From: Verrucomicrobiaceae bacterium
GTDB taxonomy: Bacteria > Verrucomicrobiota > Verrucomicrobiia > Verrucomicrobiales > Verrucomicrobiaceae
NCBI GenBank assembly: GCA_027487315.1
Contig: JAIYDW010000099.1
Coordinates: forward strand, 1-42,701
DNA length: 42,701 nucleotides
Direction: 5' to 3'
Below are positions 1 to 42,701 of the stretch, piece after piece. The notes below the pieces were generated by a model. The model was not told the origin of the DNA, made no database searches, and worked only from the letters and a program-made list of their open reading frames with translations. The translations under genes and the position numbers were made by a program. Position 1 is the stretch's first letter, and every line of letters begins with the position of its first letter.

Positions 1-1331
1 AAGGCGGCAGGATCGATATCTTTGTCCTGGAACCATTTTCTGGCAGCGGCGACTTGGAGTTTGTCGAGGCGTGACAGCTCGAGGCTGTGCTCGGTTTGGC
101 GTTTGTTGAGGTAGGCGAGCTCTTCGAAGCCGGAGGTATTTTCGTTTTTGGTGAAGGGGGTTGGGCGTTCGGTGAGTTGGGTGGTGGCAAAGACGGACTG
201 GAAGGCGTAGTAGTCGTGAGTGGGAACGGGATCGAATTTGTGGTCGTGGCAACGGGCGCATTCGAGGGCTTGGCCGAGGAAGGTGACGCCGACGGCGTTG
301 GTGACGTCATCGAGGAAGCGCTGGCGGGCGATTTTGGCGACTTCCATGCCGGTGAGTTCCCAGGGGCCCATGCGGAGGAAACCGGTGGCGACTATGAGTT
401 CGGGGTTGTTCGGTTCGAGTTCGTCACCGGCGATTTGTTCGCGAATGAATTGGTCGTAGGGTTTGTCGTTGTTGAAGGCGCGAATGACGTAGTCGCGGTA
501 GCGCCAAGTGTTGCCGCGCTCGTAGTCATTGGCGAAGCCGGAGGAGTCGGCGTAGCGAACGACGTCGAGCCAGTGGCGGGCCATGCGTTCGCCGTAGTGG
601 GGGGAGGCGAGGAGGGATTCGATTTGGTGGTCGAGTGATGTGGGAGAACTGTTTTTTGGGGGGAGACCGGTGAGGGTGAAGGCGAGGCGGCGAGTCAGAG
701 AGGCAGGATCTGCGGGAGGGGCGGTGGGGAGGCCAGGGGGGAGGGAAGCGTCGATGAGGGCATCGATGGGATTGACCGAGGTTGGCGTTTGGAGGTTGGG
801 CTTTTTGAGGGGTTGGTAGGCCCAGAGGTCTTCGGGTTTGTAGCGGCGGTTGGCCCAGTCTTCGGAGAGGGCACCCGTGACAGCGACGGTGACGCCTTCT
901 GATGAGAGCCACTTGTCGGCGGTCTTGGTGATCTCCGCTTTGCGGGCGTCGTTTGGCCAGGGGGCATCGCCTGCGATCCATAACTTGATCCAGGAGGTTT
1001 GTTCGCTTGAGAGAGCGTCGTTGTCTTTGGGTGGCATGGCGTCCCAGTCGTCGTGCGTTCGGAGGACGGACAGGAATAGGGGGCTTTGGTCGGGTTGGGA
1101 GGGGACGATGGCTGGGACGCCACTTTCACCGCCTTTGAAGAGACCCTCGACGGAGCGCATGTCGTAGTCGGCTTTGATTTTGTCTGGGTCATCGCCGTGG
1201 CAGGCGAGGCATTTTTCTTTGAGGAGGGGTTGGATGCGGAGGACGGCGAGTGTTTCGGCGTCCATGGGAGGCGGGGCAGCTGCAAGGGGCGTCAATGCAG
1301 ACGTGGTGATGACCAAAAGGAGAGAGCGCAT
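1..1331 (-). CDS. DUF1549/PSCyt1-type secreted cytochrome-like protein (C-terminus outside window)
   Basis: The reading frame stays open from an ATG at 1331 to the left edge, giving 443 residues without a stop. A signal peptide (MRSLLLVITTSALTPLAAA) is followed by a CLACH heme-binding motif near residue 43, as in the planctomycete PSCyt1 cytochrome-like domain. The DUF1549 (PSCyt2) region follows, with GERMARHWLDVVRYADS and the second cysteine motif ECARCHDHKFDP, both typical of that family. Full members also carry a C-terminal DUF1553 domain, which would lie beyond the window. These proteins are known only as abundant, probably periplasmic PVC proteins of unclear function, often near sulfatases. 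The gene lies 76 bp downstream of the esterase on the same strand, so co-transcription is likely. Family assignment is firm; heme binding is inferred. Confidence 0.9.
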   Translation of the reverse strand, partial: MRSLLLVITTSALTPLAAAPPPMDAETLAVLRIQPLLKEKCLACHGDDPDKIKADYDMRSVEGLFKGGESGVPAIVPSQPDQSPLFLSVLRTHDDWDAMPPKDNDALSSEQTSWIKLWIAGDAPWPNDARKAEITKTADKWLSSEGVTVAVTGALSEDWANRRYKPEDLWAYQPLKKPNLQTPTSVNPIDALIDASLPPGLPTAPPADPASLTRRLAFTLTGLPPKNSSPTSLDHQIESLLASPHYGERMARHWLDVVRYADSSGFANDYERGNTWRYRDYVIRAFNNDKPYDQFIREQIAGDELEPNNPELIVATGFLRMGPWELTGMEVAKIARQRFLDDVTNAVGVTFLGQALECARCHDHKFDPVPTHDYYAFQSVFATTQLTERPTPFTKNENTSGFEELAYLNKRQTEHSLELSRLDKLQVAAARKWFQDKDIDPAA

Positions 1332-1407
1332 GCGTGTGGGGCTTACCTGTTAACGCCTTGTTGCGGAGAATTTGGACAGACTAAATGTGAGTTGGGTGAA
1401 GCCGGAC

Positions 1408-2346
1408 TCATGGCTTCCGGGAATTTTTGAGGTGCTTTGCGAAGAAGTCTTCGGAAGCTTTGAGGCAGATGTCGAAGTTCTGCTGTTGACCGAGAAAGGC
1501 GTGGGGGGCGTTTGGGATCAGGGTGAGTCCGGTCGGGATGCCTAGTTTTGTGAGGTCGACGCGGGCTTCGTCGGCGTGGGTGCTGGGGTCGTCGAGTTCA
1601 CCGGTCATGAATGCGAGGGGCGGGTCCGATTTGTCGAGATGATGGCGGGGTGAGGCCATAGCGTAGATTTGTGGGATCTTGGCCTGGGAGTCGCCGAGGA
1701 AAGTGCGGTAGAAGGGATCGTTCGGCTTGCTGCTGAGTTCGCCGATGCGGGTGCATTCGAGATCGCTTTGGGCCCCCATGGCAACGCATGCTTGGACTGA
1801 GGAGGATTGGTCGGCATGGCCGCCGTCACCTTCGAGTTGCTTCACGCCGCTGCTGGTTGCCAGCAAGGCGGCGAGGTGACCGCCTGCTGAGAGACCGGTG
1901 ACGCCGATGGCATCGGATTGGATGTTGAACTTGGCGGCGTTGGCACGGAGGAAACGCACTGCGGCTTTGCAGTCCTGGATCGCTGCGGGGAATTTGGATT
2001 CGCCACTGAGGCGATAGCTGATGGTGGCGGTGACGTAGCCTTTTGCGGCCAGGGCCTGAGCGAGGTTTGCCATGGCGGAGCGCTCACCTTTGAACCAGCC
2101 TCCGCCGTGAATGCAGATGATGGCTGGCAAGGGTTGAGCGGTTTTGGGGCGCCAGAGATCGAGTTGCATTTGCCGCTCTCCGTATTGCGCATAAACGAGG
2201 CCCGGATGGGACTCAAGCGCAGCGGTGAGTTCCGGTGCAAGCTTGGTGGGGGAGGGCTTGGGTTGTTGGGCAAGGGCGGTGAGGGTCCACGCAGAGGTGA
2301 GGAATATCACTTTGAGAAAGGGGGGTAGAAGATGGAAGAGTCGCAT
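1408..2346 (-). CDS. Secreted alpha/beta-hydrolase, esterase/lipase (BD-FAE / HSL-like)
   Basis: This 312-residue protein probably hydrolyses carboxyl esters, possibly acetyl or feruloyl esters of plant or algal polysaccharide. A hydrophobic N-terminus ending in ALAQ is a likely Sec signal peptide, so it should act in the periplasm or outside. The oxyanion motif HGGGW is at residues 80-84, and the nucleophile elbow GLSAGG places the catalytic Ser at 153. An acid in the TGELDDPSTHADE stretch and the His of PNAPHAF complete the expected triad. The substrate cannot be read from sequence. The start at 2346 fits the signal peptide, and a distinctive repeat cluster lies directly upstream at 2356-2398. 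Confidence 0.85.
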   Translation of the reverse strand: MRLFHLLPPFLKVIFLTSAWTLTALAQQPKPSPTKLAPELTAALESHPGLVYAQYGERQMQLDLWRPKTAQPLPAIICIHGGGWFKGERSAMANLAQALAAKGYVTATISYRLSGESKFPAAIQDCKAAVRFLRANAAKFNIQSDAIGVTGLSAGGHLAALLATSSGVKQLEGDGGHADQSSSVQACVAMGAQSDLECTRIGELSSKPNDPFYRTFLGDSQAKIPQIYAMASPRHHLDKSDPPLAFMTGELDDPSTHADEARVDLTKLGIPTGLTLIPNAPHAFLGQQQNFDICLKASEDFFAKHLKNSRKP

Positions 2347-2355
2347 GGCAAAATT

Positions 2356-2398
2356 GGAAACGATGCGGATCTTTTGATCTTTAGATCTTTAAGTTTCC
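2356..2398. promoter_or_regulatory. Three 8-bp tandem repeats flanked by an inverted repeat, upstream of the esterase
   Basis: GATCTTTT, GATCTTTA and GATCTTTA follow each other without gap at 2368-2391. They are enclosed by GGAAAC (2356-2361) and its complement GTTTCC (2393-2398). The block ends 10 bp before the esterase start codon, where a promoter or leader would lie. The repeats are seen directly; a role as operator or leader structure is inferred. Confidence 0.45.
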
Positions 2399-2477
2399 AG
2401 GTCACTTTGCCAAATCATCGGCTACCTCTTTTCTTAGCAAGGGGTGGTTGTTTTATGGGGAGATTCTTGAGGCCGAC

Positions 2478-4085
2478 TCAGAGGGAAGTCTGCGATGCGA
2501 GATCAACAAATTGCACGTAAATGGGTGTTCCTGACTTCAATGTGACACTGAAGGTGTTCCGTCCATCGCGTAGAAGTTTGGAGGGAATGAGCCAGGCTCG
2601 GAGTTCCTCGGGCTTTGCAAGCATTGAAGGATAGGGGACGGAAAAGGGTTCGCTGGTATCCGGGGTGGAAGGGATTGTTTCATCATTGAAGTTCGCGATC
2701 ATTTCCGAGTCCTTGAGAGACTTGTCAGCTTGGATGCGGATGCGCATCGCTTGCTTCCAGCCCTGTTCGGGTGCAGCGAGATCGAAGTGAAACTTTGCCG
2801 TTTGTGCCGACTCGAGGAAGCGAGGAAGGGGCAGTGGCTTCATGCCGGGGGCTCGCCAGCCTGGGGCCAAGAACCAGTGCTGTGGCTGTTGCGCGAGGGT
2901 TTGGGGATCACGCAACGCTTTCAGTGCGTCAAATGGCGGTTCGCCAAAAAGGCCGCGGCCTTCGCCCTGTCCATGCTGCCGGTAGTAGGCGAAGTTGAAG
3001 AGGCTGATGCCATCGGCTCCGCGGGCATAGGCGAGATGTGCGGTGGTGTGGAGGTGCTCGCGAGTGGCCCGGCGGAAAGGGAAGACGTCGTAGCCAGTGG
3101 TGACTTTGTCTCCTTTCCAGATGGTGTGGCAGAGTTCGAAGTAAAGGGCCGCCCCGTGTGTCTGCTTTCGGATGATGGCGAGGTCGTGCTGCTGCGTGGT
3201 GAAGTAGTGGGAAGAGGCATTCACCATGTCGAGTCCAGCAGCGACGAGCGCTTTGAGATCCAGCCCTAGTTCGTCGAGTGCAGGTAGATAGCAGGGCACG
3301 CGAGCACAGAGCCAGCGTTTAGGGTCGAGCATTTGCCGCACCTCTTTGATGAGATCGGTCATGATGGCTCGGCGTTGCTCAAGCGGCGTTTCTTCGGTGC
3401 GGAAGTAGCTGTAGAAGCGGAGGAAATCGAGTTCCAGGCCATCGAGATCGTAGTTCTCGCAGAGTTCACGAATCAGCGCTAGTTTCTGCGCTCGCACTTC
3501 GGGAATGGCAAAGTTCTGCACGAGGTCTGCGCCACGCATTGAGCCGGGCTTGATGCGATACTCCGGGTGCTCCGCATAAAAGCGCGTCACGCTCATGCCG
3601 ATGCTGCTGCCTGGTTTGTCACCTTGTTTGGGATCGACGAACTCCTTTTGATGGGCGTCGTTCATGCGGAGGGAGATGAAGGCGGCCTGCCCCTTTGCTC
3701 GACAACGGTCGATGAAGACTTTTACGATATCACCGCCGTTGAGTACGAACTGACCGAATGAATCCGGCTTCTGTTGGTAGCGCTCTTTGATCCATGCGTA
3801 GTGCTCGTTCAAGTCGATCACCTTGCTCGGCCACATCGGCACCACGCCGAGTCCGGGTTGAAGAAAATGAGCGTCCACAAGACCGGCGACCTCATCGACC
3901 GTGGCTTCGAGCATTTCTTTCCTGAAGGGTTCGCGGGCGGCGTGGAAGGGACTCACGCACGAGGTGATGTTGGTTGTGTCGTTGCTGTAGAGCACGCGGA
4001 ACGGTGCCTTACGAGCTACGCCTTCAGCGAGCAACGGGGTAGCAGCAGTTGCTGCGGCTGTGTGGAGGAAGTGACGGCGATTCAT
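2478..4085 (-). CDS. Exported glycoside-hydrolase-like (GHL10 / TIM-barrel) protein
   Basis: This 535-residue protein begins MNRRHFLHTAAATAATPLLA, a twin-arginine-like signal peptide, so it is probably exported folded. The body resembles the family-10-like glycosyl hydrolases (GHL10): a strand-like VLYSND start, and DGLELDFLRFYSYF at residues 215-228, which resembles the D-G-x-x-x-D barrel-strand motif carrying acidic residues in those enzymes. LCARVPCYLPALDELGLDLKALV and the strand-like ADGISLFNFAYY also fit a TIM barrel. About 120 C-terminal residues look like a beta-sandwich. Its start codon overlaps the stop of the upstream ATPase by 4 bp (ATGA, 4082-4085), indicating translational coupling to an ATPase operon, which is odd for an exported enzyme. 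Substrate and activity are unknown. Confidence 0.6.
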   Translation of the reverse strand: MNRRHFLHTAAATAATPLLAEGVARKAPFRVLYSNDTTNITSCVSPFHAAREPFRKEMLEATVDEVAGLVDAHFLQPGLGVVPMWPSKVIDLNEHYAWIKERYQQKPDSFGQFVLNGGDIVKVFIDRCRAKGQAAFISLRMNDAHQKEFVDPKQGDKPGSSIGMSVTRFYAEHPEYRIKPGSMRGADLVQNFAIPEVRAQKLALIRELCENYDLDGLELDFLRFYSYFRTEETPLEQRRAIMTDLIKEVRQMLDPKRWLCARVPCYLPALDELGLDLKALVAAGLDMVNASSHYFTTQQHDLAIIRKQTHGAALYFELCHTIWKGDKVTTGYDVFPFRRATREHLHTTAHLAYARGADGISLFNFAYYRQHGQGEGRGLFGEPPFDALKALRDPQTLAQQPQHWFLAPGWRAPGMKPLPLPRFLESAQTAKFHFDLAAPEQGWKQAMRIRIQADKSLKDSEMIANFNDETIPSTPDTSEPFSVPYPSMLAKPEELRAWLIPSKLLRDGRNTFSVTLKSGTPIYVQFVDLASQTSL

Positions 4086-6811
4086 TGAGGCTCCGTCTTG
4101 GCGATGCCAAAGCGTCGCTTGGTTTCCGGGCTGAGGTCTTGCTCCAGCGCCTTGATCATCGTGGCGAAGTCGGGGTCAAGTTTGCTGAGGCTTTGGGCGC
4201 GTGCGTCGGGAGGAAGTTCGAGGTGGTTAAGCCAGCCTTCGATCAACGTGTTGATATGATCGAAGTTGGGGATTTCATTGCCAAACATGCTGGGCAGTTC
4301 GGACAACAGATCGCGGACGACCGGCGGTGCGGTTCCTCGCTGAATGAAGTGCAGTAGGACGAAATCAAGTTCCTCCAACGGGCTCGCCCATTCGCGAGTC
4401 TTGAGTTCGTTGAAGAACGCTATCCCCTCTCGAAAAGCCTGTGCATGGGGGAGCGTCGCGAGATGCTGCCCCAGCATGTTAGCTAGCATCGAGATCATAA
4501 TGCTGATCTCCGAGTCCTTCCGTGGCACCATCGCATCCAAGACTTTCCAAGCGGCGTCCATGCCCTCTGTCGCGGCGACCTTTGAGACGAGCATCACCCA
4601 CGCCATGGCGAGCGGCACAGGGTCTCCGGATTGCTGGGAGAGATCGGTAGCATGCAGAAGTGCGTCGATGCCTTCTCCACTCGACGCTACCCCAATCACA
4701 GCGAGCTTGAGCACCCCGAGAAGTGAGTTCGGAAGCGTTGGATCTTTGCTGGGAATGACTTGTGAAGCGGCAACTGCCGCAGCGTGGGCTCGTGCGGTTG
4801 TGCAGAAGTGATTCGCTGCATTTCTGGTGGCAAGATAGACTTCCCCAAGATGCAACAAAGGCATGAGGCGAAGGATCGGCGGAGCACTCAAGTTGCGTCT
4901 GAGCACGTCCTCAATCGCCTGACTGTTGCTTAACTCTTTGGGAGGCTGACGCTTGCCGTCCTTCGAGTATCCTAGTAGCCGTTGAAGGAGTTCGAGGTGG
5001 CTACCTTCGGGAATGACAAGCCGAGCCTTCTTCATTAGCGTGGCGGACAGTAAAAGCCAATCGAGAACTTCTTCCGGTGTCACGGGAGGTTTAGAAGTTT
5101 TGTCCCTCTCGTCCAACGCCGCCATAGCTCCCATGAGTAGAGCTAAACCCAGTGGGGTTCGGACAAGCTGCTCTGCCAAGTCGTGATTGCGTTGCTGCCT
5201 CGCAATCACTTGAAGCATGACCGTTGAGGATGCCGAAGGTGAAACGAACTGAGCTAGCGCTGCTAAATGAGTGATGGGGTTAAGTGCTGGAACGGCTTCG
5301 ACTCGTTCTAGCAGGGCTTTCGTCTCTGCGTTGTTCGCGGCTTTGGCAAATGCGAGTGTCCGCAGACGATCGATGTCTGCACGGAACGCTTCGTCAGTTC
5401 GGATGGCATCGGGACCCGTGACGAGTATTCGCAGAGTCAGGAACTGATTGAAGTGAGAGGACATATCCGTCGCAATCTCATCCCACCGCTGCCAGTCCTT
5501 ACCAAGCTTCAGCAGTCCTTCAGCATTCCGCATGCCTTCCGGCAGGCGTTGCGCATCCACGCCGCAATCCAGGCATGCGAGTTCGGCCATGAGGCGGGAT
5601 TCGGCGTGCAGGCCGTCTCCTTGGTAGCGCTCGGCAAAGCTCCACTTCTGACGAAATTCGATGGTGGCGGCGAGCAGGTCGGTGAGGATCGCGAGTTGTG
5701 GGCGCTCGCCGGGCTGTAGGTACCGCATCTTGTAGAACTGCACGAAGAGGCGGTCGGCGACGTGGTAGCGGTGGTCTTTCTTTTTGGGCTCGTAGTCATC
5801 AATGACGTAACCCCAATCGATGAGCCAGCCAAAGGCACGGGAGATGTCCTTCTGCTGTGCGCCGATGCGGGCGGCGACTTCAACCTGAGAGGCGGGCTCG
5901 CCGCCGCGGACGAGGGCGTCGAAGACTTTGCGCGTGTTCACGGGCATGCGCTCGAGCAGGGCGCGGTAGTAGTCCGTCATGCGGTCGAGCGTGGCGGTGA
6001 GGTCGGTGCTGGCTCCGAGCGGGTCCTGCTCATCCAGGATCGCACCTGCCATCACGGCGGCGACGCGGGCATTGCCGCCCGTGAAGCGACTATAAGCATC
6101 AATGCGGGCAAGCTGATTGTCCGTGGGCACTTTATTGATGCGGCGGGCACGGCGAGTGAGGTAGTCGCGATGGCCGGTGATGTCCCAGCGCGGGATCTCA
6201 TGATGCTGGAACTGGCGGAACATACGCTGCTCGTAGTCTTCATCGAAGGCCCCCTCGACAGCGGTGGCTACGAGCATGATTCGCGGCTCATTTTCCATCA
6301 GCTTACGCAGGCGGGAGCTGCTTGCTTCGTCATCAAACGCCTGTTCCATCAGCGCATCAAAATTCTCCACGCCAATCACCAGCAGCGGACCTGTGTAAGC
6401 GGTCATGAGAGAGGCGATGGCGTCATCCCATGCCGCAGACGGGTCAGCGACCTGCCAGGAGGGTGGTCTGCCGATGTCATGAGGAGTCTGCGGAAGTAGG
6501 CGCTTCACCTCGTTGATGAATTCATGGCCGGCGAAGACGTTGGAGTGCTCTTCGGGAAGAAGGACGAAGGTGACTTCTGAGCCGACCTGCTCTTTGAAAG
6601 TGACCTGCACAAGGCGGAGGAAGAAGGACTTGCCAGCGCCACGCGGTCCGGTGACTAGCCAGTGTTTGCCTGCTGCGGGCTTTTCCAAGCGTGAGCGGAT
6701 GTCTTGGAACAGGTTTTTCAATATCTCCTCGCGCCCGGTGCTGAGAGCCAGCACGGTCTCGTCGTCCATGGCGCGAGGATTGAACCAGGGGATGTCTTTG
6801 GAAGAACTCAT
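4082..6811 (-). CDS. Large P-loop (AAA+/STAND-like) ATPase with winged helix and helical C-terminus
   Basis: From the ATG at 6811 the product is 909 residues. That start makes a 4-bp ATGA overlap with the upstream ATPase; the in-frame ATG at 6838 would add nine residues. Walker A is GPRGAGKS at residues 55-62. The Walker B region is LLVIGVENFD at about 143-152, with Glu-Asn where Asp-Glu is usual. A winged-helix-like stretch follows around residues 310-370 (SQVEVAARIGAQQKDISRAF, then DHRYHVADRLF). The remaining 500 or so residues are helical and alanine/leucine-rich, suggesting TPR-like repeats. This order (NTPase, winged helix, helical repeat) resembles STAND or archaeal-type ATPases that sense a ligand or partner. 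No nuclease, protease or other effector domain was recognised. Specific function is unknown. Confidence 0.7.
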   Translation of the reverse strand: MSSSKDIPWFNPRAMDDETVLALSTGREEILKNLFQDIRSRLEKPAAGKHWLVTGPRGAGKSFFLRLVQVTFKEQVGSEVTFVLLPEEHSNVFAGHEFINEVKRLLPQTPHDIGRPPSWQVADPSAAWDDAIASLMTAYTGPLLVIGVENFDALMEQAFDDEASSSRLRKLMENEPRIMLVATAVEGAFDEDYEQRMFRQFQHHEIPRWDITGHRDYLTRRARRINKVPTDNQLARIDAYSRFTGGNARVAAVMAGAILDEQDPLGASTDLTATLDRMTDYYRALLERMPVNTRKVFDALVRGGEPASQVEVAARIGAQQKDISRAFGWLIDWGYVIDDYEPKKKDHRYHVADRLFVQFYKMRYLQPGERPQLAILTDLLAATIEFRQKWSFAERYQGDGLHAESRLMAELACLDCGVDAQRLPEGMRNAEGLLKLGKDWQRWDEIATDMSSHFNQFLTLRILVTGPDAIRTDEAFRADIDRLRTLAFAKAANNAETKALLERVEAVPALNPITHLAALAQFVSPSASSTVMLQVIARQQRNHDLAEQLVRTPLGLALLMGAMAALDERDKTSKPPVTPEEVLDWLLLSATLMKKARLVIPEGSHLELLQRLLGYSKDGKRQPPKELSNSQAIEDVLRRNLSAPPILRLMPLLHLGEVYLATRNAANHFCTTARAHAAAVAASQVIPSKDPTLPNSLLGVLKLAVIGVASSGEGIDALLHATDLSQQSGDPVPLAMAWVMLVSKVAATEGMDAAWKVLDAMVPRKDSEISIMISMLANMLGQHLATLPHAQAFREGIAFFNELKTREWASPLEELDFVLLHFIQRGTAPPVVRDLLSELPSMFGNEIPNFDHINTLIEGWLNHLELPPDARAQSLSKLDPDFATMIKALEQDLSPETKRRFGIAKTEPQ

Positions 6812-7962
6812 GAGATACCACGGGATGCGCGCCACCACTGACGCAGGAGGTTCAGGGTGAAGACAGAGCGGAAGTCAGTGCCCTCCATGATGAAGTTGTC
6901 GTATTGCAGCTTCGTGACTAAAGCGCGCTCGGCCATGTTGAGCTGTAGTTGGGCACCGCCTGCGTCGCCTTTTGCCACACTATCGAGGATGCGCTCGACG
7001 ATGGACAGCTCCTCCGTGGTGTAGTTTTTCGCTAAGCGCTCATCGAATTGCGTCAAGAAAGCACGCCGGATCTCGGGCAGGACTTTGCTGTGGAGAACTG
7101 CGCTGGCATCGCTCGGGCGTGCAAGCAGGCGCAGGTGCTGCTCGGCAATGTTCAAGAATTCCGGCACGAAGTCGGGGAGAAGGGTGAGCGCGGCATTCAG
7201 GGCCGCATCCTCATTGCCAGGAGTATCCTTGAGCCGTTCGGTGAGGAATGAGCGTGCTTCTTCTTCGCTGAAAGGATCGACACGATGACGAATGAGCCCG
7301 CCGAGGACGGTGTGGGGAATTTTGTGCAGTGTTAGCAGGTTCTCCATGCTCACGGAGCCAGCGATGATCATCCGCAGACCGGCATCACGCAGCTTCCTCA
7401 AGCTGGCGAGAGTGAGGGTGAGTTCGGCGTCCGAGATGTTCCGTGCGATGAGGTTTTCCAGCATGAAGGGAAGCTCATCGATGCCGAGCACAGGCAGCTC
7501 TTGATAGGGGCGGCTGGCAAGCACGCGCTCCAGTGCCTCGGCTATGGGCTGCCAGTAGCGGGGCAGGGATTCCTGGGCTTCACGAAGCTCGGTCTCCGCC
7601 ATCTCGGGCACGCCAACGGTTTTCACCTGTCCACGAATCCAATTCATGAGGCGCGTGGGGATGGTCGTCACGCCGCCCAACTCGGCATCGAGTCGAGCCA
7701 TGATCGGCGCGGGCATCTCACGTAGCAGATCCCGGTAAAAGTCCGCGAGGCTGGTATAATTTTGCACATCCAGGAAGGCGATGGCATGGCCTGCTTCAGC
7801 ATGACGGACCAAAGCAGCCTTGGCGATTTGGCTTTTGCCAGTGCGGCGGATGCCTGTGAGCAGGACACTTTGCCCCCTACTCCAGCAGTAAAGGATGCGC
7901 TGGAGGTCAGGCTCACGGAAGCGGAAGTGAGGATTGTGGAGACGAGAAGGTGTGGTGGGCAT
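6808..7962 (-). CDS. P-loop ATPase (archaeal ATPase / AAA-like), first gene of the two-ATPase operon
   Basis: This 384-residue ATPase has Walker A GIRRTGKS at residues 37-44 (Lys43), Walker B LGIDE at 159-163 (Asp162, Glu163) and a sensor-1-like MIIAGS at 198-203. The pattern, with the N-terminal FREPDLQRIL helix before the P-loop, resembles the archaeal ATPase family (PF01637-like). The C-terminal 120 residues are helical, with no recognised effector domain. It is first in a coupled operon and overlaps the larger ATPase by 4 bp (6808-6811), so the two proteins are probably made together and may form one complex. The start at 7962 has a weak AGAAG Shine-Dalgarno 5-9 bp upstream, and a palindromic promoter begins 9 bp upstream. 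Biological role unknown. Confidence 0.75.
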   Translation of the reverse strand: MPTTPSRLHNPHFRFREPDLQRILYCWSRGQSVLLTGIRRTGKSQIAKAALVRHAEAGHAIAFLDVQNYTSLADFYRDLLREMPAPIMARLDAELGGVTTIPTRLMNWIRGQVKTVGVPEMAETELREAQESLPRYWQPIAEALERVLASRPYQELPVLGIDELPFMLENLIARNISDAELTLTLASLRKLRDAGLRMIIAGSVSMENLLTLHKIPHTVLGGLIRHRVDPFSEEEARSFLTERLKDTPGNEDAALNAALTLLPDFVPEFLNIAEQHLRLLARPSDASAVLHSKVLPEIRRAFLTQFDERLAKNYTTEELSIVERILDSVAKGDAGGAQLQLNMAERALVTKLQYDNFIMEGTDFRSVFTLNLLRQWWRASRGIS

Positions 7963-7970
7963 AATCTTCT

Positions 7971-8009
7971 ATTCATATGAATTATAATTCATATGAATAA
8001 GATGCGCAA
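7971..8009 (-). promoter_or_regulatory. Promoter inside a 28-bp perfect palindrome (two ATTCATATGAAT boxes)
   Basis: Two identical 12-bp palindromes, ATTCATATGAAT, lie at 7971-7982 and 7987-7998, separated by TATA, so all 28 bp are their own reverse complement. On the minus strand TATAAT (7986-7981) forms a consensus -10 box across the junction, with TTGCGC (8009-8004) as a possible -35 at 17 bp. Transcription would start near 7974, leaving about a dozen leader bases. A repressor dimer pair on the boxes would block the -10 directly. The palindrome is certain; promoter and operator roles are inferred. The -10 is symmetric, but no plus-strand gene follows. Confidence 0.7.
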
Positions 8010-8058
8010 GCGATGATTTCTGCCTATTGCGATTCAGCTCGATTCATGGGGCCGGTCG

Positions 8059-8079
8059 GCTTCGATTGCCAATCGAAGC
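8059..8079. repeat. Perfect hairpin abutting the sulfatase stop codon
   Basis: GCTTCGATTG (8059-8068) and CAATCGAAGC (8070-8079) form a 10-bp stem around a single C. The right arm meets the TAG stop of the sulfatase (minus, 8081-8079). There is no T-tract on the minus strand, so it is a poor intrinsic terminator. It looks like a dispersed REP-type palindrome or an mRNA 3'-end stabilising hairpin. Confidence 0.5.
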
Positions 8080-9533
8080 TACGGTAGCGCGGCTTTCCAT
8101 CCGCTGTGGAGTTGTGCGGCGAGCTGCTTCACGGTCTCCGTGTGGGCGGGATCATTCGCTAGATTCACGGTCTCTTGGGGATCGTTGAGTTCGTCGTAGA
8201 GTTCGACTCCGGTGGGCTTTCCTTTCAAGTCATGCCATTCGGTGTAGCGCCAGCGGTCGGTGCGGATGCTGCGGCCCATGTAGGGTGGTTTGCCGGTGCG
8301 GAGGTATTGGCTGAAGGCGGCTTTCTTCCACGCTTGATTGGGCTTTTCGAGCAATGGGGCGAAGTTGGTGCCTTCGAGATGTTTCGGCAATGGCAGCGCA
8401 CAGAGTTGGGCGAGGGTGGGGTAGAGGTCGACCAGTTCCACGAGTGCCAGTGTGCGCTGTCCGGCGGTTTTCATGCCGGGAGTGCTGACAATGAGCGGCA
8501 CGCGGGTACCATGCTCGAAGTTGGTCATCTTGGTGAAGACCCCGTTTTCGCCGAGGTGATAGCCGTGATCAGACCAGAAAACGATGAGGGTGCTTTCACG
8601 CAGTCCGAGCCGATCCAGTTCATCGAGCACTCGACCAAGCTGTGCGTCCATGAAGCTGACGCAGGCGCGATAGCCGCGGATGAGCTTCAAGGCCATGGCG
8701 TCGGAGATGGGGCCGTTTTCAGGCACGGTGCCGTAGCTGCGCAGTTCGTAGTTGTTGTGAAAGGCTGGCTCGGGCGCGTTTTTGGGGCGCTCTGGATTGG
8801 TGGCGAGTTTGATACTGTTTTCGGGATACAGATCCCAATATTTTTGCGGACAGGTGAAAGGCAGGTGTGGCTTCACAAAGCCGACGCCGAGGAAGAAGGG
8901 CTTCGCTTCGGCTTTGAGTCGCTGGAGCGTTTCGATCGCCTTGCTGGCGGTTTGCGCATCGGGATATGAGGTGTCGGGTTCATTGGCGGCTTCGAAGGGT
9001 GCGGCGCGGAGTTGTTTGGGCTGTTGGGCTTTGGGCAGTGCTTTGAGCTGCTTTACGTAGTCGAGTGAATCTTGGGTAAACCAATGGCGATAGGGTTCGC
9101 CATGGAACCAGGCTGGCTCGGTCCAAGATTGGGGGTCGTCGCCGGGTTCCCGCTCGCTGTGGTGGAAGATTTTGCCGAGGGAGAGACTGGTGTAACCGTG
9201 GTTCTTGAAGTGTTGCGGCAGCGAGATCACGTCTGGCATGTTGGGGCGCATGAAGTGCTGATTGTCGAACACCTGGGTGGTGTCAGGGCGTGAGCCGCTG
9301 AGCAGGCTGCTGCGTGATGGATTGCAGACGGCGACCTGACAGTAGGCGCGTTCAAACAATAGGCCACTGGCGGCGAGGCGGTCGATGTTTGGTGTTTTCA
9401 TGTGCGCGGCGCCGTAGCAGGCGAGTTCCGGGCGAAGATCATCGACGGCGATGAAGAGGACGTTGAGCGGCTGCGCCGCTAATGACGAATGAAGAATGAC
9501 GAATGACGAAAGCTGGATGAGTAGTCGTGGCAT
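8079..9533 (-). CDS. Secreted sulfatase, iduronate-2-sulfatase-like
   Basis: This is a type I sulfatase hydrolysing a sulfate ester on a carbohydrate. With the ATG at 9533 it has 484 residues and a signal peptide ending near SLAAQP. NVLFIAVDDLRPELACYG gives the metal-binding Asp pair, and CNPSR at residues 70-74 is the C-x-P-S-R motif in which Cys70 becomes formylglycine. FWSDHGYHLGENG near the middle supplies further metal and sulfate ligands, and FLGVGFVKPHLPF matches iduronate-2-sulfatase-like members. An upstream in-frame ATG at 9596 would overlap the preceding gene and delay the signal peptide. The chosen start lies 4 bp after the neighbouring sulfatase stop, so they are co-translated. 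The actual substrate is unknown. Confidence 0.9.
   Translation of the reverse strand: MPRLLIQLSSFVILHSSLAAQPLNVLFIAVDDLRPELACYGAAHMKTPNIDRLAASGLLFERAYCQVAVCNPSRSSLLSGSRPDTTQVFDNQHFMRPNMPDVISLPQHFKNHGYTSLSLGKIFHHSEREPGDDPQSWTEPAWFHGEPYRHWFTQDSLDYVKQLKALPKAQQPKQLRAAPFEAANEPDTSYPDAQTASKAIETLQRLKAEAKPFFLGVGFVKPHLPFTCPQKYWDLYPENSIKLATNPERPKNAPEPAFHNNYELRSYGTVPENGPISDAMALKLIRGYRACVSFMDAQLGRVLDELDRLGLRESTLIVFWSDHGYHLGENGVFTKMTNFEHGTRVPLIVSTPGMKTAGQRTLALVELVDLYPTLAQLCALPLPKHLEGTNFAPLLEKPNQAWKKAAFSQYLRTGKPPYMGRSIRTDRWRYTEWHDLKGKPTGVELYDELNDPQETVNLANDPAHTETVKQLAAQLHSGWKAALP
9481..9510. repeat. Short direct repeats within the sulfatase signal-peptide codons
   Basis: GAATGACGAA-type units recur three times in 30 bp (AATGACGAATGA, then GAATGAC, then GAATGACGAA). 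They encode the SSFVILHSSL core of the sulfatase signal peptide. Such repeats can expand or contract in multiples of the unit, which would lengthen or break the hydrophobic core. Confidence 0.5.
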
Positions 9534-9537
9534 GAGA

Positions 9538-11034
9538 TCAGGGGGCTTTCTTCTTTGACTCGGCCTCGCGGAGGCGCTGGACTTTGGATTTGGCACCTGC
9601 CGCCTTGTTCACCTGAGTGGAACGGAGATGAGTAAGGAGTTTCTCGCGCATCTGGTTTAAGGTTTCGTGATGCTGGGGATCGGCGCTGAGTTCGTGCTCT
9701 TCGAGGGGGTCGGTTTCGAGATCAAAGAGGTATTCGCGCTCTTCATCGGCCCAGTATTTGTAGCGATCGTCGCGGGCCATCACGCGAAGCGGTGGTTTGT
9801 CGCCGATCTCACTGGTGGCGATGGGTCGGACGTGATTCGCCTCTCCTTTGGCGATGGGTAAGAGTGATTTGGCAAAGCGATTGGCAGTGAGTTCACCGCC
9901 GACGGCTTCGACGATGGTGGGATACACATCCATCATCTGAACCGGGGCTTTGCTGCGACCTGCTTTGATCTGATCGGGCCAGCGGATGACGAGGGGGACT
10001 CGGACGGACTCCTCATAGAATCGGCCTTTGGTTAGGTAGCCGTGTGCACCCATCATTTCGCCGTGATCGGAGGTGAAAATGACCAGCGTATTGTCCCAGG
10101 TGCCGCGTGCTTTCATCGCATCCGCCAGGCGCGCGACGCAATCATCAACCAGCGCCATTTTGCCGAGGTAGTTGGCCAACATGCGGCGGGTTTTCGCGTG
10201 ATCGAGCGCGTGACCTTCACGCAGATACTTCTCCGGCACGTTTGCGGGTAGGGTGAGCTTTTCTGGATCGAACATCGTGGCGTAGTCACCCGGTGCATCG
10301 AGCGGCGGATGTGGCGAGTGGAGGCTCACCACCAGACACATCGGCTTGTCCTTGGGCTGAGCACCGATGAAATCGACCGCGAGACCGGTGGTGAAGATGT
10401 CGTGATAGTTCTCCGGCTGCACCACACTCGGACGCGGCTCGAACTCGCCTTTCACATAGCGCCCGTGCAGGTCGTCGGCCACGGGTTGAAGCAGTCCGAG
10501 TTTTTGAAGATGCAGCGAGTAGGCATCGCGGCCTTTGGCGGAATCCGGCGGGCCGGAGATGTCCTCGACGTGATCGAGGCCGAGCGCTTTGAAGTAGGCG
10601 CCGCTGTTTTTGAAATGCTCACGCCAACCCGGGCCAGAGGTCCAGTGCGTCTTGCCGATCTGTGCTGTGGTTAGCCCAGCGCGCTGGATGTCGCGGAACA
10701 TGGTGGCGTCCTCAGGTGAGGGAAAATAAGCCTGGGCATTGCCCCAGAGGGCGTGGCCGCCATTGTGTGGATACAAACCTGTGAGCAGGGAGACCCGCGC
10801 GGGCATGCACACTGGTGAGGTGGTGTAGCAGGCGTCAAAGATCATGCCTTCGCGGGCAATGCGGTCGAGATGTGGCGTGCGAACTTCCTTGTTGTCCCAG
10901 CTCACGTAGCGGGGGCTCCATTGGTCAGCGATGATGACGAGCACATCCGACGGCTTCGTTGGTGCATCGGCAGCATGCAGATCTGCAAGCGCCGAGAGCA
11001 GCAGTGTGGTGATGAGCGAGAGATTTTGTTTCAT
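9538..11034 (-). CDS. Secreted sulfatase (C-x-P-A-R type)
   Basis: From the ATG at 11034 this 498-residue protein has a signal peptide (MKQNLSLITTLLLSALADLHAADA). DVLVIIADQWSPRYVSW and CMPAR at residues 76-80 mark a type I sulfatase with Cys76 as the formylglycine precursor. FTSDHGEMMGAHGY provides the second metal-binding region and KGRFYEESVRVPLVIRWP is a family hallmark. The charged tail (AGAKSKVQRLREAESKKK) is a short extension. An in-frame ATG at 11070 would put 12 non-hydrophobic residues before the signal. It is followed 4 bp later by a second sulfatase and preceded, after 99 bp, by the FecR/LamG gene, so it probably belongs to the sigma-controlled operon. Substrate unknown. Confidence 0.9.
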   Translation of the reverse strand: MKQNLSLITTLLLSALADLHAADAPTKPSDVLVIIADQWSPRYVSWDNKEVRTPHLDRIAREGMIFDACYTTSPVCMPARVSLLTGLYPHNGGHALWGNAQAYFPSPEDATMFRDIQRAGLTTAQIGKTHWTSGPGWREHFKNSGAYFKALGLDHVEDISGPPDSAKGRDAYSLHLQKLGLLQPVADDLHGRYVKGEFEPRPSVVQPENYHDIFTTGLAVDFIGAQPKDKPMCLVVSLHSPHPPLDAPGDYATMFDPEKLTLPANVPEKYLREGHALDHAKTRRMLANYLGKMALVDDCVARLADAMKARGTWDNTLVIFTSDHGEMMGAHGYLTKGRFYEESVRVPLVIRWPDQIKAGRSKAPVQMMDVYPTIVEAVGGELTANRFAKSLLPIAKGEANHVRPIATSEIGDKPPLRVMARDDRYKYWADEEREYLFDLETDPLEEHELSADPQHHETLNQMREKLLTHLRSTQVNKAAGAKSKVQRLREAESKKKAP

Positions 11035-11133
11035 GCCGGGACCCGTTGGTAACGACGGAAGAGGGGACAAACTGCACCAAGTTTTGGTGGGCTTTGCAAG
11101 TGGTGAAGCCCTGAAGAATAGAGGAGACTGATC

Positions 11134-12690
11134 TTACTCTGGTTTGCCGGCTTCAAATTGTTGAAGAATCTCGGTGGGTGAGAGGACGGCTTGATAGATG
11201 GCGAATTCGTCGATGGCGCCGTTGAGGTTGCGGATGGGGGAGTCGTGATTTTGGGTGGGCAGGCCCCAGTTGCCGATCTCGCAGGGGCCGAAGGTGATGG
11301 GGCGGGCGGGTTGGTGGAGGGGTGAGATTTCGCGACCGACTTCCTGGGCGTCGAAGTATTGGATGACTTCGCCGCTGGTGCTGTCGTAGGTGACTGCGAG
11401 GTGGTGCCAGCGGCCGAGGCTGTCGGCTGTGAAGACGGGTTTGCTGTAGTAGATCTGATTGTATTTGGCGGATTTAGGAACATCGCCCGGGCGATAAGTG
11501 ATGCTGAACATGAGGCTTCCGTCCTGGAAGATCTGCCAGTGCGGTTCGCCGTTGTCGTAGCCGTCGGTGAGGAGCAGGGAGTTGTATTTTTTGTCGACGC
11601 TATCGACTTTGACCCAGCAACTGAGGGTGAGGGCTGAGTAGGTGCCTTCGAGGCTCATGCGGACGCGGTCGCCGGGGCGTTTGAATCCGAGGGCTTCTTT
11701 GCCGGGCCAGCGGCCTTCGGTCCAGCGAGCGCCGACAGCGCCACCGGAGTGTTTGGGGTTGCGTGGTTCAGTGAAGTTGTTGACGAGGCGATCCCAGCGG
11801 TCGTCGGTCCAGTGTTTGAAGGTGTAGTAGGCGATGAGGCGGGGGTCGGTGCGGGCTTGATTTGACCAGTCTTGCCAGGCGTCCAATCGACGTTGCTGAC
11901 GCTGGGCGATGAGATCGTGCAATTCGGTGATGGGGAGGAAGTCGGTGGTGGTATTGCCGAGAGTCATGCCTTGTTTGAGGCTTGATGAGGTGCGGTCGGT
12001 GTGGGCGATGACCTCGCCTTCGAAGACGTGAACGGCGCTGGTGTTGTCTTTGACGTTGAGGGCGAATTCGGTGCCGAGATCTTCGAGTTTCATGCCGGGC
12101 GCGTGCAGGAGGAAGCCCTTGGCAGCGGGTGGTACGTGAACGCGGATGCGGCCGGAGAGGCAGCGGGCCTCCCATGAAGAGATGATCTCCAGTTCGGCGG
12201 CGCCTTCGAGGAGGGCGGTGGCACCACTGAAGAACTCGATCTGGGTGAGGCCTTTGGTGAGTTTGATGGTGCGAGGGGTGATGGTGTCGCCGCTGCGGAG
12301 GGGGCTATGGGCGAACTCGGCATCCAGGGTCTGGCTGAGCATGGCGACGCCGCTGGAGGTGGCTTCGGGGGAGTTGTATTCTTTGGGCCAGAGGACGAAG
12401 GCGAGGGTGATGGCGGCGGCGGTGGCGAGGGTGGTTTGGATGGGGCGACGGAACCAGGAGGAGGGTGTGGGGGGCTTTGGTGAGGGTTGCCAGGCCGTTA
12501 GGGGAGTGGATTGGCGTGCGAGGGTCCAGTCGCGCAGGGTGGCGTCCATTTGGGAGCGCTGGCGGAGGAGGGCGCGTGCGGTGGGGTCGAACAGGAGGGT
12601 TTCCTGGAGGCGAGTGAAGTCTTCGGGAGAAAGGGTGCCGTCGAGGTGGTGGTCGATGGCCTCGTTGAGATTGAATTCGGGAACGTTCAT
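11134..12690 (-). CDS. FecR-domain membrane protein with C-terminal LamG-like domain (putative anti-sigma)
   Basis: The 518-residue product has a cytoplasmic N-terminus of about 90 residues (LNEAIDHHLDGTLSPEDFTRL), one membrane helix (TLATAAAITLAFVLWP), a FecR-like beta domain (IEFFSGATALLEGAAELEI, then LGTEFALNV) and a laminin-G/concanavalin-like domain from about residue 320 (FKRPGDRVRM, LTLSCWVKVDS, NGAIDEFAIY). FecR proteins pass an outer signal to an ECF sigma factor. Here the sigma gene overlaps it by 4 bp (12687-12690), so the pair is very likely functional. The LamG part could bind the polysaccharide that the downstream sulfatases attack; that is inference. This fusion is common in PVC bacteria. 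Confidence 0.85.
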   Translation of the reverse strand: MNVPEFNLNEAIDHHLDGTLSPEDFTRLQETLLFDPTARALLRQRSQMDATLRDWTLARQSTPLTAWQPSPKPPTPSSWFRRPIQTTLATAAAITLAFVLWPKEYNSPEATSSGVAMLSQTLDAEFAHSPLRSGDTITPRTIKLTKGLTQIEFFSGATALLEGAAELEIISSWEARCLSGRIRVHVPPAAKGFLLHAPGMKLEDLGTEFALNVKDNTSAVHVFEGEVIAHTDRTSSSLKQGMTLGNTTTDFLPITELHDLIAQRQQRRLDAWQDWSNQARTDPRLIAYYTFKHWTDDRWDRLVNNFTEPRNPKHSGGAVGARWTEGRWPGKEALGFKRPGDRVRMSLEGTYSALTLSCWVKVDSVDKKYNSLLLTDGYDNGEPHWQIFQDGSLMFSITYRPGDVPKSAKYNQIYYSKPVFTADSLGRWHHLAVTYDSTSGEVIQYFDAQEVGREISPLHQPARPITFGPCEIGNWGLPTQNHDSPIRNLNGAIDEFAIYQAVLSPTEILQQFEAGKPE

Positions 12691-13220
12691 GGGGTGCTGT
12701 GTTGCAGCTCCTTGGTCATGCAGGTTTGGAGAATGGCGCGGAGGCGTTGGAGGATTTTGTAGAAGGCGGTGACGGATTTTCCGGCGAGTTGAGCGGCTTC
12801 GTGGAATTTGATACCGGGTTGGTAGGCGTGTTCGAGCCAGCGGGCTTGATCGGCGGGGAGTTTGTCGAGGCAGTGGCGGAGGGCCTGGTGTTCGCGTTCG
12901 CGGAGGTCGGTTTCGGTGAGGGATTCGTCGGCGAGGAGATCGAGGAGGTCGTCATTGAAGACGAGGCGGTCGCGGGCTTTGTTGCGGGAGTGACGAAGGG
13001 CTTCGAAGCGTGCGATGGTGCCGATCCAGGCCATGAAGTGGGTGTTGGGCTCGAACTGGCTGAATTTGCGCCAGGCGATGAGGGAGGTTTCCTGGAGGAC
13101 ATCGTCGACATCTTCCCAGGTGGGGAGAAGGGTGCGGAGGAAGCCACGGAGTCTGGATTCGTGAGCCATGAAGAGGCGAACGAAGGCTTCGTAGGTTTCG
13201 GGGGAGGGTGACGCGGACAC
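12687..13220 (-). CDS. ECF-type RNA polymerase sigma factor (Rhodopirellula/Verrucomicrobium family)
   Basis: This sigma-70 family protein of about 177 residues is assigned a GTG start at 13220, because the in-frame sequence further upstream is low-complexity and antisense to the EF-P end. Region 2 is visible as FVRLFMAHESRLRGFLRTLLPTWEDVDDVLQE followed by FMAWIGTIARFEALRH. Region 4 is LPADQARWLEHAY through FHEAAQLAGKSVTAFYKILQRLR, a helix-turn-helix for -35 recognition. The order matches the PVC-specific sigma family (TIGR02989). It sits just after the EF-P terminator and overlaps the FecR/LamG gene by 4 bp. It likely drives this operon, including the two sulfatases, when FecR is triggered. 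No -35 motif was identified. Confidence 0.85.
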   Translation of the reverse strand: MSASPSPETYEAFVRLFMAHESRLRGFLRTLLPTWEDVDDVLQETSLIAWRKFSQFEPNTHFMAWIGTIARFEALRHSRNKARDRLVFNDDLLDLLADESLTETDLREREHQALRHCLDKLPADQARWLEHAYQPGIKFHEAAQLAGKSVTAFYKILQRLRAILQTCMTKELQHSTP

Positions 13221-13284
13221 AAAGGAATACTGCCGAGGGAGGGGGAATTTGGACAGGCTGTTTTTTGAGTGGGGTGATTGGGCA

Positions 13285-13314
13285 CAAAAAAAGGAGGCTG
13301 TTGGGCCTCCTTTT
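13285..13314 (-). terminator. Intrinsic terminator of efp
   Basis: AAAAGGAGGC (13289-13298) and GCCTCCTTTT (13305-13314) form a 10-bp stem with loop TGTTGG. On the minus strand the stem is followed by a run of seven T, ending 30 bp after the EF-P stop. It separates efp from the sigma-factor operon. Confidence 0.85.
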
Positions 13315-13344
13315 GATGAGTTGAACTTTTTTGAATGGCTCCGA

Positions 13345-13908
13345 CTACGCGCGACCGAGGTAGCTGCCGTCTTCGGTTTTGACGCTGATGCGCTCGCCGG
13401 TGACGATGAAGAGGGGGACTTGAACGGTGAGGCCGGTTTCGACGGTGACGGCTTTGTAGACGTTGTTGGCGGAGTCGCCTTTGACGCCGTCGGGGGCGTC
13501 GGTGACGAGCATGGAGATGGAAGCTGGGAGTTCGACGGCGGCGACGGTGCCATCGGTGAAGACGACGTTGTATTTTTGGCCTTCGATGAGGTATTGCTTC
13601 ACGGCGACGATGATGTCGTTGCCAACGAGGACGTCTTCGTAGGTTTCGGGGTGGAGGAAGTGGTAGCCGTCACCGTCGATGTAGCTGAACTCATGGGGTT
13701 CGCGCTCGAGATTGACGCCGTCGAGGGATTCGTTTGAGGTGAGGCGGAGGTTGTGAACGCGGCCGGTGGCGAGGCTCTTGATGGACATTTGCACGTAAGA
13801 AGCCATGCGAGGAGGCGTCTTGTGCTCCATGTCGGTGATGATGCAGACGTCGTTGTTGTGCCGAACGGCCTGACCGCGGCGGAGATTGATAACGGGGGTG
13901 GAAGCCAT
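13345..13908 (-). CDS. efp: Elongation factor P, with an unusual PPRM tip loop
   Basis: EF-P binds between the ribosomal P and E sites and relieves stalling at consecutive prolines. From the ATG at 13908 the product is 187 residues, the usual length, with the three beta-barrel domains: N-terminal INLRRGQAV, central FSYIDGDGYHFLHPETYED, and C-terminal DAPDGVKGDSANNVYKAVTV. The in-frame sequence upstream is proline/arginine-rich shadow. The tip loop that normally reads near PGKG around residue 34 is HKTPPRMAS here. Arg34 replaces the modified Lys, as in Arg-type (EarP or EfpL-like) variants, and two prolines precede it. The gene lies 65 bp downstream of an Rrf2 regulator and ends in a clear terminator. 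Confidence 0.95.
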   Translation of the reverse strand: MASTPVINLRRGQAVRHNNDVCIITDMEHKTPPRMASYVQMSIKSLATGRVHNLRLTSNESLDGVNLEREPHEFSYIDGDGYHFLHPETYEDVLVGNDIIVAVKQYLIEGQKYNVVFTDGTVAAVELPASISMLVTDAPDGVKGDSANNVYKAVTVETGLTVQVPLFIVTGERISVKTEDGSYLGRA

Positions 13909-13973
13909 GGGAGGGTTGTGTTTAGGCAGTTTGGAGTGAATTGCAAGCGGGTAAATCGTGACAATCAGACCGG

Positions 13974-14426
13974 CTAGATTTCGAAGGTGAGGGCTTGGGG
14001 AGGGGCGGAACGGGCGATGACGTGGGCGATGGTGGTGGTATCGAGCCAGTTTTGCACGACAGATTGGAGGTCGAGCAGGGTGCGACCGAGGCCGCAGCCA
14101 CCGATGGCGCCGCATTCGCAGGAGCCGGATTGGGTGCGGGCGTTTTCGCAGCATGGGATGGGTTGGAAGGGGCCGTCGATGAGTTCGACGACTTGGCGGA
14201 GGGTGATGTCGGTAGAGGGAGCCTGCATTTGGTAGCCGCCGCCGACGCCGCGTTTGCTGCGGAGGATGCCGCCGTTTTTGAGGGAGAGAAGGATCTGTTC
14301 GAGGAACTTGAGGGGGATGTGTTCCTTGGCGGCGAGATCGTGGATGGAGAAGGTGCGTCCAGCGGTCTCACGGCCCATGGCGGTGAGGGCGCGGAGGGCA
14401 TATTCGGCCTTCTTGGAGAGTTTCAT
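13974..14426 (-). CDS. Rrf2-family transcriptional regulator with a cysteine cluster
   Basis: The 150-residue protein starts MKLSKKAEYALRAL, the Rrf2 signature, with a winged helix (IHDLAAKEHIPLKFLEQIL, then RGVGGGYQM). Cysteines at 92, 93, 103, 105 and 111 match in region, though not exactly in spacing, the three Fe-S ligands of IscR/NsrR-type members, so an Fe-S or redox sensor is likely. The nearest relative cannot be named from sequence alone. Its start codon lies inside a 10-bp inverted repeat (14421-14453), suggesting autoregulation. EF-P follows 65 bp downstream. Confidence 0.9.
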   Translation of the reverse strand: MKLSKKAEYALRALTAMGRETAGRTFSIHDLAAKEHIPLKFLEQILLSLKNGGILRSKRGVGGGYQMQAPSTDITLRQVVELIDGPFQPIPCCENARTQSGSCECGAIGGCGLGRTLLDLQSVVQNWLDTTTIAHVIARSAPPQALTFEI

Positions 14427-14453
14427 TGTCGAGTTACCTGATAGACAATGAAA
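14421..14453 (-). promoter_or_regulatory. Inverted repeat enclosing the Rrf2 start codon
   Basis: TTTCATTGTC (14421-14430) and GACAATGAAA (14444-14453) are perfect 10-bp complements separated by 13 bp. The minus-strand ATG (14426-14424) and the AGGT that could serve as ribosome binding site both fall inside. It could be the Rrf2 operator or an mRNA hairpin hiding the start. The repeat is seen; the role is inferred. Confidence 0.6.
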
Positions 14454-14480
14454 GAGGGGAAGGCAAGGGGAAGGGAAAAG

Positions 14481-14513
14481 AAAAAGGCCGGACCTTTGCG
14501 GGGTCCGGCCTTT
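14481..14513 (-). terminator. Intrinsic terminator of gap
   Basis: AAAGGCCGGACC (14483-14494) pairs perfectly with GGTCCGGCCTTT (14502-14513). On the minus strand the stem runs into TTTTTCTTTTC. It ends transcription 22 bp after the GAPDH stop and insulates the Rrf2 gene. Confidence 0.9.
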
Positions 14514-14535
14514 GGAGACTTTTCAGCGAGTGGGC

Positions 14536-15609
<1,074 letters not shown>

Positions 15610-15650
15610 TTACGATTGGAGGGGAGGCATACCGCGAGGGGGCGGGGGTG

Positions 15651-16226
15651 TCAACCGAGGGATTCGGTTTGGGGTTTCCATTTGATGCCGCAGCCGGTGC
15701 TGGGGCGCTGGTTGTCAAGGGGAGGCTGGCCGGCGATTTGCGCGGCGAGGGCGGCGCGGAGGTCTTTGCCGGTGATGGGCTCCTGGTTGCGGGGGCGGGA
15801 GCTGTCGAATTGACCGGCGTAGGTCAGGCTGAGGGCGCCGTCGAAGAGGTAGAAATCGGGGGTGCAGGCGGCGGCGTAGGCTTTGGCGACGGATTGATCC
15901 GCGTCGAAGAGGTAGGGGAAGGTCCAGCCGTGGGCGGCGGCGAAAGGGGCCATTTTGTCGGGGGCATCGGCGGGGTAGTTTTCGATGTCGTTGGAGTTGA
16001 TGGCGACGACACCGACGCCAGCGGCATCGCATTCGGAGGCGAAAGAGGCGAGGGCGTCGGCGAGATGGATGACGAAGGGGCAGTGGTTGCAGACGAACAT
16101 GACGAAGAGGCCATTGGGGCCGCGGGCGTCATCGAGAGTGAAGATGGAGCCGGAGGGGTCGGGGAGTTCGAATTCGGGGGCGGTGGAGCCCAAGGGGAGG
16201 ATGCGTGTGGAGGGGGTTTCGGCCAT
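15651..16226 (-). CDS. Thioredoxin-like / AhpC-TSA family protein
   Basis: The 191-residue protein has a thioredoxin fold: PLGSTAPEFELPDPSG at the start and FVCNHCPFV, giving a Cys46-x-x-Cys49 pair where CGPC would be in thioredoxin. GVGVVAINSND, FPYLFDADQSVAKAYAA and CTPDFYLFD resemble the PRX-like or redoxin subfamily found in many bacteria. No signal peptide is seen, so it is probably cytosolic. It may reduce disulfides or peroxides, but a substrate cannot be named. It lies upstream of gap on the same strand, 65 bp away; shared transcription is possible. Confidence 0.88.
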   Translation of the reverse strand: MAETPSTRILPLGSTAPEFELPDPSGSIFTLDDARGPNGLFVMFVCNHCPFVIHLADALASFASECDAAGVGVVAINSNDIENYPADAPDKMAPFAAAHGWTFPYLFDADQSVAKAYAAACTPDFYLFDGALSLTYAGQFDSSRPRNQEPITGKDLRAALAAQIAGQPPLDNQRPSTGCGIKWKPQTESLG

Positions 16227-16373
16227 GGGGATTGAGATGGCACGGATTTTGGAGGGTGCTAGTGAAGAAGTGAGGGAAATTGGGGGATGGTTGGGAGAAG
16301 TAGAGCGGGGGAAGGGCTGGGGTTTGGAAATTGTGTTGGCAAGTGGGGATGAATCGTGTCAAATCGGCGGTTC

Positions 16374-17018
16374 ATGAAACGAATTTGCCTTTTACTGCCT
16401 GTTGCTGCCGCCTTGGTTTCCCTTTCTTTGAATGCTGTTGAGGGGGACGGGTTTGTGTCTTTGTTTGATGGGAAGACGATGACGGGGTGGAAGAATCCTT
16501 ATGAGTGGGGGCAGATTGAAGTGAAGGATGGGGAGATCCATCTGACGGGGGAGAAGAAGTTTTTTGTGATCACGGAGAAGCTTTACAGCGACTTTGTTTT
16601 TGAGGGGGATGTGTTTATTCCGGAGGGGAAGGCGAACAGTGGGTTTATCTTTCGGGGGTTGGTGGAGCCGAACAAGGTTTATGGGTATCAAGCCGAGGTG
16701 GATGGAGACGCGACGCGGAAGTGGTCGGGGGGCTTGTATGATGAGGGTCGCCGGCAGTGGTTCATCAGTCCGATCAAGGCGGATCCCGAGAGTGTGAAGG
16801 CGTTTCGGGAGCGGGCAGGCGATGCGTTCAAGCGCAACGACTGGAACACTTACCGGATCACGTGCCAGGGGAAGAAGATTAAAATTGAGGTGAACGGCGT
16901 GGTGACCACGGATGTGGATGATGGCATGGATGCGACCGGGGTGATCGCGATCCAGCATCACGGGGAGAAGGGGCAGACTTACAAGTTCCGCAACCTTCGG
17001 ATTAAGGAATTGAAGTGA
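16374..17018 (+). CDS. DUF1080 (3-keto-disaccharide hydrolase family) secreted protein
   Basis: From the ATG at 16374 this 214-residue protein starts with a Sec signal peptide (MKRICLLLPVAAALVSL). FVSLFDGKTMTGWKNP is the DUF1080 hallmark; SGFIFRGL, YGYQAEVDG, NDWNTYRITCQGKKIKIEVNG and GVIAIQHHGEKGQTYKFRNLRI complete a concanavalin-like beta-sandwich. Characterised relatives act on 3-keto-glycosides, and PVC genomes carry many paralogues. It should act in the periplasm on sugars; exact activity is not shown. An in-frame ATG at 16356 lies before the signal. It diverges from the thioredoxin-like gene across 147 bp of purine-rich sequence with no clear promoter. Confidence 0.9.
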   Translation: MKRICLLLPVAAALVSLSLNAVEGDGFVSLFDGKTMTGWKNPYEWGQIEVKDGEIHLTGEKKFFVITEKLYSDFVFEGDVFIPEGKANSGFIFRGLVEPNKVYGYQAEVDGDATRKWSGGLYDEGRRQWFISPIKADPESVKAFRERAGDAFKRNDWNTYRITCQGKKIKIEVNGVVTTDVDDGMDATGVIAIQHHGEKGQTYKFRNLRIKELK

Positions 17019-17030
17019 TGGGCTGAGGGC

Positions 17031-17345
17031 TCAGTCTTTGGGCTTGGGCGTCTTGGTGGCGGCTTTTTTGGCCGGGGCAGCGACTTTCTTGGCGGCTGGG
17101 GCGGTCTTTTTGGCTGCGGGCGCGGCTTTTTTGGCTGGGGCGGCCTTTTTGGCGGCGGGTTTGGTTTCGGTGGCTGGCTGGCTGTTGATCCAGTCCATGA
17201 CGTGGAACCACTGTTCACTGCCATGGGGGCGGATGTGGTCGATTTCCTGGAGGAGACCGCGGCTGTAGAAGTTTTTCATTTCTTCGACACTGAAGGGGCC
17301 GAATTCGACGAAGGCTCTGCTGAGGTAGACGGGAGTGGTGTTCAT
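17031..17345 (-). CDS. Small GYF_2-like domain protein with histone H1-like Lys/Ala/Pro tail
   Basis: The 104-residue protein has two parts. Residues 1-55 (VYLSRAFVEFGPFSVEEMKNFYSRGLL, then HGSEQWFHVMDW) resemble a bacterial GYF_2 domain: GPFS near the start, a helix, and a conserved Trp near the end. Residues 62-104 are a repetitive basic tail of AAPAKK/PAAKK units, as in eukaryotic histone H1 and bacterial H1-like proteins (HctA, AlgP). The tail probably binds DNA or RNA, or another polyanion. No signal peptide or membrane segment is present. It lies between two plus-strand DUF1080 genes on its own transcript. Such tails vary in repeat number. Function unknown. Confidence 0.75.
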   Translation of the reverse strand: MNTTPVYLSRAFVEFGPFSVEEMKNFYSRGLLQEIDHIRPHGSEQWFHVMDWINSQPATETKPAAKKAAPAKKAAPAAKKTAPAAKKVAAPAKKAATKTPKPKD

Positions 17346-17453
17346 AGGCTAGGTGAGTGGGGCTAAGTGCTTCCAAAGCAGGTTTCTTGCCATCTTATGA
17401 AGGGGGTGAGGGAGGGACTTGACCCAGGGCGCTGGGAAGGGCAGGCTGGGGCG

Positions 17454-18110
17454 ATGAGAATGACCTTTTGTTTGATTTTGGCGGGCCTGCTGGTGGTGGG
17501 TGGACGTGGTATTGGAGCGGATGAGGTGTTGAAGGAGGTGGTTTTGTTTGATGGGAAGTCGTTGGATGACTGGGAGATGGTGGACATTGGGGCGAGCGGG
17601 TATGTGGAACTGGACGAGGATTTGGGGGAGATGCTGATCCGGCAAGGAGACAGTCTGAGCGGGGCGATTTACAAGAAGGCGAAGGCCTTGCCGATTGAGC
17701 GGTATGAGATCGCGCTGGAGGCGAAGCGGACGGCGGGGGTGGACTTTTTCTGCGGGTTGACGTTTCCGGTGGGGAACTTGGAGACGTGTGCGACGCTGGT
17801 TTTGGGGGGCTGGGGAGGCAGTGTGACGGGGATTTCGAGCATTGACGGGGACGATGCGTCGAACAACGCCACGGGGACTTATCAGCGGTATGAGGATGAC
17901 AAGTGGTATGCGGTGCGGTTGCGGGTGACGCCGGAGAATTTGAGTGCGTGGATTGATGGCAAGCAGGTGGTGGATATTGACATCGCGGGGCGGAAGGTGG
18001 GGCTGCGGGCGGGGCCGATGGAGAGCTATGTGCCGCTTTCTTTGACGACGTACAACACGGCGGCGTCGATTCGGAAGGTGGTATTCAAGCCGCTGGCGAA
18101 GGAAAAATAG
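17454..18110 (+). CDS. DUF1080-like secreted protein
   Basis: This 218-residue protein starts at 17454 or 17460, with signal peptide MTFCLILAGLLVVGGRG. VVLFDGKSLDDWEMVDIG matches the DUF1080 opening, and the rest (YEIALEAKRTAGVDFFCGLTFP, KWYAVRLRVTPENLSAWIDGK, VGLRAGPMESYVPLSLTTYNT) fits a concanavalin-like sandwich. It diverges from the neighbouring DUF1080 protein and lacks its internal motifs, so activity may differ. It probably acts in the periplasm in sugar breakdown. A terminator-like hairpin follows at 18162. The in-frame ATG at 17367 adds 29 non-signal residues and is rejected. Confidence 0.8.
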   Translation: MRMTFCLILAGLLVVGGRGIGADEVLKEVVLFDGKSLDDWEMVDIGASGYVELDEDLGEMLIRQGDSLSGAIYKKAKALPIERYEIALEAKRTAGVDFFCGLTFPVGNLETCATLVLGGWGGSVTGISSIDGDDASNNATGTYQRYEDDKWYAVRLRVTPENLSAWIDGKQVVDIDIAGRKVGLRAGPMESYVPLSLTTYNTAASIRKVVFKPLAKEK

Positions 18111-18161
18111 GAGGGGGTGGAGGTAGAGGTTGCACGGGGGCGGGATATTTGTACTTTGGCG

Positions 18162-18187
18162 ACCCGCGTCTGAGGCGGGTTTTGTTT
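18162..18187 (+). terminator. Intrinsic terminator after the DUF1080-like gene
   Basis: ACCCGC (18162-18167) pairs with GCGGGT (18175-18180), followed by TTTGTTTCG. It sits 52 bp after the DUF1080-like stop and 33 bp before the aminotransferase start, so it could also attenuate that gene. Confidence 0.65.
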
Positions 18188-18212
18188 CGTTTTCCTTTTT
18201 CTGCATTTTCTT

Positions 18213-19292
18213 ATGAGCCAACACATCAAACTTTTCATTCCTGGTCCCGTTGAAGTTTCTCCCGGGACATTCGAAGCCATGTCGCAGCCGATGATGGGGC
18301 ATCGGAGCAAGGGATTTCAGGATTTGTATGCGGAAATTCAGCCGCAGTTGCAGGCGTTGTTCGGGACGAAGGGACAGGTGTATTTGAGCACGTCGTCGGC
18401 GTGGGGGGTGATGGAGGGGGCGATTCGGAATTTGGTGACGAAGAAGGTGCTCAATTGCTGCTGCGGGGCGTTTTCAGACAAGTGGTATGATGTGGCGAAG
18501 CGTTGTGGCAAGCAGGCGGAGGCGTATCAGGTGGCGTGGGGTCAGCCGATTCTGGCGGAGGAGATCGACAAGCGCCTGGCGACAGGGGAGTTTGATGCGC
18601 TGACTTTGATTCACAATGAGACCTCGACAGGGGTGTTGAATCCGATCGTGGAGATTGCGGCTTTGAAGGCGAAGTATCCGGAGGTGATGTTCATTGTGGA
18701 TTCGGTGTCCGGGTTCACGACAGTGCCGATGAACTTTGATGAGTTGGGCATTGATGTGCTGCTGACGGGGAGTCAGAAGGCGTTTGCTTTGCCGCCGGGG
18801 TTGGCCCTGTTTACGGCGTCGGAAGCGGCTTATGCGCGGGCGGCGACGGTGCCGGATCGGGGTTACTATTTTGATTTCCTGGAGTTCCGTTCGAATGGCG
18901 AAAAGAGCATGACGCCAAGCACGCCATGCATTTCACTGATTTACGGGTTGCAGCATCAGTTGAAGGTGATTTTTGCGGAGGGATTGGAGAATCGCTTTGC
19001 GCGGCATGAACGTCTGAATGGGATGGTGCATGAGTGGGTGCGGCGGAACGGATTTGAGTTCTTTGCGCCTGAAGGTTATCGGTCGAAGTCGCTGACATGC
19101 GTGGCGAACAATCGCGAAATCGATGTGGCGAAGTTGAACTCGATCTTGAAGGCGGAGCATCGCCTGATCATCGATGGCGGATACGGGAAGCTGAAGGGCA
19201 AGACGTTCCGGATCTCGAACATGGGTGACGAGACGGATGCGACGATTGCGAGTTTGATCGCGTCTTTGGATGACGCGATGAGCAAGCTTTGA
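18213..19292 (+). CDS. Class V PLP aminotransferase (alanine-glyoxylate / serine-pyruvate type)
   Basis: This 359-residue cytosolic enzyme transfers amino groups with pyridoxal phosphate. FIPGPVEVSPGTFEAMSQPMMGHRS is the family opening, HNETSTGVLNP and VDSVSGFTT (Asp163) bind PLP, and GSQKAFALPPG carries the Schiff-base lysine, Lys189. This matches the alanine-glyoxylate or serine-pyruvate aminotransferase group, though phosphoserine-type activity cannot be excluded. The three consecutive Cys (NCCCGAF) are typical of no catalytic function I know. The ATG at 18213 begins directly at the conserved N-terminus. It follows a terminator-like hairpin, so its promoter would be very short or shared. 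Confidence 0.9.
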   Translation: MSQHIKLFIPGPVEVSPGTFEAMSQPMMGHRSKGFQDLYAEIQPQLQALFGTKGQVYLSTSSAWGVMEGAIRNLVTKKVLNCCCGAFSDKWYDVAKRCGKQAEAYQVAWGQPILAEEIDKRLATGEFDALTLIHNETSTGVLNPIVEIAALKAKYPEVMFIVDSVSGFTTVPMNFDELGIDVLLTGSQKAFALPPGLALFTASEAAYARAATVPDRGYYFDFLEFRSNGEKSMTPSTPCISLIYGLQHQLKVIFAEGLENRFARHERLNGMVHEWVRRNGFEFFAPEGYRSKSLTCVANNREIDVAKLNSILKAEHRLIIDGGYGKLKGKTFRISNMGDETDATIASLIASLDDAMSKL

Positions 19293-19390
19293 GTTGGCGG
19301 TGGGGCGGAGAATGTCAGCATCCGAGGTGCCTGGACAAACTAGTTGGTCGGATTGTTTTTTTGCGGATGCGTTTTGAGGTGCGCTGTGTT

Positions 19391-20665
19391 ATGACCGCGC
19401 CCATGCGTGTGATTGGATCTTTTTGTTTGGCGCTGGCGGTGGGGCTGTTCTCTGCGTGCAAGACGCCGCCGGGGTCTGGGACGACAGCTTACATGGAGAG
19501 TGCGACCTCGGGTGGGGCGCAGGATTTTTATCCGGCGGATGCGGGTTGGGGTGATGCGACGGTGAGGCGGGCGGAGGCGGCGGAAGAGGGGGCGACGTTG
19601 TTCACTGATCAGGCGAGTTGGAATTTGCCGGGGGCGAATGTGTCATTGAATGATGCCGCGCGGATGCTGGCGGGGATGGGGCCGGCGCGGGCGGCGGATG
19701 GTTTTGCGGATGTCCGGCGGACGGAAGCGTGGAGGCGACATCAGCGGGAGATGGACAAGATGTGGTCGGACTATGAGGGGCGGCACGAGCGGCCGATCCG
19801 GCAATGGGCGGCACAGGAGATGCCGGATTTGGTGCGGGCGCAGACGTTGTTTTATCCGTTCAGCGGGCCGGACTTTTTGTTTGCACAGGCGTTCTTTCCG
19901 AAGGCGGAGACGATGGTGATGTGCGGATTGGAACCGGCGGAGGGGTTGCCGATGATGAATCAACTTTCACCGAATGAGGTCAGCGCGGGGTTGGCGACTT
20001 TGCGGACGGCGATCAGCAGTGTGATTCAGTTTAGTTTCTTCATCACGAAGGACATGCGGAATGATTTGGTGTCGTCGCGGTTTCGGGGGGTGCTGCCGAT
20101 CATGATGGTGTTCATGGCTCGGTCGGGACATGAGGTGGAGAGCGTGGATGCGATCCGGATTTCGGGGGATGGCAATCCAGTGATCACGCCGGTGGAGGTG
20201 GGCGGGGCACCGGGGTTGATGATTCGCTGTCGGTCACCACGGGGTGGGCTGGTGCGGGTGTTTTATGTGAAGCAGAATCTGGCAGACGACAGTCTGAATC
20301 CGGGGAGTCCGTTTCTGGCGTTTGTGCGGCAGGTGGCGCCTGGGGTGGCGTTTACCAAGAGCGCGTCTTATTTGATGCATGAGAGCTATTTTTCGACCAT
20401 TCGGAACTACCTGATGAATGAGCGGTCGGCACTGGTGCAGGATCCGTCCGGGGTGCCGTATCGGAACATTGATCTGAACAGCTGGGATTTGAGGTTGTAT
20501 GGGAACTACCAGCGGACATTGCCCTTGTTTGGGGATGGGGCGCAGCAACCGGATTTGGCGCAGGCGTATGCGGAGCGGCGGCACGGGGCGAGGGCGCTGC
20601 CATTTGGGATTGGGTATTTGTATGAACCTGAGGCGACTTGTTTGATGGTGGGTCGGAGGCGGTAG
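19391..20665 (+). CDS. Putative lipoprotein of unknown function
   Basis: I do not recognise this 424-residue protein. MTAPMRVIGSFCLALAVGLFSAC looks like a lipoprotein signal peptide with the lipid-acceptor Cys at 23, although Phe at the -3 position is unusual. The mature part has DAARMLAGMGPA, FYPFSGPDFLFAQAFFP, a mixed helical region, and SYFSTIRNYLMNERSALVQDPSGVPYRNID. The body shows no catalytic motif I can name. ATG at 19391 or 19403 both keep the signal; 19289 does not. It is 98 bp after the aminotransferase. Its stop directly abuts the convergent sulfatase stop (TAG at 20663-20665, TTA at 20666-20668), so no terminator can sit between them. Confidence 0.75.
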   Translation: MTAPMRVIGSFCLALAVGLFSACKTPPGSGTTAYMESATSGGAQDFYPADAGWGDATVRRAEAAEEGATLFTDQASWNLPGANVSLNDAARMLAGMGPARAADGFADVRRTEAWRRHQREMDKMWSDYEGRHERPIRQWAAQEMPDLVRAQTLFYPFSGPDFLFAQAFFPKAETMVMCGLEPAEGLPMMNQLSPNEVSAGLATLRTAISSVIQFSFFITKDMRNDLVSSRFRGVLPIMMVFMARSGHEVESVDAIRISGDGNPVITPVEVGGAPGLMIRCRSPRGGLVRVFYVKQNLADDSLNPGSPFLAFVRQVAPGVAFTKSASYLMHESYFSTIRNYLMNERSALVQDPSGVPYRNIDLNSWDLRLYGNYQRTLPLFGDGAQQPDLAQAYAERRHGARALPFGIGYLYEPEATCLMVGRRR

Positions 20666-22300
20666 TTACTCGGTTTTTTTGGGGCGGGCTTTGCCTTTGG
20701 GTTTTGGCTTGGGGGTGGGCATGTCTTGGAGGGCGGTTTTGCGGAAGCGATCTGCCATGTTTTGCCAGTGGGACGCCATTTCTTTGACCCGGGCAGGTTC
20801 GGTGGCGGCGAGGTCGTTTTGCTCAGCGCGGTCGGTCTTGAGGTTGTAGAGGGACCAGGATTTGGTTTGGTTGTCGGCGACGATTTTCCAGTCGCCCTGG
20901 CGGAAGGCGCGGTTGTTTTCGTGGAAGAACCAGAGGGCGTCGTGGATGGTGTTGGAACTGGAGTTGAAGGCGGGGATGAGGCTGCTGCCGGGGAGAGCGG
21001 GGGCTCCGGGGAGGGCTGAGGCGGGGGCATCGGCGATTTGCAGGACGGTGGGGAGGATGTCGATGACGTGAGCGGGGGTGTGGCGGAAGGCATTTTTTTC
21101 CGGGATGCCGGCAGGCCAGTGAGCGATGAAGGGGGTGCTGATGCCGCCTTCGTGGACCCAGGTTTTGTGACGGCGGAAGGGGGTGTTGGCGGCACTGGAG
21201 AAACCGGGGCCGAGGCAGAGGTAGGAGGCAGCGGAGCCCATGGGAGCGGCGGGGTCGTGACCGTCATCGCGAACCATGATTTCGGCGCTGGCGCCGTTGT
21301 CAGAGAGGAAAAGGATGAGGGTGTTTTCGAAGGTGCTGGAGGCCTTGAGGTGGGCGATGACGCGGCCGATTTCCTGGTCCATGCGGTCGATCATGGCGGC
21401 GTGGATGGCCATTTTGGTGGCCTGGAAGCGTTGTTGTTCGGGGGTGAGTTTTTCCCAGGGGAGGGGGTGATTGATTTCGCCGGGGCCTAAGAGGGCGAGG
21501 TCGTCCGGGAAGTCGTAGGGAGGGCCGACTTTGGGTTCGAGGGGGGAGAGGGCGGCGGGTTGCAGGCCGAGTTTCTTTTGGCGTTGATGACGTTGGGTGC
21601 GGAGTTTGTCCCAGCCGTCGAGGTAGAGGTCGCGGTATTTGGCGATGTCCTGGGGAAGGGCTTGGAGGGGGAAGTGGGGGGCGGCGTAAGCGAGGTAGGC
21701 GAAGAACGGGGCGTTTTGATGATGAGAGACGTGGTCGGTGAGGTAGTTCAGGAGATGATCGGTGACGGCGATGGTGCTGTAGAAACCGGAGTCTTTTTCG
21801 ATGGGAGGGAGGGGTTGATCGTCTTCGAAGAGGGATTTGGGGTTGAAGAAGCGGCCTTGGTCTTTGATGTGGAACGAGCGGTCAAAACCGGAAGCGATGA
21901 CGTCGCCATCGACATGCCATTTGCCGGCCTGGTAGGAGCGGTAGCCGAGGGGTTTGAGTCGAGCAGGGATGAGGGTGGCCCAGGAAGAACGGGTGCCCTG
22001 GCCACCGAAGCCTTTGGGGTCGACGCCGGGGATGGTGTCGCGGCGGATTTGTTGAGGGTAGTAGCCGCTGAGGAGGGCGCTTCGGGTGGGCCAGCAGCGG
22101 GTGGTATTGTAGAACTGAGTGAAGCGGAGGCCGCCGGCGGCCAGGGCGTCGAGGTTAGGAGTTTGGATTTCACTGCCGTAGCAGCCGAGGTCGGACCAGC
22201 CGAGGTCGTCAGCGATGATGACGAGAATGTTGGGTGGTTGCTTGGCGGTGAGCGTTGCTGGGAGGAAGGCGAGAGTGAGAAGGAAGGCGAGATGGCGCAT
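20666..22300 (-). CDS. Secreted arylsulfatase-like sulfatase (C-x-P-T-R type)
   Basis: This 544-residue protein from the ATG at 22300 starts with a signal peptide (MRHLAFLLTLAFLPATLTA). NILVIIADDLGWSDLGCYG binds the metal and CWPTR at residues 69-73 provides Cys69 for conversion to formylglycine. KWHVDG is close to the usual G-K-W-H motif, and FLSDNGASAEIM gives the later metal site. It resembles arylsulfatase A-type enzymes of PVC bacteria. A lysine/proline-rich tail (PTPKPKPKGKARPKK) ends the protein. It is not next to the sigma-linked sulfatases and its start lies just beyond a terminator, so it has its own promoter. Substrate unknown. Confidence 0.92.
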   Translation of the reverse strand: MRHLAFLLTLAFLPATLTAKQPPNILVIIADDLGWSDLGCYGSEIQTPNLDALAAGGLRFTQFYNTTRCWPTRSALLSGYYPQQIRRDTIPGVDPKGFGGQGTRSSWATLIPARLKPLGYRSYQAGKWHVDGDVIASGFDRSFHIKDQGRFFNPKSLFEDDQPLPPIEKDSGFYSTIAVTDHLLNYLTDHVSHHQNAPFFAYLAYAAPHFPLQALPQDIAKYRDLYLDGWDKLRTQRHQRQKKLGLQPAALSPLEPKVGPPYDFPDDLALLGPGEINHPLPWEKLTPEQQRFQATKMAIHAAMIDRMDQEIGRVIAHLKASSTFENTLILFLSDNGASAEIMVRDDGHDPAAPMGSAASYLCLGPGFSSAANTPFRRHKTWVHEGGISTPFIAHWPAGIPEKNAFRHTPAHVIDILPTVLQIADAPASALPGAPALPGSSLIPAFNSSSNTIHDALWFFHENNRAFRQGDWKIVADNQTKSWSLYNLKTDRAEQNDLAATEPARVKEMASHWQNMADRFRKTALQDMPTPKPKPKGKARPKKTE

Positions 22301-22305
22301 AGTGG

Positions 22306-22351
22306 TAAAAGAAAAACCCCGGGCTGGTTCGAGTGAACGCAGCACCGGGGT
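22306..22351 (-). terminator. Intrinsic terminator of the alpha/beta-hydrolase gene
   Basis: On the minus strand ACCCCGG (22351-22345) pairs with CCGGGGT (22322-22316), extended inside by GCTG/CAGC, and is followed by TTTTTCTTTTACC. It lies 31 bp after the hydrolase stop and before the sulfatase start. Confidence 0.75.
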
Positions 22352-22381
22352 GATAACGGTTTTTGGGGCTCTGTCTTGCGC

Positions 22382-23185
22382 TTAGTGAGCCAGGAGCCAC
22401 TCGGTGGTGCGGGGGTTGAAGTCGTCCATTTTTTCCCAGTGGAAGGCGTGGCCGGCGTCGTCGTAGAGATGGAGGTCGGCGCCGGGGATGGCGGCGGCGA
22501 CTTCTTCACTCATCCACTTGGGGGTGAAGGCGTCGTTTTTGCCACCGATGACGAGGGTGGGGCACTTGACGTTTTTGAGTTCGGAGAGGGTGTTGTGGGT
22601 GATGGCGGCGGCGGCTTGGGCTTCCATCGCGTGCACAGGCTGGGGAGCGGCGTTGGTGGCGGCGTCTTTGAGGCCCTGCTGCATGTTGTTCCAGCAGTCG
22701 TCATTATCGAACCAAGGTTTGGTGAAGATGAGCATTTGGACGTAGTGCATGAAGTCCTCCGGGCGCATGGTGGCTTTGCACTTCATCAGGTGCTGCCAGG
22801 TGTAGAGGCCGAAGCGGTCCTGGCGTGCCCAGGTGCACATGAGGATCATGCTTTTCACCTTATCGGGGTGGCGAAGGGCGAGTTGCTGGGCGATAACGGA
22901 GCCGAGAGAGCAGCCGACGACGCGGGCTTGTTTGATGCCGAGTTGATCCATGAGGCCGGCGTAGTCGTCAGCCATCATGGCGGAGGTGTAGGGGCCTTCG
23001 GGTTTGTCGGTGAGGCCGACGCCGCGGTTGTCGCCGAGGATGCAGCGGAAGTGCTTTTCCCAGGCTTGGGCATGGGCGTCCCAGACGCCGCCGGGGGCGG
23101 TGACGCCCATGATGCAGATGACGGGGTCGCCGCTGCCGCGTTCGTCATAGTACATTTGGATTCCGTTGGTCGAGATGTGAGGCAT
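22382..23185 (-). CDS. Alpha/beta-hydrolase fold enzyme
   Basis: The 267-residue protein has the alpha/beta-hydrolase order: IMGVTAPGGVWDAH (oxyanion-side loop), GDNRGVGLTDKPEG, GCSLGS at residues 91-96 with nucleophile Ser93, GGKNDAFTP (Asp) and AGHAFHWEK (His). It resembles 3-oxoadipate enol-lactonase, RutD and epoxide-hydrolase relatives, but the substrate is not predictable. No signal peptide, so cytosolic. Trp and Met are frequent in the cap region (WQHLMKCKATMRPEDFMHYV). It is 49 bp downstream of the tail-anchored protein and ends with its own terminator. Confidence 0.9.
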   Translation of the reverse strand: MPHISTNGIQMYYDERGSGDPVICIMGVTAPGGVWDAHAQAWEKHFRCILGDNRGVGLTDKPEGPYTSAMMADDYAGLMDQLGIKQARVVGCSLGSVIAQQLALRHPDKVKSMILMCTWARQDRFGLYTWQHLMKCKATMRPEDFMHYVQMLIFTKPWFDNDDCWNNMQQGLKDAATNAAPQPVHAMEAQAAAAITHNTLSELKNVKCPTLVIGGKNDAFTPKWMSEEVAAAIPGADLHLYDDAGHAFHWEKMDDFNPRTTEWLLAH

Positions 23186-23234
23186 GGCTTAGCGAATGGA
23201 GTGGGTGGGTGAAGGTGTGGCGAATGGATGAAGA

Positions 23235-24698
23235 TTACTCTTCGTCGGCTGCGGCCTTGGTTTTTTTCTTTTGCAGCATCATGACGGTGATGAGGACCGC
23301 GAGAAGGGCGCCACCGCCGATGGCGATGCCAACCGGGAAGCCGCCTTCTTCCTCGACCACTGGGCTAGGGGAAGGGGAAGGTTTGGGGGCGGGTGGGGGT
23401 GTGGTTGGAGCTTTTGGGGCGGGTGCGGCGCCGATGGGTGCGGAGGGGTCGGTGGTTTCTGGAGCGGCGGGTTTGGCACCGGCTTCAGCTTCAGCGAGGG
23501 CTTTGGCGACACGATCATCTTTGATGGGGGCGGTGCCACCACCGACAGCGGCGGTGCTGGCGTTGAAGGCGCGTTGGGCGTTTTTCTTGCGCTGGATTTC
23601 GTTCTTCAGGGTGACGACTTGACCACGGAGATCGGCGAAGATTTTGGAGTAGTCACGATTGTTGGAGCCAGCGGCTTTGACGGCGCTATCGAGTGCGGCT
23701 TCGGATTCGACGGCATTTTCGTCTGCCAGGTAGCGGAAGACGGCGACGAGGAGTTCATTTTGTTTGGCGAGGGCTTCGATATCGACGGCTTGGAGTTTGG
23801 CCCGTTCGGTGATGAGAGCTTTGTGGGCTTCGGTCATGCTGGCCATATCGAATTTGTATGGGATGAGCCAGCGAATGCGGGAGCGTTTTTCGGCGTCGTA
23901 TTGGGCCTTCCAGGTGTCGGTGGCCTGTTTGAGGGCGTTTTTGGTGCGGGTGAGGTCGGGTTCGACAAGGCGGCCGAGGCTATCGGTTTGGGCTTTGAGG
24001 ATGACGGGTTGTTCGCGGATCATTTTGAGAAGAACGGCTTCGTAGTTCTTCATGATCTCGAGGACTTCGGGGATCAGGGTGGGGTAGTGGGTGGAGGCGA
24101 AGAAGCCGTTGGTGGGGTCGATGAAACGGTCATAAACCCTCAGGGCGGCGACCCAGTCCTCCCATTTTTGGGAGGCGGCGGTGATCTTGATTTCGTTGCG
24201 GAGGCGGTAGGCGCGGATGTTGTAGTCGTCGCGTTTGACTTCTTCGGGGCTGAGCCATTTGCCATCGACCTTGAGTTGGCCGGAGACGACTTTTTCTTTT
24301 TCAGCCTGGAGGTCTTTGATGATTTGCTCGACCTGAGTGGCTTCGGGTGTGCCGGCGTATTGATTGGTGAAGGGGCGGAGGCGGTCCTGGATGAGGCGCT
24401 CGTATTCGTCAGCACCCATCATGTCTTTGGTGGGGACGAGTTCGGCGAGTTTTTGGTTTTTGAGGGCGAGTTCGGACGGGCGTTGGCGGATGATTTCGAC
24501 GATGTCAGCGCGGGGGAAGTCTTTTTCGTCGGGGATTTTGGGGGTGAGTTGGTAGCGAAGGCGGACGCTGGTGGCGCTTTCGTTGAGGATGGTACCCTCT
24601 TTGCGGTCGCCATTTTTGAAGACGATGATGTCGGCGCGGAGTGCGGAGGTGGCAGACAAGAGCGCCAGGGTGGCGAGGCTGAGGCGGCGAAGAAGCAT
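23235..24698 (-). CDS. Membrane-anchored periplasmic protein of unknown function
   Basis: This 487-residue protein has a signal peptide (MLLRRLSLATLALLSATSALRA) then DIIVFKNGDRKEGTIL, a beta-strand pattern seen at the N-terminus of many verrucomicrobial surface proteins. The middle 300 residues are helical and charged. About 60 residues rich in proline (APKAPTTPPPAPKPSPSPSP) lead to one membrane helix (GFPVGIAIGGGALLAVLITV) and a basic cytoplasmic tail. So most of the protein is periplasmic, tethered at the C-terminus. I do not recognise a catalytic site. It is preceded by a palindromic repeat and by tatC on the same strand. Confidence 0.75.
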   Translation of the reverse strand: MLLRRLSLATLALLSATSALRADIIVFKNGDRKEGTILNESATSVRLRYQLTPKIPDEKDFPRADIVEIIRQRPSELALKNQKLAELVPTKDMMGADEYERLIQDRLRPFTNQYAGTPEATQVEQIIKDLQAEKEKVVSGQLKVDGKWLSPEEVKRDDYNIRAYRLRNEIKITAASQKWEDWVAALRVYDRFIDPTNGFFASTHYPTLIPEVLEIMKNYEAVLLKMIREQPVILKAQTDSLGRLVEPDLTRTKNALKQATDTWKAQYDAEKRSRIRWLIPYKFDMASMTEAHKALITERAKLQAVDIEALAKQNELLVAVFRYLADENAVESEAALDSAVKAAGSNNRDYSKIFADLRGQVVTLKNEIQRKKNAQRAFNASTAAVGGGTAPIKDDRVAKALAEAEAGAKPAAPETTDPSAPIGAAPAPKAPTTPPPAPKPSPSPSPVVEEEGGFPVGIAIGGGALLAVLITVMMLQKKKTKAAADEE

Positions 24699-24849
24699 GG
24701 CGATGATGAGGGGGTTAGGATAGGAGTGCGCGGCGGCAGGAAAGCCGTCGGGAAGGAATTGTTAGCGATTTTCGAATCGGGAGTAAAGCGCGAAGCTGTT
24801 CCGATGAGGATTTTTTGAGTGGAGGATCGCTTTTGGGAGGTGATGAGGG

Positions 24850-24870
24850 GTGCAAGCCAGTAGCTTGCAC
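24850..24870. repeat. Palindromic repeat between tatC and its downstream neighbour
   Basis: GTGCAAGC (24850-24857) and GCTTGCAC (24863-24870) flank the loop CAGTA. It lies 8 bp after the tatC stop and has no T-tract. It looks like a dispersed REP-like palindrome and could stabilise the tatC mRNA end. The rest of 24699-24877 shows no feature I recognise. Confidence 0.5.
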
Positions 24871-24877
24871 GAACAGG

Positions 24878-25981
24878 TCAGTCCTGGTTTTTGGCGGGAT
24901 CGGAGCCTGGAGGGGAATCGGAACCGAGTTCGTCTTGGCGGGCGAGTTCTTCGAGCGTGGGTTCTGTCGAAGGGGAATCCGAGGTCGCGGGGGTGTCGGG
25001 AGCGGGCTTGGGTTTGTCTTCGGTTTTGGCGCGCTGCTGGTATTCGTCTTCGATGTCGGCGTCTTCTTCGTCGGAGAACCAGGGGGTGTAACCGTCTTTG
25101 TCCCAGTCATCGACTTCTTTTTCGAGTTCGGCTTCGTCTTTGGCGAGTTGGGCGTGGTATTCGGGATAGGCTTCTTTGTCCTTTTTGTCCATGAAGTAGG
25201 CGAGGACAACGCAGATGCCGTAGAGCACGTAGAGAGGGCCGGACATGAGCAGGAGGGTCAGGATGTCTGGCGTGGGTGTGATGATGGCGGCGAAGATCAT
25301 GATGGCGATCAAGGCGTAGCGCCAAGTGGACTTCATGATTCGGTAATTCAGGATGTCCAGTTTCACGAGAGCCATGACGATCACGGGGAGTTCGAAAGCG
25401 ATGCCGAAGACGAGGATGAAACGGGTGGTGAAGGTGACGTAATTGTCCAAGGACCAGGTTTGGGTGGCACCGACTGATTCGGCGAATTCGGAGAAGAAGA
25501 CGAGGGCTCTTGGGAGCACTTGCCAGTAGGCGAAGGTGCAGCCGCCGAGGAACAGGCCGGTGCCGATTCCGATGGCAGGGAAGAGGAGTTTTTTTTCATT
25601 GGTCTTCAACCCTGGAAGGATGAACTGGAGCAGGAAGATCAGAAGCAGGGGAAAGGAGGCGATCACGGCGGCGATCAACGAGACGTTGACGGCCATCATG
25701 AAGGGGCCTGCGATGTCGATATTGATCAGGAGTTTTCTGCCGGCTTCGATATCGGGAGCGAAGCCCGCGAGGACCATGGGGTAGAGCAGGATGTTGAAGA
25801 GCTGCTTGTAGAATGCAAAAGCGGCGAAGGCGGAAACGAAAAGGGTGGTCGCCATCCGAACCAGCATGGTGCGGAGGTCTTCGAGGTGGTCGAGAAAGGG
25901 CTTTTCTTCATCCTCTTTGTTGAGGTTGATGGCGACTTTTTCGCGGGCTTTGAAGACTTTGTTGAGTGCGGCTTGCCACAT
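24878..25981 (-). CDS. tatC: Twin-arginine translocase subunit TatC with long C-terminal extension
   Basis: TatC is the signal-peptide receptor of the Tat pathway, which exports folded proteins across the inner membrane. The 367-residue protein has the cytoplasmic motif FLDHLEDLRTMLV at residues 29-41, six membrane segments, and FGIAFELPVIVM, all typical. About 105 C-terminal residues after VVLAYFMDKKDKEA are acidic and proline-rich (WFSDEEDADIEDEYQQ), absent from the usual protein of about 250 residues. The N-terminus is also about 20 residues longer than usual. No tatA/tatB gene is in the window. It is 39 bp after the NUDIX gene on the same strand. The GH-like protein at 2478 carries a Tat-like signal and could be a client. 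Confidence 0.95.
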   Translation of the reverse strand: MWQAALNKVFKAREKVAINLNKEDEEKPFLDHLEDLRTMLVRMATTLFVSAFAAFAFYKQLFNILLYPMVLAGFAPDIEAGRKLLINIDIAGPFMMAVNVSLIAAVIASFPLLLIFLLQFILPGLKTNEKKLLFPAIGIGTGLFLGGCTFAYWQVLPRALVFFSEFAESVGATQTWSLDNYVTFTTRFILVFGIAFELPVIVMALVKLDILNYRIMKSTWRYALIAIMIFAAIITPTPDILTLLLMSGPLYVLYGICVVLAYFMDKKDKEAYPEYHAQLAKDEAELEKEVDDWDKDGYTPWFSDEEDADIEDEYQQRAKTEDKPKPAPDTPATSDSPSTEPTLEELARQDELGSDSPPGSDPAKNQD

Positions 25982-26020
25982 GGGAAATGAATGGGGGGAG
26001 GGTGTGAAAGGGGAGGGAGG

Positions 26021-26644
26021 TTAGATTAGCCCCTGGGCTGACATCCGTGCGTAGAGGGCGAGTGTCAGGGCGTTGGTGATCTCATTGGCAGCGATCATCC
26101 GACGGAGTTCCCCCGCACTCACGGGTCGCACGGCGCTGATGTGCTCGCTGTCCTCCGGTTCGGGCTGACCGACGACGCACACGGGCTCCGCTCTGAAGAG
26201 GTAAACGTGCTCGTTGGTGAATCCTTGCGAAGGGAGAAAATAACCGAGAGGGCGGAGGGAGCCGATGGCGGGATCAAGGATGACGCCAGCCTCCTCGCGC
26301 AGTTCGTTGAGGGCAGTGTCGATGATGGTTTGATGAGGGTCGGTGCCGTCGATGACATCGATTTGACCGGCAGGGAATTCCCAGAGGGTGTCTTGGACGG
26401 GGATGCGTTCCTGGGAGATGAGGAGGTAGCGTCCGTCTTCGAGGACGGGGGCGATGGCGACGGCGGCTTTGCGGTGGGCGATGGTCCAGGTGATGGGGCG
26501 ATCCGGGCGACCTGGGGTGAGGTAGTCGGCTTGTTCGATTTGGATGTAGGGGTCGGCGTAAGTCTGCCGTGAGGCGACTTTTTTCCAGCCGTCGCCGTCG
26601 CGGATCTGGAAGAGGGGGAAGTCTTTGGTGGTGGCGGGGCTCAT
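26021..26644 (-). CDS. NUDIX hydrolase (ADP-ribose pyrophosphatase-like)
   Basis: The 207-residue protein starts at 26644, overlapping the argH stop by 4 bp (ATGA, 26641-26644). The longer in-frame region upstream is shadow of argH. It has the strand AAVAIAPVLEDGRYLLISQERI and a NUDIX box that is partly degenerate: WEFPAGQIDVIDG, then ALNELREEAGV for the R-E-x-x-E-E-x-G-U core with Asn replacing the first Arg. It resembles ADP-ribose or nucleoside-diphosphate sugar pyrophosphatases. Metal ligands in NELREEAG are retained. Translational coupling suggests it is made with ArgH, though no metabolic link is obvious. Confidence 0.85.
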   Translation of the reverse strand: MSPATTKDFPLFQIRDGDGWKKVASRQTYADPYIQIEQADYLTPGRPDRPITWTIAHRKAAVAIAPVLEDGRYLLISQERIPVQDTLWEFPAGQIDVIDGTDPHQTIIDTALNELREEAGVILDPAIGSLRPLGYFLPSQGFTNEHVYLFRAEPVCVVGQPEPEDSEHISAVRPVSAGELRRMIAANEITNALTLALYARMSAQGLI

Positions 26645-28014
26645 GCTTGAGAGCTGAGGGCGGCGCGCCAGCGGGTGAGTTGGGAGGCGATGTTCTTGGG
26701 GGAGGGGGCACCGATGCCCTGGCGGGCTTCGAGGGCGGTCAGGACGGAGAGGCAGTCGAAGAGATCGGACTCGAAGGCGGGGGAGAAGGATTGGTATTCT
26801 TCGAGGGTGAGTTGGGCGAAGCCGCGCTTTTCGGAGAGGGAGAAGGCGACGAGTTTGCCGATGACTTCGTGGGCCTGTCGGAAGGGGACGGCGTGTTTGA
26901 CGAGGTAGTCGGCGAGGTCGGTCGCGAGGAGGAGGGGGTCGGAGGTAGCGGCGGCGGTGCGGGTGGCGTTGACGTCCATGCCGGAGATCATTTCGGCGAC
27001 GACTTCGAGGGTGGTGTGGAGGGTGTCGATCGAGTCGAACAGGGGTTCTTTGTCCTCCTGGAGATCGCGATTGTAGGTCATGGGCAGGCCCTTCAAGAGG
27101 GTGAGGAGGCTCATGAGATTGCCGACGAGGCGTCCGGTTTTGCCGCGTGTGAGTTCGGCGACATCGGGGTTCTTTTTTTGAGGCATCAGGCTGGAGCCGG
27201 TGGTGTGGGCGTCGCTGAGCGTGACGAAGCCGAATTCGGCGGTGCACCAGAGGATGATGTCTTCGCTGAGGCGTGAGAGGTGGATGCCGCAGAGGGCGAT
27301 GTCGAAGAGGAGTTCGGCGATGAAGTCGCGGTCGCTGACGGCGTCCATGCTATTCTGGGAGACGGAGGCGAAGCCGAGTTCGGAGGCGACGAACTCGCGG
27401 TCGATGATGATGGTGGAGCCGGCGAGGGCACCGGAGCCGAGGGGCATGACGTCGAGGCGTTTGCGGGTGTCAGCGAGGCGTGAGGCGTCGCGGGAGAGCA
27501 TCTCGACGTAGGCGAGGAGGTGGTGGGCGAAGAGGACGGGTTGGCCGCGTTGGAGGTGGGTGTAACCGGGAACGACGGCGTCCGGGCAGCGTTCGCAGGC
27601 TTCGACGAGGGCGCGCTGGAGGTGAGTGATGTCGGTGGCGAGACGGTCGATGGCGTCTTTGCAGTAGAGGCGGACATCGGTGGCGACCTGGTCGTTGCGG
27701 CTGCGGGCGGTGTGGAGTTTGGCGCCGGCGGGTCCGATTCGGGCGGTGAGGTTGGACTCGATGTTCATGTGGACGTCCTCGAGGGAGGACTGGAACTCGA
27801 AGTCGCCGTGTTCGATTTCGTGCTGGATTTCGAGCAGGCCTTTTTCGATGGCGGCGCGTTCGCCGGAGGTGAGGATGCCGGCTTTTTCAAGGCCTTTGGC
27901 GTGGGCGATGGAGCCGCGGATGTCCTGGGCGTAGAGGCGCCAGTCAAAGGAGACGGATTCGCCGAAGGCTTGGACGAGTTGGCTGGTGGGTTGAGAGAAG
28001 CGACCTTTCCACAT
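26641..28014 (-). CDS. argH: Argininosuccinate lyase
   Basis: ArgH splits argininosuccinate to arginine and fumarate, the last step of arginine synthesis. The 457-residue protein shows MWKGRFSQPTSQLVQAFGESV at the start, TARSRNDQV at residues 102-110, VPGYTHLQRGQPV near 148, and the signature GSSLMPQKKNPD at 273-284 with the catalytic Ser. Length and order are standard. It is cytosolic and assembles as a tetramer. It overlaps the NUDIX gene by 4 bp, and tatC follows; no other arg gene is in the window. No promoter was identified in the 166 bp before its start, and tRNA-Ser lies on the other strand. Confidence 0.97.
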   Translation of the reverse strand: MWKGRFSQPTSQLVQAFGESVSFDWRLYAQDIRGSIAHAKGLEKAGILTSGERAAIEKGLLEIQHEIEHGDFEFQSSLEDVHMNIESNLTARIGPAGAKLHTARSRNDQVATDVRLYCKDAIDRLATDITHLQRALVEACERCPDAVVPGYTHLQRGQPVLFAHHLLAYVEMLSRDASRLADTRKRLDVMPLGSGALAGSTIIIDREFVASELGFASVSQNSMDAVSDRDFIAELLFDIALCGIHLSRLSEDIILWCTAEFGFVTLSDAHTTGSSLMPQKKNPDVAELTRGKTGRLVGNLMSLLTLLKGLPMTYNRDLQEDKEPLFDSIDTLHTTLEVVAEMISGMDVNATRTAAATSDPLLLATDLADYLVKHAVPFRQAHEVIGKLVAFSLSEKRGFAQLTLEEYQSFSPAFESDLFDCLSVLTALEARQGIGAPSPKNIASQLTRWRAALSSQA

Positions 28015-28110
28015 GGTGAACGAGGGGTGACGGAATGAGATTGGGAGGGGAGGAAAGTAGCGAGTTTCGCGGAGGGTGCAAGAAGAGTGCCTTTTCTGGG
28101 CTTTTTGTGT

Positions 28111-28139
28111 TTGACGATGGGGGAGGATTGGCGCTTAAT
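28111..28139 (+). promoter_or_regulatory. Probable promoter of tRNA-Ser
   Basis: TTGACG (28111-28116) and CTTAAT (28134-28139) are spaced 17 bp, a good sigma-70 arrangement, though the -10 is one or two bases off. The tRNA begins 41 bp downstream, a usual leader. Confidence 0.45.
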
Positions 28140-28180
28140 GGTGCTCGCAGTTGCGTTTTTATGAGCGCAACCCTGTGTTT

Positions 28181-28270
28181 GGAGAGATGGCTGAGTGGTC
28201 GAAAGCACATCTTTGCTAAAGATGCGTAGGAGTAATCCTACCGAGGGTTCGAATCCCTCTCTCTCCGCCA
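28181..28270 (+). tRNA. tRNA-Ser (anticodon GCU)
   Basis: The 90-nt sequence folds as a cloverleaf: acceptor GGAGAGA pairs TCTCTCC, D-arm with GCTGAGTGG, anticodon stem CATCT/AGATG with loop TTGCTAA (GCU), a long variable arm (GTAGGA/TCCTAC) typical of serine, and the T-arm GAGGGTTCGAATCCCTC. Discriminator G and an encoded CCA end at 28270. It reads AGC and AGU codons. Confidence 0.97.
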
Positions 28271-28296
28271 TTTAGGTTTTGTGGCAAACGAATTGG

Positions 28297-29985
28297 CTAG
28301 CGGACGGCGGCTTTGCCGGGGACGCGGGGGTCGTGGGCGGGGAGGAGCTTGGCGGATTGAGGATCCCAGAGGATGGCTTGGCAGGCGCCGAAGCTTGGGC
28401 TTTCTGAGAGGGTGTGGCCTTGGTCTGAGAGGGTTTTGAGGGTTTCGGGGCCGAAGGCTTTTTCGATCTTGAGTTCGGCGGGCGCCCATTGGTGGTGAAA
28501 GCGGGGGGCGGCGAGGGCTTCGGCGGGTTTCATGCCGTGGTCGATGATGTTTGAGATCGCGAGGAGGGTTTGGGTGATGATGGTGGGGCCGCCGGCGGCA
28601 CCGACGGTGAGGATGGGGCGGCCGTTTTTGAGGACAATGGTGGGGCTCATGCTGGAGAGGGGGCGTTTGCCGGCTGCGACGGCGTTGGCTTCGGCGCCGA
28701 TGAGTTTGAAGGCGTTGGGGACGCCGGGCTGGATGGAGAAGTCGTCCATTTCGTTGTTGAGGAGCACGCCGGTGCCCGGGATGACGACTTTGCTGCCGAA
28801 GGCGGTGTTGATGGTTTGGGTGAGGGCGACCCAGTTGCCCTCGGTGTCAGCGGTGCTGAGGTGGGTGGTGTGTTTGCCGAAGATGTCGCCTTCCCAACGA
28901 GGGGGGAAGCCGTGGCCTTTGACGTCAGCGGCTTTTTTGGGGTCGATTTGTTTGGCGAGGGAGGCGGCGTATTCGGGATCGACGAGGCCGCGGGGGACTT
29001 TGGCGAAAGCGGGGTCGCCGAGCCAGTAGGCGCGATCGGCGAAGGCGAGTTTCATGGCTTCGGTGATGACGTGGACGCGATCGGCGGCGGGAAGGGTAGC
29101 GATGGGGAAGTGCTCCATGATTTGCAGGATCTGGGCGACATGGACGCCGCCGGAGCTGGGGGGAGGCATGCAGATGATGTCGTGGTCGCGGTAGCGCGCT
29201 TTGATGGGGGTGCGCAATTCGGGCTGGTAGGCGGCGAAGTCGGCAGCGGTGGTGATGCCGCCTTTGGCTTTCATCCAGGATTCGGTTTGCCGGGCGAAAG
29301 GGCCTTTGTAGAACCAGTCGAGGCCGTTGGAGGCAATGGAGCGGTAGGTTTTGGCGAGGTCGGTTTGGATGAGGGTCTCGCCCTTATTGAGAGGGGAGCC
29401 GTCGGGTTTGAGGAAGATGGCGGCTGAGGCGGGAAAGGAAGCGATGTCGTCTTTGACGGAAGCGAGCTTGCGGGCGTAGACTTCGTCGATGGGAAACCCG
29501 CGTTCGGCGAGGTCGGCGGCGGGGATGAGGAGGTTGGCGAGGGATTTGCGGCCATGTTTTTTGAGGGCGATGTCGTAAGCGGCGAGGGCACCCGGGACGG
29601 CGCTGGCGAGGGGACCGGTTTTGCTGGCTTTTTCGTCGAGTTTGCCGTCGATGATGTACATGTCCCGGGACGCGGCGGCGGGGGCCATTTCGCGGCCGTC
29701 GATGGCGGTGAGGGTGCCGTCTGCGGCATGGATGAGAATGAAGCAGCCGCCGCCGATGCCTGAGTTATGGCTATCGGCGACGCCGAGAGTGAGGGCAGCG
29801 GCGATGGCGGCGTCGATGGCATTGCCACCGTTAGCGAAGGCGGCTAGGGCGGCATCGGTGGCGAGAGGGTGGACGGTGGCGACGGCCTGTTGTGGTGCGG
29901 AAGTGGACTGAGCCAGGATGGTCGATGCCTTAATGGCGATGACGATGAATGAGATTAGAGAAAGCGGGCGGGGAGGGAAAGGCAT
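28297..29985 (-). CDS. ggt: Gamma-glutamyltransferase (secreted)
   Basis: GGT hydrolyses or transfers the gamma-glutamyl group of glutathione in the periplasm. From the ATG at 29985 the 562-residue precursor has a signal peptide (LISFIVIAIKASTILA). ATVHPLATDAALAAFANGGNAIDAAIAAAL, NSGIGGGCFIL and AIDGREMAP belong to the large subunit. KHTTHLSTADTEGNWVAL holds the self-cleavage site, the first Thr of TTHLS being the expected N-terminal nucleophile of the small subunit. LSSMSPTIV and GAAGGPTIIT bind the substrate. An ATG at 30057 would add 24 non-signal residues. It is followed 26 bp later by the opposite-strand tRNA-Ser, with no terminator seen. Confidence 0.95.
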   Translation of the reverse strand: MPFPPRPLSLISFIVIAIKASTILAQSTSAPQQAVATVHPLATDAALAAFANGGNAIDAAIAAALTLGVADSHNSGIGGGCFILIHAADGTLTAIDGREMAPAAASRDMYIIDGKLDEKASKTGPLASAVPGALAAYDIALKKHGRKSLANLLIPAADLAERGFPIDEVYARKLASVKDDIASFPASAAIFLKPDGSPLNKGETLIQTDLAKTYRSIASNGLDWFYKGPFARQTESWMKAKGGITTAADFAAYQPELRTPIKARYRDHDIICMPPPSSGGVHVAQILQIMEHFPIATLPAADRVHVITEAMKLAFADRAYWLGDPAFAKVPRGLVDPEYAASLAKQIDPKKAADVKGHGFPPRWEGDIFGKHTTHLSTADTEGNWVALTQTINTAFGSKVVIPGTGVLLNNEMDDFSIQPGVPNAFKLIGAEANAVAAGKRPLSSMSPTIVLKNGRPILTVGAAGGPTIITQTLLAISNIIDHGMKPAEALAAPRFHHQWAPAELKIEKAFGPETLKTLSDQGHTLSESPSFGACQAILWDPQSAKLLPAHDPRVPGKAAVR

Positions 29986-30126
29986 AGAGGGGATTGGCGA
30001 CTTGCGTTGAAAGTGCGCCTTCCCGGACAGGTGTCCAATGAGAATAAGAGTGACCAAGATCCCCTAAATTGGTGAGCCGGGCGAGCCTCGGATTTCCTGC
30101 CTTTGTCTGAGAGTTGAGGTGATTCC

Positions 30127-30354
30127 TTATGCTTTGCGGGAACTTCTCCAGGCGACCCAAGCGCTGCGGTAGCTAGCGACGACGGCTGTTAGGCCGATGC
30201 CCAGGAAGGCGGACCGATCTTGCAGGATGGAGAGGTCAGGGGTTGTGGCCAAAGGGGTGGCGAGTGCGACCTGACCCAAGCCCGATCCGACTAATGCGGT
30301 CGTGCCGAGAAAAATCGTAGTGAGAGTTAGTGTCCAGAAGAAGAAGGCGGGCAT
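30127..30354 (-). CDS. Possible small two-helix membrane protein
   Basis: This 75-residue reading frame has two hydrophobic stretches, FFFWTLTLTTIFLGTTALVG and SAFLGIGLTAVVASY, separated by a polar loop (TTPDLSILQDR) and a short basic tail (RSAWVAWRSSRKA). Codon use is ordinary and no larger frame overlaps it. I do not recognise the family. No convincing Shine-Dalgarno is visible, so this is only a probable gene. A 19-bp palindrome lies 64 bp upstream of its start. In the surrounding region (29986-30126 and 30355-30616) I see no other gene. Confidence 0.4.
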   Translation of the reverse strand: MPAFFFWTLTLTTIFLGTTALVGSGLGQVALATPLATTPDLSILQDRSAFLGIGLTAVVASYRSAWVAWRSSRKA

Positions 30355-30417
30355 TTTCTTTGTGGAGGGTTCGGGATTGAGAGGATTTAGCTGAACGGAA
30401 CAATTCCGGCAATACTT

Positions 30418-30436
30418 ATTTTGATATTATCAAAAT
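30418..30436. promoter_or_regulatory. 19-bp AT-rich palindrome, candidate operator
   Basis: ATTTTGATA (30418-30426) and TATCAAAAT (30428-30436) are perfect 9-bp complements around a single T. It lies in a locally AT-rich stretch upstream of the small membrane protein (minus strand), a good position for a repressor site. No partner regulator is adjacent. Confidence 0.45.
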
Positions 30437-30616
30437 TGAACGATTTCGAGTCTTTGAACTACACAAATCAATGAGCGCAATTCTTATGCCAGTCTAGTAG
30501 CGAATTGTGACGAGGTCGTTGCGCAGGCAGAGGGGAAGTGCGATGGATGGCCGAATGCGATGTGCTCGGTGGGGCATCAGAGGTGAGAGAGAGGGAACCA
30601 AACCTATCGTGAGGTT

Positions 30617-30692
30617 TGGTGGAGCATAGCGGGTTCGAACCGCTGACCTCCTGCATGCCATGCAGGCGCTCTACCAACTGAGCTAATGCCCC
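30617..30692 (-). tRNA. tRNA-Ala (anticodon GGC)
   Basis: The 76-nt minus-strand sequence folds as a cloverleaf: GGGGCAT pairs ATGCTCC (one G-U), D-arm AGCTCAGTTGGTAGAGCG, anticodon stem CCTGC/GCAGG with loop ATGGCAT (GGC), and T-arm AGCGGTTCGAACCCGCT. Discriminator A and an encoded CCA follow. It reads GCC and GCU codons. An inverted repeat CCAAACC/GGTTTGG (30598-30619) overlaps the CCA end. Confidence 0.97.
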
Positions 30693-30728
30693 AAAAAGAT
30701 CACCGGGGGTGGCGATTCGGAGGAGAGG

Positions 30729-30756
30729 ACGGTAACGCAACGTTCGAGTCTGACAA
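30729..30756 (-). promoter_or_regulatory. Possible promoter of tRNA-Ala
   Basis: On the minus strand TTGTCA (30756-30751) and TACCGT (30734-30729) are spaced 16 bp, 36 bp upstream of the tRNA. The -35 is good and the -10 weak. Confidence 0.3.
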
Positions 30757-30805
30757 CTTGAATTTGCAGGTTTTGAGATTGGGGAATCCTGGTAGTTGAT
30801 TCAGG

Positions 30806-31993
30806 TCAATCATCGGGGTCGTCGCCGGCTCGGCGTTTTTTGAGAGGCGAGACATTGCGATGGACCCAGACGCTTTGCAACATGCCCATGAGGAACATGG
30901 TGACGAGGAGGAAGGTGCCGCCGTAGGAGATGAAGGGGATGGGGATGCCGATGACGGGCAGGATGTTGAGGTTCATGCCGACATTCTGGAAGGTGTGAGC
31001 GAAGAACATGGCGACGACGCCGATGGCGAGGAGTCGCCCGAGTTGGTCGCGGGCGTTGTAGGCGACAAAGACTCCCTGGAGAAGGAGAAGGAGCATGGCG
31101 GAGAGCATCAGCAGGGCACCGCGGAAGCCGAATTCCTCGGCGATGACAGCGAAGATGAAGTCGTTGATGGACTCGTTTGGGAAGAAGGTGCGGTGGACGG
31201 AGCCGCCTTCGGGGGCCTTGACGGAGAGGGGGCCTTTGCCTTCGAGGCCGGCGGAGCCGACGGCGAGTTCGAGGTGGTAGGGGACCCAGCCTTCTTTTTT
31301 CATGTCCACCTTATCCCGCTGGTCGGTGTTCATGTAGATGGGGGTGTCGATGCGGAGTTTTTGGTAGTCCTTGAGGCCGAAGAAGTAGACCAGAGGGACG
31401 ACACAGAGGACGCCGAGGACGAGGACGATGAGGTAGCGGAAAGGGACGCTGCCGGCGAGCATGAGGCCGAGGAAGACGGGGCCCCAGACGAGGCCGGAGC
31501 CAAGGTCTTCTTTGGCGACCATGGCAGCGGGAATGCCGGCGATGACGACCGCGACGATGACTCGAAGGAAGTGATGGCGAAAGATGGGGAGAAAGCGGGG
31601 GAGGTCGCCGAAGACGACGGCGAGGATGAGGATGCCTGCAGTGATGGCGACTTGGGAGGGTTGGATGGACTGGCCGGCGATTTCGAGCCAGGCCTTGTTG
31701 CCGCCTTTTTCAATGCCGATGAATTCCAAGGCGATGAGGCCGGCGATGCCGACCAAGTAAGCGGGGACACAGGCCCAGCGGATCCATTTGTAGTCGATGA
31801 GCGAGGCACCGAGGAAGATGGGGAGGCCGATGATGGCGTAGCGGATTTGCTCGCGCCACTTCATGGAGAGGGCGGCGCCTTCCTTGTAGGCGGAGGCGTT
31901 GTAGATGGCGTAGACTCCGAAGGCGATGAGCGCCGCCATGTTCAGGATGAGAATCCAATTCAGGCTGAGGAGTTTCTTGAAAAGGGGGGTCAT
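30806..31993 (-). CDS. rodA: Rod-shape-determining protein RodA (SEDS glycosyltransferase)
   Basis: RodA polymerises peptidoglycan glycan strands for cell elongation with its partner PBP2. The 395-residue membrane protein has about ten hydrophobic helices and the SEDS motifs: GGNKAWLEIAGQSIQPSQ near residue 95, AKEDLGSGLVWGPVF with the catalytic-type Asp, FIFAVIAEEFGFRGA, and NILPVIGIPIPFISYGGTFLL near the C-terminus. This distinguishes RodA/FtsW from other permeases, and KEDLGS favours RodA. It is the last gene of a minus-strand run after the prepilin peptidase and OppF-like gene (44-bp spacing). Neither mreC/mreD nor PBP2 is in the window. Confidence 0.95.
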   Translation of the reverse strand: MTPLFKKLLSLNWILILNMAALIAFGVYAIYNASAYKEGAALSMKWREQIRYAIIGLPIFLGASLIDYKWIRWACVPAYLVGIAGLIALEFIGIEKGGNKAWLEIAGQSIQPSQVAITAGILILAVVFGDLPRFLPIFRHHFLRVIVAVVIAGIPAAMVAKEDLGSGLVWGPVFLGLMLAGSVPFRYLIVLVLGVLCVVPLVYFFGLKDYQKLRIDTPIYMNTDQRDKVDMKKEGWVPYHLELAVGSAGLEGKGPLSVKAPEGGSVHRTFFPNESINDFIFAVIAEEFGFRGALLMLSAMLLLLLQGVFVAYNARDQLGRLLAIGVVAMFFAHTFQNVGMNLNILPVIGIPIPFISYGGTFLLVTMFLMGMLQSVWVHRNVSPLKKRRAGDDPDD

Positions 31994-32037
31994 GGAGGCG
32001 GAGCGGGCCGGGTGGTCGGGCGCTGGAGAGAGGGCGG

Positions 32038-32820
32038 TTAGGCGGGGACGGCGGCGAGGAGTTTGCGGGTGTATTCGTGTTGGGGGGCTTCGCAGAGTGC
32101 GTCGGCGGGGCCTTGTTCGACCAGTTTTCCGAGGTGCATGACGGCGATGTGATCGCTCATGTGGCGGACGACGGCGAGGTCATGAGCGATGAAGAGGTAG
32201 GTCAGTTTGAATTCGTCCTGGAGGTCTTTGAGGAGGTTCAGAATTTGGGCTTGGACGCTGACGTCAAGGGCGCTGACGGGTTCGTCACAGATGAGGAATT
32301 TGGGTTGGACGGCGAGGGCGCGGGCGATGCCGATGCGCTGGCGCTGGCCGCCGCTGAATTCGTGCGGATACCGGCCGGCGGCGTCGGCTGGGAGGCCGAC
32401 TTTTTTGAGGAGATTGGCGACGGTTTCCTGGCGTTCATCGCGGGTCAGGGAACGAAAATGGATGGAGAGGGGTTCATCGACGATGGCGCCGACCTTCATG
32501 CGGGGGTTGAGGGAGCCGATGGGATCCTGGAAGATCATTTGCAGGTCTTTGCGAAGGGGGCGGAATTCGCGTTCGCCGAGGGAGAGGATCTCGCGGTCGT
32601 CGTAGAAGGCCTGGCCGCTGGTAGGGCGGAGGAGTTTGAGGAGGGCGCGGGAGACGGTGGACTTGCCACTGCCGCTTTCACCGACGAGGCCCAGGGTTTG
32701 GCCGTGTTCGATGTCGAAGCTGACGTCATCGACGGCTTTGATGACGTCCTGGCTGCGTCCGAACCAGCCGCCGCGAACGGGGAAGTGGACTTTGAGGTTC
32801 TTGACGCTGAAAAATGCCAT
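32038..32820 (-). CDS. ABC transporter ATP-binding protein, oligopeptide type (OppF/DppF-like)
   Basis: This 260-residue cytosolic ATPase energises uptake of an oligopeptide or similar solute by a partner permease. It has Walker A GESGSGKS, the Q-loop FQDPIGSLNPRM typical of the Opp/Dpp family, the signature SGGQRQRIGIARAL, Walker B FLICDEPVSALD and the switch His in IAHDLAVV. The end APQHEYTRKLLAAVPA is also OppF-like. The ATG at 32820 is preferred to 32859, which adds 13 non-homologous residues. No permease or substrate-binding gene is adjacent, so the partner must be elsewhere. It lies 66 bp after the prepilin peptidase. Confidence 0.92.
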   Translation of the reverse strand: MAFFSVKNLKVHFPVRGGWFGRSQDVIKAVDDVSFDIEHGQTLGLVGESGSGKSTVSRALLKLLRPTSGQAFYDDREILSLGEREFRPLRKDLQMIFQDPIGSLNPRMKVGAIVDEPLSIHFRSLTRDERQETVANLLKKVGLPADAAGRYPHEFSGGQRQRIGIARALAVQPKFLICDEPVSALDVSVQAQILNLLKDLQDEFKLTYLFIAHDLAVVRHMSDHIAVMHLGKLVEQGPADALCEAPQHEYTRKLLAAVPA

Positions 32821-32886
32821 GGGCAGATGGTTATCACAGGAGCGGGCGTGCGCTAACAAAAAGCGGAGGCAGAATGGAGCCTGCCT

Positions 32887-34047
32887 TTAGCCGTGAGTGC
32901 TGCGCCAAGCGAGGGTGCTGAGATACCAGTCGATGAACTGGGGGCCGCAGAAGAGCCAGAGGAGGGCGCCGGTGGCGAGGTAGGGGCCGAAGGGGATTTT
33001 GGCGCCCCATTCGCCGAAGCCGGTGACGCGCTGGACGGTTGGGATGATGGTGCCGATGATGGAGGCGGCGACGAGGGTGAAGAGGACGGCCTGCCAGCCG
33101 GCGAAGGCGCCGATCATCATGAGGAAGAGGACGTCGCCAAAGCCCATGGCCTCCCGGGGGATGACGACTTCCTGGGTGGTGCCGTGGATGGAGCGAACGT
33201 CCTCCCAGGGGTGTTCGGCGAGGTGCTCTTTGCCCCGGAGGATTTTGAGTTTTTCCATCCACAGTTCGGCGGTGACGTTTTCCCAGGAGTCGGCATTGAC
33301 GGTGAGGGTGGTGCTGGTGACGACGAGACGATCCGAGGCGCGGGAGAAGATGTCTTCCCAGGGGAGTTCTTCGTCGCCAAGGCGTACGACGGGAGGGGCG
33401 GTGTCGTCGGGTTGGGCGACCTCCCATTTGACGGGGGAGTCGAAGGAATGGCGTTTGCGGCCGAGGGCGAGCTTGCCGAGTTCGACGATGATCCAAAGGA
33501 TGCCGAGGCCCATGGCGGCGCTGCCGAGGGAGAGGAGGAAACCGCGAAGATGAGTGGTTTCGGACATGAGTTCGGGGACGGCGAGAGCGCAGAGGAGGCC
33601 GGCGACGGTGCCACCGATGGTGATCTCGTGGGGGAGGATGAAGTGCTCGATGTCGATGAAAGTGCCAGCGACGAGGAGGGAGACGAAGAGCCAGAGAGCG
33701 AGGACTTGGGGGCCCCAGGAGCGAATGTCAGCCCAATCGCCCCCAAAATGGAGGAAGACGGCGTAGAAGAGGATGCCGACGAGGAGTTCGACCCAGAAGT
33801 AGCGGGAAGAGATGGGGGAACTGCATTTGGCGCAGCGGCCGCGGAGGACGAGCCAGGTGACGAGGGGGATGTTGTGGTAGAAGGGGATTTGGTATTTGCA
33901 GGTGGGGCAAAAGGAGCGTCGGGGTTGATTGACGGAGAGGCCGCGTGGGAGGCGATAGATCACGACGTTGAGGAAGGATCCTATGCCTGCGCCCAGAAAG
34001 AAGATGATGCAGTGCAGGAGGGTGTTGAGGATTTGGTAGCGAGTCAT
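32887..34047 (-). CDS. Type IV prepilin peptidase (A24) with a large cytoplasmic insert
   Basis: This inner-membrane aspartate protease removes leader peptides from pilins or type II pseudopilins and methylates the new N-terminus. From the ATG at 34047 it has 386 residues: the N-terminal methylase domain with FLNVVIYRLPRG, two zinc CxxC pairs (Cys47/Cys50 and Cys72/Cys75), and the catalytic Asp132 in FIDIEHFILP and Asp305 in MGFGDVLF. Between them an insert of about 100 residues (roughly 197-297), polar and partly acidic, is unusual; most relatives have a short loop here. It heads a minus-strand run with the OppF-like gene and rodA and diverges from the large fusion gene over 203 bp. Confidence 0.9.
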   Translation of the reverse strand: MTRYQILNTLLHCIIFFLGAGIGSFLNVVIYRLPRGLSVNQPRRSFCPTCKYQIPFYHNIPLVTWLVLRGRCAKCSSPISSRYFWVELLVGILFYAVFLHFGGDWADIRSWGPQVLALWLFVSLLVAGTFIDIEHFILPHEITIGGTVAGLLCALAVPELMSETTHLRGFLLSLGSAAMGLGILWIIVELGKLALGRKRHSFDSPVKWEVAQPDDTAPPVVRLGDEELPWEDIFSRASDRLVVTSTTLTVNADSWENVTAELWMEKLKILRGKEHLAEHPWEDVRSIHGTTQEVVIPREAMGFGDVLFLMMIGAFAGWQAVLFTLVAASIIGTIIPTVQRVTGFGEWGAKIPFGPYLATGALLWLFCGPQFIDWYLSTLAWRSTHG

Positions 34048-34250
34048 GAAACGAGGGAGCGGGACAAGATCGCTAGAAAGGTGCCTTGGGTCTGGCGGGA
34101 AAGGAAGCGAAAAAAAGGGTGTTTGGTTTCTGGCCAAGGTTTGCAGGTGAGAAAACAGAATCGACTTGGGGTATTTCGAGGGACAAGCGTTTCCGGAGAC
34201 GGACTGGGGTGATAGAAAATGCGGCGTTTGTGCGATGTCTGGGGCCCGAT

Positions 34251-37200
34251 ATGCGATTTCTTTTTTGTTTTCTGTTCTCTTTCACGCTTGGTGCCGCCTT
34301 TTCCTTGGCAGCCGAGCCCCTCAAAGCCCTCCTCATCACTGGAGGCTGCTGCCATGACTATGCGAAGCAGCATGAGATCATCGCCAAGGGCATCCAAAGC
34401 CGCGCGAATGTGCAGGTGGATGTGATTTGGACCGACGATAAGTCCACGAACCCGCCACTGCCGATTTATGACAAGGTGGATTGGGCCAAGGGCTACGACA
34501 TCATCATCCACGACGAGTGCGCGGCGAGCATGAAGGACAAGGAGACGCTCACCCGCATTCTCGATGCTCACCAAACGATCCCGAGCATTCAGCTGCACTG
34601 CGCGATGCATAGCTTCCGCACGGGCGAGGATCGTTGGTTCAAGCGCCTCGGGCTGCAATCGAACTCGCACGGCCCGCAGGAGCCTATCGCGATCACGTTT
34701 GTCGATAAAGAGCACCCGATCACGAAGACACTCGGTGACTGGACCACGATCAAAGAGGAACTGTATAACAATGCGAACCTCTTCGATGCACATCCGCTCG
34801 CCATGGGCCGCCAGATGGTCAAAGGCAAGGCCGTCGATGCCATCGTTGCCTGGACGAATGAAAAAGCTGGTGCCCGCAGCTTCAGCACGACGATCGGGCA
34901 CAACACGGAGACGGTGGCCGATGCTCGCTATCTCGATTTGATCACGCGCGGCCTGCTTTGGGCCTGTGACAAGCTCACACCGGAGTTTTTGACGCCATTC
35001 CAAGGGCAGAACAAGGTGACGTTTGTGCCCGCGAAGCCTGTCGAGGCTCCGAAGCCGCCGCCGGTGCCGAAAGATGCCACGGGCATCAAGGTGACCGCGA
35101 GCAGCACGCAGCCCGGTAATGACACCTGGAAAGCCGTTGATGGCGATGAAGGCACGCGCTGGTGCGCGGTGGATGGCTCGAAACCGCAATCGCTCACGCT
35201 GGAGTTTGAGAGGCCGCAGGACCTCACTGGCATCGACATCGTTTGGGAGAGCAAAAACAACGCGTATCAGCACCGGATCGAGATTGACGGCAAGAGCGTC
35301 ATCGCTGGCAGCACCGAGAACGCCCATTCCTTTGATGCCAAGCAGGCCAAAAAGATCATCATTACCTGCACTGGAACCAACCAAGGTGGTTGGGCCAGCA
35401 TTCGCGAGGTGCGGCTGAAAGGGCCGGGCATCAAAGCCATCGCTCCGAAGCTCAGCGCTGAGCAAAAAAAGGAATATGACAAAGCGAATGATCCGCTTGC
35501 CAAAGAGGGTAATGTTGCGCCGAAGATCGTGAAGCTCACGCCGGAGGAGGAAGCGGCCATTTTGAAGGATGTGAAGGTCGCCGAGGGGTTTGAGGTCACG
35601 CTTTTCGCGAACAGTGCGGCGGCGAACTACCCGGTCTTTGTTGCCGCTGAGACGGATGGAACGCTTTACGTTTCATCGGATGGCAATGGTTCGCTGGGTC
35701 GCAATCCGAAGCGCGGGCGGGTGATTCGGTTGCGTGATTTGGATGGCGATGGTCGCGCGGATGAAACGAAGGTCTTTTGTGAGGTCGATGCGCCGCGCGG
35801 GCTGGTATGGGATCACGACCGGCTTTATCTTGTGCATCCGCCGCACCTCAGCGAGATCATTGATGCCGATCATGATGGTGTGGCGGAGAAGCAAAACATT
35901 CTGGTGAAGGACATTGCCTTTGGTTACAAGGATCGTCCGGCGGATCACACCACGAACGGGTTGAGTTTGGGGATCGATGGGTGGCTTTACATTGCTGGCG
36001 GTGATTTTGGATTCATGAAGGCTACCGGCACCGATGGCAGAACGCTTCAGCATCGTGGCGGTGGGGTCATTCGCGTGCGTCCGGACGGCAGTGGCCTCGA
36101 AATCTATTCCACGGGCACGCGCAACATTCTTGAGGTGGCTATCAGCCCGCTGATGGACATCTTTGCTCGCGACAACACGAACGATGGCGGCGGTTGGAAT
36201 GTGAGGTTTCATCACTTCACCGGGCTGGATGATCATGGGTACCCGAGGCTCTACAAAAATTTTAATGATGAGTGTGTTCAGCCGTTGGCCGATTATGGCG
36301 GTGGCAGTGGGTGTGGCGCGGTTTACATTGATGAGCCTGGGTTTGGCGAGTGGAACAATGCTCCCTTCACCTGCGATTGGGGCAGTGGAGCTCTCTGGCA
36401 TCATCAGGTGAAGCCCAAAGGCGCGACGTTTGAGGAAACGAGGAAGCCCGAGCCGTTTATCAAGATGACCCGTCCGACTGATGCGGATGTCGATGGGATG
36501 AGTCGCGTTTATTGTGCGAGTTGGAAGGGGGCGACGTTTGACTGGGCGGGGCCGGATGTGGGTTATATTGTGCAGGTGAAGCCGAAGGGCTGGAAGTTGA
36601 GAAGTGGTGTCGGCATTCAGCCCGCGAAGATTTCCGAAGGCTTTCCAGCTAGCGAAGGTCCAAACGGGCTAAAGCCCGAGACTACTTTTTGGATCGAACC
36701 GCTGCCGGATTTCGCGAAGGCGAAGGATGAGGAGTTGGTGAAGGGGCTGGAGTCTGCGAGCAACCGCCGGAGGATGGGGGCGCAGAGGGAATTGGTGAGG
36801 AGATTGGAAAAGAAAACGCGTCTTGGTGGGATGATGGACTCAGAGCAAGCAAGACGCTTAGCTATTTTTGGTCTTGATCCGAAGCTGGGACTCCAAAGCA
36901 AAGTCGCCATGATTAATGCGTTGGCTCGTTTCGACCTTCGCGTTGCAGAATTGGATGCGCTGGGGCGCGAAACGACGAATTCTCCCGATATGATAGTAAC
37001 TGCAGAGCTCACGAGAGCCATTGCGGTTCCACAATCTGAGGAGGCACTCGAAGTCACAGCCGAAGTGGCCAAGAAAAATGTCTCGGAACTCTATCTGCTG
37101 CGCGAATTTACGGACGTCAGGCAATGGCCGGAACCGTCGGATTCAAATTCTCTTCTTCGTCGCTCCGCCGCTCATCAAATTGGAGCAGGGCAGGTTCTTC

Positions 37201-38882
37201 CGAAAAACATCAAGACCGTTCTGGCCAAAGCATTTTCAGATCCTGATGAAGTGATCGCGCACATGGTTATTCGGGCAACATCACTTGGAAGCCAGCGATT
37301 CTCAGGTCGCCTAGTTCGTGTCGATGGAGGTGATGTTGGCTACAAAGAGGGCGTTTTCGAATTCGCAGAACCTTGCCTCGGTGTTTTGGATGATTGGCAA
37401 CAATCTCGTTTGGCGTCCACACGTGCACTTCGCGCCCTCGCTATGATGCATCAGCCCGAAGTCGTCTCCGGTCTCATTGAGCGCCTCGGCAAGGCTACGG
37501 ACCCCGCGTTGCGTCAGGGCCTCCTCGGGGCGCTGTGCCGACTGCATTTCGAGGAAGGTGAGTGGAAGGGGGATTCTTGGGGGACGCGGCCGGACACGCG
37601 GGGGCCGTATTACCAGCCGGTGGCTTGGAGCGAGACGCCGAAGATTGCGGTGGCGTTGAAGGACGCGCTGGCGAAGGCTTCGCAGGAAGAGGCTGCGTTT
37701 TTGGTGAAGGAGTTGAATCGGAACCGGATTCAGTTCAATGAGGCGCAGCAGCGTATTTTGGAGTTGGCAATGAGCGATCCGAAGGTGCTGCCGGAGTTGG
37801 CGGCGCAATTGGCGGGTGCGGAGGAGATTCCGGTGGAGGCGGTGCCGCTTTTGGTGGAAGCTTTGAAAGGTGGTGCTGGGATTCAGGGGGGACAGATTTT
37901 GACGGGCGGTGACGGGCTAAAGCCCAGCACTACTTTTCTTTCCCAAGCCATCATTGCGCTTTCGAAAACTGATAGTGCTGAAGGGGTTGAGGCGACGCTT
38001 TGTGCGCTGGAGCCGATCAAGAAGTTGCCGGACTCGGGTAAAGATTATGATGCGGCTTTGGCGGCCTTCTTGAATGCTCCGAAGCTTGAAAACCACCACC
38101 AGCTTGTTGAGCAGATTGCTGAGAAGGCGGAGTGGGCACACTCGATGTATGCGTATGCTGCCTTGTTGAATCTGGCGAATCGCAAAACGGGCAGTCCGGA
38201 GTCGATCCAGTTGTCCCAGAAGGCGCTCGATACCGGTTGGGCGGATGCGAAGCACCGGAAGCTCATCATTGACGCGATCAGCGCTTCCAGACACGTGCCC
38301 AGCGCCGCCAAGGTGCTCGCTGCGCTTGATGATCCTGATGTCGAAGTCAAGGGCGCGGCTGAGCGTGCTGCCAAGGCCATGCGGATCACCAAGATCGAGG
38401 ACAAAACGCCCAAGGTTGTGACCTTGAAGCCCGAGGAGGTGCTTGCTGCTGTTTTAAAGGAGAAAGGGGATGTGGCGCTCGGTGAGCAAATCTTTACCAA
38501 AGCCACTTGCGTGGCCTGCCACACCGTGAAGGAGACGGAAGCCCAGAAAGGACCTTACTTGGGCAACATCGCGCAAACCTACAAGCGTCTCGATTTGGCT
38601 CAGAATATTCTTGATCCGAACAAGACCATTGCCCAGGGCTTTGCCAGTGAGATGGTGGCCTTGAAGGATGGCACGAGCAACATGGGCTTCATCACTTTGG
38701 AAGGCGCGGATGAGATCAAGATGCGCAACATTGCCTCGCAGGAGTTCACTTATAAGACGGCGGACATTGCCAAGCGTGACAAACTGCCGACCTCGATGAT
38801 GCCGCCGATGCTGATGAATAACTTCACCGTCAAGGAGTTCGCTTCGTTGCTGGATTACCTGGAGTCACTGGTGAAGAAATGA
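34251..38882 (+). CDS. Giant secreted ThuA / discoidin-like / PVC dehydrogenase / HEAT / cytochrome c fusion
   Basis: The 1543-residue protein from the ATG at 34251 has signal MRFLFCFLFSFTLGAAFSLA. Residues about 22-250 are a ThuA-like (trehalose-utilisation) domain (LLITGGCCHDY, IQLHCAMHSFR). About 275-395 is an F5/8-type C, carbohydrate-binding-like sandwich (STQPGNDTWKAVDGDEGTRW). About 430-840 is the PVC-type membrane-bound dehydrogenase domain, probably a beta-propeller (VIRLRDLDGDGRADETKVF, STGTRNILEVAISPLMDIFARD). Residues 880-1370 form HEAT-like helices. The C-terminus is the PVC heme-binding domain with CVACH at 1420-1424. It probably oxidises a sugar and passes electrons to heme. 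Two GLKP palindromes are inside. Confidence 0.9.
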   Translation: MRFLFCFLFSFTLGAAFSLAAEPLKALLITGGCCHDYAKQHEIIAKGIQSRANVQVDVIWTDDKSTNPPLPIYDKVDWAKGYDIIIHDECAASMKDKETLTRILDAHQTIPSIQLHCAMHSFRTGEDRWFKRLGLQSNSHGPQEPIAITFVDKEHPITKTLGDWTTIKEELYNNANLFDAHPLAMGRQMVKGKAVDAIVAWTNEKAGARSFSTTIGHNTETVADARYLDLITRGLLWACDKLTPEFLTPFQGQNKVTFVPAKPVEAPKPPPVPKDATGIKVTASSTQPGNDTWKAVDGDEGTRWCAVDGSKPQSLTLEFERPQDLTGIDIVWESKNNAYQHRIEIDGKSVIAGSTENAHSFDAKQAKKIIITCTGTNQGGWASIREVRLKGPGIKAIAPKLSAEQKKEYDKANDPLAKEGNVAPKIVKLTPEEEAAILKDVKVAEGFEVTLFANSAAANYPVFVAAETDGTLYVSSDGNGSLGRNPKRGRVIRLRDLDGDGRADETKVFCEVDAPRGLVWDHDRLYLVHPPHLSEIIDADHDGVAEKQNILVKDIAFGYKDRPADHTTNGLSLGIDGWLYIAGGDFGFMKATGTDGRTLQHRGGGVIRVRPDGSGLEIYSTGTRNILEVAISPLMDIFARDNTNDGGGWNVRFHHFTGLDDHGYPRLYKNFNDECVQPLADYGGGSGCGAVYIDEPGFGEWNNAPFTCDWGSGALWHHQVKPKGATFEETRKPEPFIKMTRPTDADVDGMSRVYCASWKGATFDWAGPDVGYIVQVKPKGWKLRSGVGIQPAKISEGFPASEGPNGLKPETTFWIEPLPDFAKAKDEELVKGLESASNRRRMGAQRELVRRLEKKTRLGGMMDSEQARRLAIFGLDPKLGLQSKVAMINALARFDLRVAELDALGRETTNSPDMIVTAELTRAIAVPQSEEALEVTAEVAKKNVSELYLLREFTDVRQWPEPSDSNSLLRRSAAHQIGAGQVLPKNIKTVLAKAFSDPDEVIAHMVIRATSLGSQRFSGRLVRVDGGDVGYKEGVFEFAEPCLGVLDDWQQSRLASTRALRALAMMHQPEVVSGLIERLGKATDPALRQGLLGALCRLHFEEGEWKGDSWGTRPDTRGPYYQPVAWSETPKIAVALKDALAKASQEEAAFLVKELNRNRIQFNEAQQRILELAMSDPKVLPELAAQLAGAEEIPVEAVPLLVEALKGGAGIQGGQILTGGDGLKPSTTFLSQAIIALSKTDSAEGVEATLCALEPIKKLPDSGKDYDAALAAFLNAPKLENHHQLVEQIAEKAEWAHSMYAYAALLNLANRKTGSPESIQLSQKALDTGWADAKHRKLIIDAISASRHVPSAAKVLAALDDPDVEVKGAAERAAKAMRITKIEDKTPKVVTLKPEEVLAAVLKEKGDVALGEQIFTKATCVACHTVKETEAQKGPYLGNIAQTYKRLDLAQNILDPNKTIAQGFASEMVALKDGTSNMGFITLEGADEIKMRNIASQEFTYKTADIAKRDKLPTSMMPPMLMNNFTVKEFASLLDYLESLVKK
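36665..36689 (+). repeat. Palindromic repeat copy 1 inside the fusion gene
   Basis: CGGGCT and AGCCCG (36665-36678) flank AA, followed by ACTACTTTT. It is in frame and encodes NGLKPETTF. The ACTACTTTT tail is shared with copy 2. Confidence 0.7.
37913..37935 (+). repeat. Palindromic repeat copy 2 inside the fusion gene
   Basis: CGGGCT and AGCCC (37913-37925) flank AA, followed by ACTACTTTT. It is in the same frame as copy 1 and encodes DGLKPSTTF. Confidence 0.7.
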
Positions 38883-40211
38883 AGGTCTTGTGCTTGAGTT
38901 GTTGGTGTGAATTTGGGCGCTCAGGCGATGGAGGAGGCTGAAGAGGCCGAAGAAGGCGCGATTTAGGTAAACGGATTCGGCGCGGCCACGGGCACCACGG
39001 AGGGAGAGGAGGACGCGGTCCTGGCGATTGGCGTCGCCCATTTCGTACATTGCGCGGAAGAAGGTGGGATCTGCGAAGTCGAAGTGTTCGGAGCGGAAGG
39101 GGCGTGAGAGGAGTTCGATGGATTCGCGGGCGAGAGCGGTGACTTTTTGGATTTGAGTGGGGCCGTCGGTGGGGAGGATGACGTCCATGGCGCGGAGGGC
39201 CTCTTCGAGGGCGGAGGTGGACTCGAGGAGAGCGGGATTGAGGAAGGCGAATTGGAGGGTGTGGAATTCGGGGGTGATGGAGCGGGTGCAGCCGAAGTCG
39301 AGGACGCAGAGTTCACCGGCTTGATTGACGAGGAAGTTTCCAGGGTGGGGGTCGGCGTGGAAGAGGTTTAGGACATGGATTTGATGCATGTAGAAATCCC
39401 AGAGGATTTGGCCGATGCGATTGCGATCGAGTTGGGAGGGGGAGGTGTCGGCGTAGCGGTCGAGGGTGAGGCCGTCGATCCAGTCCATGGTGAGGACGCG
39501 GCTTGAGCAGCGGTCGGGGTAGAAGGTGGGAAAGCGCAGGCCTTTCAAACTGGCGCAGGCGGCGGCGATTTCTTGGGAGCGCCGGAGTTCGGTGACGTAG
39601 TCGGTCTCTTCGAGCAAGCGTGTTTCGACCTCGGTGAAGTAGTGGGCGATGTCTTGTTCGCGGAGGCCGAGGATTTGCAGGGCGACGGGTTTGATGACAC
39701 GGAGGTCGCTGCGCATGGAGTCGGCGACGCCGGGGTATTGGACTTTGACGGCGAGTTTTTGGCCGGCGCGGGAGGCGATATGGACCTGGCCGATGGAGGC
39801 GCCGTGGGCGGCGTCGGGAGTGAAGGTGTCGAAGAGGGCTTCGACGGGTTGATTGAACTCGCGTTCGAGGGTGCGGCGAACGAGGGGCCAGGAAAGGGGA
39901 GGGGCGGAGTATTGGGCTTGGGCGAACTGGGCGGCGTAGGCGGGGGGGAGAAGGTTTTCGTCGATGCTCAGCATTTGAGCGAGTTTGAGCGGGCCGCCTT
40001 TGAGTTTGCTGAAGCTGGCGTAGACGGCGCGGGCATTGCGTTCATCCAGGTCGGTGCGCAGCGATGAGGAAGCTGTGTCGGGACTGACGGCGCGCTGGCC
40101 GTAGTATTTGAGGTAGTTGATGCCGACGCGGGCGCCGGTGCCGGCCAGTTCGGCCATGCGGCTGAGTGGTGTGCTGCGGATGCTGTCCTGGAGTGGGTGT
40201 TCTTCCGCCAT
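38865..40211 (-). CDS. ABC1/UbiB/AarF atypical kinase family protein
   Basis: The 448-residue protein belongs to the ABC1 (UbiB/ADCK) atypical kinase family, linked in other bacteria to ubiquinone synthesis and in general to lipid or quinone metabolism. KGGPLKLAQMLS matches the family KxGQ motif with Ala in place of Gly. ASIGQVHIASRAGQKLAVKVQYPG holds the nucleotide-binding Lys, HADPHPGNFLVN the catalytic Asp and LDFGCTRS the metal-binding Asp. It starts 2 bp after the TetR stop, so the two are one operon. Its end overlaps the convergent fusion gene by 18 bp (38865-38882). Confidence 0.9.
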   Translation of the reverse strand: MAEEHPLQDSIRSTPLSRMAELAGTGARVGINYLKYYGQRAVSPDTASSSLRTDLDERNARAVYASFSKLKGGPLKLAQMLSIDENLLPPAYAAQFAQAQYSAPPLSWPLVRRTLEREFNQPVEALFDTFTPDAAHGASIGQVHIASRAGQKLAVKVQYPGVADSMRSDLRVIKPVALQILGLREQDIAHYFTEVETRLLEETDYVTELRRSQEIAAACASLKGLRFPTFYPDRCSSRVLTMDWIDGLTLDRYADTSPSQLDRNRIGQILWDFYMHQIHVLNLFHADPHPGNFLVNQAGELCVLDFGCTRSITPEFHTLQFAFLNPALLESTSALEEALRAMDVILPTDGPTQIQKVTALARESIELLSRPFRSEHFDFADPTFFRAMYEMGDANRQDRVLLSLRGARGRAESVYLNRAFFGLFSLLHRLSAQIHTNNSSTRPSFLHQ

Positions 40212-40213
40212 GG

Positions 40214-40879
40214 TCAGGCGCGGTGGGGAACTCCGGGCAAGAGGAAACGGAGGAGGTCGAAGCCGGAATCGAGGACTTGGTGGCCCATCAGATCAAACAG
40301 AACGGCGACGGATTTTTCGATGAAGGCATCGGTACGTTCGAATTTGGGGCTGTCGTCTTTCAGGTGGAAAGCGACGACGCTGCGCAGGAGGAGGCGGAGG
40401 GCTTTGGGGTAGACGGCACTGACGGGGCCACGGGAGGCGATTTCGCCCTGTTGGCGACCGAGGGTGAGGAGGGATTTGGCGAACTGCTCGTAACGATCCT
40501 CCAGCGCGGACCACTGAGGGACGGACTTCAAGGGACTAGCGTGGCCCAGTCTCAGGAGGAGGAGGCTGCGGTGATCGAGGGTGGCAGTGGTGAAGGCGTA
40601 GAGGAAGGCCAGCATGCGGTGGCGTGCGCTGAAGGTGGGCCATTCGGCACCGCTTTCGACTGAGACGATGATGTCATTCATCATGCCGCGCCACCAGTGG
40701 GCTTCGACGGCATCCAAGGACGAGTATTCGGAGAAGAAATCGCGCTCGGAGATGCCGAGGTTTTGGCAGAGTTTGAAGATGGAGACTGGGGGGCGACCTT
40801 CGGACTTCAGCTCGTGGAGGTAGGCTGACTCGATGCGCTGGCGGAGGGAGGGGTTTTCGAGAACGATGGGGTCATTCAT
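40214..40879 (-). CDS. TetR-family-like transcriptional regulator
   Basis: The 221-residue protein from the ATG at 40879 has an N-terminal helix-turn-helix (SLRQRIESAYLHELKSEG, then SIFKLCQNLGISERDFFSEYSSLDAVEAHWWRGM), the TetR pattern, and a helical C-terminal ligand-binding part with no recognised ligand. It precedes the ABC1 kinase by 2 bp and probably controls it. The upstream sequence contains GATATATAG, a possible -10 region shared with the divergent membrane protein. An ATG at 41044 would add 55 residues overlapping that promoter and is rejected. Confidence 0.75.
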   Translation of the reverse strand: MNDPIVLENPSLRQRIESAYLHELKSEGRPPVSIFKLCQNLGISERDFFSEYSSLDAVEAHWWRGMMNDIIVSVESGAEWPTFSARHRMLAFLYAFTTATLDHRSLLLLRLGHASPLKSVPQWSALEDRYEQFAKSLLTLGRQQGEIASRGPVSAVYPKALRLLLRSVVAFHLKDDSPKFERTDAFIEKSVAVLFDLMGHQVLDSGFDLLRFLLPGVPHRA

Positions 40880-41024
40880 GATATATAGAGAACGAGTGGG
40901 CGTGGGGTTGTGGTGCCTAGAGTTTGTGACGGAGGCGGTTGGGGATGATTTTTGGAAGGCTGGGATTGCACGGAGGGCGGATCTTCGGGAGATTGGGGGG
41001 CTGGCTAATCGGCTGACCTTTGAT

Positions 41025-41420
41025 ATGGACATTTCTTTGACCACACCTGCCTTGCTGTTTCCGGCGATCTCGCTTTTGCTGCTGGCGTATACGAACCGGT
41101 TTTTGGCGCTGACCTCGGTGACGCGGAATTTGCATGACAGCTACCGGGCGTCCCATGATACGGTTTATTTGGCGCAGATCCGGAATTTGAGGAAGCGGAT
41201 TCGGTTGATCCGGGACATGCAGTTTTTTGGGGTGCTGAGCATTCTGCTGTGCACGGTTTGCATGCTGCTGGTGTATGTGGGGTGGCAGGTTCCGGGGAGG
41301 TGGGTGTTTGCGGGGAGCCTGGTGAGCATGATGCTGTCGCTGGGGCTTTCGCTCTGGGAAGTGATGTTATCGGGGCGGGCGTTGGATTTGCATTTGGAGG
41401 ATTTGGAGGCGGGGAAGTGA
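41025..41420 (+). CDS. DUF2721 membrane protein
   Basis: This 131-residue protein has three hydrophobic segments (LTTPALLFPAISLLLLAYTN, FFGVLSILLCTVCMLLVYVG and FAGSLVSMMLSLGLSLW) with a basic, amphipathic stretch between (NLRKRIRLIRDMQ). The family opening LLLLAYTNRFLALTSVTRNLH is recognisable as DUF2721, whose role is unknown. The ATG at 41025 starts directly at the hydrophobic region; 40833 adds sequence antisense to the TetR start. It diverges from that regulator and could be under its control. It is followed by 214 bp with only a weak hairpin (41534-41548). Confidence 0.85.
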   Translation: MDISLTTPALLFPAISLLLLAYTNRFLALTSVTRNLHDSYRASHDTVYLAQIRNLRKRIRLIRDMQFFGVLSILLCTVCMLLVYVGWQVPGRWVFAGSLVSMMLSLGLSLWEVMLSGRALDLHLEDLEAGK

Positions 41421-41634
41421 GAAGAAGAGACGGAGGGGCTTCAATGACTTTGATTGCGGCCCAATATCCCATTCGGGGAAGTAAGTGGGTATAGGTAAAA
41501 GTTGGAAAGTAGAATGTGAGAAGGGAGGTCTCTAAGACGGCAAGTCTTGGTGAACTTACTTTTTTTCGTAACCATATGCTGATAAATCCGAAATCGTGTT
41601 TGACGGAAAGTCATCAACTTTAACCAACTGAATT

Positions 41635-42701
41635 ATGCCTGAGTTAGCCGAATCCCCCGAAGAATTGAAAGAACGTATCGAAGCCCTTACAAGGGATCTG
41701 AATCAAAGCAGAAGCGACGTTGATAAGCTGAGTAAGCTGGATGTGCTGGCCTTTGGCGGTGGCGAGATTGATGCGACGGAACTGAGTGATGATGACCTGC
41801 GTGAGGTGTTCGACATGGCGATGTCGTCGGACAAGCTGAACAACTTGCCGGATGGGTTTGATCCGAACAAGGGGCGGCATGATCCCTTGAAGCAGCATCC
41901 TTATTCTGCGGATGCGCTTATGGAAAGCGGAGTCTTGACCACGGATCGAAGCCGAACGGACATGCTCAAGGGCCTGAATGCGCTGATGGAGCACAACGGC
42001 CACAATTTGACCATGGAGGTATTGGCTTTCAAGGCGTCGGCGACTGAGATGAGGATTGCGGCGCTGGAAGGTCACCTGGGAACGCTACAGGGGGATCATC
42101 AGAATCTCATCAAGCTGGGTTTGGCGGCAGAAGGCGACGAGATGTCGCAGGCAATCGGTCTGCTGAAGGAGGGGATTAAGAGCTTCGAGCAAAAGATCGA
42201 CATGTTGTCGACCGAGATCGAGATGCAGGTGGAGATGTATCCAGACAATATCTTGGAACAAGCGAAGCGGCTGCTGGATTATCCGGGATTGACTCCAGAG
42301 GAACTTTTAACTGCGAGTCAGGAAGAGAAGGCGCTGGATGCGAAGTTGAAGAAGGGGGAAGTGGGTGAAGAAGTGTTCAGGCGGATCGAGGCAGATAAGA
42401 ATCTGACCCATGATCAGAAGCAGCGGATTCACCAGCAGTTGGGCAAGCATGGCATGGAGCAGGAGTTGAACCAGAAACAAGAGACGACCATCCTTCGTCA
42501 GGCGACCAAAAACACGCACTACATGTCCGCATACTTAAAGGTGTATGCCAAGGAATACAATGAAGCGTTGGTGCAGTTTGCGAAGGACGAACTGGATAAG
42601 ACCAAGCTTCCAAATGACCCGGGGTTGTCGAAGCGGTTTCCGCGTGTTGGGGAGACGGATGAGCAAGCTACGGGATTGAAGCCCGGCACACAGAAGCAAC
42701 T
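41635..42701 (+). CDS. Helical coiled-coil protein of unknown function (C-terminus outside window)
   Basis: The frame runs open from the ATG at 41635 to the right edge, 355 residues. It has no signal peptide, membrane helix or catalytic motif I recognise. It is rich in Glu, Lys, Leu and Met, with long heptad-like stretches such as PEELKERIEALTRDLNQSRS, LLKEGIKSFEQKIDML and VFRRIEADKNLTHDQKQRIH. FGGGEIDATELSDDDLREVFDMA hints at a short acidic motif. Codon use is ordinary. The third GLKP palindrome lies near the edge. It may be structural or a partner-binding protein. Function cannot be named. Confidence 0.7.
   Translation, partial: MPELAESPEELKERIEALTRDLNQSRSDVDKLSKLDVLAFGGGEIDATELSDDDLREVFDMAMSSDKLNNLPDGFDPNKGRHDPLKQHPYSADALMESGVLTTDRSRTDMLKGLNALMEHNGHNLTMEVLAFKASATEMRIAALEGHLGTLQGDHQNLIKLGLAAEGDEMSQAIGLLKEGIKSFEQKIDMLSTEIEMQVEMYPDNILEQAKRLLDYPGLTPEELLTASQEEKALDAKLKKGEVGEEVFRRIEADKNLTHDQKQRIHQQLGKHGMEQELNQKQETTILRQATKNTHYMSAYLKVYAKEYNEALVQFAKDELDKTKLPNDPGLSKRFPRVGETDEQATGLKPGTQKQ
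42671..42685 (+). repeat. Palindromic repeat copy 3 in the coiled-coil gene
   Basis: CGGG and CCCG (42671-42685) flank ATTGAAG, followed by GCACACAG. In frame it encodes TGLKPGT, the same core peptide as the two copies in the fusion gene, with a diverged loop and tail. Confidence 0.55.

Follow-up and report, generated by a model that had tools for sequence, protein, structure and literature searches.

Among the described systems that resemble the operon reported here are the autorepressing regulators of the MarR and ArsR/SmtB groups, which share with it a winged-helix similarity, short palindromes over the promoter and the architecture of a self-regulated operon. Those regulators, however, are free small dimers, whereas the winged helix considered here is embedded in an ATPase of 918 aa with a repeat-rich C-terminus, which is the predicted binder. 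The autoregulation of AbiEi-type antitoxins likewise involves a two-gene operon that carries several inverted repeats in its own promoter, to which the product is expected to bind (PMC7319586), although the protein families are different and no toxin was identified in the ATPase operon. Orc1-2 of Sulfolobus, a transcription regulator of the AAA+/winged-helix kind, binds its own promoter (PMC9738581), and a protein combining AAA+ and winged-helix domains is predicted to act on its own promoter in the ATPase operon as well. Orc1-2 is archaeal, however, and recognizes the hexanucleotide ANTTTC rather than tandem palindromes.

As for the ATPases themselves, the consulted passages of PMC10853773 describe predicted conflict systems in which an active Orc/CDC6-like ATPase is accompanied by a second copy with an intact Walker A and a disrupted Walker B. 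The present pair is composed in the same manner, an active-type ATPase lying beside one whose Walker A is intact but whose Walker B is disrupted: the Walker B motif is DE in 23 of 23 small ATPases and [DE]N in 31 of 32 large ones. Unlike our pair, those pairs are accompanied by a KAP NTPase, and those passages make no mention of operators. The STAND/NLR proteins (NACHT, nSTAND) resemble the large ATPase in having an NTPase, a winged helix and a TPR-like, fast-diverging C-terminus, but no effector domain was found in the large ATPases, and the matches of the protein encoded here are weak.

The two-ATPase operon

The window, that is, the whole stretch of 42,701 nucleotides that was analysed, contains the operon on its minus strand. 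The first gene (6808–7962) encodes the small ATPase, an AAA_22/ATPase_2-like protein of 384 aa with an intact Walker B (DE) and a winged-helix-like C-terminal end. It overlaps the gene of the large ATPase (4082–6838), a protein of 918 aa with an AAA/STAND-like NTPase, in which Walker B is changed to EN, followed by a variable C-terminal region. A putative MarR/ArsR-like winged helix, the candidate DNA binder, lies within the large ATPase (5732–5983, minus strand). Two sulfatases lie upstream of the operon, and a glycosidase-like protein and then an esterase downstream; as the initial annotation had stated, no regulator gene is found among these neighbors, nor is a regulator gene common to the surroundings of the operon in the window and in the orthologous genome G039, described below. 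No KAP NTPase or nuclease gene lies beside the window pair, and none was recognized in the ORF list around the G039 pair. The PADLOC system models gave no defence-system match, only weak matches to mad8, PDC-S01 and SngB. The A1 alignment lacks a stretch of sufficient conservation to query viral contigs, and no viral relatives of subclade A2 were found. In overall appearance, the two-ATPase operon looks like a bacterial immune-type sensor.

Judged by its predicted domains, the large ATPase has an NLR-like layout, with NTPase, winged helix and superstructure-forming repeats of the STAND/NLR type all present, the TPR matches being below the curated cut-off. TPR-like repeats were detected in the C-terminal region of the G039 orthologue, and NACHT matches occur in 20 of 32 large ATPases, weakly in the window's own protein. 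The N-terminal 400 residues are conserved and the C-terminus diverges fast (99% versus 60% identity between G000 and G047), a trend also seen in the other twelve large-ATPase pairs compared. In the comparison of window positions 4082–6000 with L029/L028, the first ~420 residues are 97–100% identical to G047 and the rest 41–82%; beyond those first ~420 residues, identity to G039 is 12–44%.

A perfect 30-bp palindrome ahead of the operon

Just upstream of the small-ATPase gene, 8 bp ahead of its ATG (7962, minus strand), lies a putative tandem operator, the perfect 30-bp palindrome TATTCATATGAATTATAATTCATATGAATA (7970–7999). It consists of a proximal 12-bp dyad ATTCATATGAAT nearest the ATG (7971–7982), a TATA spacer (7983–7986) and a distal dyad ATTCATATGAAT (7987–7998), the dyads being 16 bp apart, center to center. 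The initial annotation had described two identical 12-bp palindromes flanking TATA; the copies are indeed exact, and the perfect palindrome extends to 30 bp. The palindrome score of this upstream region exceeds those of 100 of 100 dinucleotide shuffles (z ~9.7). When the 5.87-Mb genome was searched for the 12-mer, as that annotation had suggested, the only copies were those at this site, and the tandem site also occurs once in the genome when up to three mismatches are allowed. Farther upstream, at the end of the sulfatase gene, there is a separate inverted repeat with 10-bp arms, GCTTCGATTGGCAATCGAAGC (8058–8080), which is nearly unique in the genome and is therefore not a dispersed repeat.

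On the minus strand, a possible −10 element, TATAAT (7981–7986), spans the junction of the proximal dyad and the spacer, and TATAAT can be read on both strands of the palindrome. A weak, hypothetical −35-like sequence, TTGCGC (8004–8009, minus strand), lies at a 17-bp spacer from it and falls inside the interval given in the initial annotation, which ends at 8009. This sequence matches the −35 consensus in only 3 of 6 positions and was not scored by the consensus scan, which for this reason detected no complete sigma-70 promoter in the direction of the operon.

Conservation in orthologous operons

The operon is present in two genomes of the same family but of another genus, G047 and G039. The initial annotation had made its reading depend on conservation of the palindrome upstream of orthologues, and the site is kept in both. 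In G047, whose small ATPase is 99% identical, both dyads are retained and, on the operon strand, the spacer changes from TATA to CATA, turning TATAAT into CATAAT. In G039, whose small ATPase is 59% identical and whose upstream gene is unrelated, the proximal dyad is exact and the distal one, ATAAATATGATT, matches in 9 of 12 positions in the same 16-bp register; the spacer there is TGCA, giving TGCAAT instead of TATAAT. When 68 genomes of the family were searched for the tandem pattern with up to three mismatches, three occurrences were found, one each in G000, G047 and G039, and all three precede this type of operon.

A tract of ~2.1 kb (6.0–8.08 kb, 6000–8078) is 97–100% (about 99%) identical between the window and G047, with flanks of 82–91%. 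Such a near-identical tract between two genera suggests recent recombination or transfer, and because of it we discounted G047 as independent evidence. G039, on the other hand, is independent evidence that the site is conserved. Because the −10 sequence is changed in both orthologues while the dyads are kept, it is the double site that is conserved and not the −10 box. Thus, neither the consensus −10 box nor the perfect 28-bp self-complementarity emphasized in the initial annotation holds up in the orthologues; the features that persist are the 12-bp dyad and the 16-bp spacing.

The same comparison bears on the idea that the palindrome works as an RNA hairpin, an attenuator or a translation block. 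The stem in the window's transcript is strong (−16.2 kcal/mol, z −3.9), but the large stem is lost in G039, whose distal dyad is decayed. Moreover, in other clades the short dyads stand as direct tandem repeats instead of forming a single long stem, and no terminator-like site was found. We rejected the hairpin reading, given that the stem is not kept in G039, and consider it very unlikely.

A family-wide 16-bp pattern

Distant relatives of the small ATPase (~20–30% identity) were collected, with 20-kb contexts, from 143 related genomes together with samples of the class and phylum. About 40 relatives are found in Verrucomicrobiota, nearly all of them directly preceding a second ATPase of 530–1750 aa with a Walker A motif, and most have repeated short palindromes just ahead of the ATG, in differing letters: ACGT/ACGTAYG, AATACAnnnTTGTAT, TTGCGCAA, CAACAnnTGTTG and the window's own type, ATTCA-TGAAT. 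A subclade comprising L079, L081, L090 and L092 has no clear operator. In G097, the small ATPase L021, which belongs to the subclade otherwise without a clear operator, has a palindrome with 22-bp arms, TATTCCATTTTCAAAGTATTT...AAATACTTTGAAAATGGAATA, ~36 bp upstream of its ATG.

Palindrome scores exceed those of shuffles (p ≤ 0.05) upstream of 65% of 34 small-ATPase genes, against 9% of control genes from the same contexts (Mann–Whitney p 4e-10). A 16-bp repeat period, called at ≥10/14 matches, is present in 69% of the targets, in 2.3% of 766 control genes and in 4.7% of AT-rich controls. The mean best match at offset 16 is 10.0/14, against 6.3 (sd 0.4) for all other offsets, and in the scanned range of 6 to 39 none besides 16 stands out. 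The double operator that the initial annotation placed before the ATPase pair is supported; that annotation missed the family-wide pattern with its clade-specific letters. That AT-rich promoters are prone to palindromes, as the control rate illustrates, might invite an explanation by chance; however, a perfect palindrome of 30 bp, kept in an orthologue with different flanks and accompanied by a 16-bp period throughout the family, makes chance extremely improbable.

Another explanation would be that the palindrome serves ORC/CDC6-like ATPases as a cis-acting DNA site for an activity of the replication, partition or mobility type, with transcription control being secondary. The site could be likened to an origin recognition box beside an initiator gene: ORC-CDC6-like matches occur in 25 of 32 large ATPases, and Orc1/Cdc6 proteins, which combine AAA with a winged helix, bind sites close to the genes that encode them (Orc1-2, PMC9738581). 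Yet in the family the start codon is at most ~80 bp away from the sites, which in many cases overlap −35 elements resembling TTGACA, and in the window the operon has no replication or mobility gene as a neighbor, so we regard this explanation as quite unlikely.

Operator letters follow the protein

When six operator labels were placed on a tree of 40 small ATPases, they required 6 changes, compared with a mean of 17.5 and a minimum of 14 for shuffled labels; the assignment of labels was visual, and the tree contains some long-branched rows. A label-free permutation test gave a weaker result in the same direction (10 of 500). It is with the protein clade, not with the organism, that the letters change: the organism family f1 holds five operator types, G047 holds two, and the three pairs of G104 comprise one of the ACGT type, one of the ATACA type and one in the subclade without a clear type. 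That the letters track the protein clade fits an operator bound by the operon's own protein.

The usual binder of a bacterial operator is a separate repressor, and in Segatella a WYL regulator is encoded just upstream of the ATPase pair; a regulator from elsewhere in the genome might therefore bind the site. Against this stand the tracking of the operon's protein clade across organisms, with up to five types within single organism families, and the lack of a second genomic location of the site that could form a regulon. An unlinked regulator is, in our judgement, unlikely.

Given that the site is present, unique and conserved in orthologues, that its 16-bp layout is family-wide and that it co-varies with protein clade, we propose that a private double operator, the palindrome, covers the promoter of the two-ATPase operon and is bound by a product of that operon, which would most likely be an autorepressor, and we consider this reading fairly probable. 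From these observations we infer binding, repression, the position of the promoter, a trigger and the identity of the ATPase that binds. Two dimers, side by side and 16 bp apart over the promoter region, would keep expression low. Activation of the ATPase, through its nucleotide state or a ligand at the variable C-terminus, would then release the DNA and raise expression.

Which ATPase may bind?

The large ATPase may bind through its winged helix of the MarR/ArsR type, perhaps complexed with the small ATPase, whose Walker B is intact. The large (second) ATPase is predicted to be the likeliest binder, ahead of the small one; it combines this MarR/ArsR-like domain with a Walker B that is disrupted and an NLR-like C-terminus that diverges fast. 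The suggestion, already made in the initial annotation, that its winged helix is the binder is plausible for the family: MarR_2 matches are found in 22 of 32 large-ATPase members (best 2.6e-9), and the winged-helix profile matches ArsR/SmtB/MarR structures in the PDB (smtB, ArsR, AdcR, CzrA; E 4e-6). The window's own copy is weak by itself, matching only HVO_A0261_N (E 0.04); it is divergent, yet it aligns with the family. A single-sequence model of this domain reached a pLDDT of 62 and gave no Foldseek match at E ≤ 0.001. The winged helices of STAND proteins can be purely structural.

Alternatively, the autorepressor could be the small ATPase, with its AAA domain and C-terminal winged helix. 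Among solved structures its closest relatives are two archaeal Walker ATPases, 2fna and 2qen, and relatives without a second ATPase (L106, L107) still have tandem palindromes TTACGCAnnnTGCGTAA, with a 14-bp period. These single-gene relatives, however, are very distant (branch ~5.4), and the C-terminal domain of the small ATPase, unlike the large ATPase, has no significant match to a DNA-binding HTH family. An AlphaFold model of the small ATPase from a two-row alignment was unusable (pLDDT 37). Operator similarity tracks neither winged helix more closely than it tracks the ATPase domains and does not single out the binder. Overall, the small ATPase is a possible but rather doubtful autorepressor, and we retain the large ATPase as the better candidate.

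Wider occurrence and meaning

Plasmids of Segatella, Moraxella and Methylomonas carry ATPase pairs as well. The Methylomonas pair has a site of the ACAA/TTGT type, as in its clade. On Moraxella osloensis plasmids (L117, L119), three large AACTATAnnnnTATAGTT-type palindromes lie upstream of the pair at ~27-bp spacing instead of 16, and the second gene of the L119 pair is annotated as a NACHT protein. In Verrucomicrobiota, TTACGCAnnnTGCGTAA recurs every 14 bp immediately ahead of the ATG of the single-gene ATPases L059, L060, L062 and L074, whose proteins begin M(K/R)NPF(E/Q)YGGVV. The 27-bp and 14-bp spacings mean that the 16-bp geometry is not universal outside the main family. A long run of GCGTTGCGCAAGAAT-like tandem repeats was also seen upstream of a distant ATPase homologue, L073 of G347. 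A limited search of the literature found no description of this operator class.

It is tempting to propose, at somewhat less than even confidence, that NLR-like two-ATPase modules form a broad class whose members each carry and bind their own private tandem operator in a fixed 16-bp register. The sensor ATPase would be its own repressor, and the DNA code would diverge by clade while the geometry is kept, so that each module would stay under insulated control of its own when it passes from one genome to another. What keeps NLR/STAND-like modules of bacteria silent until needed is an open question. If the proposal is true, a self-encoded operator that travels with the module, fixed in geometry and spelled in letters specific to the clade, would answer it in a general way, and the binding site would be predictable from the clade. 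Tandem palindromes with a 16-bp period ahead of a small ATPase are, in addition, a sequence marker by which such modules may be located.
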